From: Clostridiaceae bacterium
GTDB lineage: Bacteria > Bacillota > Clostridia > Lachnospirales > Lachnospiraceae
DNA: 52,239 bases
Assembly: GCA_910575585.1 (NCBI GenBank)
Contig: CAJTGF010000036.1
Span: 1 to 52,239, forward strand
Direction of reading: 5' to 3'
A program made the position numbers and the translations under genes. Below are positions 1 to 52,239 of the stretch, one piece after another (position 1 is the stretch's first letter; each line of letters opens with the position of its first letter). The notes below the pieces were generated by a model. It was not told the origin of the DNA. It ran no database searches and saw nothing but the letters and a program-made list of their open reading frames with translations.

Positions 1-78
1 CCTTTTCTTAAATTTATTGATAAATTTGAGTTAGACCGTAGGATGAGATTTTTTCAATCAGCTTAACTTAATGACATT

Positions 79-575
79 GGGTCTCATCTCCATGGCATAG
101 ATTCACCCTGCCGGGACATCTCTCCTTCTCTGACTGGCAAAACCAGAATTCGCTGGCTAAGGTTTGCTCACTTAAGGTGGTTTCGGTAGGGGACGCTGCT
201 TCAACTTTGCAGCAAAAAATAGCTTCTTTTTAGGGCTTCAAGTATATTGTTGAGTAAGGTTAAGGCGATGTTGCTGTGAACCTGAAAGGATCTGCAGACA
301 AAGCAGTTATCTTTTCACTACAGAGTCGAAACGGCGTTCCCTATCGAAACCACCTTAAGCGAGCAAATCCCGGCCAGCGAATTCTGCTTTTGCCCGGGAG
401 GGAAGGGAGGCTGTGTGCCGGGCGGGTGAATCTATGCCATGGAGATGAGACCAGGAAAGCAGGAGGGATGATACCCGACTGATTTCCGCTTTGGGCTCAT
501 CGGAATGTCTGGCATATCTGAACCCGAACGGCACACAGACTCCCTTCCCTCCCGGGCCCACGACAATCCCCGCCC
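79..575. mobile_element. Remnant of hairpin-ended IS200-type element, no transposase (copy A)
   Basis: Two arms of about 125 bp face each other in inverted orientation (about 79-205 and 321-450). Both carry the blocks GGTCTCATCTC, GGCATAGATTCACCC, CAGAATTCGCTGGC and CTTAAGGTGGTTTCG. The same first blocks occur in the hairpins that flank the decayed IS200-type transposase at 15602-15957. The right side (392-557) is a complete long hairpin whose outer stem is self-complementary. The left side lacks its outer arm: bases 1-78 do not pair with it, so the left end is truncated or diverged. About 115 bp between the arms carries no recognisable coding sequence. I see no gene between 1 and 744 beyond this element and the terminator at 645-697. 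Confidence 0.55.
392..557. repeat. Long hairpin, right end of copy A
   Basis: The outer arm beginning GCCCGGGAGGG at 392 is mirrored by CCCTCCCGGGC ending at 557. The inner arm block GGTGAATCTATGCC...GATGAGACC faces GGCTCATCGGAATG...GGCATATCTGAACCC. The loop carries the AGGAAAGCAGGAGGG...CCGACTGATTTCC segment. The outer stem sequence differs completely from the stems at 15280-15434 and 15995-16150 while the inner blocks are shared. Confidence 0.6.
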
Positions 576-644
576 ATTGCTCACTCAACAATACAGCAAC
601 ATAACGAATTTAAAGTTCCGGTTTATCCGAATTAGGGGTATAAA

Positions 645-697
645 ACGTAAAACAGAGGAAACCTCCATACACAAAGCCTATGGCGTTTCCCTCTGTC
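645..697 (-). terminator. Intrinsic terminator of the deacetylase gene
   Basis: On the minus strand ACAGAGGGAAAC pairs with GTTTCCTCTGT and is followed by a T-rich run. It lies about 50 bases after the deacetylase stop codon. Confidence 0.6.
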
Positions 698-744
698 TCG
701 TTTCTATACTCTTATGTATTTGCCTTCCTGCTGTCCTAAGCCCT

Positions 745-1851
745 CTACGGCCGAAAAGCGCTGTAAATCTGTCCGCCCAAAAGTCCGCCCCGGTACTGCG
801 CCAGTTCGCTGACCGTCACCAGCTGAAATCCCCTTTCCACCAGAGCGGGAATAATCTGGACCGCCGCGTCTCCGGTCTGTCTGTACAGTTCATGCATCAG
901 GACAACATCCCCGTCCCTCACAGTCCCCAAAACCTTATCCACCGTGTTCTGGGTGTTTCTGGTCTTCCAGTCCAGCGTATCAATGCTCCACATAATAATG
1001 GGAACATGGATATTGGCCAGAACCGTGGAATTTTTGTTGCCTCCCGGAAGACGCATCGTGGCCGGAACCACACCGCACGCCGCCTGGATCGCTTCGCTCC
1101 CCCGGTTGACCTGATACAGGATCTGGTCGGGAGGCAGCTTGTTCAGGTATTTGTGTTCGTAGGTGTGATTGCCGATCTCGTGTCCCTCTGCCGCCATCCT
1201 CTGCATCTCCGCCTGATAGGAGGCGCAGCGGCTGCCTACCACGTAAAAGGTAGCCTTCCCTCCGTAGGCGGCCAGACAGTCCATAATCTGGTTCCCCACA
1301 GGCGCGTAAGGGCCGTCGTCAAATGTCAGGGCCACCATGGGACGGTTAGGATCGATCACGCGGCCAACCCTTGGCTGGCCATTACTCTCCTGGGTTACGT
1401 GTCCCGCGCCGTCTTGGGACGTTCCATCCGTCGGCTGGCCATTGTCACCAGCGCCGGATTCCGCTGCCGGCTGCTCTTCGCTGGCCTGACCTTGGTTCTC
1501 TCCGGCTCCGGTCTCACCGTTCTGGCCCGATCCTTCCCCGGCAGCTGCCGGATCAGCCTCATCTGTGCCGGATTCCGAAGCCTGATTTACATAGCCGGGG
1601 CCAACCAGCCCCAAACCGTCATCCTTCTGATCCATTTGACCAGGTTTTACCCCCGGGATCTCTGATACCACGCCGTTTTCATCCACCCATCTGGCGGCTC
1701 CCGGCCCTTTCTCCATGTCGATCCACTGGCTGCGGGGCGGCTCCTGGGCCTGTTCCTCCTGGGCCAGCGCCGGAACAGACCACATAAGCGTCATTGCCGC
1801 TGCCGCCGCCCAGATCATCCTTGGCATGTTTCTTTTTCTTACCTTGCTCAA
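745..1851 (-). CDS. Secreted polysaccharide deacetylase (NodB domain)
   Basis: Predicted extracellular carbohydrate esterase family 4 enzyme that removes acetyl groups from wall glycans such as peptidoglycan N-acetylglucosamine. Start chosen at a TTG (1851) because GGGGAGGAG lies just upstream and the product then opens with a basic n-region (SKVRKR), a hydrophobic core and an ALAQ cleavage site. An upstream GTG at 1881 lies inside a recurring intergenic motif and has no ribosome-binding site. A Gly/Glu/Ala-rich linker covers about residues 90-160. NodB motifs follow: TFDDGP (176-181), NHTYEH (228-233), RLPGG (267-271), SIDTLDW (289-295) and LMHE (318-321), so metal and catalytic residues look intact. 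Length 368 aa. The substrate is inferred from the family; chitooligosaccharide cannot be excluded. Confidence 0.88.
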   Translation of the reverse strand: MSKVRKRNMPRMIWAAAAAMTLMWSVPALAQEEQAQEPPRSQWIDMEKGPGAARWVDENGVVSEIPGVKPGQMDQKDDGLGLVGPGYVNQASESGTDEADPAAAGEGSGQNGETGAGENQGQASEEQPAAESGAGDNGQPTDGTSQDGAGHVTQESNGQPRVGRVIDPNRPMVALTFDDGPYAPVGNQIMDCLAAYGGKATFYVVGSRCASYQAEMQRMAAEGHEIGNHTYEHKYLNKLPPDQILYQVNRGSEAIQAACGVVPATMRLPGGNKNSTVLANIHVPIIMWSIDTLDWKTRNTQNTVDKVLGTVRDGDVVLMHELYRQTGDAAVQIIPALVERGFQLVTVSELAQYRGGLLGGQIYSAFRP

Positions 1852-1867
1852 TCCTTCTCCTCCCCTG

Positions 1868-1887
1868 AATTTTTCAAACACACTCTA
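1868..1887 (-). repeat. Recurring 20-bp motif TAGAGYGTGTTTGAAAATT, copy 1
   Basis: TAGAGTGTGTTTGAAAAATT on the minus strand, directly upstream of the deacetylase ribosome-binding site. Three more copies lie at 7247, 18097 and 46137. Its role is unknown. Confidence 0.55.
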
Positions 1888-1931
1888 GATTAATCCAAAT
1901 TCTGGGAAAATAAAAGCCTCTTAAGGTAACT

Positions 1932-3617
1932 TTAATATTTTTTCCCATACCCGATCACCACCGCCTGGCAGCTCTCAAGCCTGATCCTCCCTCCGTCCAT
2001 ATCCACGCTGCCGCAGTTGTTTAAAAGCACCTGTCCCTGCTCCTTAATGCCTGCAATGGTCACCATCTTAGGCTCCTCGTCAAAATTCCCGATGACCAGA
2101 ATATCCTGCCCTTCTCCCCTGCGGAAATAAGCCATGATATTCCTCTCCTCCTCCAGCACCGGTTCCGTCCTTCCATATACAACAGTATCCCCGTACGTTG
2201 CATGTTCCCGCAAAGCGATCAGCTGCCGGTAAAAAGCCCACACGCTGTCATCGCGCCCCATCTGCTCCCGGGCATTGATCCTCCGGTAATTATCATTTAT
2301 CCCAAGCCACGGTTCCCCCTTGGTAAATCCCCCGTTTGGCTCGTCGCTCCACTGGAACGGAGTTCTGGCATTATCCCTGCTGTAATGGCCCGCCGCCTTT
2401 AGCGCCTGGTCCTTATCATACCCCACCTCCAGGCACCGGCGGTACTCCTCTTTTGTGCTGATATCGTCAATCTCCTCAATGGAAGAAAACACCTTGTTCT
2501 CCATCCCCAGTTCCTGCCCCTGATAGATAAAAGGAAGCCCTTTCAGCATAAAATACATGGCGGCCAGCAGCTTCTTGCCCCTTTCATTCTGCCCGTAGGA
2601 CGGCAGATAATGGCTCACGCCTCTGGGTTCGTCGTGATTCTCGATGATATTGGACAGATACCCCACATCCTCCATGATCCTCTGGCTCTCAAAGCAGCAC
2701 CGCTTATACGCATCCGGCGTAGGAATCTGGCAGTCGTACCATCCAAGGACAGATTTCCCCTCCAGAGTCTCCCGAAAATCAAACATAGAAGAAAAGTATC
2801 CCCCTTCCCCCACAAACTCTCTAAGCTGGGCCTCCTCCACATGAAAGACTTCTCCGATGGTCAGAGCGTCCCAGATCTCAAAGGTCTCCCGCTTCATTTC
2901 TCCCAAAAACTCCCCGATCCCATGGGCATGGGCCAAAACCTGTCCCATGTCGCACAGCCCGTCCTCCCGGTCCGCCGGATAATCCTTAAACGTATCGGGC
3001 TTTTTGATGTTGATGATGGCGTCGATCCGGAAGCCGGCCACCCCCTTTTTCAGCCACCAGTTGATCATCTTGTAGATCTCCTGCCGCAGTTTGGGATTTT
3101 CCCAGTTTAGATCCGGCTGCTTTTTGTGGAACACGTGGAGATAATACTTGTCCGTTCCCTCCACCGGCTCCCACACCGGCCCGCCAAAATACGACCGCCA
3201 GTTGCATGGCAGCTTTTTGTCCCTTTTCTCCTGAAAATAGAAAAACTTCCCGTACTCCCCGTCCGGGTCCTGGCATGCCTTTTTAAACCACTGGTGTTCA
3301 TCGGAACAGTGGTTCACCACCAGATCCATCAAAACGGCCATATCCCGCTTCTTGGCCTCGGCAAGAAGAAGGTCCATGTCCTCCATGGTGCCAAACCTGG
3401 GATCTATGTCATAGTAATCCTTGATGTCATATCCCTGATCCGCGCAGGGCGAAGCATAGACCGGAGAAAGCCACAAGATCCCGATGCCCAGCTCCTTGAG
3501 ATAATCCAGCTTCTCCACGATCCCCCTAAGATCTCCGATCCCGTCTCCGTTGGAATCATAGAAACTCTTGGGATAGATCTGATACGCCGTCTTTTTGTGC
3601 CACCATTTCTTCTCCAT
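1932..3617 (-). CDS. Alpha-glucosidase / oligo-1,6-glucosidase, GH13
   Basis: Cytoplasmic glycoside hydrolase family 13 enzyme of 561 aa that releases glucose from short alpha-glucosides such as isomaltose, maltose or sucrose-type oligosaccharides. The start is ATG 3617 behind GGCGGAGGAAT. The longer open frame to 3764 only runs into the palindromic repeat upstream. The sequence begins KTAYQIYPKSFYDSNGDGIGD, the usual GH13 opening. The nucleophile is Asp199 (GFRIDAI), the acid/base Glu256 (TIGEVF) and the stabilising Asp329 (ENHDEPR). QPDLNWENP sits at about 167-175. A C-terminal beta-sandwich ends the protein. Length fits the MalL/TreC subgroup, but substrate preference among alpha-1,4, alpha-1,6 and trehalose-6-phosphate cannot be fixed by eye. 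It has no transporter neighbour here. Confidence 0.88.
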   Translation of the reverse strand: MEKKWWHKKTAYQIYPKSFYDSNGDGIGDLRGIVEKLDYLKELGIGILWLSPVYASPCADQGYDIKDYYDIDPRFGTMEDMDLLLAEAKKRDMAVLMDLVVNHCSDEHQWFKKACQDPDGEYGKFFYFQEKRDKKLPCNWRSYFGGPVWEPVEGTDKYYLHVFHKKQPDLNWENPKLRQEIYKMINWWLKKGVAGFRIDAIINIKKPDTFKDYPADREDGLCDMGQVLAHAHGIGEFLGEMKRETFEIWDALTIGEVFHVEEAQLREFVGEGGYFSSMFDFRETLEGKSVLGWYDCQIPTPDAYKRCCFESQRIMEDVGYLSNIIENHDEPRGVSHYLPSYGQNERGKKLLAAMYFMLKGLPFIYQGQELGMENKVFSSIEEIDDISTKEEYRRCLEVGYDKDQALKAAGHYSRDNARTPFQWSDEPNGGFTKGEPWLGINDNYRRINAREQMGRDDSVWAFYRQLIALREHATYGDTVVYGRTEPVLEEERNIMAYFRRGEGQDILVIGNFDEEPKMVTIAGIKEQGQVLLNNCGSVDMDGGRIRLESCQAVVIGYGKKY

Positions 3618-3639
3618 ATTCCTCCGCCTTTCTCCCCTT

Positions 3640-3863
3640 ATGTACTCTCGGAGTCTCTTTGACCTGATTTTGTGAGATGATTTTTTGTCAGATGCGCATA
3701 CCCAAGGGCATACCGTAATATATGCTCCTACGGAGCGGCGGCACTCTGCGCCACAAGGTATCAATTTATGAGGCGTACGTGGAACGTACGTTGATTAAAT
3801 TTATGTACATATGACGGAAAATCATCCACAAAGGCAGGCGCGGGAGAGATTCCGAGAGTACAT
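3640..3863. repeat. Long palindromic repeat element, long form (copy 1)
   Basis: Starts ATGTACTCTCGGAGTCTC and ends GAGATTCCGAGAGTACAT, which are terminal inverted repeats. The two halves pair almost throughout as one long hairpin centred on ACGTACGTGGAACGTACGT-like sequence. It matches 50485-50647 over its full length except for about 61 extra bases inserted after GCATA, near 3704-3765. It lies between two minus-strand genes. No protein is encoded in it. Confidence 0.75.
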
Positions 3864-3870
3864 CCTTTAC

Positions 3871-5418
3871 CTACTCTTCATCCCAGTCCTCATCCCAGTC
3901 TCTGTACTGCGCAGGCGCCTCCCCCTTCATCTTGATCACCTGGGGCTCTCCCGAATCTCCCGGCTCTGTCCGCAGCACCTTGCACTGGAACGTCCACTCA
4001 TCCCCAAAGTCAAAAATATACTTAAACGCCATGCCCTTATACAAACCCACGCTGCCAATGCGTCTCTTCTCCGTAGTCCGCTGACCGTCCGCCACCTCTT
4101 TCATATAGTAGCTGTCCCTGTCGCTCCACTTTACATTATCCATAAAAAACGCGTGGGCATGGTCGTCGAAAAATTCAAAAGCGTCCAGGATAGCGCTGTG
4201 CAGGTCCCATAAGGTGCATTTGCCGGAGATCCGAATGTGACGGTAGCAGCCCTTTCCAAGGGAAACGCTGATAACATAGGATTCATCGGCTGTCTTTTTT
4301 CTCTCTGCCTTTTTCTTTTTCTCCTGACCTCCCTTTTTTTCTGACAACTGGAGCAGATCCATTATCTCATCTAATAGATCCTCATCCACATCCACCTTTT
4401 CCAGAAAATCCTCCCTGGCCTCCCAAAGCTCCGGCAGCTCGTCCACCATAGCGGCAGGGATCCCCAGCCTGTCCGCGCATCCTTTTACAAAGGCCATGGT
4501 GCGCTCATCACTGACTTTAAACCCTTCAGGACACACCCCCTGCCGCGCAAATGCCTTCAGCATGCCATCCAAAAGGGCATCCGGGTTCTCCTCATAATGC
4601 ATCACCGGCATTACAGGCAGGATATGCCTCGATCCCTCCTCCACAGCCAACAGCATCACCGGAAATCCCGGTATGGTATCCGGGCCTTCCTGAACCGGTT
4701 CCATAACCCGCACGATCCCGCACTGCCACACCCCCTGCTTTTTGGCGTTTTTCAATGGAGCTATGACATCCTCATGGCATTGTTCCGGTTTTGGCCATAT
4801 GACGGGCTCTTTGGAAGGAAGCTTTGTCTTGTCCAAAAGCCATGCCCCGCCCCTCTCCTCCAGCATAGGGATCTCTGTCGTCTCATCACAGTAAGCCTCC
4901 AGATCGAACTCCTGTCTCGATGTCCCTTCTAAAAACCCTGCCATCTCAATCGCCGCTGCCAATGCCTGACACAGCCACTCCTCCTCCTGGGGAGTCTGAA
5001 GATGCCACGGGATATCGTAGGGCTCATACTTCCAAAACAGGGGATACGCGTATTTTCCTGCCAGCCTTATGCCATGGGACCGGGCATAGGTCTTGATCTG
5101 CTCATGGGTCTTGGGATCCAGGCCATCCTTCTTCTCAAATGTACACTGCAAACATTTTAGGGTCATCAAAGTTTCCGAATACGGCAGATCAAATCGTAAG
5201 CACTTCTCTGCCTCCCACATGGTCCGAAACGACCGAAATCCCTGGTCTCCGATGTACAGACTGATCCCGTGGAACTCACCGTTAGCCCCCGTGACCGCAA
5301 TATAGCCCATCTGCTTATCGGACAGCCGGATGGCAAAGATATGAGAGTCTGAGATCTTTTCCCACAGTTTTGTCTTCTTATATTGAAACGCCAGCTCATA
5401 CAAACGCTCCAACCCCAT
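3871..5418 (-). CDS. Plasmid pRiA4b ORF-3-like domain protein
   Basis: A 515-aa cytoplasmic protein with no signal peptide or membrane segment. The C-terminal ~130 residues (about 385-515) match the pRiA4b ORF-3 family: a beta-rich fold beginning YVISVSLGKGCYRHIRISG, then LHSAILDAFEFFDDHAHAFF, and a closing GDEWTFQCKV strand. The N-terminal ~330 residues are the accompanying domain of unknown function found fused to it in Firmicutes. A Lys/Glu-rich linker (about 355-380) separates the two and an acidic WDEDWDEE tail ends the protein. No enzymatic function is established for the family. The start codon at 5418 is preceded by GGAAGGAAAT. It stands alone between two terminators/repeats. Confidence 0.75.
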   Translation of the reverse strand: MGLERLYELAFQYKKTKLWEKISDSHIFAIRLSDKQMGYIAVTGANGEFHGISLYIGDQGFRSFRTMWEAEKCLRFDLPYSETLMTLKCLQCTFEKKDGLDPKTHEQIKTYARSHGIRLAGKYAYPLFWKYEPYDIPWHLQTPQEEEWLCQALAAAIEMAGFLEGTSRQEFDLEAYCDETTEIPMLEERGGAWLLDKTKLPSKEPVIWPKPEQCHEDVIAPLKNAKKQGVWQCGIVRVMEPVQEGPDTIPGFPVMLLAVEEGSRHILPVMPVMHYEENPDALLDGMLKAFARQGVCPEGFKVSDERTMAFVKGCADRLGIPAAMVDELPELWEAREDFLEKVDVDEDLLDEIMDLLQLSEKKGGQEKKKKAERKKTADESYVISVSLGKGCYRHIRISGKCTLWDLHSAILDAFEFFDDHAHAFFMDNVKWSDRDSYYMKEVADGQRTTEKRRIGSVGLYKGMAFKYIFDFGDEWTFQCKVLRTEPGDSGEPQVIKMKGEAPAQYRDWDEDWDEE

Positions 5419-5501
5419 ATTTCCCTTCCTCCAATCATACGATTTTCTAATCCAATTTTAGCTGAATCCGCAAAGGAATGTCAATCCTTTCTTTCCCCCA
5501 A

Positions 5502-5530
5502 GAAAAAAAAGAGCCGCCTCCAGGCAGCTC
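5502..5530 (-). terminator. Intrinsic terminator after esterase gene
   Basis: Minus strand GAGCTGCC-TGGA-GGCGGCTC followed by eight T residues, 16 bases after the esterase stop codon. Confidence 0.85.
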
Positions 5531-5545
5531 CCTTCCTCTGATCCT

Positions 5546-7015
5546 TTATTCATTTACAAACCCGGCCGCCCAGTTTACGATATGGGTTCCGTCCGCTGCC
5601 TGGGGATTGTTCTTCAGCGTATAGATCCAGGACCAGTGATTACTGTATTGTACCTCCGTCATCTCTCCATCCCGGTCATAATCCTCCGCAAACCGAAGCT
5701 TGTCATCCTCTGTGGTGTCATACAGAGACAATTTGTACATTCCGTCCGATGTCTCATAAGTAGTAAGATCGGAATTTTGCTCCAACTCCTGCTTTATGGC
5801 GGTCTCCGTCAGCTCCTGCCCTTCTGTCAGCACGGCAAACAGGCGCTTGGAGCACTCCTCCGTGTTGACCACGCTGTCAGTCTCTCCCTGTACCAGCCAG
5901 ATAGGCACCTTGCAGTCTTTAATAGCCTTTAACTCCTCATCCGTAGGCGTCTCGCCGCCTCTGTCGCTTGCCACGTCAAAAGCCGGGCAGTTGATCATAG
6001 CCGCCGCAAACAGCTCCGGGTGGGCGATGAGCATCCTGGATGTCATATACCCTCCTGCGGAACACCCTGCCACCAGGACCTTTTCCGGGTCCACTTTATA
6101 GTTTTCCACCACTTCCTTGATCTCATCGGCCGCTTTGTCCAAAAGCCCGTCCCTCTGGGCATAGTACCAAGTATCCGGAGCCTGGAACGCCATCACGTGA
6201 GCGCCGCCTAAAATCTCCTGGAACTCATCGCTGGCCCATGCCACACCGCCTCGGTTGCCCAGGATCTGGGCCACATTGTTGTGGGACTCCAAAAGATCCC
6301 CTTCCCCGTTGCCGTGGAACCAGATCACAAGCTTGTCAACATCCTGCCCGGCATTGTAAAACTGATAGTTGATGCCGCCGTCAACCAATACGGACTCAAA
6401 CTTGGCCGTCTCCTCATCCTCCACCGTGTTGTCGCAGGTATACTCCGCCGTGTACTGCTCATTAAGCACCGTCCCGTCCGCCGCAGTCAGGGTAATGGGC
6501 TTGTTCTGGGTGATGGTGTAGGTCAGATCGGCGGGATAATTTCTGGAACCTGACGTGTACGCCAAGATGGCTCCCTCTGACTGGTCGAAATAAAGGATCA
6601 CTTTCTGCCCGTCTGTCTCCGTCTTTACGATCTTTCGGTCAATGTCGTAATCGCCGTAACTTTCCAGCTCCGTCCCCTCCAGAAACTCCTTGGTCGATGC
6701 CACGGCATGGACCGTAAACGTATCATTCTCAACATTTGTCACTTTTTTGCTGTCACCGAAATCAATAACCATCTCGCTGACCACCTGTCCCGCGTCTGTT
6801 ACCGCGCCGTACAACTGGCAGCTGTAGGTATCCCCGCCCTCTGTCTCCTGACTTTCGGCTTCTGTCTGCTCCTTTGCCTCTGTCGTCTCCACAGCCTGGG
6901 TCTCGGTCTCTGCCTCGGTCTGAGGCGCTGTGGTCTCCTGGGCGCCGTCCCCGCACCCGGCCATCATAGACACTGCCATTGCGCAGATCAAAACCGCTGA
7001 TAATGTTTTTCTCAT
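5546..7015 (-). CDS. Lipoprotein alpha/beta-hydrolase, PHB-depolymerase-like esterase
   Basis: Surface-anchored esterase of 489 aa. A lipoprotein signal ends in MMAGC (Cys21), followed by a Glu/Thr-rich low-complexity stretch (25-60). An Ig-like N-terminal esterase domain covers roughly 65-200. The alpha/beta hydrolase core starts near 205 with the oxyanion strand VIWFHGNGEGD. The nucleophile elbow is GCSAG (Ser319), the acid is probably Asp380 in QGETDSVVN, and the base is the His in SNHWSWIYT near residue 463. The family acts on ester bonds of polymers, feruloyl or acetyl side chains; the real substrate is unknown. The ATG at 7015 follows GGAGGAAGGATC. Monocistronic with its own terminator. 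Confidence 0.82.
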   Translation of the reverse strand: MRKTLSAVLICAMAVSMMAGCGDGAQETTAPQTEAETETQAVETTEAKEQTEAESQETEGGDTYSCQLYGAVTDAGQVVSEMVIDFGDSKKVTNVENDTFTVHAVASTKEFLEGTELESYGDYDIDRKIVKTETDGQKVILYFDQSEGAILAYTSGSRNYPADLTYTITQNKPITLTAADGTVLNEQYTAEYTCDNTVEDEETAKFESVLVDGGINYQFYNAGQDVDKLVIWFHGNGEGDLLESHNNVAQILGNRGGVAWASDEFQEILGGAHVMAFQAPDTWYYAQRDGLLDKAADEIKEVVENYKVDPEKVLVAGCSAGGYMTSRMLIAHPELFAAAMINCPAFDVASDRGGETPTDEELKAIKDCKVPIWLVQGETDSVVNTEECSKRLFAVLTEGQELTETAIKQELEQNSDLTTYETSDGMYKLSLYDTTEDDKLRFAEDYDRDGEMTEVQYSNHWSWIYTLKNNPQAADGTHIVNWAAGFVNE

Positions 7016-7192
7016 GATCCTTCCTCCTTCTGTCCGTCTTTTAATTTGATATGCTTATCATACCACCGAAAACCGCCCAAATCATTTCAAGATATTTGAC
7101 ACCGCTCTGTACATGTTTGCCAAAAAAGATGCACAATCTTGTACTTATGTCAAATCTTGTTATCCTTTTGCCAGATCTTTGCGCTGACCGTG

Positions 7193-7206
7193 TGAAAACG
7201 TTAAGC
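7193..7206 (+). promoter_or_regulatory. Possible catabolite-responsive-element-like site
   Basis: TGAAAACGTTAAGC resembles the CcpA cre consensus except at its last positions. It is about 80 bases upstream of the sugar-sensing operon start. Resemblance only. Confidence 0.25.
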
Positions 7207-7246
7207 CCCCCTGCAATTCCATCTTGCGGTCCTTCTGTATTTGTGC

Positions 7247-7266
7247 TAGAGTGTGTTTGAAAATTG
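7247..7266 (+). repeat. Recurring 20-bp motif, copy 2
   Basis: TAGAGTGTGTTTGAAAATTG, just upstream of the ribosome-binding site of the binding-protein gene at 7288, the same placement as copy 1 before the deacetylase. Confidence 0.55.
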
Positions 7267-7287
7267 TCTATGGAGGGAGGCGTCTAT

Positions 7288-8316
7288 ATGAAAAAAACAT
7301 TTAACGGTCTCATCATGCTGTTCTCCGTTTTTTTCTGGATCTTCTTTTCCACGATCCTGGGATTTGACAGCGATAACACCGAAAATATCTCCTACGACCA
7401 CCGGTTCACCTTCATCAGCCCCTTTGCCAATGCCGGATACTGGGGCAGCATAGCCAAGGGCATGACGGTGGCGGACCAGACCTTTGGCGCCAACACGAAA
7501 TTCATAGGCTTTTTAGAGTCTGATGCCGATTCCATGGGACAGGCCATCCAGGCGGAGATCCTTTCCTGCCCTGACGGACTGATCACCGCCGGAAGCAGCC
7601 ACCCCCCGGTCGTAAACGCCTTAAAGGACGCCGCAAACGCCGGAATCCCCGTCGTCCTCATTGACAACGACAACCGTGACACGGACCGGCTCTGCTATAT
7701 CGGGGCCGACAACTATGAGATGGGCCGGCTGGCAGGAAAAATCATGACCGAAGGCGCCCGGCAGCCTCTGCGGGCGGCGGTGATCATCGGAAGCAGCTCC
7801 AGTGAAAATCAGCAGCAGCGTCTGAAAGGTTTTGAGGATCAGCTAACGCTTCACCCGGACTGCGGCGTTGAAGCCGTCCTGGAGGCCAACTACAGCCTGC
7901 TGACCATCCGGGAGATGCTGCCCTCCCTTCTCTGCGACCATCCCGCCATCAACGCCATCTTCTGCGCGGAAGGCTACTCCTCCATCATCACCGGCGAGAT
8001 CCTGGACGCCATGGGGCCGGAATACAGCCATATACGGGTGGTGGCCTCCGGGCACACCGCCGAAATCTTAGACCACATCGCCTCCGGCCGGTATCACTGC
8101 ACCATCACCCAGGACTGCGAGATCATGGGACAGCTGGCCGTGGAAATCCTGAAAAACTATAAAAACGGCGTTCCCCCAAAACAAGACGCGATCTACCTTG
8201 AAAACATCTGCATCTCCAGAGAAAACTTAGACAATGCCGCACCATACGAAAGCGAGGGCGTCACATGGCATCTACCCAACGGAAATCTTCTGCAGACACC
8301 ACACAGCGAAAACTGA
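7288..8316 (+). CDS. Membrane-anchored sugar-binding protein of a sensory operon
   Basis: A 342-aa periplasmic-binding-protein type I (RbsB/peripla_BP_4) protein. A basic start (MKKTF) and one hydrophobic segment (about 6-28) carry it out of the cell. There is no lipobox cysteine, so it is probably anchored by that uncleaved helix or released. Typical landmarks: FISPFANAGYWGSIAKGM, a LITAGSSHPPVV loop, GIPVVLIDNDN, CYIGADNYEMGRLAG and the late CTITQDCEIMGQLAVEIL. The start is ATG 7288 behind GGAGGGAGG; an in-frame TTG at 7264 lies within a repeat. The 3' end overlaps the next gene, a YesM-type kinase, by 52 bp. No ABC permease or ATPase adjoins, so its role is inferred to be ligand sensing for the kinase and not transport. 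Confidence 0.8.
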   Translation: MKKTFNGLIMLFSVFFWIFFSTILGFDSDNTENISYDHRFTFISPFANAGYWGSIAKGMTVADQTFGANTKFIGFLESDADSMGQAIQAEILSCPDGLITAGSSHPPVVNALKDAANAGIPVVLIDNDNRDTDRLCYIGADNYEMGRLAGKIMTEGARQPLRAAVIIGSSSSENQQQRLKGFEDQLTLHPDCGVEAVLEANYSLLTIREMLPSLLCDHPAINAIFCAEGYSSIITGEILDAMGPEYSHIRVVASGHTAEILDHIASGRYHCTITQDCEIMGQLAVEILKNYKNGVPPKQDAIYLENICISRENLDNAAPYESEGVTWHLPNGNLLQTPHSEN

Positions 8317-9755
8317 ACACCTTTTTTGCGCAGAATATTTTCTTTGTATTCCTTCTGACTATCTGCACCGTCCTGTTCTGCCTTTTGTCCGATCTGCGCT
8401 ACCGCCAGCTGGGACATCAGCAGATGGAACTGCACAACTTTTACCGCAATCTGGAAACGCTCCACTCCCAGCTGACCGCCTACGCCGCCAGAGGGGACGA
8501 TACCATATTAAAGGCAAAAGAAACCTCCCTGTCCTGCCTTAAGGACTCTGCCAAGGTCCTTGCCGACATTCCCGTCGATGCCGTCTATCAAAGGGATATG
8601 GCGGACACCGCCCTGATGCTTGACCGCTACAGCGCCGCCCTGGACCAGGTGCTTTCCTCCCTGCGCCCTGACCGGCGCAATCACTCCTACTACGAAGCCG
8701 ACAGCATTTACAGCGCCATCAACGCCGGTTTCCGCAGTCTGAACTTTCAGATTCTGGAACACACCAACCGGAAAATGGAGACGTTCCAAAAGACCCAGCG
8801 CCATTTTATCACCCTCATCACCCTGTTCCTGGCCTTTATGATCGGGGCGGACGTGATCTACTCCATCCGCCTGTCCCATTCCATTGTGGACCCCATTACA
8901 GAGCTGACCACCTCCATCCAGGGCTTGTACCTGACCCATGTGGAAGACTACAGGGAAGTGTCCCTTTTCTGCGCCTCCAACCAGGAGATGAATATCTTAG
9001 TCAGCGTTTTCAACTCCATGATAAAGACTATACAGGGTCAGATGGAAAAGATCCGTGAAAATGCGGACATTGCCATCAAACTCCACCAGAAAGAGGTGGA
9101 AAACTTACAGATCGCCAACCTTCTGCGGACAAGCCAGCTGAAAGCCCTGCAGATGCAGATAAACCCCCACTTTCTGTTCAACACCCTGAACATGATCTCC
9201 CAGACCGCCTATGTGGAAGACGCGGAACAGACCTCCCTGCTGCTGGACTCCACGGCCGCCCTGCTGCGGTACGCCCTGGATTCTGCCGCCAGGGAAGTGC
9301 CTCTGTCCAAGGAAATGGAAAATCTGGGAATCTACGTCTCCCTGCTGGAACACCGGTTCGGCGGCCGCATCCGGTTTACCTTTGACCTGGACGAGACATT
9401 CCACTCCATCACGGTGCCGGCTTTGATCCTGCAGCCTCTTGTGGAAAACGCCATCACCCACGGCGTAGGCATGTATCTAAAAGGCGGCCAGGTGACCATC
9501 CGAACCCAATACGATGCCGAACGCGGCCTGGGAATCATAAGCATCCTTGACAACGGCGCAGGCATAGAGCCCGAGGATCTGGAACATGTCCGCAGGGAGA
9601 TGAAGGAGTCCAGCCATCCGGAGCAAAAGCTTGGCCTGTCCAATGTATACGCAAGGCTGCGGATCTTCTTTCACAACACAGCGGATATGGAGATCACAAG
9701 CATCCCAAACGTGGAGACGGAAGTGTCCATCTTCCTTCCCTGGAAAATTCCTTAA
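8265..9755 (+). CDS. YesM-type sensor histidine kinase
   Basis: Membrane sensor kinase of 496 aa. Transmembrane helices lie at about 22-42 and 180-200, enclosing a ~135-residue extracellular domain. A HAMP-like segment (RLSHSIVDPITELTTSI) and a coiled helix follow. The His_kinase domain has the phosphoacceptor His302 in INPHFLFNTLNM. The ATP-binding domain shows LILQPLVENAITHG (N box), ILDNGAGI and a GLSNVYARL G2-like box. The start overlaps the binding-protein gene by 52 bp in another frame, which suggests translational coupling. It presumably phosphorylates the AraC-type regulator encoded next. Confidence 0.9.
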   Translation: MASTQRKSSADTTQRKLNTFFAQNIFFVFLLTICTVLFCLLSDLRYRQLGHQQMELHNFYRNLETLHSQLTAYAARGDDTILKAKETSLSCLKDSAKVLADIPVDAVYQRDMADTALMLDRYSAALDQVLSSLRPDRRNHSYYEADSIYSAINAGFRSLNFQILEHTNRKMETFQKTQRHFITLITLFLAFMIGADVIYSIRLSHSIVDPITELTTSIQGLYLTHVEDYREVSLFCASNQEMNILVSVFNSMIKTIQGQMEKIRENADIAIKLHQKEVENLQIANLLRTSQLKALQMQINPHFLFNTLNMISQTAYVEDAEQTSLLLDSTAALLRYALDSAAREVPLSKEMENLGIYVSLLEHRFGGRIRFTFDLDETFHSITVPALILQPLVENAITHGVGMYLKGGQVTIRTQYDAERGLGIISILDNGAGIEPEDLEHVRREMKESSHPEQKLGLSNVYARLRIFFHNTADMEITSIPNVETEVSIFLPWKIP

Positions 9756-9804
9756 AGTTTTTTGATGCCAGATGACCACTTACCCACCAAAAAGGACGAT
9801 CACA

Positions 9805-11394
9805 ATGACAAACAACTACTCTATCCTGATCGCGGACGACGAGCCCATTGAATGTATTGCCCTGGAGATGCTGCTGAAAAATAATTTCCCGGACTTAACC
9901 GTACTTCCCAGCGTGTCCAACGGGATCGATCTGGTGGCCCGCGCAGGCCAGGATCATCCGGATATCGCCATCGTGGACATCAACATGCCGGGCTTAAACG
10001 GCCTGGATGCCCTTGACATGATCCGAGGCCAGAACCCTGAGATGAAAATCATCATCCACTCCGCCTACAGCGAATTTGAGTACGCCAAACGGGCATTTGC
10101 CCTAAACGCGTCGGACTATATGGTGAAACCGGTGCAAAAGCCCGCCTTTCTTGACACCATGAAACGGATCCTGGACTCCCTTGGCGCCCAAAAGCAGGAA
10201 AGGTCCTCCCGGGAAACCATCCACCGGCTCACCGGGGAAGTACACCGTCTGGCAGAACACGACATCATGGCCTCTATCCTGCTGGGAGAGATCAATGACC
10301 AGACGGCGCGGATCTTCCTTGACTCCTTAAACCATGAATATGAGGGCGGCTTTCTGGTGACCGTTAAGCATCCCGAAAATACAGCGTTTCCCCGCGCCTC
10401 TGACGCCCGGTCTCCATGGGACCCCAACAATCAATCCCCGTGGGATCCAAAGGCGGTCCAAAAAATCCTGGCTTCCCTAAACCAGATCTGCCTTTGCCTT
10501 GGACGCGTCCACTACCAGGATCTATTGCTGTACCTGATCCCCGGCGCAGGCGTGGGAGAGGGAAACTACCGGCAGTGGACCGGCCACCTTTTAGAAAGCC
10601 TCCACCTGCCCTTTGCCTTCGGAGTAAGTTCCTGGAAATTTACCCTGGATGAGCTACCAGGCGCCTGGAAGGAAAGCAGCAGCGTCCTTATGGGCAGACA
10701 GGAATCCGGAGTCTTCTTTTTCGAATACGCCCCCTGCCGCCATGGACAAAACGTATTCCGTCACCAGGAAGAACCGCTATCCCGGCTCCTGGCCTCCGGC
10801 CAGACAGACCAATGCCTGGATTCCATAGACCGTCTGCTGCAAAAAGCCGCCGCTCTGGAAGTCCCGCTGGAATCCCTAAAGACCAACAGCGCCTGTTTTC
10901 TTCTGTCCCTTCACCGCAAGACGGCAGACTTGCGCTCCTTTCCCTTTTACGCCTCCGGCTGCGTCCCCGGCCCATGGAAAGAGCTGTGGAACAGCGCTTC
11001 CTACCAGGAGTTAAAGGAAAATTTGGACCTGGCCGTGGGCCAGCTTGCAAAGCTTCTTGCCCGCCCCATGAACAAATCCTGGGAATATGTGACAAAAGCC
11101 CTGCTCTGCATCCAAAAAATGTATCCCCAGGACATCTCCCTGGAGGACGTGGCCCAGCTGGCAGGCATCAGCCCCTTTTATTTAAGCCGCCTTCTAAAGC
11201 AGGAACTAAACGAAACCTTTGTGGAGATCCTGACAAAAACCCGCATCAGCGAGGCCCTGATTCTTTTGCAGGACCCCAAAAAGACCATACGCCAGATCGG
11301 GGAAGAGGTGGGCTACAGCAACACCACCTATTTTTATAAGGTGTTTAAAAAACAGACAGGCATGACCGTAGGAGAAGTGCGGCGGACACTGTGA
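9805..11394 (+). CDS. YesN-type response regulator with AraC DNA-binding domain
   Basis: Cytoplasmic transcription factor of 529 aa. The receiver domain has acidic residues Asp11-Asp12, the phosphoacceptor Asp58 (IVDINMPG) and Lys108 (YMVKPVQ). A long middle region (about 130-420) is typical of YesN proteins and poorly conserved. The C-terminal ~100 residues form two AraC helix-turn-helix motifs (ISLEDVAQLAGISPFYLSRL and TIRQIGEEVGYSNTTYFYKV). ATG 9805 is preferred because AAAAAGGA precedes it; an upstream in-frame ATG (9772) lacks a ribosome-binding site. It follows the kinase by about 50 bp. Targets are probably carbohydrate-utilisation genes, none of which lie next to it. Confidence 0.88.
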   Translation: MTNNYSILIADDEPIECIALEMLLKNNFPDLTVLPSVSNGIDLVARAGQDHPDIAIVDINMPGLNGLDALDMIRGQNPEMKIIIHSAYSEFEYAKRAFALNASDYMVKPVQKPAFLDTMKRILDSLGAQKQERSSRETIHRLTGEVHRLAEHDIMASILLGEINDQTARIFLDSLNHEYEGGFLVTVKHPENTAFPRASDARSPWDPNNQSPWDPKAVQKILASLNQICLCLGRVHYQDLLLYLIPGAGVGEGNYRQWTGHLLESLHLPFAFGVSSWKFTLDELPGAWKESSSVLMGRQESGVFFFEYAPCRHGQNVFRHQEEPLSRLLASGQTDQCLDSIDRLLQKAAALEVPLESLKTNSACFLLSLHRKTADLRSFPFYASGCVPGPWKELWNSASYQELKENLDLAVGQLAKLLARPMNKSWEYVTKALLCIQKMYPQDISLEDVAQLAGISPFYLSRLLKQELNETFVEILTKTRISEALILLQDPKKTIRQIGEEVGYSNTTYFYKVFKKQTGMTVGEVRRTL

Positions 11395-11423
11395 CGCACA
11401 GCAACAAGAAAGGAAGGATACTT

Positions 11424-12020
11424 ATGGCAAAAAAATATTACGCGGTCCGATCAGGCCGGACCCCCGGCATCTACGAAACATGGGCGGATTGCCAGAAACA
11501 GATCCACGGATTTTCCGGCGCCGTCTATAAAAGCTTTCCCACGAAGGAGGAAGCAGACTCCTTTGTAAAAGGCGGCGCGGAAACGAAAAAAGAACCTCCA
11601 AAAACCGAAGCCGCGGCTTATGTTGACGGAAGCTATGACGCCAAGACCAAAGCATTTTCCTACGGGATGGTGCTGTTTCATAAGGGGGAGGAACTGCATT
11701 TTTCAGAAAAGTTCACAGACAGCTCCCTGGCGGAAATGCGCAATGTGGCCGGGGAGATAAAAGGATCCCAGGCAGCCATGCAGTACTGTCTGGACCACGG
11801 GATCGCCAGCATTACCATCTATCACGACTATGAGGGGATCGCCAGGTGGTGTAACGGAGAGTGGGCGGCAAAAAAACCGGGCACCATTGCGTATGCGGCC
11901 TTTTTCAAGACACTTAGCCAGAAAGTGGCGGTTCGGTTTGTAAAAGTAAAAGGCCATTCCGGGGATACGTATAATGACATGGCAGATCAGTTGGCCAAAG
12001 AGGCCCTGGGCATTGGATGA
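11424..12020 (+). CDS. rnhA: Ribonuclease H1 with viroplasmin-like N-terminal domain
   Basis: Cleaves the RNA strand of RNA-DNA hybrids. Length 198 aa. Residues 4-46 form the caulimovirus viroplasmin / hybrid-binding domain (YYAVRSGRTPGIYETWADC, then FPTKEEADSF). The RNase H domain carries the four carboxylates Asp68 (AYVDGSY), Glu111 (NVAGEI), Asp135 (YHDYEGI) and Asp188 (NDMADQLA), with His178 in KGHSGD, so it should be active. The start is ATG 11424 with AAGGAAGG upstream; an in-frame GTG at 11391 overlaps the previous stop. The close spacing suggests it can be cotranscribed with the sensor operon. Confidence 0.9.
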   Translation: MAKKYYAVRSGRTPGIYETWADCQKQIHGFSGAVYKSFPTKEEADSFVKGGAETKKEPPKTEAAAYVDGSYDAKTKAFSYGMVLFHKGEELHFSEKFTDSSLAEMRNVAGEIKGSQAAMQYCLDHGIASITIYHDYEGIARWCNGEWAAKKPGTIAYAAFFKTLSQKVAVRFVKVKGHSGDTYNDMADQLAKEALGIG

Positions 12021-12067
12021 ACGCCTGCGCAGCATAAAGCGGCATAAACAATGACCTAACCATTTCG

Positions 12068-12112
12068 CCCTCCGAGATCCTTGTGCCACAAGGATTTTCG
12101 GAGGGTATTTCT
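12068..12112 (+). terminator. Probable intrinsic terminator after rnhA
   Basis: CCCTCCGA-GATCCTTG pairs with CAAGGAT-TCGGAGGG followed by TATTTCT. A strong stem with a weak T tract. Confidence 0.6.
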
Positions 12113-12193
12113 AAGTAAGGAATGTATATCCTCATTATTCGTTTCGGGTGTGCGGCATATAGGATTTATAGCCAAATCATCACTACCTTACAT

Positions 12194-13156
12194 TTACCTT
12201 GGAATATCCCAGCTCCCGTCTATTTGCAAAAAGGCGTTTGCCACTTCTTTCGAAAACTGCAATCCATTATCGCTATTTGTAAGAATGATTACATATTTAT
12301 CCTGCAAAGGGTATAATACAAAAAGACTTTGGAAACCGGGATTAATACCGGAATGCCAATAAGTTTCTCCTTGGTTTTCAGACTCTATCCCAATTCCTGT
12401 CCCCCAGCTATTAACTGTATCAATATTCACAGCGGCAGAAAACATATCTTCCACATCTCCATCCCGATTACCATATTGGTTCATTAGTTCCTGACAGAAC
12501 ATCGCCATATCTTCACTTGTAGATTTTAAAGTATATGCGCTATTGGGAGTTTTCGCTACGATGTCATTGGTCACTGGTATGCTGACCGGAACCGCAAACC
12601 CTAAAACGAATATTAAAATCATCACCAATGGCATACTGGCATAAAAAACTTTAGTGTTTTTTCGGGCAAGAAACAGAACTAATCCCATAAATGCCAAATA
12701 TAACCCAAAAAATACTACTACTTTTGGCACAATATGCAAAAGAAACAAGGTGTTTACAATACCAGCTATCAGAAAACAAACAGGCAGACTTCCTCTAAAA
12801 GAGAAAAATCGGAATTTCGTCATCTTCCCTGCAACAAAAGCAGCCATGAGAAGCACGATCAATACTAAAAAAGGGGCTATTTTGTCTTCAAGTTTCAGCT
12901 TTCCCTCATCAATTAGCTTCCAAGCAATATAGGAACTAATCACCTTGCCATTGGAAGCAAGTTCAAATACAGACTTCTCATTTATTCCTTCTCCATAATT
13001 CTCAAATACAATTTTATTGTTTTCATAGAAGGCAATGGAATATCCATTTATATCATGACGGTTTGCCATCAATTCCGTTTCCTGTGAGCCATGAACCACG
13101 CCGCCCATCAGTAATCCGCATACAATTACTATGAACACTGACACTATTCTTTTCAT
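12194..13156 (-). CDS. Internally deleted class C beta-lactamase-like serine hydrolase with membrane segments
   Basis: 320 aa: signal peptide (1-23), then the start of a serine-hydrolase/PBP domain with the SxxK motif Ser68-Asn-Gly-Lys71 (FELASNGKVI) and KLIDEGKLKLEDKIAPF. Instead of the expected ~150-200 residues with the YxN motif, the chain passes at residue 97 straight into three or four transmembrane helices (about 97-192). It then resumes with the C-terminal part of the same fold (AYTLKSTSEDMAMF, WGTGIGI, the HSG motif at 268-270 and ILTNSDNG). The YxN catalytic element is missing. The reading frame is nonetheless intact. The gene is visibly AT-rich compared with its neighbours and follows a TetR regulator by 16 bp. 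An in-frame deletion is inferred, so activity is doubtful. Confidence 0.7.
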   Translation of the reverse strand: MKRIVSVFIVIVCGLLMGGVVHGSQETELMANRHDINGYSIAFYENNKIVFENYGEGINEKSVFELASNGKVISSYIAWKLIDEGKLKLEDKIAPFLVLIVLLMAAFVAGKMTKFRFFSFRGSLPVCFLIAGIVNTLFLLHIVPKVVVFFGLYLAFMGLVLFLARKNTKVFYASMPLVMILIFVLGFAVPVSIPVTNDIVAKTPNSAYTLKSTSEDMAMFCQELMNQYGNRDGDVEDMFSAAVNIDTVNSWGTGIGIESENQGETYWHSGINPGFQSLFVLYPLQDKYVIILTNSDNGLQFSKEVANAFLQIDGSWDIPR

Positions 13157-13171
13157 AGGCTGCCTATCATT

Positions 13172-13837
13172 TTAACTTTTTCCTAACAAGGACATCGTAC
13201 TGATATATAAACAATGAATCAGGTTTTTTTCATGAAAAACATCGCCTGATTCAGTTACACAATTTCCACCATAGCATTTGGAAAGCGTTACATCCCGTAT
13301 TATGCCATCAAAAGAAGCTATAATAAAAGCCATAATATCTTCTACCGGAATAACAGGCATAAAATATCCACTCTCCACCCCCGTTATCATAATTCTTGAC
13401 GCGCATTGCGTTAAATACCCAAAAGTCGAAGTAGTGGTCACATTTTTGTTAATTCGTTCCTGTCGCTCTGGATGATACGCCAAAAATGTACTAAGCTCAA
13501 AAAGTATTTTATTATAGCTTATCAGCATATCAGAAAAATACTGTTCGGAAATCAAAAACAGATTGTGTAGAATAACATCTAATCCATTGCCCGACTCCAT
13601 TATTTCATCTATTTGTTCCCTATAGTTTCCCTGTAAATTTGCCTTATCAATAAGCGCCGCAAGCACTAAATCAATCGTATTAAAATATTTATAGACTCCC
13701 CCCTGACTCATACCGGTTTGTGATACAATGTCTGTCATTGTAATATCAAAAGCTGGCTTTCGCTTGGACACTGCAAATGCGGCATCTAAAATCTGGTTCC
13801 TTTTGTTTTCTAAATATTCGTTTTTCACCTTTGGCAT
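13172..13837 (-). CDS. TetR-family transcriptional regulator
   Basis: 221-aa repressor-type protein. The N-terminal helix-turn-helix lies at about 30-60 (ITMTDIVSQTGMSQGGVYKYF); the C-terminal ligand domain is unassigned. The start is placed at ATG 13837, nine bases after AAGGAG; the ATG at 13846 abuts the Shine-Dalgarno directly. The next gene, the serine hydrolase, starts 16 bp downstream, so they form one unit. A palindrome and a promoter directly upstream suggest self-repression. AT-rich like its partner, which suggests joint acquisition. Confidence 0.85.
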   Translation of the reverse strand: MPKVKNEYLENKRNQILDAAFAVSKRKPAFDITMTDIVSQTGMSQGGVYKYFNTIDLVLAALIDKANLQGNYREQIDEIMESGNGLDVILHNLFLISEQYFSDMLISYNKILFELSTFLAYHPERQERINKNVTTTSTFGYLTQCASRIMITGVESGYFMPVIPVEDIMAFIIASFDGIIRDVTLSKCYGGNCVTESGDVFHEKNLIHCLYISTMSLLGKS

Positions 13838-13862
13838 ATCATCCATCTCCTTTCCAATTCCG

Positions 13863-13884
13863 AAAACGACACTGTTATCGTTTT
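13863..13884. promoter_or_regulatory. Probable TetR operator
   Basis: A perfect inverted repeat AAAACGA-N8-TCGTTTT lies immediately downstream of the -10 hexamer of the tetR promoter, where a bound repressor would block initiation. Confidence 0.55.
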
Positions 13885-13885
13885 T

Positions 13886-13914
13886 ATAATAGCACATTTT
13901 ATTCTCACAAACAA
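13886..13914 (-). promoter_or_regulatory. Promoter of tetR-serine hydrolase operon
   Basis: On the minus strand TTGTTT (13914-13909), 17-base spacer, TATTAT (13891-13886), followed by the palindromic operator. Confidence 0.5.
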
Positions 13915-14032
13915 GAAGCGTTGAAGTAAGGGAGTGCGCCGGTATGCATTGTCTTATGAAGCTTGCAAGAGGGGTTGTGCAGTGAAACCTCAAACCGGCG
14001 TAGGTTCTCAGAACCGAAAGAAAATGCTCCAG

Positions 14033-14066
14033 AAACCCTGCCGCAAGGCGGGGTTTTCTGTTGTTT
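14033..14066 (+). terminator. Intrinsic terminator-like hairpin
   Basis: AAACCCTGCC-GCAA-GGCGGGGTTTTCT. It lies just before the broken PBECR4-like gene; the transcript it would end is not identifiable here. Confidence 0.5.
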
Positions 14067-14080
14067 CACAGGAGAAAAAT

Positions 14081-14228
14081 ATGGATGACTTATTGCTAAG
14101 ATGCGCTGTTGCTTTTGAACATTTGATAGATTATCAGTATCGTTTTATATTAGGGCTGGTTTTTGCGAAACGGATTTTCACCATCTTGCGGGACTCCACA
14201 AGCTGAAAGATATCAAGCATCCCTGCTG
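14081..14228 (+). pseudogene. Frameshifted remnant of a PBECR4-domain gene
   Basis: After GGAG and an ATG at 14081 the product begins MDDLLLRCAVAFEHLIDYQY RFILG, the usual start of PBECR4 (phage-associated nuclease-like) proteins of Clostridia. The similarity then jumps to another frame: codons from about 14174 read DFHHLAGLHKLKDIK, the next conserved block of the family, and then stop. About 120 residues of the usual protein are absent. Such genes sit on phage-like and integrative elements, so this marks the edge of an acquired segment. Assignment is by remembered family motifs. Confidence 0.55.
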
Positions 14229-14229
14229 A

Positions 14230-14278
14230 AAAGAGAAAAGCTGAGCGGGAACCATTTGATTCCCACTCAGCTTTTTGT
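14230..14278. terminator. Bidirectional intrinsic terminator
   Basis: AAAAGCTGAG-C-GGGAA pairs with TTCCC-A-CTCAGCTTTTT; both strands end in a T run. It closes the minus-strand galactose-binding-like gene at 14298. Confidence 0.8.
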
Positions 14279-14297
14279 CTGTCACATCAGTTTCAAC

Positions 14298-15089
14298 TCA
14301 TCCATTGACCCCATATACCTGGATCTGGGTCAGAGCCGGAAACGGGGACGGGTCATCGGCTTTCACAAGATGACTCAGCTTCACCCAGGTAATCCCTTTC
14401 TTCTCCATCTCAAACACATGAGGCTTTACGCTTTTTTCCATGGTCACCACTTCCACAGTGCCGTCCGAAAAAGTCAGCGTAGCCTCCACCCACCAGTTAT
14501 CATGAGGAAAATCCGCCCTTGTGTACAGACAGATCTTATCCACGTCCACCCTGCGTCCAAATTCCAGGGTAAATTCCGCGTCATCCTGCATATTGATCCC
14601 CCAGGACTCATAAGGCCATGCTCCGTGAGATTCATTGGCCACCACGCCGTCAATAGCATTGCGGGCCGCGAACACCGACTCTCCCCTGGTTTCCACATTG
14701 GCATGGGCATGGGGGTAACACCCTGTATCGCCGTGCTGGTCCATCACATTTTCCGCCAGGTTCCGGTAGGCCCTGTTTTCATACTCCCTGGCCTTGCGGA
14801 CAGTTATGTAATGACGCTCTCCCGTAAAACTGGCCGGATTATACGAAATCTTTTTCTCGTCAAAAGGAATTATATACTCCACCGTATTTTTGGTCAGGTA
14901 CACATAAGACTCGTCCATAGCCCCGTCCACCCGGATCACATAGTAAGCATCCGTCTCATCGGTTTCAAATACGATCCTGTCCCCAGGCTCATACAGCCCT
15001 TTATACACCATCACGATCTGATCGTCACCGTCAGCCCGTCCTCTCTCTTCTCCCTGTCCGTTTAAGATCCGGATTCCCAATCTTGCCAT
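14298..15089 (-). CDS. Galactose-binding-like (carbohydrate-binding) domain protein
   Basis: 263 aa without signal peptide or membrane segment. The C-terminal half (about 135-263) looks like an F5/8-type beta-sandwich: AARNAIDGVVANESHGAWP, SWGINMQDDAEFTLEFGRRV, VDKICLYTRADFPHDNWW and a final WVKLSHLVKADDPSPFPAL strand. The N-terminal half (LYEPGDRIVFETDETDAYYVI) is a second beta-rich module. Proteins of this layout are common in Lachnospiraceae and annotated only as carbohydrate-binding; no catalytic residues are visible. Start ATG 15089 follows GAAGGAGGAG. Cytoplasmic location is odd for a carbohydrate-binding fold. Confidence 0.65.
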   Translation of the reverse strand: MARLGIRILNGQGEERGRADGDDQIVMVYKGLYEPGDRIVFETDETDAYYVIRVDGAMDESYVYLTKNTVEYIIPFDEKKISYNPASFTGERHYITVRKAREYENRAYRNLAENVMDQHGDTGCYPHAHANVETRGESVFAARNAIDGVVANESHGAWPYESWGINMQDDAEFTLEFGRRVDVDKICLYTRADFPHDNWWVEATLTFSDGTVEVVTMEKSVKPHVFEMEKKGITWVKLSHLVKADDPSPFPALTQIQVYGVNG

Positions 15090-15279
15090 CCCGTCGTCTC
15101 CTCCTTCATATCACTTTTGTTTACTCTATCATGCACCAGACTCCCGCAAATGTCCATGCATTTATTATCAAATGCATATATTTTTTTCATTTCATTCCAA
15201 ATAAAAATCCTGCAAGATACTGCTTTGTAAAGTCTAAAACTGTATTGGCGTGTAATTGAGGAGGGCGACGGTGTGGTGA

Positions 15280-15434
15280 GCCCGGGAGAATCCGTCTGCT
15301 GTCCGGGTTCAGGTATGCCAAACATTCCGATGAGCACCTAAAGCAGAAAACACTCGGGGTTGGTCCCTCCTGTTTTCTTGGGTCTCATCTCACAGGCATA
15401 AATTCACCCGGACAGCAGACGGATTCTCCCGGGC
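15280..15434. repeat. Left-end hairpin of copy B
   Basis: GCCCGGGAGAATCCGTCTGC... at 15280 is mirrored by ...GCAGACGGATTCTCCCGGGC ending at 15434. Inner blocks are GGGTTCAGGTATGCC/GGCATAAATTCACCC with the loop GCAGAAAACACTCGGGG..CCCTCCTGTTTTC. Confidence 0.75.
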
Positions 15435-15601
15435 AAACGCAGGGTTCGCTGGCTTAATGTATGCTGGCTGGATGTGGTCTCTGACCAGGGGGGAGAATGG
15501 TTTCATTTAATTATGATTCGAGAAACCATTTATTGTCTGTATAATGGGAGTAGAACCCTCGCTTTCTAGGCGAAATCTTTCGATCAACCTCATACCTCAA
15601 A

Positions 15602-15957
15602 GTTTTAAAAAAGATATCGTGTAGATAACAAAATACCGAAAGCCCATGTTGGCAGGGAAGATTGCATTAAAGACACGAGAATTAATCCAGAAAGTATGCC
15701 AGATAAATGATGTAGAGATATTGTCAGGTCATGTAGAAAAGGACCATATCCATCTACAGGTATTGGCGCCGTCGCATATATCAGTAAGTAAGTTGGTACA
15801 GTATGGAAAAGTCAGCAGTTTAGGAAAATTGCAGATAATATAAGGAGTTGCATAAGAAATTTTAGGAGCGGCATTTGTGGACAAAGAGTATATTTTGTAA
15901 CAGTTAGCAAATGTTTCCTACTAAATTGTGCCAATACCTTTCCATCCAGAAAACAAT
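15602..15957 (+). pseudogene. IS200-family Y1 transposase (tnpA) relic
   Basis: The reading frame around 15610-15840 gives KKDIV-stop-ITKYRKPMLAGKIALKTREL, then VEILSGHVEKDHIHLQV (HUH histidines) and SVSKLVQYGK, the order seen in TnpA of IS200/IS605 elements. The first stop (TAG, 15622-15624) stands where the family has Trp. A frameshift near 15844 moves the homology to another frame (ELHKKF-stop-ERHLWTKSIFCN), which contains two more stops. It cannot make an active protein. The longest open piece is only 65 codons (15646-15843). Confidence 0.75.
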
Positions 15958-15994
15958 TTAAGCAAACAGACCTAAGCCTGCGAACCCTGCATTT

Positions 15995-16150
15995 GCCGAA
16001 GAGAGAGGCGGTCCCGTCCGGGTGAATATATGCCTGTGAGATGAGACCATAGAAAACAGGAGGGCCTAACCCCGAGTGTTTTCTGCTTTACTGGGCTCAT
16101 CGAAATGTTTGGCATATCTGAACCCGGACGGGACCGCCTCTCTCTTCGGC
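15995..16150. repeat. Right-end hairpin of copy B
   Basis: GCCGAAGAGAGAGGCGGTCC... at 15995 is mirrored by ...GGACCGCCTCTCTCTTCGGC-type sequence ending at 16150. Inner blocks are GGGTGAATATATGCC/GGCATATCTGAACCC. The outer stem shares nothing with that of the left end although the inner blocks do. Confidence 0.75.
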
Positions 16151-16303
16151 CTGCCACTACGCCGCCTAAGCTATACACCAATTTCATTATTTTGCCACTT
16201 TGCCCAAGAAATCCCTCATAACTTCCTTAATATCATTTCGGATATCATTTTAGACTTCACTAAACCCTTAAAAGAATTCCCAAAAAACATCCAAACATAA
16301 AAC

Positions 16304-16344
16304 AAAAGCCTGCGGACTTAATTTAATCCACAGACCCCTCATTG
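16304..16344 (-). terminator. Terminator of tRNA-Ala
   Basis: Minus strand GTCTGTGGA pairs with TCCGCAGGC, followed by TTTTGTTTTA, just after the tRNA. Confidence 0.55.
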
Positions 16345-16354
16345 CCACAAATAA

Positions 16355-16427
16355 TGGAGCATATGGGATTCGAACCCACGGCCTTTTGAATGCCATTCAA
16401 ACGCGCTCCCAGCTGCGCCAATGCCCC
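16355..16427 (-). tRNA. tRNA-Ala (anticodon GGC)
   Basis: Minus strand sequence folds as a cloverleaf: acceptor GGGGCAT/ATGCTCC, anticodon stem TTTGA/TCAAA around loop ATGGCAT (anticodon GGC), T arm GTGGG-TTCGAAT-CCCAT. Discriminator A at 16355; CCA is not encoded. Confidence 0.93.
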
Positions 16428-16592
16428 AGTTTTGTATCTGACGACCAATCCGTCGTCCCGACTACCAACATAGTTTACCACAAAAAATCAAATTTGTACA
16501 GCCCATTTTTTACTTTTTTGCATTTTTTTATTTTCCCCTGTCCATACTATATCCAGTGGAACCAAAACATTCACAAAAAAGGAGGTAACACC

Positions 16593-16751
16593 ATGGACAA
16601 ATATCTATGCGAACCCTGCGGTTATATCTATGACCCGGAGGCAGGGGACCCTGACAACGGCATCGCTCCGGGGACGGCTTTTGAAGATATCCCCGACGAC
16701 TGGCTCTGCCCCGTCTGCGGCCTTGGAAAAGACGTATTTGTAAAAATGTAA
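16593..16751 (+). CDS. Rubredoxin
   Basis: 52-aa iron protein for one-electron transfer, commonly serving peroxide and oxygen detoxification in anaerobes. Two iron-binding pairs are visible: Cys6-x-x-Cys9 followed by [10 protein letters not shown], and the CPVCG pair in [16 protein letters not shown] 16593 follows AAAGGAGGTAACACC, an excellent ribosome-binding site; the longer open frame upstream crosses the tRNA and is not coding. Stands alone on the plus strand, with no rubrerythrin or flavoprotein partner in view. Confidence 0.95.
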
Positions 16752-16926
16752 GCCGCGCCCTGTATCATAAGACAGCCCACACAAAATCTGCCAGCCGGAG
16801 CGTGTTCCCGGGATATCCAATGTGAGACCGGACACCTCCGATGCAGCCGTGGGCCCCACTCCTTTCGGAACTGGCAGATACGATTATTATAAACCTGCCT
16901 GGCCCATCTTACAACAAAAAAATATT

Positions 16927-17463
16927 TCAAAAAAACATCGCCACCATCCACGGATTCACCCAAACCTCCAAAAAACATCCGCCCACTGCAAGAATCCCTG
17001 TCAGCGCCCAGATCCTGACCTTCCTCAGATCCTGTCTCTCCTTTATGGCCGCCGCGAAGATCACCCAGATCGCCCCATAGCAGAGGCCGTGGGGCAGAAC
17101 CGATGCCAGCCAGTATCCCAACCCCATCCATCCTTTCTCCAGCGTAAACACCGCAATCAGCAGCGCCATAGCCATCCCTATCCCAAAGGAGAGGATCAGA
17201 TATCCCGGCGCCGCCACAGGCGTCATAGCCAAAAGCCCTCCGAATCCCACTTCGCAAAGCCGCTGCCTTACTACATACCCCCACAGCTGCCTCTGCTCCT
17301 CCCTGCTAAGTCCCGGACCTGTCTGAAAGATCCCGTCAAAATAGCCAATCCGCGTAAGCAGTTCCCCGCCCAGCAGATTGGCCCATACCGTTCCCGCCAG
17401 GATCCCCCCCATGATCGACACAAGCCAAAGATTCCAAAACGAGATCCTTTTTCTTCTTTTCAT
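16927..17463 (-). CDS. SpoIIM-like membrane protein
   Basis: 178-aa integral membrane protein with about five hydrophobic segments (roughly 9-31, 69-84, 88-109, 118-140, 150-170). The order of a first helix with GGILAGTVWANLLGG, a cytoplasmic/forespore-side loop, and the late WLASVLPHGLCYGAIWVIFAAAI (PHG signature) resembles stage II sporulation protein M, a component of the peptidoglycan-remodelling complex that drives engulfment. Similarity is partial, so it may be a SpoIIM paralogue and not the sporulation protein itself. Start placed at ATG 17463 after AGGGCGG. It follows the Nudix gene by about 57 bp. Confidence 0.5.
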   Translation of the reverse strand: MKRRKRISFWNLWLVSIMGGILAGTVWANLLGGELLTRIGYFDGIFQTGPGLSREEQRQLWGYVVRQRLCEVGFGGLLAMTPVAAPGYLILSFGIGMAMALLIAVFTLEKGWMGLGYWLASVLPHGLCYGAIWVIFAAAIKERQDLRKVRIWALTGILAVGGCFLEVWVNPWMVAMFF

Positions 17464-17520
17464 CCATTGTCCGCCCTGTCCGCTGTTGTCACAGTATACG
17501 CCGGGCTCCACAAAAGTATG

Positions 17521-18063
17521 TTATTTTTCTGCGCCGTATTTCACTGCGTAGGCGGTAATGGCAGCCACGGTCTTGGCATCGGTCATCTTCCCGCTGTAGA
17601 TCAGTTCCAGCAGATCCTTCAGTTCCCATGCCTCCACGTCGATCACCTCGTCCTCATCCAGATGCTGCTTGGAAGGAATCAGATTCCTGGCCACAAAGAT
17701 ATCGATGGCCTCGTCGCAAAACGCCACCGTGGTATTAACGCTCATAAGATACTCCATATCCTCCGTCCGGTAACCGGTCTCCTCCTCCAGTTCCCTGTAA
17801 GCGCACTCAATCTTCGGCTCGTCAGGCTTATCCAGTTTCCCCGCCGGGATCTCCAGGGTATCCCGATCCAGCGCGTTGCGGTACTGCCGCACCATCAGGA
17901 TCTTTCCGTCATCCGCCACCGGGAGCACTGCCGCCGCCCCATCGTGATGGATAAAATCCCAGTGGGCCTCATGACCGTTGGCCAGCACCGTGTCCTCATA
18001 GATCTTTAAGATCGTCCCCTGATACCGCAGCTGTCTTTTTAATCGAATCACACTGTTTTCCAT
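17521..18063 (-). CDS. nudF: Nudix hydrolase, ADP-ribose pyrophosphatase type
   Basis: 180-aa cytoplasmic enzyme expected to split ADP-ribose to AMP and ribose-5-phosphate. The Nudix box GKLDKPDEPKIECAYRELEEETGY has the REL-EE-TG core and Glu metal ligands, with one extra residue in the first half compared with the strict consensus. The preceding MVRQYRNALDRDTLEIPAG is typical for the NudF/YqkG group. Start at ATG 18063; the open frame further upstream runs into a recurring 20-bp motif. Downstream is the SpoIIM-like gene, an arrangement consistent with one operon. Confidence 0.85.
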   Translation of the reverse strand: MENSVIRLKRQLRYQGTILKIYEDTVLANGHEAHWDFIHHDGAAAVLPVADDGKILMVRQYRNALDRDTLEIPAGKLDKPDEPKIECAYRELEEETGYRTEDMEYLMSVNTTVAFCDEAIDIFVARNLIPSKQHLDEDEVIDVEAWELKDLLELIYSGKMTDAKTVAAITAYAVKYGAEK

Positions 18064-18096
18064 ACTCTCCAAATCTCCTTTTCTCTGTCTTTCTAT

Positions 18097-18116
18097 TAGA
18101 GCGTGTTTGAACATTC
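18097..18116 (+). repeat. Recurring 20-bp motif, copy 3
   Basis: TAGAGCGTGTTTGAACATTC between the minus-strand genes at 17521-18063 and 18129-19136. Here it is opposite in orientation to the neighbouring genes. Confidence 0.5.
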
Positions 18117-18128
18117 ATTGCCATCTGT

Positions 18129-19136
18129 CTACTGGATCCACGCTCCCGTGGAATCCACCCTTCTTCCGCTTCCGTCCGGAATCATCCGACTCACCTGCAT
18201 CTGCCCGGTCTCCGGATCACAGTAATAGGACTTGCCGTTCCACTGGATCCAGCCGGTCACCATATAGCCCAAGGAATTAAAATAATACCACTTGCCGTCG
18301 ATCAGCTGCCAATCATTGACCGTATAGCTGTCGTCGCCTCCTCGATACCACCAGCCTGCTTTATCCAGTATCCAGCCATACTGCCCCGGTCCGTAGGATT
18401 GACTCTTCACCTGCCCCGGTTCCGTGACGCCTTCCGGAATCAGACTCCCGTACAGGTCCCGCATCTGCTGCGCCAGCGCCTCATCCACATAAGAAGTCTG
18501 CCCCGGTTCCGTCCACGGAGTCTTGTTCTCCTCTACTCTTTTGTTCACTGCCCGCGCCCGGTAACTGTAAGTTCCCGCCTTGCGCATCCGGCTGCCAAAA
18601 TCAATCCTTGGCCCCTGGGTCCTCTCAGCCTCCCCTACGCCCTTTCCGTCACAAAACAGGCGCACCTCATAATATCCTGCGTTCTCCACCTTATCCCAGG
18701 AAGCCACTGTCGGGGACTCCCACCCCAGGGCCCCAAACTCCCCAAGAGTCTCTGCCATAGACGGGAGCATCACCGTCACCTCCAGGATATAGGGGTTATC
18801 CATCCTGGCGCTTACGTAGGTTCCTCCCTCAATGGTGATATCCGTTCGCTTTACGGAAAAATAATTCCCGTCCTCGGCGTGGAGATAAATGCTTAATTTA
18901 GGGACCGTATTATTATCCCATTTGTCGATCTCGTTAAGGATCTGCATATCCTCAACCGTACACTTTCCCTTTTTGACCGTGATCTCGATATCATCCTCCC
19001 TGCAGTCTCCTCCTACAGACAAATCACTGTCGATCTTCAGCGTCAGCGTGGAAATACTGGCGGCTGCCTGGGCTTTCATGGACCCGATCCCCCCTATAGC
19101 CAAAACAGAAAACAACAGGGCTAATGCTTTTTTCAT
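18129..19136 (-). CDS. Secreted protein with choline-binding-type wall repeats
   Basis: 335 aa. Signal peptide MKKALALLFSVLAIGGIGSMKAQA. Two beta-rich domains follow (about 27-130 and a fibronectin-like stretch near 135-215 with SWDKVENAGYYEVRLF and YSYRARAVNKR). At the C terminus about three CW_binding_1 repeats (WWYRGGDDSYTVNDWQLIDG KWYYFNSLGYMVTGWIQWNG-type) attach it to wall polymers. No catalytic domain is apparent; it is probably a structural or adhesive surface protein. Start ATG 19136 follows AAAGGACGG. Confidence 0.8.
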   Translation of the reverse strand: MKKALALLFSVLAIGGIGSMKAQAAASISTLTLKIDSDLSVGGDCREDDIEITVKKGKCTVEDMQILNEIDKWDNNTVPKLSIYLHAEDGNYFSVKRTDITIEGGTYVSARMDNPYILEVTVMLPSMAETLGEFGALGWESPTVASWDKVENAGYYEVRLFCDGKGVGEAERTQGPRIDFGSRMRKAGTYSYRARAVNKRVEENKTPWTEPGQTSYVDEALAQQMRDLYGSLIPEGVTEPGQVKSQSYGPGQYGWILDKAGWWYRGGDDSYTVNDWQLIDGKWYYFNSLGYMVTGWIQWNGKSYYCDPETGQMQVSRMIPDGSGRRVDSTGAWIQ

Positions 19137-19282
19137 AGCAACACCGTCCTTTCTTTCATACCTTAACTCTATCCCCTTGCGCCTTTACTGTCAATATAAT
19201 TTTTTCTTAACTACTATGACTCTATCAGTAAATCGGCCATGGAAGATCATTTCCTGAAGACATATAAGGGATCCTGCTAAAC

Positions 19283-19337
19283 AAAAAATGCTCCAAAACC
19301 GCATGAATATTTAATCCTTGCGGTCTTGGGGCATTGC
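19283..19337 (-). terminator. Intrinsic terminator of rny
   Basis: Minus strand AATGCCCCAAGACCGCA pairs with TGCGGTTTTGGAGCATT and ends in TTTTTTG; 16 bases after the rny stop. Confidence 0.9.
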
Positions 19338-19352
19338 TTTTCGCTCCGAAAA

Positions 19353-20894
19353 TCACTTTGCGTAATCGGTAACTCTGGATTCACGAATCACGTTGACACG
19401 GATCTGTCCCGGATACTCCATAGATTCCTCAATCTTCTTGGAGATATCTCTTGCAAGCAGAACCATATCATCATCATTAATCTGTTCCGGAACCACCATA
19501 ACCCGGACCTCCCGTCCTGCCTGGATAGCAAATGACTTATCCACTCCCTTAAAGGAGTCGGTAATCTCCTCCAACTGTTTCAGTCTGTTCGTATATGTCT
19601 CCAAGGTCTCTCTCCTTGCGCCCGGTCTTGCGGCTGATATGGTATCTGCCGCCTGAACGATGCAGGAGATCAGACTCTCCGGCTCAACATCGCCATGATG
19701 GGATTCTACCGCGTTGATGACCGTTGCAGATTCCTTGTACTTTCTGCACAGCTCTGCTCCCAGCTTCACATGGGAACCTTCCACCTCATGGTCAATGGAT
19801 TTACCAATGTCATGTAATAAACCGGCACGCTTAGCTATGCGGATGTCAACGCCGACCTCCGCCGCCAACAGCCCTGCCAGCTGGGCAACCTCTATGGAAT
19901 GCTTCAAAGCATTCTGCCCGTAACTGGTACGAAATCTCATCTTGCCCAGAAGTTTCACAAGCTCCGGATGGATGCCGTGGATGCCAACCTCCAAGGTAGC
20001 TGCTTCGCCATCCTCCCGCATATTGATCTCTACTTCCTTCTGCGCCTTTTCCACCATCTCTTCAATCCTGGCTGGGTGGATACGTCCATCCACGATCAGC
20101 CGCTCCAGGGCAATCCTCGCCACTTCTCTTCTTATAGGGTCAAATCCCGACAATACCACCGCCTCCGGAGTGTCGTCAATGATCAATTCCACGCCGGTCA
20201 TGGTCTCCAATGTACGGATGTTGCGGCCTTCCCGGCCGATAATGCGCCCTTTCATCTCATCATTGGGCAGCTGCACTACAGAAACCGTAGTCTCCGCCAC
20301 ATGGTCCGCCGCGCATCTCTGGATGGCTGTGACCACATACTCCCTGGCTTTCTTATCCGCTTCTTCCTTGGCCCTGTTCTCCATCTCTTTGATCATCCTG
20401 GCCGTGTCGTGCTTCACGTCGTCTTCCACGGATTTCAATAAGTACTCTTTCGCCTGCTCCGAGGTCAGTCCGGAGATCCTCTCCAATTCCTGCTGCCGCT
20501 TGTCCAAAAGTTCGTCGGCCGCGGCCAGCTTTCTGCTCACATTCTCTTCCCGGGCGGTCAGGCTTGTCTCTCTGCGTTCCAGTGTTTCGGACTTCTTGTC
20601 CAGATTCTCTTCTTTGTTCAGTACACGTCTCTCATACCTCTGAAGCTCTGCTCTTCGTTCCTTTGTCTCTCGTTCCAGTTCATTCTTAGTCCGTAGGGAC
20701 TCTTCCTTGGCTTCCAGGAGAGCTTCACGTTTTTTTGTCTCTGCGGTTTTTAATGCTTCATCTATTATCTCTCTTGACTTTTCCTCCGCACTGCCGATCT
20801 TGCTTTCATATGTCTTCTGCCGGTATGCAGTGGCCAATGTCCAGGTAATAGGGGCTACAACAACGATCGTAGCCACTACAGCTATTATTGACAC
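19353..20894 (-). CDS. rny: Ribonuclease Y
   Basis: Membrane-bound endoribonuclease that starts mRNA decay in Firmicutes. 513 aa: N-terminal transmembrane helix (about 3-22), long coiled coil (30-190, rich in Glu/Lys/Arg), KH domain ([21 protein letters not shown]), then an HD domain with the metal-binding pair in [10 protein letters not shown] and ESHHGDVEP. The start is a GTG at 20894, supported by AAGGAGG seven bases upstream; no ATG is suitable. Its own promoter and terminator make it monocistronic. Confidence 0.96.
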
Positions 20895-20943
20895 AGGAGC
20901 ACCTCCTTATTTAGTTTTCATTGTACAAAAATACAACAATACA

Positions 20944-20972
20944 ATTTTAAACTGTTTTGTACATTATGTCAA
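20944..20972 (-). promoter_or_regulatory. rny promoter
   Basis: Minus strand TTGACA (20972-20967), 17-base spacer, TAAAAT (20949-20944), about 50 bases upstream of the GTG start. Confidence 0.7.
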
Positions 20973-21016
20973 GTGTCCTGTCCTCTTTTCGCTGCATACA
21001 TATCCGTCTTATTGTG

Positions 21017-21637
21017 TCAAATGCTGCCGTCAGAACATTCCATCACTTGGTATATGGCATCATAGGAAAATCCCTTCCTGGCTAAGGCCGCTGCCAGCTT
21101 CGCCCTCTCCTTTGGCTGCGTAATATCTTTCTCATACCCTTTCTTTTTCAAAAACTTTGCGATCTGCTGTTCCTCGGACACCTGGCACTCCTCCAGCAAA
21201 CGGTCGATCTCCTCCCTGTCAAGCCCTTTGTTTTGCAGTTCAAACTCAAGCTGTTTTCTGCTCTTTTTATCCCCATAGGTACTTATGTAGTTGCGCCCGT
21301 AATTCTCATCGTCCACGAACCGGTATCTTTTCAGAAAATCCACCGCATAGTCAATAGCTTCCTGCGGATAATACCCGTCTTTTAATTTACGGCGGATCTC
21401 CAGTTCCGTCCTGTCCCGGGATCTCAACAGATACAGAGTCCTCTCTTTCGCCCGCTTAAAAAGTATCTTCTCCAGGATCTCCTGGTATACCTCTAAAGAA
21501 AGCTGGCTTCCCTCTTCTATATTATACGCCCTTAGTTCCCCCCGGTAGAGAGCGAAAGCAAAGTCCTCGTCTGTGAGAACTTTGCTCCTTCGCTTATCCA
21601 GGGGAGTCACAGATATGATCCGCATCCTGTTCCTCAC
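21017..21637 (-). CDS. recX: RecA regulator RecX
   Basis: 206-aa cytoplasmic protein that binds RecA filaments and limits recombinase activity. All-helical three-helix repeats are recognisable, including RDRTELEIRRKLKDGYYPQEAIDYAVDFLK and YRFVDDENYGRNYISTYGDKKSRKQLEFELQNKGL. It starts 51 bp after the recA stop on the same strand, the usual recA-recX order, so it is likely made by readthrough from the recA transcript and shares SOS control. Confidence 0.92.
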   Translation of the reverse strand: MRNRMRIISVTPLDKRRSKVLTDEDFAFALYRGELRAYNIEEGSQLSLEVYQEILEKILFKRAKERTLYLLRSRDRTELEIRRKLKDGYYPQEAIDYAVDFLKRYRFVDDENYGRNYISTYGDKKSRKQLEFELQNKGLDREEIDRLLEECQVSEEQQIAKFLKKKGYEKDITQPKERAKLAAALARKGFSYDAIYQVMECSDGSI

Positions 21638-21688
21638 TTATTAATAGCTGTGATCCGTCCTTATGACCGTCATCTTCTCCGGCATGAC

Positions 21689-22852
21689 TTAAGCCTCCGG
21701 GGCATCTTCCCCGGTCTTTTTTTCACCCTCCGGTTCCGTGCTCGCAGCGGCTGCCGCCTTGGCGCCTTTGGCCTGGCCTTTGTCGCCCTTACTGCCTCTT
21801 CCGGTCTTTAACACCGGTTCCTGGGGCTGTGCCGCCTCCCCGGGCTTTCCATCGGAGGATGCAAGCCCATAGATGCCCCGGACTTTGTCCTCCACTTCCT
21901 GGCACACTGCCGGGTTATCCCGCAGATAGATCTTCGCGTTCTCCCGTCCCTGTCCGATCTTGGCCCCCTGATACGCATACCAGGCACCGCTTTTCTCGAT
22001 AATATTCTCCTTCACTGCCAGATCTAAAATATCCCCCTCTTTGGAGATACCCTGGCCGAACATAATATCAAACTCTGCTTCCTTAAACGGCGGAGCGATC
22101 TTATTCTTGACCACTTTTACCTTGGCCCGGTTGCCGATCATGTCTCCGCCTACTTTCAGCGTCTCCGCCTTCCTGACTTCCATGCGGACCGATGCGTAGA
22201 ACTTTAAGGCGCGGCCTCCCGTAGTCGTCTCCGGGTTGCCGAACATAACGCCGATCTTCTCGCGCACCTGATTGATGAAAATCACGCTGCAGTTGGACTT
22301 GCTGATAATGCCGGTCAGCTTCCTAAGGGCCTGGGACATAAGCCTTGCCTGCAGTCCCATGTGGGAATCCCCCATCTCCCCCTCGATCTCCGCCTTTGGA
22401 ACGAGGGCGGCCACAGAGTCCACGATAACAATATCCACGGCGCCGGAGCGTACCATGGTCTCCGTGATCTCCAGAGCCTGCTCCCCGTTATCCGGCTGGG
22501 AGATGTACAGATTATCAATATCCACTCCGATGTTCTTGGCATACACCGGGTCAAGGGCGTGCTCCGCGTCGATAAATCCGGCGATACCGCCTCTCTTTTG
22601 CACCTCTGCCACCATATGGAGCGCTACCGTGGTCTTACCGCTGGACTCCGGGCCGTATACCTCTATGATCCTCCCCTTGGGAATACCGCCAAGCCCCAGC
22701 GCGATATCCAGGCTCAAGGATCCGGTAGGCACGGTCTCGATATTCATATTCGCTCCGGAATCGCCCAGCTTCATAATGGAGCCCTTACCGTAGGCTTTCT
22801 CTATCTGTGTCAGCGCGCCTTCCAGCGCTTTCATCTTCTCTTCTCTGTTCAT
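21689..22852 (-). CDS. recA: Recombinase RecA
   Basis: ATP-dependent strand-exchange protein and coprotease for LexA. 387 aa. Walker A GPESSGKT lies at 67-74; the MAW motif and Walker B ([21 protein letters not shown]) follow; loop L2 reads [28 protein letters not shown]. The C-terminal ~45 residues are a Gly/Lys/Ala/Glu-rich tail longer than in many RecA proteins. The ATG at 22852 follows GGGGAAGGGCAT. The promoter region carries an SOS box. Confidence 0.98.
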
Positions 22853-22873
22853 ATGCCCTTCCCCTTTTTAATT

Positions 22874-22887
22874 CGAACAAACGTTCT
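22874..22887. promoter_or_regulatory. LexA/DinR SOS box at recA
   Basis: CGAACAAACGTTCT fits the Gram-positive consensus CGAAC-N4-GTTC-type. It lies eight bases downstream of the -10 hexamer, over the transcription start, so LexA binding would block recA expression. Confidence 0.85.
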
Positions 22888-22894
22888 TTTTAAT

Positions 22895-22923
22895 ATAATA
22901 GTATAACTTGACGCAAATGTCAA
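22895..22923 (-). promoter_or_regulatory. recA promoter
   Basis: Minus strand TTGACA (22923-22918), 17-base spacer, TATTAT (22900-22895). The rest of the 320-bp gap between recA and tyrS holds only the tyrS terminator. Confidence 0.75.
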
Positions 22924-23132
22924 CTGCTGATCTTGCTTTTTATCGATTTATTTTCCTGCTCCCAAAGGCATCTCCTCCTTCCCGCCTGTTTACTGTATGC
23001 TGTCTGAAACTGCGGACGAACTGCCGCAGGAATCCAAAGAAACTTCCCGACTTCTGAAAAGAAGAGATCTTTTCGAAGACTGCTCTTAGTATAGTTCAAG
23101 TTGCCCTATCCGTCAACACTCTTTTAAAGACT

Positions 23133-23165
23133 CAAAACGGGAACAGCTTCCTTCCTGTTCCCGTC
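23133..23165 (-). terminator. tyrS terminator
   Basis: Minus strand CGGGAACAG-GAAGGAAG-CTGTTCCCG followed by TTTTG, immediately after the tyrS stop codon. Confidence 0.8.
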
Positions 23166-23172
23166 CCTTCCT

Positions 23173-24405
23173 TTACAGCGTAACTTTCATGAAATTTTTC
23201 TTTCCTCTCTTCACGATCATGCCGTCGCCTAAAAAGTCCTCTTTCCCGAACATCTTCTTAATATCTTTGATCTGCTCCCCGTTGACGGCAACGCCGCCCT
23301 GCTCCACATTCCTCCTGGCTTCTGCCCGTGAAGGAGCCAGCCCGGATTTGTGCAGGATTGCCAGAAGATCAATGTTCCCCTCTTCATTAAAATCCGTATC
23401 GCACAGACGGTAACTGGGCATATTTTCCAGGCTGCCCTGCCCTCTAAACAGAGCCTGAGACGCCTCCTTGGCCTTTTGGGCCTCCTCTTTGCCGTGTACC
23501 AATCCTGTCAGTTCAAACGCCAGGATCTCCTTGGCAGTATTTAACTGGCTCCCCTCCCATTGATCCATGGCGTCGATCTCTTCCAAAGGCAAAAATGTCA
23601 GCATCCGCAGGCATTTCAGCACATCCGCGTCCGATACGTTCCGCCAGTACTGATAAAACTCAAAGGGCGAGGTCTTGTTGGGATCCAGCCACACGGCGCC
23701 GGACTGGGTCTTGCCCATCTTCTTGCCTTCGGAGTTTAACAAAAGGGTAATGGTCATGGCATAGGCGTCTTTTCCCAGCTTCCGGCGGATCAGCTCCGTG
23801 CCTCCCAGCATGTTGGACCACTGATCGTCGCCTCCGAACTGCATGTTGCAGCCATACCGTTTAAACAGCTCGTAAAAATCATAGCTCTGCATGATCATAT
23901 AGTTAAACTCCAAAAAGCTTAACCCCTTTTCCATCCTCTGTTTGTAGCACTCGGCCCGGAGCATGTTGTTGACGGAAAAGCAGGAACCTACCTCCCGCAG
24001 CAATTCCACATAGTTTAACTCCAAAAGCCAGTCCCCATTGTTTACCATCAATGCCTTGCCCTCGGAAAAGTCAATAAACTTGCTCATCTGCTCTTTAAAA
24101 CAGTCGCAGTTGTGCTGGATCGTTTCAGGGGTCATCATCTGACGCATATCCGTCCTTCCCGACGGATCGCCTACCATCCCTGTGCCTCCCCCGATCAGGG
24201 CAATGGGCTTGTTTCCTGCCATCTGCAGCCGCTTCATCAGGCACAGCGCCATAAAATGTCCCACATGGAGGCTGTCCGCCGTTGGATCAAAACCGATATA
24301 AAAAACCGCCTTGCCCTCATTTACCATATTGCGGATCTCATCTTCATCCGTCACCTGGGCGATGAGCCCTCTGGCCACCAGCTCGTCATAACACTTCATC
24401 ATCAT
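23173..24405 (-). CDS. tyrS: Tyrosyl-tRNA synthetase
   Basis: Charges tRNA-Tyr. 410 aa from the first of three tandem ATGs at 24405, which follow AAAAGGAGAGA. The class I HIGH motif is HVGH within [16 protein letters not shown], and the KMSKS loop reads [27 protein letters not shown] covers the tyrosine pocket. The C-terminal S4-like tRNA-binding domain ends the protein ([15 protein letters not shown]). The gene is preceded by a T-box leader with a UAC specifier, so it responds to uncharged tRNA-Tyr. Confidence 0.97.
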
Positions 24406-24461
24406 TCTCTCCTTTTCCTGATAAACCCTATTTCCAAAGATCCAATACGTCACAGTAAGAC

Positions 24462-24800
24462 AAAAAAGCCCCGTCCCTTCAAAAGGACGAGGCAATCGTC
24501 TCGCTGTACCACCTAATGTTCACAAAAAAGCTTACGCCTTTCTGCCTCTTCGACCACACTTCCTTACAGCCTCCGCCCTTCGGCCCAAAATATGGACGCC
24601 GGCTCTTTCCGGCAGAAAGTATGCTCTAGCACGATAACGTGTGCAGGAATCCGTCACAGCCTACTGGGCCAAAGCCGTTGGGTGTGAAGCTCAAAGATGT
24701 ATTCACGTCCGGCTTTCCACGCGCCTCTCATCACCCGGCTGCTTTCTGTGTGCTGCTGCCAAACGCTACTTGTTCTTGTCATCGCTTTTCTCATGAAATT
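24462..24800 (-). promoter_or_regulatory. T-box riboswitch (tyrosine) with terminator
   Basis: The minus-strand leader contains the T-box core AGGTGGTACAGCG (about 24515-24502). A terminator stem CCTCGTCC-TTTTGAA-GGGACGGGG with a T run sits at 24492-24462. An extended Stem I has the putative specifier UAC (24701-24699) within GTGAATACATC. Binding of uncharged tRNA-Tyr would favour the antiterminator and allow tyrS expression. This leader fills the 440-bp gap between tyrS and yaaA. Confidence 0.92.
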
Positions 24801-24806
24801 AACGCT

Positions 24807-24835
24807 ATTATAGGAAATCCCCAATTATTTGTCAA
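24807..24835 (-). promoter_or_regulatory. Promoter of the T-box-tyrS transcript
   Basis: Minus strand TTGACA (24835-24830), 17-base spacer, TATAAT (24812-24807): a perfect consensus sigma-A promoter placed directly after the yaaA stop codon. Confidence 0.85.
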
Positions 24836-24845
24836 GAGGGATTTT

Positions 24846-25628
24846 TTACGTTTTATTTACAAATACCAGACGATCCTCCCCTGACAGTTCCTCCCGATAT
24901 CCATACCCCATAAGATTAAAATCCTTAAGCTGCTCCACATCCTCTGCCTGCCGTTCTGCCAGATAGCGCACCATGGCGCCTCTGGCCATCTTGGCCGCCG
25001 TTGCCTTTACCCGTACCTTTGTCTCTCCTGCCTTTTCCTCCAGCTGGCCGAACACGCAGTCCACAATCCTGGTTTTCTTTGGCAGCGCCCACGGCTTCAC
25101 CGCCCTGCTGTACTCCTCGGAGGCCAGGTTCACGATTACGTCCGCCTCCTGCGCCAGAACATCATACAAACGGCTTCCCCAGTAATCGTACAGACTTGCC
25201 ACCTTTCTTCCATCCTCCTCCATGGCGATCCTGGCCTGCATCTCCAGGCGGTACGGCGCCACCCCGTCAAAAGCTCTTAAGATCCCATAAAACCCGGACA
25301 GAATAAACAAATGGCTTCCGATATACTCCAGATGCGCCTTCTCAAACACTGTCGGAGCCATGCTCTGGTACTGGATCCCCTCATAGGAAAGCACCGCCGG
25401 AGTCACCAGACGCTCCAGATCCATATCTTTAAGCCGCTGTCTGTTCAAGTCCGTGATCTTGTCATTGCATCTCCAGATTCCCTGAATCGTCTCCCTGTCA
25501 AGCCCCTGGAGATACGTCATCAGCTTTTTGGTCCTGTCCAAAAACATAGGCTTTCCCGGTTCCATGGGATACTCCTCCAGGCATCTCATTTTCTTGGCCG
25601 GAGAGATCATAACGCAAAGTTTACCCAT
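24846..25628 (-). CDS. yaaA: YaaA-family peroxide stress protein
   Basis: 260-aa cytoplasmic DUF328/UPF0246 protein. In E. coli YaaA lowers free iron under hydrogen peroxide stress and the fold binds DNA. Signature stretches: MISPAKKM at the N terminus, PAVLSYEGIQYQSM, YIGSHLFILSGFYGILRAFDGVAPYRLEM, LYDYWGSRLYDVL, VNLASEEYSRAV and FNLMGYGY near the end. It begins five bases after the zinc-ribbon protein gene, as the last gene of a three-gene operon. Confidence 0.92.
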   Translation of the reverse strand: MGKLCVMISPAKKMRCLEEYPMEPGKPMFLDRTKKLMTYLQGLDRETIQGIWRCNDKITDLNRQRLKDMDLERLVTPAVLSYEGIQYQSMAPTVFEKAHLEYIGSHLFILSGFYGILRAFDGVAPYRLEMQARIAMEEDGRKVASLYDYWGSRLYDVLAQEADVIVNLASEEYSRAVKPWALPKKTRIVDCVFGQLEEKAGETKVRVKATAAKMARGAMVRYLAERQAEDVEQLKDFNLMGYGYREELSGEDRLVFVNKT

Positions 25629-25633
25629 ATGCC

Positions 25634-26038
25634 CTAACTTCTCCCCATAAAATCATGACCGCAGCTGCGGCAGTGGACTTGTATCTTTCCATGGCCTCTT
25701 GGTATCCGAAGCTTCTGCCTGCAATGGGGACATCGAAAGATCTTGTATGTTCTGTGTTCTTTCAGACGACGCCTGGATCTCCCGGTCCATTCCCCGACGC
25801 AAAAACGGTAATGCAGATATGCCTGATTTTCCCTGAACCGTTTGCCCGTGTCCCTGGAAAACATCCTGACATAGACCAAGACCAGGCAGATGACTTCCAG
25901 CCAGAAAAAGACCTTGCTCCTTACCAGCAAATGCAGGACTACAAACACCAGGATCAGAACACTCAGGGACCGATTCAGCTCATCCGTTCCATACCGCCCC
26001 ACCATAAAACGGCGGAATCCGTCTTTCAAACCCCTCAA
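25634..26038 (-). CDS. Small membrane protein with C-terminal zinc ribbon
   Basis: 134 aa. Two hydrophobic segments (about 24-41 and 43-60: LSVLILVFVVLHLLV, FFWLEVICLVLVYVRMF) are followed by a basic linker. A C-terminal zinc ribbon has CPHC and CRSC pairs about 20 residues apart (FRCPHCRQKLRIPRG, VHCRSCGHDF). Function is not known; the ribbon probably stabilises a cytoplasmic domain. Its ATG overlaps the stop of the MBL hydrolase gene by four bases (ATGA), so translation is coupled. Confidence 0.8.
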   Translation of the reverse strand: MRGLKDGFRRFMVGRYGTDELNRSLSVLILVFVVLHLLVRSKVFFWLEVICLVLVYVRMFSRDTGKRFRENQAYLHYRFCVGEWTGRSRRRLKEHRTYKIFRCPHCRQKLRIPRGHGKIQVHCRSCGHDFMGRS

Positions 26039-26655
26039 AACTTCCTCCTCATTGTCAAAACCGCCGTCTGTTCCTGGGTATCCTCATTAATTTCCAGCAT
26101 ATTGCCCTCATAGATCTTTACGTTATCGCACAATCTGGCATACTCCTCCACGGTCTGCAGCACATCAAAACCAAATCCCTGGCCCCGGTAGTGCATGGGG
26201 ATCGTTATTCTGGGCCGGATCTGGTCTATGAGGCGCTTCGCTTCGACCGCATCCACGGTATAATACCCGCCCACAGGGATCAGCACGGCATCCAATCCTT
26301 TCAGCCTTTCCAGCTGATCCTTCTCCGGCTGACAGCCCAAATCTCCCATATGGGCGATCCGCGCCTGGCCGTCATCCAGGATATGGATCTTATTGCTCCC
26401 CCGCAGCGCTCCCTTTTTGTCGTCATGGAATGTGGAAATCACCTCCACACGCACCGGAGAAGGGCCATGTTCTCGTTCCACTACCCCTTTTCTGAAATTA
26501 TGGTCAAAATGCTCATGGCTGCAAAGCACTTCATCCGCCGTCTCCCTCACCGCCTCACAGCCCGGCACGCTGCCGTCCTCATAGGGATCCAAAACTATGA
26601 CATATCCTCTCGTTTCCACCTTAAAGCAAGAATGTCCCAACCAGGTTATCTTCAT
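26035..26655 (-). CDS. MBL-fold metal-dependent hydrolase
   Basis: 206-aa cytoplasmic beta-lactamase-fold protein of the UPF0173/UlaG-like group. The start MKITWLGHSCFKVE follows CAGGAGGCGGCC. The metal site HEHFDH appears near residue 45. HMGDLGC supplies another His/Asp, and TIPMHYRGQGFGFD supplies the last His. Members hydrolyse diverse phosphodiester or lactone substrates; this one is unassigned. First gene of an operon with the zinc-ribbon protein and yaaA, behind a strong promoter at 26686-26714. Confidence 0.88.
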   Translation of the reverse strand: MKITWLGHSCFKVETRGYVIVLDPYEDGSVPGCEAVRETADEVLCSHEHFDHNFRKGVVEREHGPSPVRVEVISTFHDDKKGALRGSNKIHILDDGQARIAHMGDLGCQPEKDQLERLKGLDAVLIPVGGYYTVDAVEAKRLIDQIRPRITIPMHYRGQGFGFDVLQTVEEYARLCDNVKIYEGNMLEINEDTQEQTAVLTMRRKF

Positions 26656-26685
26656 GGCCGCCTCCTGTTTCTTCAATATTTTTTT

Positions 26686-26714
26686 ATTATAACTCTGTTC
26701 AAAAGTAATTACAA
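26686..26714 (-). promoter_or_regulatory. Promoter of MBL-zinc ribbon-yaaA operon
   Basis: Minus strand TTGTAA (26714-26709), 17-base spacer, TATAAT (26691-26686). Confidence 0.7.
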
Positions 26715-26740
26715 CCACTACCTGGATCAAGCAGTAACAC

Positions 26741-26769
26741 GTGACATTGCCCCCTTCCTGTGGTACACT
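26741..26769 (+). promoter_or_regulatory. Promoter of PH-like gene
   Basis: GTGACA (26741-26746), 17-base spacer, TACACT (26764-26769). Divergent from the MBL operon promoter. Confidence 0.5.
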
Positions 26770-26808
26770 AATCATGCACACAGAAAAAATTCAAAAAAGG
26801 AGTATCCT

Positions 26809-27228
26809 ATGTCAGATCAGACCGATTATTTATGGAAAGATAAAAAACACCATCTCTGGTTCCCATTGAGCTTCACCACCTATTACATAGAGGATGAACG
26901 TCTCATGATAAAACAAGGGTTCCTGAACACCACCTTGGAGGAAACGCTCCTGTACCGCATCGTAGACCTGACCTTCCGCCAGTCTCTGGCCGGAAAAATC
27001 TTCGGCACCGGAGACATCATCCTCAAGACCAAAGTGGACTCCACCCCGGAGATCACCCTGAAAAACATCAAAAAGCCTATGGAAGTCCGCCGTCTTCTGT
27101 CCCAGGCCATAGAGGAGAGCCGTCACTCCAGCAATGTGGTAGGCAAAGAATTTTACACCGGCCCCTCCCATGAACACATGGATCTCAATGATGACGGGCT
27201 GTGCGATTTTGACCACGATCCCATGTAA
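26809..27228 (+). CDS. Bacterial PH-like domain protein (YdbT/bPH_2 type)
   Basis: 139 aa starting at ATG 26809 after AAAAAAGGAGTATCCT. The central ~80 residues match the bacterial pleckstrin-homology-like fold: HHLWFPLSFTTYYIEDERLMIKQGFLNTTLEETLLYRIVDL, then IFGTGDIILKTKVDSTPEITLKNIKKPMEVRRLL. Membrane helices usual for YdbT are absent. The C-terminal tail carries an acidic DLNDDGLCDFDHDPM segment that resembles a calcium-binding dockerin/EF-hand loop. The function of the family is not established. Confidence 0.75.
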   Translation: MSDQTDYLWKDKKHHLWFPLSFTTYYIEDERLMIKQGFLNTTLEETLLYRIVDLTFRQSLAGKIFGTGDIILKTKVDSTPEITLKNIKKPMEVRRLLSQAIEESRHSSNVVGKEFYTGPSHEHMDLNDDGLCDFDHDPM

Positions 27229-27283
27229 CGTCACTGCGTTACTTTACGGGCCGCGTATTATCAAAGCACACCGCAAAAATAAT

Positions 27284-27312
27284 TTGCAATTTAGCGGCTG
27301 CTATACTATAAT
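27284..27312 (+). promoter_or_regulatory. Promoter of DAHP synthase gene
   Basis: TTGCAA (27284-27289), 17-base spacer, TATAAT (27307-27312), about 80 bases before the start codon. Confidence 0.7.
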
Positions 27313-27390
27313 AAATTGACGCTTTAAAGTATGCAAGCCGCACGGTTTTTCACGGCCGCCGGCCAATAAACAGACACAAGGAGAACGATC

Positions 27391-28419
27391 ATGGGACTTG
27401 AATTTAAAAACATGCTGCCAAGTCCTGCAGAGATACGGGAACAATTTCCCCTGCCTGCAGGACTGGCAGAATTAAAAGAAAAACGGGACGCCGAGATCCG
27501 AGACGTGCTCACCGGCAAAAGCAGCAAATTTCTGGTGATCATCGGCCCCTGCTCCGCAGACAATGAAGAGGCCGTCATGGACTACGCCTCCCGCCTGGTG
27601 CCCGTCCAGGAAAAAGTCAAAGACAGCATCATCATCATCCCCCGGGTTTACACCAACAAACCGCGCACTACCGGTGAAGGCTATAAAGGTCTTCTCCACC
27701 AGCCTGACCCGGAGAAACGCCCCGACATGTACGAAGGCATTATCGCCATCCGCAAAATGCATATGCATGTAGTCCAGGAAACAGGGCTGACCACTGCAGA
27801 CGAGATGCTTTACCCGGAAAACCTCCGCTATCTGGATGATCTCATGTCCTACATAGCTGTAGGAGCCCGTTCCGTGGAAAACCAGCAGCACCGCCTGGTA
27901 GCCAGCGGCTGCGACGTCCCTGTAGGCATGAAGAATCCTACCAGCGGCGATCTGTCCGTTATGCTCAACTCCGTGGTGGCGGCCCAGGGTTCCCACGAAT
28001 TTATTTTCCGCGGCTTTGAAGTGCAGACCCCGGGCAATCCTTTAGCCCACACCATCCTTCGGGGGGCCGTAAACAAACACGGGCAGAACCTTCCCAATTA
28101 TCACTATGAAGATCTGATCCTCCTTCACCAGCTGTACAGCAAGCGGGACCTGAAAAACCCGGCCTGTATCGTGGACGGCAATCACTCAAACTCCGGCAAA
28201 CAGTATATGGAGCAGATCCGGATCGTAAAAGAAGTGCTCCACAGCCGCCGTCATTCCACAGAGATCAAGGATCTGGTAAAAGGGGTTATGATCGAAAGCT
28301 ACCTGGAACCAGGCAGTCAGAAGATTGGGGAACACTGCTACGGCAAGTCCATCACAGACCCCTGCCTTGGGTGGGCCGACTCTGAAAGGCTTATCTATGA
28401 GATCGCAGAAGGTTTGTGA
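27391..28419 (+). CDS. 3-deoxy-7-phosphoheptulonate synthase, class I
   Basis: First step of the shikimate pathway: condenses phosphoenolpyruvate and erythrose-4-phosphate to DAHP. 342 aa, AroF/AroG/AroH type. Signatures: IIGPCSADNEEAV (Cys metal ligand), RVYTNKPRTTGEGYKGLLHQPD, the GARSVENQQHR substrate loop, PVGMKNPTSGD, RGFEVQTPGN and the VDGNHSNSGK metal/active-site stretch, with IESYLEPGSQ at the end. All catalytic blocks are present. ATG 27391 follows ACAAGGAGAACGATC. No other aromatic amino acid gene is adjacent and no leader peptide is evident. Confidence 0.95.
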   Translation: MGLEFKNMLPSPAEIREQFPLPAGLAELKEKRDAEIRDVLTGKSSKFLVIIGPCSADNEEAVMDYASRLVPVQEKVKDSIIIIPRVYTNKPRTTGEGYKGLLHQPDPEKRPDMYEGIIAIRKMHMHVVQETGLTTADEMLYPENLRYLDDLMSYIAVGARSVENQQHRLVASGCDVPVGMKNPTSGDLSVMLNSVVAAQGSHEFIFRGFEVQTPGNPLAHTILRGAVNKHGQNLPNYHYEDLILLHQLYSKRDLKNPACIVDGNHSNSGKQYMEQIRIVKEVLHSRRHSTEIKDLVKGVMIESYLEPGSQKIGEHCYGKSITDPCLGWADSERLIYEIAEGL

Positions 28420-28497
28420 ATTTTTTGAATTGTTTAGAAAATAGTTTCAATTTACCGAAACCTTACATTTTTTTTTACATTTTTTCCGTCTCCTCGC

Positions 28498-28526
28498 TTG
28501 TATTTTTACCTTTTGCATGATACAAT
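28498..28526 (+). promoter_or_regulatory. Promoter of HPr-like gene
   Basis: TTGTAT (28498-28503), 17-base spacer, TACAAT (28521-28526). Confidence 0.6.
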
Positions 28527-28583
28527 AATCCCATAGTATATCAAAGGTCACACAAAGCTTTTCCCAAGTAAGGAGGCGGGATT

Positions 28584-28829
28584 ATGTTACGTAAAACGAT
28601 GGATATTCGCCAACGGTGCCATCCCATTCCATTGAGCGTACTCATTACCACTGCTAACTCCTGTGATTGTGATATATTCGTTGAATATGAAGCATCCAGA
28701 GTGAACGTGAAAGACTACGACGAGATGATACAAGGTTTTGACACCCATGAAAAGACGCTGATGTTCTTCTTTAACGGCATTGACGAGAAGAATGCCGAAA
28801 AGCGGATCACCAGGCTCTTTGCCCCGTAA
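28584..28829 (+). CDS. HPr-like protein
   Basis: 81 aa with strong ribosome-binding site (AAGGAGGCGGGATT). Aligns with phosphocarrier HPr by pattern: HPIPLSVLITTANSCDCDIFVE corresponds to LHARPASLLVQTANKFSSDIFIE, and VNVKDYDEMIQGF to VNAKSIMGIMSLG. A His stands at the HPr phospho-His position, but the adjacent Arg is replaced and the regulatory Ser46 region reads KDYDEM without Ser. This suggests a regulatory or non-canonical paralogue (compare Crh, which keeps Ser but loses His; this is the opposite). Monocistronic with its own promoter and terminator. Confidence 0.6.
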   Translation: MLRKTMDIRQRCHPIPLSVLITTANSCDCDIFVEYEASRVNVKDYDEMIQGFDTHEKTLMFFFNGIDEKNAEKRITRLFAP

Positions 28830-28860
28830 CCGCAGAAAAGATGCTGCATAACAAGCACAA

Positions 28861-28915
28861 ACAAAGGTGAAAGACTGCCCCCAGGACATGCTTCCACCTT
28901 TTTATTTTTTCCATT
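28861..28915. terminator. Bidirectional terminator between HPr-like gene and uppP
   Basis: AAAGGTG-AAAG...CTTC-CACCTTTTTATTTTTT; the AAAGGTG arm gives an incomplete T run on the minus strand. Confidence 0.55.
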
Positions 28916-28924
28916 ATTTTTCTG

Positions 28925-29821
28925 TCAGGCAGCCGCCGCCATAAGCCCCATGACCGCCTTAACGCCAAAATACAGCAGCACCACAATGCCCAAACCGATG
29001 CGGTAATAGCCAAACAGTTTAAAATCATTTCTTCTGATATAGCTCATCAAAAATTTGATCGAGTATACGGACACCAAAAACGCCACCACCATGCCGAAGA
29101 TCAGCGTAAAGATCTCTGCTGCCGTAAAGCCCAGCCCAAACTTCACCAGCTTAAGCAGGCTTGCCCCAAACATAACCGGGATGCCCAGAAAGAAGGAAAA
29201 TTCCGCAGCCGCGCTCCTGGAACAGCCCAGTACCATGGCGCCTAAAATCGTAGCCCCTGACCGCGAGGTTCCTGGCACTAAAGACAAAACCTGGAACAAG
29301 CCGATATACAAAGCCAGCTTGTAGGAGATCTGCCCGGTTCTCTCCACCGCAGGTCTTTGTCCGTAATTCCTGTTCTCCACCACGATGAACAGGATACCGT
29401 ACAAGATCAGTGTAAATGCCACCACATAACTGCTGCGCAAATGGGCTTCCATCCAGTCATCCAAAGGGATGCCCACAACAGCTGCCGGAAGGCAGGCGAT
29501 GACCACTTTCATCCACAACAGCATGGTATGGCGCTTCACCGCAAAAACATTGCCCACCGTCCAAACTCCGTACATATCCCGGTCTCTTAAAGACCTCATG
29601 GACACAAACGGGTTCAGCTTCTTAAAATACAGAAGGACCACCGCCAGGATCGCCCCCAGCTGGATCACCACCATAAATACTTCCCGAAACTCGTCCGTCA
29701 CATTAAGATGGATCAGATCGTCTAAAAGGATCATATGGCCTGTGCTGCTGATCGGCAGCCACTCCGTAAATCCCTCCACGATCCCAAAAACCAGAATCTT
29801 CAATATCTCGATAATGCTCAT
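28925..29821 (-). CDS. uppP: Undecaprenyl-diphosphatase
   Basis: Integral membrane enzyme (298 aa, about eight helices) that dephosphorylates undecaprenyl pyrophosphate to recycle the lipid carrier of wall synthesis and gives bacitracin tolerance. Family motifs are intact: [17 protein letters not shown] near the N terminus (residues about 15-31) and [12 protein letters not shown] in the middle (about 180-191). ATG 29821 follows GGAGCGTGTAA. It starts 13 bp after the ung stop, so both are probably cotranscribed although unrelated in function. Confidence 0.95.
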
Positions 29822-29833
29822 TTACACGCTCCT

Positions 29834-30517
29834 CTAAATGTTCTCGATCTGCCAGTCAACAGGCTCCTGGCCGTTGGACTGCAAAAATTCATTGGCCTGG
29901 CTGAAATGCCGGCACCCGAAAAATCCTCTGTCCGCTGAATACGGACTTGGATGAGGCGCTTTTAAAATCAAGTGCTTCGGATTATTAAGCATCGGGATCT
30001 TGCTTTGCGCCGGCCGCCCCCACAGCAGGTACACAATGGGACGGTCTTCTTTGTTGACTGCCTCAATAATGGCATCGGTAAAATGCTCCCAGCCTTTGCC
30101 CTGATGGGAGTTAGGCTTGTGGGCCCGCACTGTCAGCACCGTATTTAACATCAGCACCCCCTGCTTTGCCCACTTTTCCAGATACCCGTTGTTTGGGATA
30201 TAACAGCCCAGATCGTCCTGCAGCTCTTTGTAGATATTTTTCAGAGACGGAGGGATCCTCTGCCCCGGCAGCACAGAAAAAGACAGACCATGAGCCTGGT
30301 TAGCCCCGTGATAAGGATCCTGCCCCAGCACCAGCACCTTCACGTCCTTAAGGGCCGTCAGATGCAGCGCGTTAAAAATATCATCCGACGGCGGATACAC
30401 CGCTGTGGTGCTGTACTCTTCCTTTACAAAATCATACAGTTCCTTATAATAAGGCTTCCGAAACTCTTCCCCGATGGCCTCCAGCCAATCATTTTGTATC
30501 GCTCCCATATTCTCCAC
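29834..30517 (-). CDS. ung: Uracil-DNA glycosylase
   Basis: Removes uracil from DNA in base excision repair. 227 aa if translated from GTG 30517, or 224 aa from ATG 30508; the ribosome-binding region AGAAAGAAGTGGAG does not decide. Family 1 motifs: LVLGQDPYHGANQAHGLSFSV (catalytic Asp in GQDPYH) and the minor-groove loop HPSPYSADRGFFGCRHFSQAN with the catalytic His. VYLLWGRPAQSK lies between. Followed closely by uppP. Confidence 0.95.
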   Translation of the reverse strand: MENMGAIQNDWLEAIGEEFRKPYYKELYDFVKEEYSTTAVYPPSDDIFNALHLTALKDVKVLVLGQDPYHGANQAHGLSFSVLPGQRIPPSLKNIYKELQDDLGCYIPNNGYLEKWAKQGVLMLNTVLTVRAHKPNSHQGKGWEHFTDAIIEAVNKEDRPIVYLLWGRPAQSKIPMLNNPKHLILKAPHPSPYSADRGFFGCRHFSQANEFLQSNGQEPVDWQIENI

Positions 30518-30571
30518 TTCTTTCTCTGTTAAATGTATTCCTGAAACTGCCGTTTCTTTCCTTTTGCCGCT

Positions 30572-31333
30572 CTACTGCCGCACACTGACTCCCCGTCCGG
30601 CCAGATACCGCTTTAACTCCCCGATCTCCAGCTCCTTATAGTGGAACAGAGAAGCCGCCAAAACGGCATCCGCCTTCCCCTCGGTCAAAGCCTCATAAAA
30701 ATGCTCCTTGGTCCCCGCGCCTCCCGACGCAATAACCGGGACCGATACATTCTCCGCGATCCGGGCCGTAAGCTCACAGTCGTAACCGGCTTTGGTGCCG
30801 TCGCAGTCCATACTGGTCAGAAGGATCTCCCCGGCTCCCATGCGGTCTGCCTTCATGGCCCACTCCACCGCATCCATCCCGGTGTCGATCCGTCCTCCGT
30901 GCTTGTACACGTTCCATCCCAAACCATCTTCCCGCCTTTTGGCATCAATGGCCACCACCACGCACTGCCGCCCGAATTTATCCGCCGCGACTCCGATAAG
31001 CCCGGGATTGTCAATGGCTGATGAATTGACGGAAATTTTGTCCGCCCCTTCACGCAGAAGCTTCTTAAAATCCTCCACCGTCCGGATCCCGCCGCCGACG
31101 GTAAACGGTATAAACACCGTCTCCGCCACCCGACGCACCATATCCACCATGGTAGCCCTGGCATCCGAAGAAGCGGTGATGTCCAAAAATACCAACTCGT
31201 CCGCCCCCGCCTTTCCGTAGGCGGCTCCAATCTCCACCGGATCCCCCGCATCCCTGAGATTCACAAAATTAACACCCTTTACCACCCGGCCATTATGCAC
31301 ATCCAGACAGGGAATGATTCGTTTTGTAAACAT
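30572..31333 (-). CDS. hisF: Imidazole glycerol phosphate synthase, cyclase subunit
   Basis: Histidine pathway enzyme: uses ammonia from HisH to convert PRFAR to imidazole glycerol phosphate and AICAR. 253 aa TIM barrel. Catalytic Asp in [19 protein letters not shown] and the second Asp in [14 protein letters not shown] are present, with both phosphate-binding turns ([17 protein letters not shown]). ATG 31333 is preferred over GTG 31339 because GCGGAGG then sits at good distance. It lies 31 bp after hisH. No other his gene is in the window. Confidence 0.96.
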
Positions 31334-31363
31334 ACGCACCTCCGCGCCGCCTTCCGGCCTCCA

Positions 31364-31969
31364 TCATAGATCCACAAAATTTTTCAGTATCCTAAGGCCG
31401 GTATCGCCGCTCTTCTCCGGATGGAACTGACAGGCAAACACGTTATCCCGCTCCACCGCCGCGTGGATGCCGACGCTGTACTGTGCCGAGGCCGCCACCA
31501 CCGACTCATCCTCGGCCTGCAGATAGTAGGAATGAACAAAATAGACATAAGCCCCCTGCTCAATCCCCGCAAACAGCCTGGAATCCGGCCGGATATCCAG
31601 GCTGTTCCACCCCATATGAGGGATCTTAAGTCCCGGACAGTCGGGGATCTTAAGGATCCTTCCGCTTAGGAGTCCCAGGCCGGATACGCCCTCGCTCTCC
31701 TGGCTGCTGTCAAACATCAGCTGCAGCCCCAGACAGATCCCCAAAAACGGCGTACCCCTGTCCGCAACCTGACGGATCACCTCCGTCAGCCCGTACTGGT
31801 CCAGCTTTGCCATGGCGTCCCCGAACGCCCCTACTCCCGGAAGCACGACTTTATCCGCCGAAAGGATCCGGCTTTTATCCCTGGTAACCGTTGTCTCTTC
31901 CCCGAGAGACAAAAAAGCTTTTTCCACGCTCCTTAAATTTCCCGCGTCGTAATCTATGATCGTGATCAT
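31364..31969 (-). CDS. hisH: Imidazole glycerol phosphate synthase, glutaminase subunit
   Basis: 201-aa class I glutamine amidotransferase that supplies ammonia to HisF. The triad is complete: Cys in FLGICLGLQLMF, His and Glu in ACQFHPEKSG. IDYDAGNLRSVEKAF and LPGVGAFGDAM mark the N-terminal half; VHSYYL is the family's conserved stretch. Start ATG 31969 follows GGGGAAGATGGC. Upstream of hisF, in the order hisH-hisF. Confidence 0.95.
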   Translation of the reverse strand: MITIIDYDAGNLRSVEKAFLSLGEETTVTRDKSRILSADKVVLPGVGAFGDAMAKLDQYGLTEVIRQVADRGTPFLGICLGLQLMFDSSQESEGVSGLGLLSGRILKIPDCPGLKIPHMGWNSLDIRPDSRLFAGIEQGAYVYFVHSYYLQAEDESVVAASAQYSVGIHAAVERDNVFACQFHPEKSGDTGLRILKNFVDL

Positions 31970-32072
31970 GCCATCTTCCCCTTTTTATGGGTCAATTTCT
32001 TCACACCTCTTGCTTCGATCTGCCGTGTATTTTTAAACACGCTGTAGATATTATACAAAATTCCCCCTGAAA

Positions 32073-32705
32073 TTACAACAGCTTTTCCAGTTTTCCCACC
32101 CATGCCACCGAGTTTTCCGCTACCGCCCAAGCCCGCTCCCCGATCTCCTGAGTCACCTGGCTCAAAGTCTCATGGACCCGGTACATATGGGCCTTTCGGT
32201 TAAAATACACGGTTTTCTCAAAAGGCCACCGGATCACCGTGGGAGTCTGGAACCCTTCCCCCAGCTCCAGCACCAAAAGCTTGCGGTTAATGGTCATGGT
32301 AAGCCACTTGGTATACTTCTGCCACTGGGGCAGATATCCCTCCTCAATATACGTCTCTGCTTCCCTGGTATTGCCGGTCAGCGGCGCTTTGCAGTGAGGG
32401 CAGATATCATCCGGAATCTCTCCCGGCTCCCAGATATCCTTTGTACACGCCTTGGAACACTGCCGCCACGTCTCATTGCCGCAGGGGGCCACGATCCGTT
32501 CCCCGTCAAGGCTGCTGGCGTAAATAGCCGCGTCCGTGTTGGTGGTCACAATAAAATAATCCTTATCCTTCAATAGACGGTCAAGAGCGTCATAAGCCTG
32601 GCATATATCACGGTCTTTCCCCTTCTTCCACTCCCCGCCGATACCCACCAGCACCTTCTGAGCATCGGCAAGATCATCCAGCGCGCCTCTTTCCAAATTA
32701 TCCAT
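32073..32705 (-). CDS. Sirtuin-like (SIR2 family) protein
   Basis: 210 aa. Pattern of a divergent sirtuin: VLVGIGGEWKKG near the N terminus, DYFIVTTNTDAAIYASSL, then a zinc-ribbon with Cys residues in APCGNETWRQCSKAC and DDICPHCKAPL, and finally LVLELGEGFQTPTVIRWPFE, which matches the NAD-pocket end of macrodomain-associated sirtuins (SirTM). The classic GAGASxxSGIPxFR loop is degenerate or missing at the N terminus, so the catalysed reaction (deacylation or ADP-ribosyl transfer) is uncertain. ATG 32705 has GCAGGAG at proper spacing; ATG 32711 abuts it. No macrodomain or lipoylation gene adjoins. Confidence 0.65.
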   Translation of the reverse strand: MDNLERGALDDLADAQKVLVGIGGEWKKGKDRDICQAYDALDRLLKDKDYFIVTTNTDAAIYASSLDGERIVAPCGNETWRQCSKACTKDIWEPGEIPDDICPHCKAPLTGNTREAETYIEEGYLPQWQKYTKWLTMTINRKLLVLELGEGFQTPTVIRWPFEKTVYFNRKAHMYRVHETLSQVTQEIGERAWAVAENSVAWVGKLEKLL

Positions 32706-32772
32706 AAACATCTCCTGCGTTTCCTTTTTCTGGAATAGAGTATAACATTCTATCTCCGAAAGCGCAAGGCTG

Positions 32773-33267
32773 CTATGACGGGAAAACCATATTCAATTCT
32801 CTATGAAAATATTTAATCGGCGAATATCCATATCTTCTCTTAAACTCCTTCTCATGTAATACCTTCTTTCCGCTTATATGGCTGCAATACCCTTCTATGA
32901 ATTGTGACATCTCTGACCTGATCCTGTCTATGTTTTCCACAGTCTCTATAAATTCATCCTGATCGATCACTGCATTTTCTTTACTTATATATTCAACATT
33001 ATGGATAATCACTGCCTTAGAATAATCAAGACCTGAACGAGATTTTCTTGAACGAACCGATTTTTTGAAATAGAACGCATTGGAATGGGTAATATGACTT
33101 CGATAAGGAATACAAACCAAAACATCATCATCGGCTTGCAGAAAAAGGCAATCATATGCTCTCTGCCTTTTTCTTAAAATCTCTGTAAATGGCGGGGTAG
33201 GATAGGCTTCATAGAAAGCATCTGTCAGCTTTAAGACCTGAAAATCAAGCTTTTCTTTGAATATCAT
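32773..33267 (-). CDS. Type III toxin-antitoxin endoribonuclease, CptN/ToxN-like
   Basis: 164-aa predicted endoribonuclease toxin. The protein (MIFKEKLDFQVLKLTDAFYE, CLFLQADDDVLVCIPYRSHI, DYSKAVIIHNVEYI, and the C-terminal KEFKRRYGYSPIKYFHREL) fits the ToxN/AbiQ/CptN fold family in size and pattern. The context is decisive: upstream on the same strand lie a promoter, two perfect-length 52-nt repeats, an intrinsic terminator and then this gene, exactly the type III layout in which repeat RNA is both processed by and inhibits the toxin. Start ATG 33267 follows TTTCAGGAGAAATTCG; the longer open frame to 33327 would cross the terminator. AT-rich compared with neighbours, suggesting transfer. Confidence 0.78.
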   Translation of the reverse strand: MIFKEKLDFQVLKLTDAFYEAYPTPPFTEILRKRQRAYDCLFLQADDDVLVCIPYRSHITHSNAFYFKKSVRSRKSRSGLDYSKAVIIHNVEYISKENAVIDQDEFIETVENIDRIRSEMSQFIEGYCSHISGKKVLHEKEFKRRYGYSPIKYFHRELNMVFPS

Positions 33268-33284
33268 CGAATTTCTCCTGAAAA

Positions 33285-33316
33285 GTATAAAAAGGCGGAA
33301 GCTTTTAACTTCCGCC
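33285..33316 (-). terminator. Attenuating terminator between antitoxin RNA and toxin
   Basis: Minus strand GGCGGAAG-TTAAAAG-CTTCCGCC followed by TTTTTAT, 18 bases before the toxin start. It would keep antitoxin RNA in excess of toxin mRNA. Confidence 0.9.
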
Positions 33317-33447
33317 GGATTCATCACTCGGTCAATTTTTATTTTACCGACGAGTCGGAACCGTCACTCGTCTCATCGCTCGGTCAATTTTTATTTTACC
33401 GACGAGTCGGAACCGTCACTCGTCTCATCCTTAAAGATGTTATCTTC
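33288..33447 (-). ncRNA. CptI-like antitoxin RNA
   Basis: Predicted transcript from the promoter at 33454-33482 to the terminator. It holds two tandem 52-nt repeats (33429-33378 and 33377-33326) that differ at the last base, plus a 5-nt start (GATGA) of a third. Each contains the stem GACGAGT/ACTCGTC and a downstream ACCGA that can pair with TCGGT or with CGGT in the first hairpin's loop, compatible with an H-type pseudoknot. Confidence 0.78.
33326..33429 (-). repeat. Two tandem 52-bp repeats
   Basis: 33326-33377 and 33378-33429 are identical apart from the first plus-strand base (A versus G). No unique spacers lie between them, so this is not a CRISPR. Confidence 0.95.
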
Positions 33448-33453
33448 TCTATA

Positions 33454-33482
33454 AGTATATTCCATTATTATCTCTTTTTCAA
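33454..33482 (-). promoter_or_regulatory. Promoter of the type III TA locus
   Basis: Minus strand TTGAAA (33482-33477), 17-base spacer, TATACT (33459-33454), about 25 bases before the first repeat. Confidence 0.75.
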
Positions 33483-33529
33483 GTAGTTTTTCTGCCTTGT
33501 TCGAATTTTTTATACACGGCCAAATCCCC

Positions 33530-35272
33530 TTAGTTTCCGCTCTCTCCTGGAGCTACTGGAGCTGCCGGCGCTGATGCGTTATCCCCATTATCCGCGGTCC
33601 CTTCCGCCGATGCCTCCTCCGGCATCACCACGCTCAACGCGCCGCTTCCGTCCGCCCGGTAAGTCGTATCACCAACGGTAACCTCCGTATCCGCCGCCAT
33701 GCGTCCGTCTTCCGGATTCAGATAATACTTCACACCGTTAACATCCGTCAGACCGGTGGCCATAGAGCCGTCGCTGTTCAGATAATACCAGCTATTGTCA
33801 AGCGACTGCCAGCCCGTAGTCATGCGGCCTTCGCCGTCAAAGTAATATCTGACGCCGTCCACATCATTCCATCCCGTGGCCCTGGCTCCCTCTGTCCCCA
33901 GATAATACCGCTGTCCTCCATCGCTTACCCATCCGGTCTGCATCACGCCGCTCTGGTCAAAGAAGAACCATTTATCATTGTCATTCACCCAGCCTTTGGA
34001 CAATACGCCGCTTCCGTCCATATAGTACCACTTGTCATCGGTCCGAACCCAGCCTGTGGCCATCTTTCCGGAAGGCTTAAGGAAATACGTCTTTCCTTCG
34101 TCCTCAAGCCAGCCTGTCCTCATAGCGCCGTTTGTCCTGTCGGCGAAGAACATGGCCCCGCTGTCGCTGATCCAGCCCTTTGCCGCCGCGCCGCTGCTCC
34201 CCAGATAATACCAGGTCCCGCCGTCCGCCTGCCAACCGTACTGCATCTTTCCGGAAGTCTCATCCAGATAATACCTTTCATCGCCCAGTATCTGCCAATT
34301 TTTCAGTGCCAATCCGTCGCTGTCCATGTAATACCACCCATCGCCGTCATGGATCCAGCTGTCCTTTTGAAGAACATAATTGGAATAATAATGCGTCTTG
34401 CCTGCAATCGTCCTCCAGGTATTGGCCGGGATCACATCAGAAAAATCACGGAACTGAAAATCAATATCCACATTACCGCTGATCCCTTTCACAGAACCGG
34501 TGCTGGTGGCCTGCCACATCACAGGGGAACCATATGTAGGCTTCACCGAATACCTGGCCACCCACACCGGATAATTCATCAGGGACATATCCAGATGATT
34601 ATTAAGCCAGTACTCATTGGCATAGATTATGGGATAATAACCGGCCGCCGAGATGGTGCTGCAAAAGGCGTTGGCAATCTCCGCCAGCTGCTCCTTGGAC
34701 AGAACCTTCTGCACATCATCTTCCATGTCAAATGCCACCGGATACGATACCGGATAATCCTTAATCAGGTTCAGCACGAAATTGGCTTCTTCCACAGCCA
34801 TCTGAGGGGTAGTGGCCAGTGAATAGATATAAGCGCCCACCTGAACTCCCGCATTTGCCGCTCCCTGTATATTTTTATGGAAGTAAGGATCAATCTCCCC
34901 CTTGGACCTGGTTCCCAGCATCACAAAAGACACGTCATCCGCCGCCACCTGGCTCCAGTTCACCTCCCCCTGCCATCGGGACACGTCGATCCCTCTGCGC
35001 AGCACATTGTTGATAGGGGAACCGTCCGGCATCAGATACACATTCCCTGACCGTTTCCATGCATTGGGGTTGGACTGGGACGAGGAACCAGAGGAAGCGT
35101 TTCCCGAACCCGGATTGCCGGGCCCCGGTTCATTGGCGCTCTGGGAAGAACTACTCCCTCCTCCCGGACCATCCGCCCAAGCAGGCTTAGCCGCTGCGCC
35201 CGTCATCACCGCGATCATCCCCGCCATAGCCATGCACTGGCAGCGTCTTACCAGATATTTTTTATTTTTCAT
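33530..35272 (-). CDS. Secreted GH25 lysozyme with choline-binding-type repeats
   Basis: 580 aa. Signal peptide at 1-33, Ser/Gly/Pro/Asn-rich linker (about 35-70), then a glycoside hydrolase 25 domain (about 90-280). The GH25 domain reads RGIDVSRWQGEVNW, VGAYIYSLA and the catalytic DMEDD in YPVAFDMEDDVQK. About ten CW_binding_1 repeats follow (roughly 300-530, WYYMDGSGVLSKGWVNDNDK type), then an acidic Ala-rich tail. It should cleave the glycan strands of peptidoglycan at the surface, as an autolysin or in wall turnover. Its own gene is GC-rich and has no prophage holin neighbour, which argues against a phage endolysin. Confidence 0.92.
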   Translation of the reverse strand: MKNKKYLVRRCQCMAMAGMIAVMTGAAAKPAWADGPGGGSSSSQSANEPGPGNPGSGNASSGSSSQSNPNAWKRSGNVYLMPDGSPINNVLRRGIDVSRWQGEVNWSQVAADDVSFVMLGTRSKGEIDPYFHKNIQGAANAGVQVGAYIYSLATTPQMAVEEANFVLNLIKDYPVSYPVAFDMEDDVQKVLSKEQLAEIANAFCSTISAAGYYPIIYANEYWLNNHLDMSLMNYPVWVARYSVKPTYGSPVMWQATSTGSVKGISGNVDIDFQFRDFSDVIPANTWRTIAGKTHYYSNYVLQKDSWIHDGDGWYYMDSDGLALKNWQILGDERYYLDETSGKMQYGWQADGGTWYYLGSSGAAAKGWISDSGAMFFADRTNGAMRTGWLEDEGKTYFLKPSGKMATGWVRTDDKWYYMDGSGVLSKGWVNDNDKWFFFDQSGVMQTGWVSDGGQRYYLGTEGARATGWNDVDGVRYYFDGEGRMTTGWQSLDNSWYYLNSDGSMATGLTDVNGVKYYLNPEDGRMAADTEVTVGDTTYRADGSGALSVVMPEEASAEGTADNGDNASAPAAPVAPGESGN

Positions 35273-35456
35273 GCATATATCTCCTCTGTACTGTGATCAT
35301 ACTCTCTTTTTTGTGCGTCTTATTAAGTTTACCATAATTATCCCGGCATTTTTTTACTTTTTACTTAACCTTTTCTGAATCCTGCCTTGCTTTACTGCCT
35401 TTGGGTTAACCTGTAATTCGGATGAACTGGAATTTTACATTGTTGGTTGTATCTCG

Positions 35457-35675
35457 TTAAGTCGAAGTTGTGGTGGGCCCGGGAGAATCCGTCTGCTGTC
35501 CAGGTTCAGATATGCCAAACATTCCGATGAGCCCAGTAAAGCAGAAAACACTCGGGGTTAGGCCCTCCTGTTTTCTGCTTTACTGGGCTCATCGGAATGT
35601 TTGGCATATCTGAACCCGGACGGGACCGCCTCTCTCTTCGGCCTGCCAATACGCCGCCTCAGCTATACATCAATA
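35457..35675. mobile_element. tnpA-less derivative of the hairpin-ended element (copy C)
   Basis: The left outer arm GCCCGGGAGAATCCGTCTGC equals that of the left-end hairpin of copy B, and the right outer arm GACGGGACCGCCTCTCTCTTCGGC equals that of its right-end hairpin. The outer arms therefore do not pair with each other, while the inner part does. Flanks match copy B to about 35672. It is best explained as the two ends of one element joined with loss of the middle. It occupies most of the 504-bp gap between the lysozyme gene and the dehydrogenase gene; I see nothing else there. Confidence 0.7.
35503..35616. repeat. Perfect 47-bp inverted repeat, 20-nt loop
   Basis: 35503-35549 (GGTTCAGATATGCC...GCAGAAAAC) is the exact reverse complement of 35570-35616, with loop 35550-35569. 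Confidence 0.95.
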
Positions 35676-35776
35676 TCTCCATTTCACACAAAAAAATTCC
35701 TTCAGCCCCCAAAAAAGGAACCGGATGAAAAACACATTCCCCACCCGGCTCCCGCCCTCTTTCTCTCCTACATCCC

Positions 35777-36925
35777 TCACATCAAAGACTTATACAACTC
35801 AATAATCTCCTCCACCGAAGTATCCCTAGGATTCCCCGGCCTGCAGGCGTCCGCATACGCCGACTCTGCCAAAAACCGAATATCCTCATCTTTCACAATC
35901 CCCTTTAAATCTGCCGGAATCCCCACATCCTTAGACAGCTCTTTCACCGCCTCCACGGCAGCTTTGCGGTACTCCTCCTGGCTCATGGCATCCACGCCCT
36001 CAACCCCCATGGCCTTGGCGATCTCTTTATATTTTTCACCGGTACACGGCCCATTGTACTCCATAACCGTGGGCAGCAAGATGGCATTGGCCACGCCATG
36101 AGGCGTATCATACACGGCGCCCAGAGAATGGGCCATAGAATGCACAATGCCCAAACCTACATTGGAAAATCCCATTCCCGCCACATACTGTCCCAAAGCC
36201 ATGCCTTCCCGCCCCTGGGGCGTATTATCCACAGCCCCCCGCAAAGAGCCTGCAATGATCTCAATGGCCTTTAAGTGGAACATATCCGTCATCTCCCACG
36301 CGCCCTTGGTAATATACCCCTCAATCGCATGGGTCAGGGCATCCATTCCCGTGGCCGCGGTCAATCCCTTTGGCATGGAAGACATCATATCCGGGTCAAC
36401 CACAGCCACTATGGGAATATCGTGGGTATCCACGCACACAAATTTCCTTTTTTTCTCCACGTCCGTGATAACATAGTTAATAGTAACCTCCGCCGCAGTG
36501 CCTGCCGTAGTCGGTACTGCGATTATGGGTACGCAGGGGTTCTTGGTGGGAGCCACGCCCTCCAGGCTCCTAACATCCTCAAACTCCGGATTGGTGATGA
36601 TGATGCCCACAGCCTTAGCCGTATCCATGGAAGAGCCGCCGCCGATGGCGATGATGTAATCTGCCCCGGAAGCCTTAAAAGCCGCTACGCCGGACTGCAC
36701 ATTCTCGATGGTAGGATTTGCCTTGATATCCGAATAGATCTCGTAGGCAAGCCCCTCCCCGTCCAGCACGTCTGTCACCTTCTTGGTAACGCCGAATTTG
36801 ATCAGATCCGGGTCCGAACACACAAATGCTTTCTTAAATCCCCTTGCCCTGACCTCTGCCGGGATCTCCTTTACCGCCCCCGAGCCGTGATAAGAAGTCT
36901 CATTTAAAACGATTCTGTTTGCCAT
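35777..36925 (-). CDS. fucO: Iron-containing alcohol dehydrogenase, lactaldehyde reductase type
   Basis: NAD-dependent reductase of 382 aa, closest in pattern to FucO, which reduces lactaldehyde to 1,2-propanediol in fucose/rhamnose fermentation. Opening MANRIVLNETSYHGSGAV, the nucleotide loop AIGGGSSMDTAK, AVPTTAGTAAEVT, the Fe ligands Asp/His in ATGMDALTHAIEGY, and the later HSMAHSLGAVYDTPHGVANA are all present. ATG 36925 has AAGGAG nine bases upstream; ATG 36931 is too close to it. A TetR-family gene lies directly upstream on the same strand. Substrate is inferred. Confidence 0.85.
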   Translation of the reverse strand: MANRIVLNETSYHGSGAVKEIPAEVRARGFKKAFVCSDPDLIKFGVTKKVTDVLDGEGLAYEIYSDIKANPTIENVQSGVAAFKASGADYIIAIGGGSSMDTAKAVGIIITNPEFEDVRSLEGVAPTKNPCVPIIAVPTTAGTAAEVTINYVITDVEKKRKFVCVDTHDIPIVAVVDPDMMSSMPKGLTAATGMDALTHAIEGYITKGAWEMTDMFHLKAIEIIAGSLRGAVDNTPQGREGMALGQYVAGMGFSNVGLGIVHSMAHSLGAVYDTPHGVANAILLPTVMEYNGPCTGEKYKEIAKAMGVEGVDAMSQEEYRKAAVEAVKELSKDVGIPADLKGIVKDEDIRFLAESAYADACRPGNPRDTSVEEIIELYKSLM

Positions 36926-36991
36926 AGCCATACACTCCTTCTCATTAAATAATCATTAGGTTTCTTTCTGTTATAATTTTAACATCCTGAT

Positions 36992-37033
36992 AAAAAAAAG
37001 AAAGTGACAAACCGTCCCATTTGTCACTTTCTC
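36992..37033 (-). terminator. Terminator after TetR gene
   Basis: Minus strand GAAAGTGACAAA-TGGGACGG-TTTGTCACTTTC followed by eight T residues. A perfect 12-bp stem 19 bases past the stop codon. Confidence 0.92.
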
Positions 37034-37051
37034 ATAACTTTTACCCGAAGC

Positions 37052-37609
37052 TCACATCAAACCCATATCCGCAAACACCTGCTCCAGCTTTGCCGGCATG
37101 GCCTTCACCAATTTCCTGGCCACCTGCGCCGGGTCCTCCTCCATGCCTCCCAAGATCCACTTCACTGTCATGTACACAGATCCCTGGCAATACATCTCCA
37201 GGAGAAACCGGATATCCGGCTGAGGCTGTCTCCCCGTTTTTTTCACCATCAGATCTTGGTAAAACCCAAGGATCAGCTGAAAATCGTGTTCTCTTAGAGA
37301 ATTCCGGTCATCGGAACGGAATGCCCCCATAAAAAACGCCTTTTCCTCACGGATAAACCGCAGCTTCTGTGTCAGGCTCTCCTCCACCGTATGGCTGACC
37401 CCGATCTCCTCAAAACACGCCAGAACCAGTTTGTCAAAATACCAGTTGATCAGGTCGTATTTGTCCAGGAAATTCCGGTAAAACGTCTGCCTGGCCACCC
37501 CCGCCCCTTCCACAATATCTTTCACCGTAATCTTGTCCACCGCCGTGGTCTTCATGCACTCTTTGACCGCCATGGCCAGCTTATATCTGGTTTTTTCTTG
37601 TTTTTCCAT
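37052..37609 (-). CDS. TetR-family regulator
   Basis: 185 aa. N-terminal helix-turn-helix KITVKDIVEGAGVARQTFYRNFLDKYDLINWYFDKL resembles the DhaS-like TetR group with a TetR_C_8-type C-terminal domain. It is separated from fucO by a strong terminator, so it is independently transcribed, yet is the obvious candidate to regulate the dehydrogenase. Starts 23 bp after the methyltransferase stop at 37633, so it may be cotranscribed with that gene. Confidence 0.82.
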   Translation of the reverse strand: MEKQEKTRYKLAMAVKECMKTTAVDKITVKDIVEGAGVARQTFYRNFLDKYDLINWYFDKLVLACFEEIGVSHTVEESLTQKLRFIREEKAFFMGAFRSDDRNSLREHDFQLILGFYQDLMVKKTGRQPQPDIRFLLEMYCQGSVYMTVKWILGGMEEDPAQVARKLVKAMPAKLEQVFADMGLM

Positions 37610-37632
37610 AACCGTCCTGCTCTCTGAAATCC

Positions 37633-38835
37633 CTATCTCTCCTCACAAACCTGAAACACAAAAAATTTCAGATAGTACGACTCGTCCGCTGCCCACAAAA
37701 TAGGGTGGTCCGACGCCTGGGTCCGGTATTCCACCTGCCTAAGCCTTTTATGTACCCCTGTGGCCGCCTCCCGGATAGTCTTGGCAAACAGCTCCGGCTC
37801 CATAAACCGGGAACAAGAGCAGGTAGCCAGATATCCGCCGTCCTTTACCAGCTTCATCCCCCGCAGATTGATCTCCCGATACCCTTTCACCGCCTGTTTC
37901 ACGGAATTTCGGGACTTGGTAAATGCCGGGGGATCCAGGATCACCACATCAAACCGCTCTCCCTTTTTCTCCAGGTCCGGCAGGATCTCAAACACATCGC
38001 CGCACACAAAACTTACCCGATCTTCCAGCCCGTTAAGCCTTGCGTTCTCCCTGGCCTGGGCCACTCCCAGCTCCGAGGCATCCACTCCAAGGACCGACAC
38101 CGCTCCGTTTATCCCGGCGTTCAGGGCAAAAGAGCCTGTGTGAGTAAAGCAGTCCAGCACACGCTTACCCTTGCACAGCCGCCCCACGGCCTGCCTGTTG
38201 TACTTCTGGTCCAAAAAAAATCCGGTCTTCTGTCCGTCCTGTACATCCACCATATACCGGACTCCGTTTTCCACGATCTCCACCTTGGTGTCAAAGGGCT
38301 CTCCCACAAACCCCTTATACCTCTCCATGCCTTCCTGGAGACGGACCTTGGCGTCGCTTCTCTCATAAACGCCCTGGATTTCTATGCCGTCCTCTGCCAA
38401 AACCTTTTTCAGCTTGTCCAAAATCACCGTCTTTAACCGGTCGATCCCAAGGGCCAGAGACTCCACCACCAGCACATCGGAAAACTTATCCACCACGATC
38501 CCCGGCAGAAAATCCGCTTCCCCGAAGATCACCCGGCAGCTGGATATATCCGTTGTGTCCTTCCGGTAATTCCAGGCGTTCCTGACGCGCATCTCAATAA
38601 AGTCGTCGTCAATGGTCACACCCTTTTTTCTGGTCATCATGCGAACGGTGATCTTTGACCTGGTGTTAATAAACCCCTGCCCCATGGGATAGCCGTCAAA
38701 GTCCTCCACCCGGACCATGCCGCCTTCCTCAAAATCCCCTGTGATCCTGTCGATCTCATTGTCATAGATCCAGGCTCCTCCTGCTTTCAGACTCCGTCCC
38801 GCCCCTTTTTTCAAGATTACCGCAGCCATTTCCAT
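37633..38835 (-). CDS. Class I SAM-dependent rRNA methyltransferase (RlmI-like)
   Basis: 400-aa cytoplasmic enzyme with N-terminal PUA-like domain (ILKKGAGRSLKAGGAWIYDNEI) and Rossmann methyltransferase domain. RLQEGMERYKGFVGEPF and FFLDQKYNRQAVGRLCKGKRVLDCFTHTGSFAL hold the SAM-binding site; ILDPPAFTKSR is the catalytic DPPxF motif; ATCSCSRFM lies near the end with the Cys seen in RlmI/RlmK-type 5-methylcytosine enzymes. Target is probably 23S rRNA by family, not provable here. The start at ATG 38835 has only a weak GGGAT ribosome-binding site. Confidence 0.87.
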   Translation of the reverse strand: MEMAAVILKKGAGRSLKAGGAWIYDNEIDRITGDFEEGGMVRVEDFDGYPMGQGFINTRSKITVRMMTRKKGVTIDDDFIEMRVRNAWNYRKDTTDISSCRVIFGEADFLPGIVVDKFSDVLVVESLALGIDRLKTVILDKLKKVLAEDGIEIQGVYERSDAKVRLQEGMERYKGFVGEPFDTKVEIVENGVRYMVDVQDGQKTGFFLDQKYNRQAVGRLCKGKRVLDCFTHTGSFALNAGINGAVSVLGVDASELGVAQARENARLNGLEDRVSFVCGDVFEILPDLEKKGERFDVVILDPPAFTKSRNSVKQAVKGYREINLRGMKLVKDGGYLATCSCSRFMEPELFAKTIREAATGVHKRLRQVEYRTQASDHPILWAADESYYLKFFVFQVCEER

Positions 38836-38885
38836 TTAGATCCCGATTCCCTTTCCAAACGTAACTTCCATACAGCTCTAATCAT

Positions 38886-39509
38886 TTAATCATTTCTCAC
38901 ATCAGCAAACAATTCCTGCTCATCCTCTACATAGTGGACCTTGGAGATGATCCAGTACCTGTCATACCTGCGGATGCTGCCATTGTCAAAATTCAGCTGG
39001 TACATCCGAAAGGTGACCGGAACATCCTTAGGCTGCCACTGCTCCTCATAGGTATACTGATAATTCATCCCCAGCCGTCTCATCAGATCCCCGCTGCGGG
39101 GATTGCGCACGTCATGGGTGGCTGTGATATAAGAATATCCGTCCTCCCGCAGCTGCTTTACCACCGCCCCGGCAGCCTCGGTCATGATTCCCTTGTTCCA
39201 AAATTCTTTCCGAAGGCCGTAGCCCAGATCATAGCTGTCGTCAATGCTTACATGCACATATCCTACAGGAATATTGTCGGTTTTTAGGCAAACCGCATAT
39301 CGGTAGCCCCTCATCTTCTTATACTCCCGGGCATACTTTTCCTCATAGAGAGTTTTGGCCTCCTCCAAGGTCTCGATAGGGAACCATGGCAGGAACGTAT
39401 TTACCTCCGGATCCCTGTAGATATCCAGGATCGCTTCAATATCATGCTCCGTAAATTTTCTCAAGATCAATCGTTCTGTCTCTAAAACCGGCGTATTATT
39501 TAATCTCAT
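38886..39509 (-). CDS. GNAT N-acetyltransferase, RimJ/RimL type
   Basis: 207 aa. TERLILRKFTEHDIEAILDIYRDPEVNTFLPWFP is the typical RimJ/RimL opening, and YGLRKEFWNKGIMTEAAGAVVKQL is the acetyl-CoA loop region with IRNPRSGDLMRRLGM-like ending. A C-terminal extension (about 165-207) reads VTFRMYQLNFDNGSIRRYDRYWIISKVHYVED. Acceptor unknown (protein N terminus or small molecule). ATG 39509 follows AGAGGACATG-type context. Confidence 0.85.
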   Translation of the reverse strand: MRLNNTPVLETERLILRKFTEHDIEAILDIYRDPEVNTFLPWFPIETLEEAKTLYEEKYAREYKKMRGYRYAVCLKTDNIPVGYVHVSIDDSYDLGYGLRKEFWNKGIMTEAAGAVVKQLREDGYSYITATHDVRNPRSGDLMRRLGMNYQYTYEEQWQPKDVPVTFRMYQLNFDNGSIRRYDRYWIISKVHYVEDEQELFADVRND

Positions 39510-39566
39510 GTCCTCTTCTCCGTCCTCTATTCCGTACTCTGTGATGTCACGTTATCCAGCCAAATC

Positions 39567-40901
39567 TCAATCTTCTTTCAACGCCTCAATGGCTGCCAAA
39601 AGCTGATTATCCTCGCTCTTTTCCACGATCGCCTTGGTCCTTAAGTCCTCGTCCAGCTCAACCTCCACATCCGGCGTAAGCCCTACCTGGTGAAGGTCAA
39701 ATCCGCTGGGCGTATAATAGTGGGCCGTAGTCAGCTTAATGGCCGTGCCGTCTCCCAAGGGAATCAGATTCTGCACGATACCCTTTCCAAATGTCTGGGT
39801 ACCCACCACGATCCCTGCCTCATAATCCTGTATGGCCCCCGTAAACACCTCGGAGGCGCTGGCGGAATTTCCGTTAACCAGCACTGCCATGGGAACTTCG
39901 ATGGCATGGCCGTCCTTTTTGGGAAACTCGTCGCTTTTATATCCGTAATCGCTGTCATACTTAAGCTTACCGTTCTCGCAGTAGTACCGGTCGCCTTTGC
40001 CGTCTTTATCCTCGGTGTACAGCAAAAGACCGTCCATCTTGTCCTCCGGGAGCACATAGGCCAGCATCTCCACCACACCGTCAAGAACGCCTCCCGGGTT
40101 ATCCCGCAGATCTATGACCAGCTTCTCCATGCCCTGGGACTCCAGATCCTCCACGGCCTTCTCAAACTGCTGGCTTGTGACCGAGTCGAACTGCATCACG
40201 TAAATATATCCGATGTTGTCCTCCAGCATCTCATGCTCCACCGTGGGGACCTCGATCTGCCGCCTCTCGATCATTAACTCCACCTCTTCATTGGAATCTC
40301 CCCGCAGCACGGTGATCTTCACCTTGCTGCCCTCCTCGCCGCGGATATAATTGCTCACCAGAAGATCCAGTTCCATGCCTGCCACATCCTCGCCGCCTAC
40401 CTTGTAGATGATATCTCCCGGCAGCATCCCCGCCTCAAAGGACGGCGCGCCCTCAAACACCTTGGTCACGGTGGCGATGCCGGTAGACCGGTTTTGGGAC
40501 ACCATAGCCCCGATGCCGCAGTACTCGCCGGAGGTATCCTCCAGCATGGAAGCGTAATCCTCCTCATTATAATACACAGAATAAGGGTCTTTGAGGCCAT
40601 ACATCAGCCCCAGATAAATGCCGTCCTCCACTGCCTCGGCATCTTCCTCAAACAGATAATACTGCTTTATGATATCCTGGATATAATTCATCTTCTGGTT
40701 GATCTCGTAAAGGTTCAGCTCTCCCTCCTGCAAAACCGGAGAACCTTCCTCCTCCACCAGCCTGGCCTGGCTGGGATCATCCATCACCGCTTTCCCGATC
40801 AGGAAAATGCCTGCGGACACCCCAACGATCATCAGCCCTGAAAAGGCCATCACCAAAGCTCCTACCAGGAACCCTTTCCAAAATTTACCTTTACTCTCCA
40901 T
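39567..40901 (-). CDS. Membrane-anchored PDZ-S41 carboxyl-terminal processing protease
   Basis: 444 aa. N-terminal membrane anchor (about 8-33), an extracellular PDZ domain (YCGIGAMVSQNRSTGIATVT...GMLPGDIIYKVGGEDVAG) and an S41 protease domain with LVIDLRDNPGGVLDGVVEM, the nucleophile Ser in VNGNSASASEVFTGAI and the general-base Lys in VGTQTFGKGIVQ. ATG 40901 is chosen because GAGAGGAG precedes it and the protein then starts with the anchor; the longer frame to 41000 adds a sequence of no known kind. Follows ftsEX on the same strand, which suggests work on wall or membrane proteins at division sites. Confidence 0.92.
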   Translation of the reverse strand: MESKGKFWKGFLVGALVMAFSGLMIVGVSAGIFLIGKAVMDDPSQARLVEEEGSPVLQEGELNLYEINQKMNYIQDIIKQYYLFEEDAEAVEDGIYLGLMYGLKDPYSVYYNEEDYASMLEDTSGEYCGIGAMVSQNRSTGIATVTKVFEGAPSFEAGMLPGDIIYKVGGEDVAGMELDLLVSNYIRGEEGSKVKITVLRGDSNEEVELMIERRQIEVPTVEHEMLEDNIGYIYVMQFDSVTSQQFEKAVEDLESQGMEKLVIDLRDNPGGVLDGVVEMLAYVLPEDKMDGLLLYTEDKDGKGDRYYCENGKLKYDSDYGYKSDEFPKKDGHAIEVPMAVLVNGNSASASEVFTGAIQDYEAGIVVGTQTFGKGIVQNLIPLGDGTAIKLTTAHYYTPSGFDLHQVGLTPDVEVELDEDLRTKAIVEKSEDNQLLAAIEALKED

Positions 40902-41067
40902 AACCAGTTCACTCCTCTCACCGAACCCGGACGGCTCCCTTGCCTGCCGCCTCTCTCCGCGGCCCGGTAATCCTATGGAATAACTATCAATACCAGCCAA
41001 ACAAGCTGTATGTATCCCCGTATCCCCCGCAGATCATATAAACCTAATATTCCCAACTAACCCCTTA

Positions 41068-41976
41068 TTATACCTTCAAATGCTTTCTTATGGTAAAGAA
41101 GCTTGCAAAAAATCCGATCCCCAGTCCCAAAAGCACTGCCACTACCGCCATATACGGAAAAATATCGCCAAGAGGCAAAAACTGGAAGATCCTGGACAGG
41201 ATCTGAAATTTCGTAGTCAGATATCCCACTGAGCGCATATAGAGATAGTACATCCCCACCAGAGGGATCCCCGCTCCCATAAGCCCCATGATGATGCCTT
41301 CCACCACGAAAGGCGCCCGGATCATATAATCCGTAGCCCCGATATAGCGCATGATCTCATTCTCTCTTTTTCGGAAAGAAGCCGCCACATTGATGGTGTT
41401 GCTGATCAGGAACACGGAAACCGCCAGCAGCACGCCGATGATCACCAGAGACAAAATTCCGATGACCGCGTTAAAACTGCTAAGCCCCGCCGCTGCGCTG
41501 TTGGAGTAATTAACCTCTCTGACGCCTCCAAGCTGCTGCAAGTAGGCCACCACCTGATCCTGGGTGGTGATATCGTGGAGAAACACCTGGTAGGACGCAG
41601 ACCCTGCCAAAGGGTTATCGTCCGCAAAACCTTCCGCCAGTTCCTCATGACCGGAAAAATAATCATTCTTCATACTTTCCCACGCCTCCTCAGCGGAAGT
41701 AAACTGCACCTCGCTGACTTCCTCCCTCCGGCCGATCTCCGAGCCGATGCGCTTGATCTCATCCTCCGACAGATTCTCGTCAAAAAATACGGTAATGCCG
41801 ATGGTCCCCTCCACATTATCCACCACATGCTGAATGTTGGCCACAATGCTGAAGAACAAACAAAATAAAAAAATACACGCAGAAATCGTCGCCACCGATG
41901 CCAGAGAAAACCAAATATTCCTGCATATATTTTTAATACCCTCTTTCACACAATACCAAAATGTACTAATCCTCAT
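41068..41976 (-). CDS. ftsX: Cell-division ABC permease FtsX
   Basis: 302-aa membrane partner of FtsE. Four transmembrane helices are visible (about 22-46, 166-192, 218-238, 263-290) with a large extracellular loop between the first two (about 50-160). That loop usually contacts a peptidoglycan-hydrolase activator. The start ATG 41976 lies inside the end of ftsE, overlapping by 11 bases, with AGGAAGGCGG upstream, so the two are translationally coupled. FtsEX couples ATP hydrolysis to activation of wall hydrolases during division and sporulation. Confidence 0.92.
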   Translation of the reverse strand: MRISTFWYCVKEGIKNICRNIWFSLASVATISACIFLFCLFFSIVANIQHVVDNVEGTIGITVFFDENLSEDEIKRIGSEIGRREEVSEVQFTSAEEAWESMKNDYFSGHEELAEGFADDNPLAGSASYQVFLHDITTQDQVVAYLQQLGGVREVNYSNSAAAGLSSFNAVIGILSLVIIGVLLAVSVFLISNTINVAASFRKRENEIMRYIGATDYMIRAPFVVEGIIMGLMGAGIPLVGMYYLYMRSVGYLTTKFQILSRIFQFLPLGDIFPYMAVVAVLLGLGIGFFASFFTIRKHLKV

Positions 41977-42649
41977 GAATGAATCCGCCTTCCTCATCGC
42001 CTATGATACAGCCTCTGTCCATGGTTATGACTCGTTTCTGCATCATATTCACGATCTCATTACTGTGAGTCACCACGATCACCGTGGTTCCCTTTTGATT
42101 GATAAGATCCAGCAGTCTCATGATCTCAATGGCATTGTCATGATCCAGATTTCCCGTGGGCTCGTCTGCCAAAAGCACCTCCGGGCGGTTAATGAGCGCC
42201 CGGGCAATGGCAACCCTTTGCTGTTCCCCTCCAGACAGCTGCTGAGGATAATACTTATACTTGGCGGACAATCCCACCATCTGAAGCATATTGGGGACCC
42301 GCTCCTTGATCTTCCTTGTGGATGCTCCGATGACCCTCTGGGCAAAAGCCACATTCTCATACACGTTCTTGTCCTTTAAAAGGCGGAAGTCCTGGAACAC
42401 TACCCCCAACATTCTGCGGTACTTAGGCACATAGCGCCTGGGCATCTTGCCCAGGTTCATGTCATTGACCACGATCTTGCCGGAAGTAGGCTCCACCTCC
42501 TTCAAAAGCATCTTTAAAAGCGTGGACTTCCCCGATCCGCTTCTCCCTATAATAAATACAAACTCTCCGTCCTCAATGGTGATATTGATATTCCTGAGAG
42601 CCTTATTGCCTGTATCGTACGTCTTGCATACATTTGTGATCTCTATCAT
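41966..42649 (-). CDS. ftsE: Cell-division ABC ATPase FtsE
   Basis: 227-aa ATPase partner of FtsX. Walker [11 protein letters not shown]-loop in VVFQDFRLL, signature [15 protein letters not shown], Walker [13 protein letters not shown] and the switch His in [11 protein letters not shown]. Start ATG 42649; overlaps ftsX at the 3' end. The regulator gene at 42682 lies only 33 bp upstream, so a joint transcript is possible. Confidence 0.95.
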
Positions 42650-42681
42650 GCGCTCTTTAGTCCTTCTTTATCTCTGTTTCT

Positions 42682-43770
42682 CTAAAAATCCGAATTCTCC
42701 ATATACTTCATATACTTCACCACCATAAGGGCGATCTTAAACGTAATGGCGTCCTCAAAAACGCGAAGATCCAATCCCGTGCTCTTTTGCAGCTTGTCCA
42801 GACGGTACACCAGCGTATTCCTGTGGATGTAAAGCTGCCTGGAAGTCTCCGACACGTTCAGGCTGTTCTCAAAAAACTTATTGATCGTGGTCAGGGTCTC
42901 GTCGTCAAATTCATCCGGCGATTTTCCGTCAAAGATCTCCTTGATAAACATGCGGCAAAGCGGCAGAGGCAGCTGATAGATCAGACGGCCGATGCCCAGC
43001 TTATTGTAGGCGATCACGTTCTTGTCGCTGTAGAAGATCTTGCCCACATCCAGGGCCATCTTGGCCTCCTTGTAGGAGCGGGACACCTCCTTGATCTCGC
43101 CCACCACCGTGCCAAAGGCCACATGAACCTTGGTCATGGCTTCCGTGTTCAGCATATCCAGAACCATGTTGGCGGTCTTCTCCAGTTCGTCGTAAGTCTC
43201 TCCCGGCTTCACTTCCTTTACCAGGATAATATTCTTCTCGTCAACCGCTGTAATAAAATCTTTGGTCTTGCTGGCAAACAGGCTCCTTACGGTCTCTAAC
43301 GCGTTGGTGTCCTTCTCATGCTTTGTCTCGATAATATAGACCACTCGCTTTACGCTGGTCTCAATGTGAAGCTTCTTGGCCCGGTTGTAGATATCCACCA
43401 AAAGCAGATTGTCAAGGAGAAGATTCTTGATAAAGTTGTCCTTATCAAAACGCTCTTTGTAGGCCACCAGAAGATTCTGGATCTGGAACGCCGCCAGCTT
43501 CCCCACCATATATGCGTCGTCGCTGCCGCCTTTGGCCAGCAGAATATATTCCAACTGATGTTCGTCAAACACCTTAAAGAACTGATAACCCTGGATCACC
43601 TGACTATCTGCCGGAGAATCTACAAAAATAAGGATAGAGTTTTCATATTCTTCCGCGTCAGGAAATGTGGTCGCCAGAACCTTGCCTTCCGTATCGCAGA
43701 CACAGAGATCGATTCGTGTTATGCCTTTCAGGCCATCAATAGTTGTCTGAAGTATCTGGTTTGATATCAT
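42682..43770 (-). CDS. CdaR/PucR-type transcriptional regulator
   Basis: 362 aa. N-terminal sensory domain (about 1-110: ISNQILQTTIDGLKGITRIDLCVCDTEGKVLATT), middle GGDEF-like CdaR domain, and C-terminal PucR-type helix-turn-helix (LNVSETSRQLYIHRNTLVYRLDKLQKSTGLDL). Such regulators often respond to sugar acids or related metabolites. It lies between ftsE and the sugar ABC ATPase gene on the same strand; a strong terminator at 43826-43862 separates it from the latter. Target genes are not evident. Confidence 0.85.
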   Translation of the reverse strand: MISNQILQTTIDGLKGITRIDLCVCDTEGKVLATTFPDAEEYENSILIFVDSPADSQVIQGYQFFKVFDEHQLEYILLAKGGSDDAYMVGKLAAFQIQNLLVAYKERFDKDNFIKNLLLDNLLLVDIYNRAKKLHIETSVKRVVYIIETKHEKDTNALETVRSLFASKTKDFITAVDEKNIILVKEVKPGETYDELEKTANMVLDMLNTEAMTKVHVAFGTVVGEIKEVSRSYKEAKMALDVGKIFYSDKNVIAYNKLGIGRLIYQLPLPLCRMFIKEIFDGKSPDEFDDETLTTINKFFENSLNVSETSRQLYIHRNTLVYRLDKLQKSTGLDLRVFEDAITFKIALMVVKYMKYMENSDF

Positions 43771-43825
43771 AATGCACTCTCCTTTTTGTAAATTTACCCT
43801 TATATTATCTTATAGCAAAAAACAA

Positions 43826-43862
43826 AAAAAAGCAAGCAAGTATATCACTTGCCTGCTTTATT
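43826..43862 (-). terminator. Terminator of the sugar ABC ATPase gene
   Basis: Minus strand AAAGCAGGCAAGT-GATAT-ACTTGCTTGCTTT followed by a long T run. Confidence 0.9.
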
Positions 43863-43875
43863 TTTCTACGACGGA

Positions 43876-44988
43876 TTAGTTCACGATGATCTGCTCCGTA
43901 TCCTTGTTGAATACATGGATCTTGCTTAAGTCAAAGGCCAGCTTCACGGTATCGCCTACTCTTGCGGCTGTACGCGGATTTACTCTGGCGGTAAAGTTGG
44001 ACTCCTCCACATCAAAGTACAGGAATACCTCGGCGCCCAGAAGCTCGTATACGCGAACAGTTGCCTCAATCACGCTCTTTGGAGAAGCCTCCAGCCAAGC
44101 CTGGTCATCATGCAGATCTTCCGGACGGATGCCCAGTGTAACTGTCTTTCCAACGTAGCCCTCTGCGTCCAGAACTTTTCCTTTCTCCGCAGGAAGGGAG
44201 ATGGTATGGCTGCCAAATGTAAGGGTAACATCAGCGCCTTCCTTGCCTACCTTAGCGTCTACCATGTTCATCTGAGGAGCTCCGATGAATCCGGCAACGA
44301 ACTTGTTGCATGGCTTATCATACAGATTCTGGGGAGAATCAACCTGCTGAACAACGCCGTCCTTCATAACTACGATCCTGGTACCAAGAGTCATAGCCTC
44401 GGTCTGGTCATGAGTTACGTAGATGATAGTTGCCTGCAGTCTCTGATGCAGCTTAGAGATCTCAATACGCATCTGACCTCTCAGCTTAGCATCCAAGTTG
44501 GACAGCGGCTCGTCCATAAGGAATACCTTAGGATTACGCACAATAGCGCGGCCCATAGCAACACGCTGTCTCTGACCACCGGAAAGAGCTTTCGGCTTAC
44601 GATCCAGCAGATGCTCCAGATCAAGGATCCTGGCCGCCTCATGAACCAGCTTGTCGATCTCCTCCTTGGGAGTCTTTCTCAGCTTTAAGCCAAAGGCCAT
44701 ATTGTCATACACAGACATATGAGGATACAGAGCGTAGTTCTGGAATACCATGGCGATATCCCTGTCCTTTGGCTCCACATCGTTAACCAGCTTGCCATCA
44801 ATGTACAGTTCGCCGGAAGAAATATCCTCCAGACCTGCCACCATACGAAGGGTTGTGGACTTACCACAGCCTGATGGGCCTACGAAGATAATAAACTCCT
44901 TGTCAGCAATCTCCAAGTTAAAATCTTTAACTGCCACAAATCCGTTAGGATAAGATTTTGTTACATTCTTTAATGACAGACTAGCCAT
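43876..44988 (-). CDS. Sugar ABC transporter ATPase, MsmK/UgpC type
   Basis: 370 aa. Nucleotide-binding domain: Walker A VGPSGCGKST, Q-loop MVFQNYALYPHMSVYDNMAF, signature LSGGQRQRVAMGRAI, Walker B VFLMDEPLSNLDAKLR, switch VTHDQTEAM. C-terminal OB-fold regulatory domain (about 240-370: GIRPEDLHDD). ATG 44988 follows AGGAGGAATTGAGA. It stands alone, with no permease or binding protein, as expected for the shared ATPase that energises several oligosaccharide importers in Firmicutes. Codon use is more uniform than in the neighbours, consistent with high expression. Confidence 0.93.
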   Translation of the reverse strand: MASLSLKNVTKSYPNGFVAVKDFNLEIADKEFIIFVGPSGCGKSTTLRMVAGLEDISSGELYIDGKLVNDVEPKDRDIAMVFQNYALYPHMSVYDNMAFGLKLRKTPKEEIDKLVHEAARILDLEHLLDRKPKALSGGQRQRVAMGRAIVRNPKVFLMDEPLSNLDAKLRGQMRIEISKLHQRLQATIIYVTHDQTEAMTLGTRIVVMKDGVVQQVDSPQNLYDKPCNKFVAGFIGAPQMNMVDAKVGKEGADVTLTFGSHTISLPAEKGKVLDAEGYVGKTVTLGIRPEDLHDDQAWLEASPKSVIEATVRVYELLGAEVFLYFDVEESNFTARVNPRTAARVGDTVKLAFDLSKIHVFNKDTEQIIVN

Positions 44989-45186
44989 TCTCAATTCCTC
45001 CTGTTATATAGAAAGTGTACTATGGGGAAGTCCCTTTTTCTTGTTAAGTGTATCATACACGAAACGCTGACACATTACCATATTGTAAATTACCAAAATC
45101 ATTTTTTTTATTTGGCTAATCTGTATACCAGTCTTTTTTCGGATCCAAAAACACAAAACTTTGCACAGTTTTTAAAATGTTTTATG

Positions 45187-46026
45187 TTAATATTCGATAA
45201 AGCCCTCACCGAACACCTCCCGGACATCCGTAACGATCACAAATGCCTTTCTGTCAAATTCCGCCACGATCTCTCTCAATGTGACAATCTCCTTTTTTGA
45301 CACCACGCAGAACAGCACTTTCTTTTGCTGGCCGGAGTACATCCCCTCCCCGTCCAGCGCCGTGACTCCCCGGTCCATCCTGCTCATCACTGCAGAGGCG
45401 ATCTCTTTGTACTTGTCCGATATCACATAAGCCTGCTTGGAAAACTTAAGCCCCTCCAGGATACCGTCGGACACCTGCGCCGTGGCATAGATAGCGATCA
45501 GGGCGTAAAGGGCGTAGCGGATCCCAAAGACCATGGCGCCCAGAATCACCACCATACCGTCCAAAACCTGCATGATCTGGGCAATGGAATAATGCTTTAG
45601 CTTTCTTTGAATCAGCGCGGCCAGCATATCCGTCCCGCCGGTGGTAGCCTGAAAAAGAAAAATAAGCCCCGTCCCCGCCCCGCTGACGATGCCTCCAAAC
45701 AGCGACGTCAAAAACAGGTCATCCGTAAGAAACGGCATGTCCGGGATCACAAGAAGGGACAGGGAAAGCGATGCCGTGGCAATCAGCGTCCTCTTAATAA
45801 AAAGCCAGCCCTTTAACTTCCACGCCGCCAAAAACAGAGGAATGTTGCACAGGGTATTGGTAAGCCACAGAGGGATGTCCGCCACGCTTTTCACCACAAT
45901 GGCGATACCCGTAACGCCTCCTGTTACCAGATTGATAGGGTCATACAGATTTTTAATGGCAAACCCCATAACAAAAGCGCCGAAGATAATAAGACCATAA
46001 TCAATAAAAACCGATTGTTTTTTCAC
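45187..46026 (-). CDS. YitT-family membrane protein
   Basis: 279 aa. Five or six transmembrane helices occupy residues 1-185 (LIIFGAFVMGFAIKNLYDPINLVTGGVTGIAIV opening, FGGIVSGAGTGLIFLFQATTGGTDMLAALI in the middle). The C-terminal cytoplasmic DUF2179 domain follows (VISDKYKEIASAVMSRMDRGVTALDGEGMYSGQQKKVLFCVVSKKEI). Function is unproven; possibly transport. ATG 46026 follows AAGGAGAAAAAAG. Monocistronic. Confidence 0.9.
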   Translation of the reverse strand: MKKQSVFIDYGLIIFGAFVMGFAIKNLYDPINLVTGGVTGIAIVVKSVADIPLWLTNTLCNIPLFLAAWKLKGWLFIKRTLIATASLSLSLLVIPDMPFLTDDLFLTSLFGGIVSGAGTGLIFLFQATTGGTDMLAALIQRKLKHYSIAQIMQVLDGMVVILGAMVFGIRYALYALIAIYATAQVSDGILEGLKFSKQAYVISDKYKEIASAVMSRMDRGVTALDGEGMYSGQQKKVLFCVVSKKEIVTLREIVAEFDRKAFVIVTDVREVFGEGFIEY

Positions 46027-46100
46027 TTTTTTCTCCTTATTTCACAAGAATAGGCATTGGGTCCCCAAATCCGGATATGGCCATTATAATCGCTGCTGTA

Positions 46101-46133
46101 ATAAAAAGAACGGCACGCCAAATCCGGTGCCGC
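46101..46133 (-). terminator. Terminator of the thioesterase-cvfB-methyltransferase operon
   Basis: Minus strand CGGCACC-GGATTTGG-CGTGCCG followed by TTCTTTTTATT. Confidence 0.75.
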
Positions 46134-46136
46134 CCC

Positions 46137-46156
46137 TAGAGCGTGTTTGAAAATTG
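46137..46156 (+). repeat. Recurring 20-bp motif, copy 4
   Basis: TAGAGCGTGTTTGAAAATTG between YitT and the methyltransferase gene, abutting the operon terminator. Confidence 0.55.
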
Positions 46157-46184
46157 CTTTCCGTCAGATGTGGGTCCCCACCCA

Positions 46185-46766
46185 TTATCGTTTTCTTGCC
46201 AGCAGATTGACCCATACGGCATCATGGCCGCTGCGCGCGTCCTCGGTCTCCCATGTTTTCAGGATCTCGAAAAGACCGGTCCGGGACATCATGGATACAA
46301 GGCTGTCAACGGTATAGTCCGTAAAATACCGCTCTCCCCTAAATCCCTCAAACTCGCCTTTCTTCACCGACATATACAGAACGCCGTGGGTACACAGAGC
46401 ATCGTGGATGCGTCCCAGGATCTCCGGCATCTCGTTTTTGGGAACGTGGACCAAAGCGCCGCAGGCCCAGATGCCGTCAAATACATCCTCGAACTCCATG
46501 TCCTCATATGCCATCAAAAGAACATCCAGCCCTGTATGTATCTCCGCCAGCTTGCACATCTCCTCCGATGCGTCCAGCGGCGTCACGTCAAATCCCATGT
46601 CATACATGGTCAGAGAATCCCTTCCGGAACCGCAGCCCAGATCAAGGATTGTGTCTCCCTCCTCCAGCAGGCCCAGAAATTCTCCCATGATCTCGCTCAT
46701 ATCCGCGTCAACGGTGTCCTCATATACTTTTGCCGCATATTTATTATAATATTCTATCGAGTCCAA
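46185..46766 (-). CDS. Class I SAM-dependent methyltransferase
   Basis: 193 aa. SAM-binding motif I ILDLGCGSGRDSLTM, motif II DVTPLDASEEMCKLA, then DGIWACGALVHVPKNEM (motif IV position) and YFTDYTVDSLVSMM. Resembles tellurite-resistance-like or ubiquinone-type small-molecule methyltransferases; substrate unknown. Last gene of an operon after cvfB with 10 bp spacing. ATG 46766 follows AGGAGGATCGTC. Confidence 0.85.
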   Translation of the reverse strand: MDSIEYYNKYAAKVYEDTVDADMSEIMGEFLGLLEEGDTILDLGCGSGRDSLTMYDMGFDVTPLDASEEMCKLAEIHTGLDVLLMAYEDMEFEDVFDGIWACGALVHVPKNEMPEILGRIHDALCTHGVLYMSVKKGEFEGFRGERYFTDYTVDSLVSMMSRTGLFEILKTWETEDARSGHDAVWVNLLARKR

Positions 46767-46776
46767 GACGATCCTC

Positions 46777-47610
46777 CTATATCCTTTCTATGGTCTTTTC
46801 CGTGATCTTTATTTTTCCTTCTTTCAGCAGGCGTCCCACCGCCCTCTTGAACGCGTTTTTGCTTAAATGCAACTCTCTCTTAATGGTCTCCGGCGATGCC
46901 TTGTCCGTAAACGGCAGCACGCCGTCAAACTCGTCTATGACCTTTAAGACCAGCCGGGAATCCACATCCATCTGAATGTAGGCTTTCTGCCTGGGACTTA
47001 GATCCAGCTTGCCGTCCTCCCGGACCTTAAGGACCCTGGCTTCCACCACGTCGCCCTCCTTTAAGTCGCCGTACAGCTCTCTTGCGGAGATCAGACCGTA
47101 ATACCGGTTGTCCACAGCCACAAAGGCGCCGATGTCCGGGTTGATCTCATAGATGGTCCCCGTCACTTTATCCTCTTTCTCATAAGGCGGCTCATTGCTC
47201 ATGTAAGCGTAAACCTTCATGGTAGCCGCCAGACGCCCGCTCTTATCCACGTACAAGGCCACCAGACACTCTTCACCGGGGCTGACCTTGTGAGACTGCT
47301 CCTTAAACGGCAGGAGAAGATCCTTCTCAAGCCCCATGTCCAAAAACGCGCCGATCTTCCCCACGTCCTTGACCTTTAACACTGCCGTCTGCCCCACCTG
47401 GATCTTCGGCTCCTGCATGGTAGCGATCAGCCGGTCCTGGGAGTCCCTGTAGATAAACACCTCCAGCTTATCTCCTATGCCCGTCCCCTGGGGAACCTGC
47501 TTTTTCGGAAGCAGCACCGCCGTGTCCTCCCCGGCCTTCTGGCTTAAATAAACCCCAAATTCTTTCACGCGGACAACCTCCAAAAGCTGCCGCTTTCCCA
47601 ATTCTATCAT
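46777..47610 (-). CDS. S1-domain RNA-binding protein, CvfB/YitL family
   Basis: 277 aa. Several OB/S1-like modules in tandem (about 1-60, 65-130, 140-205) and a C-terminal winged helix (about 210-277: FTDKASPETIKRELHLSKNAFKRAVGRLLKEGKIKI). Opening IELGKRQLLEVVRVKEFGVYLSQ matches CvfB. In staphylococci CvfB affects virulence gene expression through RNA binding; here a general post-transcriptional role is inferred. It sits 9 bp after the thioesterase stop and 10 bp before the methyltransferase start. Confidence 0.9.
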   Translation of the reverse strand: MIELGKRQLLEVVRVKEFGVYLSQKAGEDTAVLLPKKQVPQGTGIGDKLEVFIYRDSQDRLIATMQEPKIQVGQTAVLKVKDVGKIGAFLDMGLEKDLLLPFKEQSHKVSPGEECLVALYVDKSGRLAATMKVYAYMSNEPPYEKEDKVTGTIYEINPDIGAFVAVDNRYYGLISARELYGDLKEGDVVEARVLKVREDGKLDLSPRQKAYIQMDVDSRLVLKVIDEFDGVLPFTDKASPETIKRELHLSKNAFKRAVGRLLKEGKIKITEKTIERI

Positions 47611-47619
47611 CCCTTATCC

Positions 47620-48327
47620 TCATTCCCGCAGCATGATCACCGCATAGGCCGCGCCCTGGGCGTCACACAAAGCCGTAATATATCCGTCCTCGTCTTTGGT
47701 GACCCTTGGTATCATATAGTCTCCCAAGACCGCCGCTTTTTTATACTCGGCCCGAATCTCTTTCACTTTAAGGCTTTCGGGCAAAAGTTCCTTTATTATC
47801 TCTATGTACCGGGCATTGTTCACATGATGGTTGGTGTCAAGGTGATGCCTGGACACCCGGATCGCCTCCAGCTGCGCATATTCCCCAGGCAGCGCGATCC
47901 TTCTGGGCGCGTACTCCATGTCCATGGGCGGCTCGCACTCCCCGTAGCCTTCTATGTCCGCCCGCTGAGGCCGCACGGGCCTCTGATGCATTGTATCGTA
48001 AAAAAACCATATGGAATTGGCTTTCACCAGATAATTCCCGTCCCTGTCCTCAATGGCAAAGTTCCGGTAACCATAGATCCCTTTAAAATCATAGGGCCAG
48101 GTGCTGATCCTTATCTCCTCTCCCAAAACAGGATATCTCTCTATGATGATCTGCCAGGATGTGACCCACCACGCGCGGTTTTGCGCCGTCAGATACCGGA
48201 TTCCCATGCCCAAATCCTCTGACTGAAAGGTAGAGCAGTCCTGAAGATAATCCATAACACCTGTAAGAGACAGTCTTCCCTGCTCATCCGTCTCGCTGTA
48301 ACGCACTCTCCCGTCAAAATGATACAT
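47620..48327 (-). CDS. Acyl-ACP thioesterase
   Basis: 235-aa double hotdog-fold enzyme that releases fatty acids from acyl carrier protein. DGRVRYSETDEQGRLSLTGVMDYLQDCS, WWVTSWQIIIERYPVLGEEIRISTWPYDFKGIYGYRNF and the catalytic VSRHHLDTNHHVNNARYIEI (Asn/His) match the FatA-like bacterial family PF01643. First gene of a tight three-gene operon. ATG 48327 follows GGGGAGCAGAAG. Confidence 0.9.
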   Translation of the reverse strand: MYHFDGRVRYSETDEQGRLSLTGVMDYLQDCSTFQSEDLGMGIRYLTAQNRAWWVTSWQIIIERYPVLGEEIRISTWPYDFKGIYGYRNFAIEDRDGNYLVKANSIWFFYDTMHQRPVRPQRADIEGYGECEPPMDMEYAPRRIALPGEYAQLEAIRVSRHHLDTNHHVNNARYIEIIKELLPESLKVKEIRAEYKKAAVLGDYMIPRVTKDEDGYITALCDAQGAAYAVIMLRE

Positions 48328-48450
48328 CTCTTCTGCTCCCCTTCAAACAAAAATCAGTATCATTATATAGTATTTTAGCGGGATTGTCCAGATTCTCTAC
48401 CCCGATTCTCAGGTTTTTAGCGGATACTTCCCAAGTCTGTTCTCAGGACT

Positions 48451-48480
48451 AAAAAAGGTCTTCTGTTCTCCAGAAGACCC
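48451..48480 (-). terminator. Terminator of tRNA-Gln
   Basis: Minus strand GGGTCTTCTG-GAGAA-CAGAAGACC followed by TTTTTT, just after the tRNA. Confidence 0.9.
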
Positions 48481-48486
48481 TTCAAC

Positions 48487-48558
48487 CTGGGCTACAAGGA
48501 TTCGAACCTTGAAATGACGGAGTCAGAGTCCGTTGCCTTACCATTTGGCGATAGCCCA
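48487..48558 (-). tRNA. tRNA-Gln (anticodon CTG)
   Basis: Minus strand: acceptor TGGGCTA/TAGCCCA, D arm GCC...GGC, anticodon stem ACGGA/TCCGT around CTCTGAC (anticodon CTG), T arm CAAGG-TTCGAAT-CCTTG, discriminator G. CCA not encoded. Confidence 0.93.
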
Positions 48559-48671
48559 ATTTTATCTTGCCGCTGTATCTTAGCGACGTGTTACATTATA
48601 TAACACCTCTTCCGATTCGTCAACCCTTTTTTACAAAATTTTTCATTTTTTTGGAAATGCCCTGTATCCGT

Positions 48672-49250
48672 TCAAAATGCGCCTTCCCCGTCCATCAGCC
48701 GCTGCAGTCTCTTTAACGCCCTTCGATACTTGGACAGGACCGTCGAAAGGGGGATCCCCAGAAGCTGGGCGATCTCCCGGTGTTTCATGTTGCCTGCGTC
48801 ATGGAGCAGCACGATCTTGCGCTCATCCTCCCCCAAAGCCGTCAGGGCATCTAAAAGCATCTGCTTTTCCGGCACCAGTTCGATCCTGGAACACAATTCC
48901 CCCGGTTCCTCCTGTTCCAGCTCCTCGTAACTGACACAAGGGTGGTCTTTCTGCCTTCTCAGCCTCATATAGCACAGATTCCTCGCTATGGTCAAAAGCC
49001 AGGCCATCGGCTTTCCCTCCGTCTCATACCGGGCCGCCTGCCTCCAGGCAGTCAGGTACGTATCCTGCATCACTTCCTCCGCGTCCTGGGGCTGCTGCAG
49101 GATGGACAGGGCATAGCTGTAGATCCCTTTTGCCGTCAGCTCATACAGCCTGCGAAACGCCTCCATATCTCCTGTTTTCATCAACAGCAAAAGCCGGTCC
49201 TCATCCGTCCGGCTTCCCTTATATCCTCCGTTGCCTGCCGCTCTCTCCAT
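48672..49250 (-). CDS. ECF-type RNA polymerase sigma factor
   Basis: 192 aa. Region 2 (AFRRLYELTAKGIYSYALSIL, DAEEVMQDTYLTAWRQAARY) and region 4 (LTALGEDERKIVLLHDAGNMKHREIAQLLGIPLSTVLSKYRRALKRL) are both present. Start at ATG 49250 with GAGGA upstream; in-frame TTG/GTG codons at 49265/49262 lie before it. It begins about 19 bp after the stop of a CDF metal transporter gene. No anti-sigma factor gene follows: the next feature is tRNA-Gln. Confidence 0.88.
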   Translation of the reverse strand: MERAAGNGGYKGSRTDEDRLLLLMKTGDMEAFRRLYELTAKGIYSYALSILQQPQDAEEVMQDTYLTAWRQAARYETEGKPMAWLLTIARNLCYMRLRRQKDHPCVSYEELEQEEPGELCSRIELVPEKQMLLDALTALGEDERKIVLLHDAGNMKHREIAQLLGIPLSTVLSKYRRALKRLQRLMDGEGAF

Positions 49251-49268
49251 GCCATTCCTCACCAATCA

Positions 49269-50465
49269 TCAGATTGATCCCGGATCCTCGGCGCAGAAAC
49301 TGTTTTCCATGGTCATGATACAGCAAAACCTGGAATCCCGTCTGCGCATTTCCTCCGAAACCCTGGTCTTTAGTGTATCCCGCATGGCCTCATTATAATC
49401 CCTGGGAACCACAAGATCAAAAATCAAATTGATCCGCCTGCTTCCGTCCACCACTCTCAGATCATGGAACTCCAGCCTGGAATCAAGTCCCTCTAACACC
49501 TGGGTCACTTGCTCTTTAACGGCGGTCACCTGCTCATTGTGCGTCTCCACCGGGTCCATATGGATCACCAGGAAAATGCCAAGCTTTTTTAAGCACTCCC
49601 TCTCAATGGTGTCCACGATCTCATGGCTCACCTCAATATTCTCGTCACTTGGCACCTCCGCATGGATGGATGCCATGCTCTTGGACGGCCCGTAATTGTG
49701 AACAATCAGATCATGGGTCCCTACGATCCCCTCATACTGTTCCACAAACTCTTTGATCTCCCGGTACACTTTAGGATCAATAGCTTCCCCGATCAAAGGC
49801 GCCAGAGTATCTTTGGCAATATTGACCCCGGCTATCATAACGGCAACCGACACTGCCAGCCCTATGATCCCGTCAATATTTATCCCCCATAGACCAAATA
49901 CCACCAGGGACACCATAGCGGCCCCAGTAGCCGCCACATCCCCTAAGGAATCTGCCGCCGTTGCCATCATCACCGTTGAACGGATCCGCTTTCCCAGCGT
50001 CCGGTTAAACATCCCCATCCAAAACTTCACCCCCACAGACAGCAGCAAAATAACCATGGATATCTGGCTGAATACCATATTCTGTGGGTTTCGTATTTTC
50101 CCGATGGAATTTTTAAACAGGGAAAACCCCACCTGGATAACAAAAAAAGCCACGATAAACGCCGCAATATATTCAATCCTCCCATGGCCGAAAGGATGAT
50201 CCTCATCCGCCGGTTTCTGCGCCATCTTCACCCCCACAAAGCTGATAATGGAAGACGCGGCATCGGACAGATTATTAAAGGCGTCCGCCATAACGGAAAT
50301 ACTGTTTACCATGATCCCAATGACAAGTTTCGCGCCAAAGAGCATCAGATTACAGCAGATCCCTACAATGCTGGCCAGCACCCCATACGCGGTCCGCACC
50401 TGTGCGTTTTCTGTATTTTCATGATCCTTTACGAACCGTTTTACCAGATATTCCGTTACCCCCAT
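49269..50465 (-). CDS. CDF-family cation efflux transporter
   Basis: 398 aa. Six predicted transmembrane helices over residues 25-215, with the metal-site pair in SISVMADAFNNLSDAASSII and MMATAADSLGDVAATGAAM, the histidine motif DEDHPFGHGRIEY, and a cytoplasmic ferredoxin-like domain (about 225-310: HDLIVHNYGPSKSMASIHAEV). The C-terminal extension (about 310-398) repeats a similar fold. Expected to export Zn, Co, Fe or Mn by proton antiport; the metal is unknown. The following sigma-factor gene is close enough to be cotranscribed. Confidence 0.9.
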   Translation of the reverse strand: MGVTEYLVKRFVKDHENTENAQVRTAYGVLASIVGICCNLMLFGAKLVIGIMVNSISVMADAFNNLSDAASSIISFVGVKMAQKPADEDHPFGHGRIEYIAAFIVAFFVIQVGFSLFKNSIGKIRNPQNMVFSQISMVILLLSVGVKFWMGMFNRTLGKRIRSTVMMATAADSLGDVAATGAAMVSLVVFGLWGINIDGIIGLAVSVAVMIAGVNIAKDTLAPLIGEAIDPKVYREIKEFVEQYEGIVGTHDLIVHNYGPSKSMASIHAEVPSDENIEVSHEIVDTIERECLKKLGIFLVIHMDPVETHNEQVTAVKEQVTQVLEGLDSRLEFHDLRVVDGSRRINLIFDLVVPRDYNEAMRDTLKTRVSEEMRRRDSRFCCIMTMENSFCAEDPGSI

Positions 50466-50484
50466 TCTCCTCCTCCTCTCTAAG

Positions 50485-50647
50485 ATGTACTCTCGGAGTC
50501 TCTTTGTGCCTGATTTTGTGAGATGATTTTTTGTTAGATGTGCATAAATTTATGAGGCGTACGTGGAACGTACGTTGATTAAATTTATGTACATATGACG
50601 GAAAATCATCCACAAAGGCAGGTGCAGGAGAGATTCCGAGAGTACAT
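50485..50647. repeat. Long palindromic repeat element, short form (copy 2)
   Basis: 163 bp with the same ends as 3640-3863 (ATGTACTCTCGGAGTCTC ... GAGATTCCGAGAGTACAT) and near-complete self-complementarity around ACGTACGTGGAACGTACGT. It lies in the 200-bp gap upstream of the CDF transporter gene and downstream of truA. Confidence 0.8.
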
Positions 50648-50665
50648 TAAGGTCTATTGTGGCGA

Positions 50666-51463
50666 TTAAAGTTCTGCGGGGCCCCAGACGATTCCATCAG
50701 TCCCCTGATCAAATACTTTCTTGTCATAGACGACTTCCATCAAAAACAGTCCCCTGGCCGGCGCCGTAAAGCCGGCCTTTCTCCTGTCGCTCTCTTTTAG
50801 AAGCTGCCCCATAGAATCGGCTTCCCGCTTTCCCTGCCCCACTTCCACCAACGTGCCTGTAAGGATCCGCACCATATTGTGCAGAAATCCGTCGCCGGTC
50901 ACACGAACCTCCAGCAGCGTGCCGTGGGGTATGATCTCCACGGATCTAAGGGTCCTTACGGTAGATTTCTTTTTGCTCTTTCCTGTGCAAAAACTTCCGA
51001 AGTCGTGGGTCCCGCACAGTGCTTTCGCCGCCTGCCTCATGGCCTCCACATCCAGCCGCTCCCCCAGAGTATAGATATACTTTCTCTGAAAAACCGGACT
51101 TTTCTGGGCCATATCGATCCAGTACCCATAAGTCTTTTCCCTGGCCCAGAGGCGGCTGTGAAATCGATCCGGTACAATCGCCGTCTGAAGCACCCGGATA
51201 TCTTCCGGCAGATACTGGTTCAGATACGTACACACTTCTTCTTTTGTCATCTCGGTATCCAGATGGACATTGGCCACCTGACCTTTGGCATGGACCCCTG
51301 CGTCTGTCCTGCCTGACCCGTCAACCTCCTGAAACGTCCCTGTCATCTTTTCCAACACCCGCTCCAGCTTACCCTGGATGGTATTGTCGTTGCCGGCCTG
51401 TCTCTGCCATCCGTCATAGCGGCTTCCGTCATACTCCAGCAAAAAACTTATATTTCTTTTCAT
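50666..51463 (-). CDS. truA: tRNA pseudouridine(38-40) synthase TruA
   Basis: 265-aa enzyme that isomerises uridines 38-40 in the anticodon arm. Opening NISFLLEYDGSRYDGWQRQ, catalytic Asp in SGRTDAGVHAKGQVAN, and the later GTHDFGSFCTGKSKKKS and DGFLHNMVRILTGTLVEVG motifs are intact. ATG 51463 overlaps the stop of the VanZ-family gene by four bases (ATGA), so translation is coupled and a good ribosome-binding site is not needed. The longer frame to 51634 is the shadow of the upstream gene. Confidence 0.96.
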   Translation of the reverse strand: MKRNISFLLEYDGSRYDGWQRQAGNDNTIQGKLERVLEKMTGTFQEVDGSGRTDAGVHAKGQVANVHLDTEMTKEEVCTYLNQYLPEDIRVLQTAIVPDRFHSRLWAREKTYGYWIDMAQKSPVFQRKYIYTLGERLDVEAMRQAAKALCGTHDFGSFCTGKSKKKSTVRTLRSVEIIPHGTLLEVRVTGDGFLHNMVRILTGTLVEVGQGKREADSMGQLLKESDRRKAGFTAPARGLFLMEVVYDKKVFDQGTDGIVWGPAEL

Positions 51464-51939
51464 CTCTGCGTTTTGCCCTTTCTGCCCAATAGCCAATACA
51501 TTCCTCCTATTACCAGGAACCCCGTAAATACCCCCGCCGTATCCAGCCACACATCGCTGATCTGTCCGGACCGCCCTTCGGTAAATAATTGAAGGGTCTC
51601 GTCCACCAAAGGTATCATAACGCCGATCCAGCACTGAAGAACCCTTCTCATCATCCTGCCTGCCGGATACTGCCTTAAAGTGATGCCAAGCAGGATCCCT
51701 AACCCCGTATACTCCACAAAATGCGCCGTCTTTCTGATCAAATGCTCGGTGATCCAGCTTCCTTCCAGCCCCATGCCCTGGACCATTCCAAGGATCATAC
51801 GCAGCACGCCTCCGCTCTGCCTTGAGGATTCATCTGCCGGTGTCAGAGAATTGCAAAAAATAAACCCTACATACAGTACCAGCAGTATTGTCCAAATCCA
51901 TTTTCTTTCAATCCCATTGTTTTCTCTTATGTTTCCCAT
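51460..51939 (-). CDS. VanZ-family membrane protein
   Basis: 159 aa. Four hydrophobic segments (about 14-31, 60-80 region, 92-112, 135-152). Family signature IWTILLVLYVGFIFCNSLTPADESS, RKTAHFVEYTGLGILLGITL, IPLVDETLQLFTEGRSGQISDVWLDTAGVFTGF (the conserved DE-Q-F-GR and D-D pattern). VanZ gives low teicoplanin resistance in enterococci, but most chromosomal homologues have no such context and no van gene lies here. ATG 51939 has a weak GGGAAG site. The long frame upstream to 52209 crosses tRNA-Gly and is not coding. Confidence 0.88.
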   Translation of the reverse strand: MGNIRENNGIERKWIWTILLVLYVGFIFCNSLTPADESSRQSGGVLRMILGMVQGMGLEGSWITEHLIRKTAHFVEYTGLGILLGITLRQYPAGRMMRRVLQCWIGVMIPLVDETLQLFTEGRSGQISDVWLDTAGVFTGFLVIGGMYWLLGRKGKTQR

Positions 51940-51981
51940 TGGCGCTTCCCATCTCCGTCTGTGATCTTCCGTGATAATATG

Positions 51982-52022
51982 ACAAAAACCAGAAAATCCT
52001 TGTTTTTTCAGGATTTTCCGGT
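51982..52022 (-). terminator. Terminator after tRNA-Gly / rRNA unit
   Basis: Minus strand CCGGAAAATCCT-GAAAAAACA-AGGATTTTCTGG followed by TTTTTG, between tRNA-Gly and the VanZ-family gene. Confidence 0.8.
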
Positions 52023-52031
52023 TATTATAAA

Positions 52032-52103
52032 AGCGCGAGACGGGATTCGAACCCGCGACCCTCGCCTTGGCAAGGCGATACTCCACCACTGAGCCACTCG
52101 CGC
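52032..52103 (-). tRNA. tRNA-Gly (anticodon GCC)
   Basis: Minus strand: acceptor GCGCGAG/CTCGCGC, anticodon stem TCGCC/GGCGA around TTGCCAA (anticodon GCC), T arm CGCGGG-TTCGAAT-CCCG. It lies about 110 bases downstream of the 23S rRNA end and is probably part of the rRNA transcript. Confidence 0.93.
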
Positions 52104-52213
52104 ATCTTCTCTTTCTCTCTTCTCTTCCACATACCCTCAAAACCACATACTGTACTATATCTTCTCTTCCATCCACTCTCTTCTCCATCTTCCGCCTTCG
52201 CGCTTCCATTCTC

Positions 52214-52239
52214 TGGTCAAGCCCTCGACCGATTAGTAT
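52214..52239 (-). rRNA. 23S rRNA, 3' end (partial)
   Basis: Minus strand ATACTAATCGGTCGAGGGCT TGACC is the conserved 3' terminus of clostridial 23S rRNA. The gene continues beyond the window. No 5S rRNA lies between it and tRNA-Gly. Confidence 0.85.

Follow-up and report, generated by a model that had tools for sequence, protein, structure and literature searches.

TenpIN loci of type III toxin-antitoxin systems are arranged as repeats, terminator and toxin, according to the accessible part of PMC5086642, and the TenpIN system of Photorhabdus luminescens aborts phages, according to the accessible part of PMC5377504. The window, meaning the whole 52,239-nucleotide stretch that was analysed, comes from a gut bacterium and contains a locus that shares its toxin family (NF047358) and gene order with TenpIN. 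Its antitoxin pseudoknot is known here from covariation, in a comparison that lay apart from the Photorhabdus repeats. CptIN of Eubacterium rectale (PDB 4rmo) belongs to another toxin sequence family and has a processed unit of 45 nt, whereas the repeat period at the window locus is 52 nt. ToxIN/AbiQ (PDB 4ato, 2xd0, 7d8o, 4glk) also differs: the window toxin has no Pfam ToxN match, and three ToxI-type antitoxins have units of 34-36 nt in 2.8-5.5 copies in the accessible part of PMC5086642, as against a 52-nt unit in 2.10 copies here. The best explanation, and a highly probable one, is a chromosomal TenpIN type III toxin-antitoxin locus, which is an additional instance of an already known kind.

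Organisation of the locus

The locus is read on the minus strand from 33482 to 32773, in the order promoter-like site, repeats, terminator, AGGAG and 164-aa ORF. This anatomy, with its strand and positions, had been described in the earlier note and was borne out by sequence, tandem-repeat and terminator scans. The promoter-like site (TTGAAA-17-TATACT; 33482-33454) is of the sigma-70 type and was likewise found as described. It is recognised by consensus (10 of 12 matches) and is weak by itself, as six such sites were found in a 1.2-kb scan against 2.4 expected. Two 52-nt antitoxin (TenpI) units follow at 33429-33378 and 33377-33326. They form a tandem repeat of period 52 and 2.10 copies, and differ from each other at one base. 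A third unit breaks off after 5 nt, GATGA, at 33325-33321; by analogy with ToxIN/CptIN, GATGA and the unit junctions would be the places where the toxin cuts.

An intrinsic terminator (33316-33294), consisting of GGCGGAAGTT-AAA-AGCTTCCGCC and a T-rich tail (TTTTT), sits between antitoxin and toxin and is the sole one in the 1.2-kb scan (0.7 expected). The ribosome-binding site AGGAG (33279-33275) stands 7 nt before the ATG of the toxin ORF (ATG at 33267, stop at 32775-32773). The 164-aa product matches the TenpIN profile NF047358 over positions 1-141 of 141 (E 5.6e-46, 156.3 bits, cut-off 90) and so belongs to the TenpN sequence family. The order of repeats, intrinsic terminator and toxin is likewise that of TenpIN, and the earlier reading of the locus is supported in part. 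The locus is also AT-rich as had been noted, with a GC content of about 0.36-0.38 compared to 0.50-0.60 in neighbour genes. In the 6.1-Mb genome the repeat core has two matches, both at this locus, and the reversed pattern has none.

Two other elements were seen in this genome. A drum RNA (RF02958) is found at 13916-14032 of the window, scoring 91.7 bits where the gathering score is 43. Further matches to the ToxN family (PF13958) are present in the window genome as two overlapping pieces on one contig (C88) and one on another (C19). Each piece has a stop inside the matched stretch; judging by sequence, these are apparently other type III loci that have been broken.

The antitoxin RNA

On comparative sequence evidence, the repeat unit is an H-type pseudoknot with a 7-bp stem 1, a 5-bp stem 2 and an A-rich linker. 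In unit 1, positions 33424-33418 pair with 33407-33401 (stem 1) and 33415-33411 with 33385-33381 (stem 2); the linker joins the 3' arms of the two stems. The expectation of a pseudoknot was upheld by covariation, which is found in stem 1 among close relatives and in stem 2 among distant ones. Two mutually exclusive pairings per repeat had been proposed. Both exist (GACGAGT with ACTCGTC, and the loop CGGT with ACCG), but they cross and form together; the truly exclusive alternative involves the second CGGT, just after stem 1. When pseudoknots are disallowed, three bases of this second CGGT pair with the ACCG stretch, and a single unit folds no better than shuffles (z -0.66).

The close relatives were aligned as 45 units (44 distinct), comprising the two window units and 43 of at least 103 distinct units that have a toxin match, full or partial, on their downstream side. 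The search pattern fixed TGACGGTT, GAC and CGGTAAA, so invariance there is imposed, and the similarity of phage units to window units is partly imposed too; the pattern left the 3' strand of stem 2 free. Stem 1 has 62 double-change cells and a covariation of 0.336 against 0.098 in shuffles, and neither value is reached by any of 500 shuffles, which do not preserve relatedness. Pairing in stem 1 is 99.6% and drops to at most 41.3% when the partners are slid by 1-3 columns. There is no excess in this alignment of pairs changed on both sides (equalled or exceeded in 473 of 500 shuffles) or of further pair types (195 of 500).

Stem 2 (CGGUU with GACCG) is near-invariant in close relatives and varies only between U-G and U-A. 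Distant TenpIN loci, found via the toxin instead of the repeat, have units that share this layout but differ in their stem-2 pairs: GAGC/GCUC, GGGC/GUCC, GGUC/GACC, AGGC/GCCU and GGAU/AUCC. Among 16 distant units, all four stem-2 pairs are changed on both sides and all cells are paired, a count that leans towards structure since the units are 16 of 27 from a pseudoknot search, and their ends were re-cut and realigned because some distant units in another alignment (A3) were out of stem-2 register. Repeat entries from near-identical loci, class-1 rows and one doubtful row of locus L028 were omitted, and locus L030 yielded no units. Further pair types are not in excess in these distant units (172 of 500 shuffles as high, relatedness again not preserved). 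The strand 3' of the A-rich linker tracks changes in the loop, and it is therefore the crossing pairing that is conserved, not a hairpin just after stem 1.

The earlier note had suggested a covariance search against Rfam; the repeat matches no antitoxin family there and the top scores are well under the gathering thresholds. A pairing of at least 6 bp between leader and array end, such as CTTCATC with GATGAAG, may form an outer clamp round the repeats in 54 of 72 TenpIN loci with a toxin (L045-L185), among the matches listed. No leader/tail stem of at least six pairs was found at the window locus.

Spread, decay and toxin family

A single-protein search for related loci yielded no confirmed relative among genome contigs or viral contigs, so relatives were gathered by genome profile searches and the repeat pattern. 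The toxin was unmatched in INPHARED phages, and a plasmid search gave 38 records, every one below 60% identity. TenpIN matches were found in 28 of 397 genomes of a family sample (15 above cut-off), 25 of 392 of an order sample (16 above) and 8 of 398 of a phylum sample (2 above); the samples overlap and the window genome is counted in them.

An antitoxin of two repeats had been called very short in the earlier note. A strict pseudoknot search was made in 26 loci with intact toxins above the family cut-off (L026, with an internal stop, was excluded). At least two units were scored in 22 of the 26. One of the pair in L028 appears spurious, and three are scored in both L022 and L023, where the tandem count is about two. 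Shuffles of the same stretches, which also serve as control for the search that supplied the 16 distant units, gave at least two units in 2 of 520. Two repeats are thus usual, not reduced. Two intact loci have a single unit (L018, and L214, perhaps by chance), and two have none (L030 and L215), their repeats looking different by eye.

The same site was compared within the genus in seven other species with both flanks and in one (G006) with one flank; it is intact in none of these eight. G006 holds a single unit with a broken toxin, and G016 a single unit with a terminator-like hairpin but no toxin. G010 and G005 have at most a terminator-like hairpin, as seen by eye, and neither unit nor toxin was recognised at the remaining sites. 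Full-length relatives are present in three more species of the genus (G015, G008 and G025), on other contigs. In G006 and G016 the toxin was lost before the antitoxin, which is the order expected for a working pair.

The window locus itself may be decayed, with an intact protein but with promoter or antitoxin function lost; this is improbable. The broken or empty sister sites and the unfound leader/tail stem would fit such decay, but the ORF is intact and matched over the full profile, the terminator and ribosome-binding site are present, every pseudoknot pair is retained in both window units, and a working toxin could hardly be kept beside a dead antitoxin. Less probable still is a CptIN locus, the assignment made in the earlier note, since the CptIN model NF047359 has no match to the toxin up to E = 1 whereas TenpIN is matched at 5.6e-46, and all 49 relatives match TenpIN while one matches CptIN, at 0.0052.

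Solo TenpI units were also seen in bacteria. Among the matches listed, L047, L071, L081, L119, L121, L138 and L153 have a solo unit and an apparent terminator hairpin with no TenpN; these contigs belong to Lachnospiraceae and one Eubacteriales MAG. Very short toxin-like stretches are found in L119 and L081 (E about 5e-4 and 9e-4), and the seven are probably loci with a decayed toxin. Outside Clostridia, two Streptococcus danieliae contigs (L130 and L159), again among the matches listed, have a solo unit and no TenpN was found in them.

The toxin of the TenpIN locus in the window is a predicted endoribonuclease of the ToxN/MazF fold. Its AlphaFold2 model (pLDDT 89.0, pTM 0.85) is similar to ToxN, AbiQ and CptN and shows the ToxN fold. 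The description of the protein as ToxN/CptN-like thus holds for the predicted fold; at the level of sequence profiles it does not, as neither the CptIN nor the Pfam ToxN profile is matched. The Pfam search gave nothing up to E = 1, PF13958 (ToxN_toxin) included, and membership of ToxIN/AbiQ by Pfam was rejected. PADLOC gave no match for the locus. A PDB search by sequence, with the protein and its profile, gave nothing credible and no TenpN relative, and a Foldseek search with the model gave a best E of 0.022 and none at E <= 0.001. A toxin alignment (A2) contains the window toxin and 48 of 54 proteins.

In the proposed mechanism, a single promoter would drive the repeats, and just a fraction of the transcripts would run past the terminator into the toxin gene. 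As a ribonuclease of the ToxN fold, the toxin would cleave the repeat RNA at unit junctions, and each released unit would fold as an H-type pseudoknot, bind the toxin and block it. If host transcription were halted, for example by phage infection, antitoxin RNA would be depleted and the toxin would cut cell RNA. Family, predicted fold, covariation pseudoknot and gene order are established here for the window locus; cutting, inhibition, release and phage defence would follow by analogy with ToxIN, CptIN and TenpIN.

Solo units in viral contigs

The unit pattern matched 29 IMG/VR contigs, and a real unit (stem 1 complete, at least seven pairs) is present in 25. L165, L178, L182 and L192 were rejected as chance matches with 1-3 stem-1 pairs only. 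A search of whole contigs with the TenpIN model found a toxin in L174 and L185 and none in the other 23 of the 25, some of which may be fragments. One more genuine viral locus, L194, came from a second unit pattern, and its toxin is present; L195-L203 contained no unit. Viral contigs gave no match to a pattern for the second class of TenpI units. In INPHARED phages the window repeats were unmatched, and the phage unit gave one partial match, MT835481. In this human-gut phage (MT835481.1), two apparently altered TenpI units can be seen by eye near 3950-4050, one of which differs in stem 1 and stem 2.

Of the 23 toxin-less contigs, 19 have their solo unit inside a tRNA array. These fall into four groups: A (10 contigs), B (6), C (L172 and L189) and L179. 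They contain only six distinct unit sequences and therefore represent few lineages, not 19 cases. The other four contigs differ: stem 2 is broken in L173, and L184, L191 and L193 have at least two units. Both stems are complete in 17 of the 19 tRNA-array units; in L175 and L177 one change breaks one stem-2 pair.

In groups A and B the unit lies between tRNA-Phe and tRNA-Lys (seen on the tRNA-Lys side only in L181). In group C it is upstream of tRNA-Leu, and L172, the member on which Rfam was run, has a skipping-rope RNA on the opposite side. In L179 the unit core begins 23 nt after tRNA-Gly, and a skipping-rope RNA lies beyond. A phrog_3314 gene and the gene for the terminase large subunit come after the unit in L166 (B) and L167 (A); the terminase of L167 is 38% identical to those of SPbeta and phi3T and 46% to that of a human-gut phage. 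A 19.9-kb piece of the contig L189 encodes a primase/helicase, an exonuclease and other PHROG genes, and the 110-kb contig L179 a Hoc-like protein, a reverse transcriptase and an RNA-binding protein. The last two (phrog_1423 and phrog_850; 6984-8255 and 9199-10728) are near the solo unit, and we take the RNA-binding protein to be TROVE/Ro60-like. At least two bacterial assemblies (L126 and L142) carry the group A unit, with no second pattern copy.

The unit is 91-94% identical when groups A and B are compared, whereas identity is 31% in the next 150 nt downstream, 65% in the 60 nt upstream (partly tRNA-Phe) and 69% in the terminase large subunits. Both stems are preserved, as is the A-rich linker, and one stem-1 pair is compensated. 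Within group A the downstream sequence is 95-100% identical and the unit 96-100%; flanks and unit are conserved to a similar degree, so A versus B is the sole informative contrast. Over the 46 core positions, many of them fixed by the search pattern, the window unit is matched at 44 by group B, 43 by group A (L167), 41 by group C and 32 by L179 (ungapped). The junction after stem 2 is commonly GAGYGATG or GAGYGAAG in bacterial arrays. Groups A and B have GAGTGTGG or a variant of it there, so that cleavage of the phage RNA may differ from that of the cognate RNA. A closing outer stem is not claimed: group B and nine of the ten viral contigs of group A have 6 bp, L179 has 8 bp, L188, L172 and L189 have just 4 bp, and 19 to 52 of 300 shuffles attain 6 bp.

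Pseudo-ToxI of phage PhiTE is a type III antitoxin copy that the phage encodes and uses against the toxin; in the accessible part of PMC3475682, the wild-type phage has 1.5 repeats, encodes no full active RNA and requires expansion. By analogy, the likeliest reading of the phage solo units is that they are RNA antidotes. The likeness lies in the antitoxin copy on a phage, from which the effect of the solo units would follow; the difference, as far as that source goes, is that pseudo-ToxI is incomplete while the solo units are mostly complete (17 of 19) and settled in tRNA arrays. It is on balance probable that tRNA arrays of large phages, in several lineages, carry single complete TenpI units with TenpN absent from the contig, and that these would be produced and trimmed with the tRNAs, bind host TenpN and silence TenpIN. 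Confidence is not higher because there are six distinct units, little contrast in group A and a broken stem-2 pair in two contigs. Searches of open-licence papers found no description of solo TenpI units occurring naturally in the tRNA arrays of phages.

The solo units could instead be relics or regulatory leaders of the tRNA/terminase region and not anti-TenpN antidotes, a real if somewhat doubtful possibility. The position upstream of phrog_3314 and the terminase gene in L166 and L167 points this way, as do the conserved group A flanks, the broken pair in L175 and L177 and the altered 3' junction. Against it, stems, linker and a compensated pair are kept between A and B while the next 150 nt diverge, and the units of group C and L179 adjoin other tRNAs.

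The window locus extends TenpIN in Clostridia, and through it the family gains a covariation-supported antitoxin fold. If the antidote reading of the phage units is true, phages would beat a type III system with a ready-made RNA copy of its antitoxin, carried in a tRNA cluster, and phage tRNA arrays would gain an anti-defence role. TenpIN would then act against phages in nature, and loci like that of the window would be under phage pressure.
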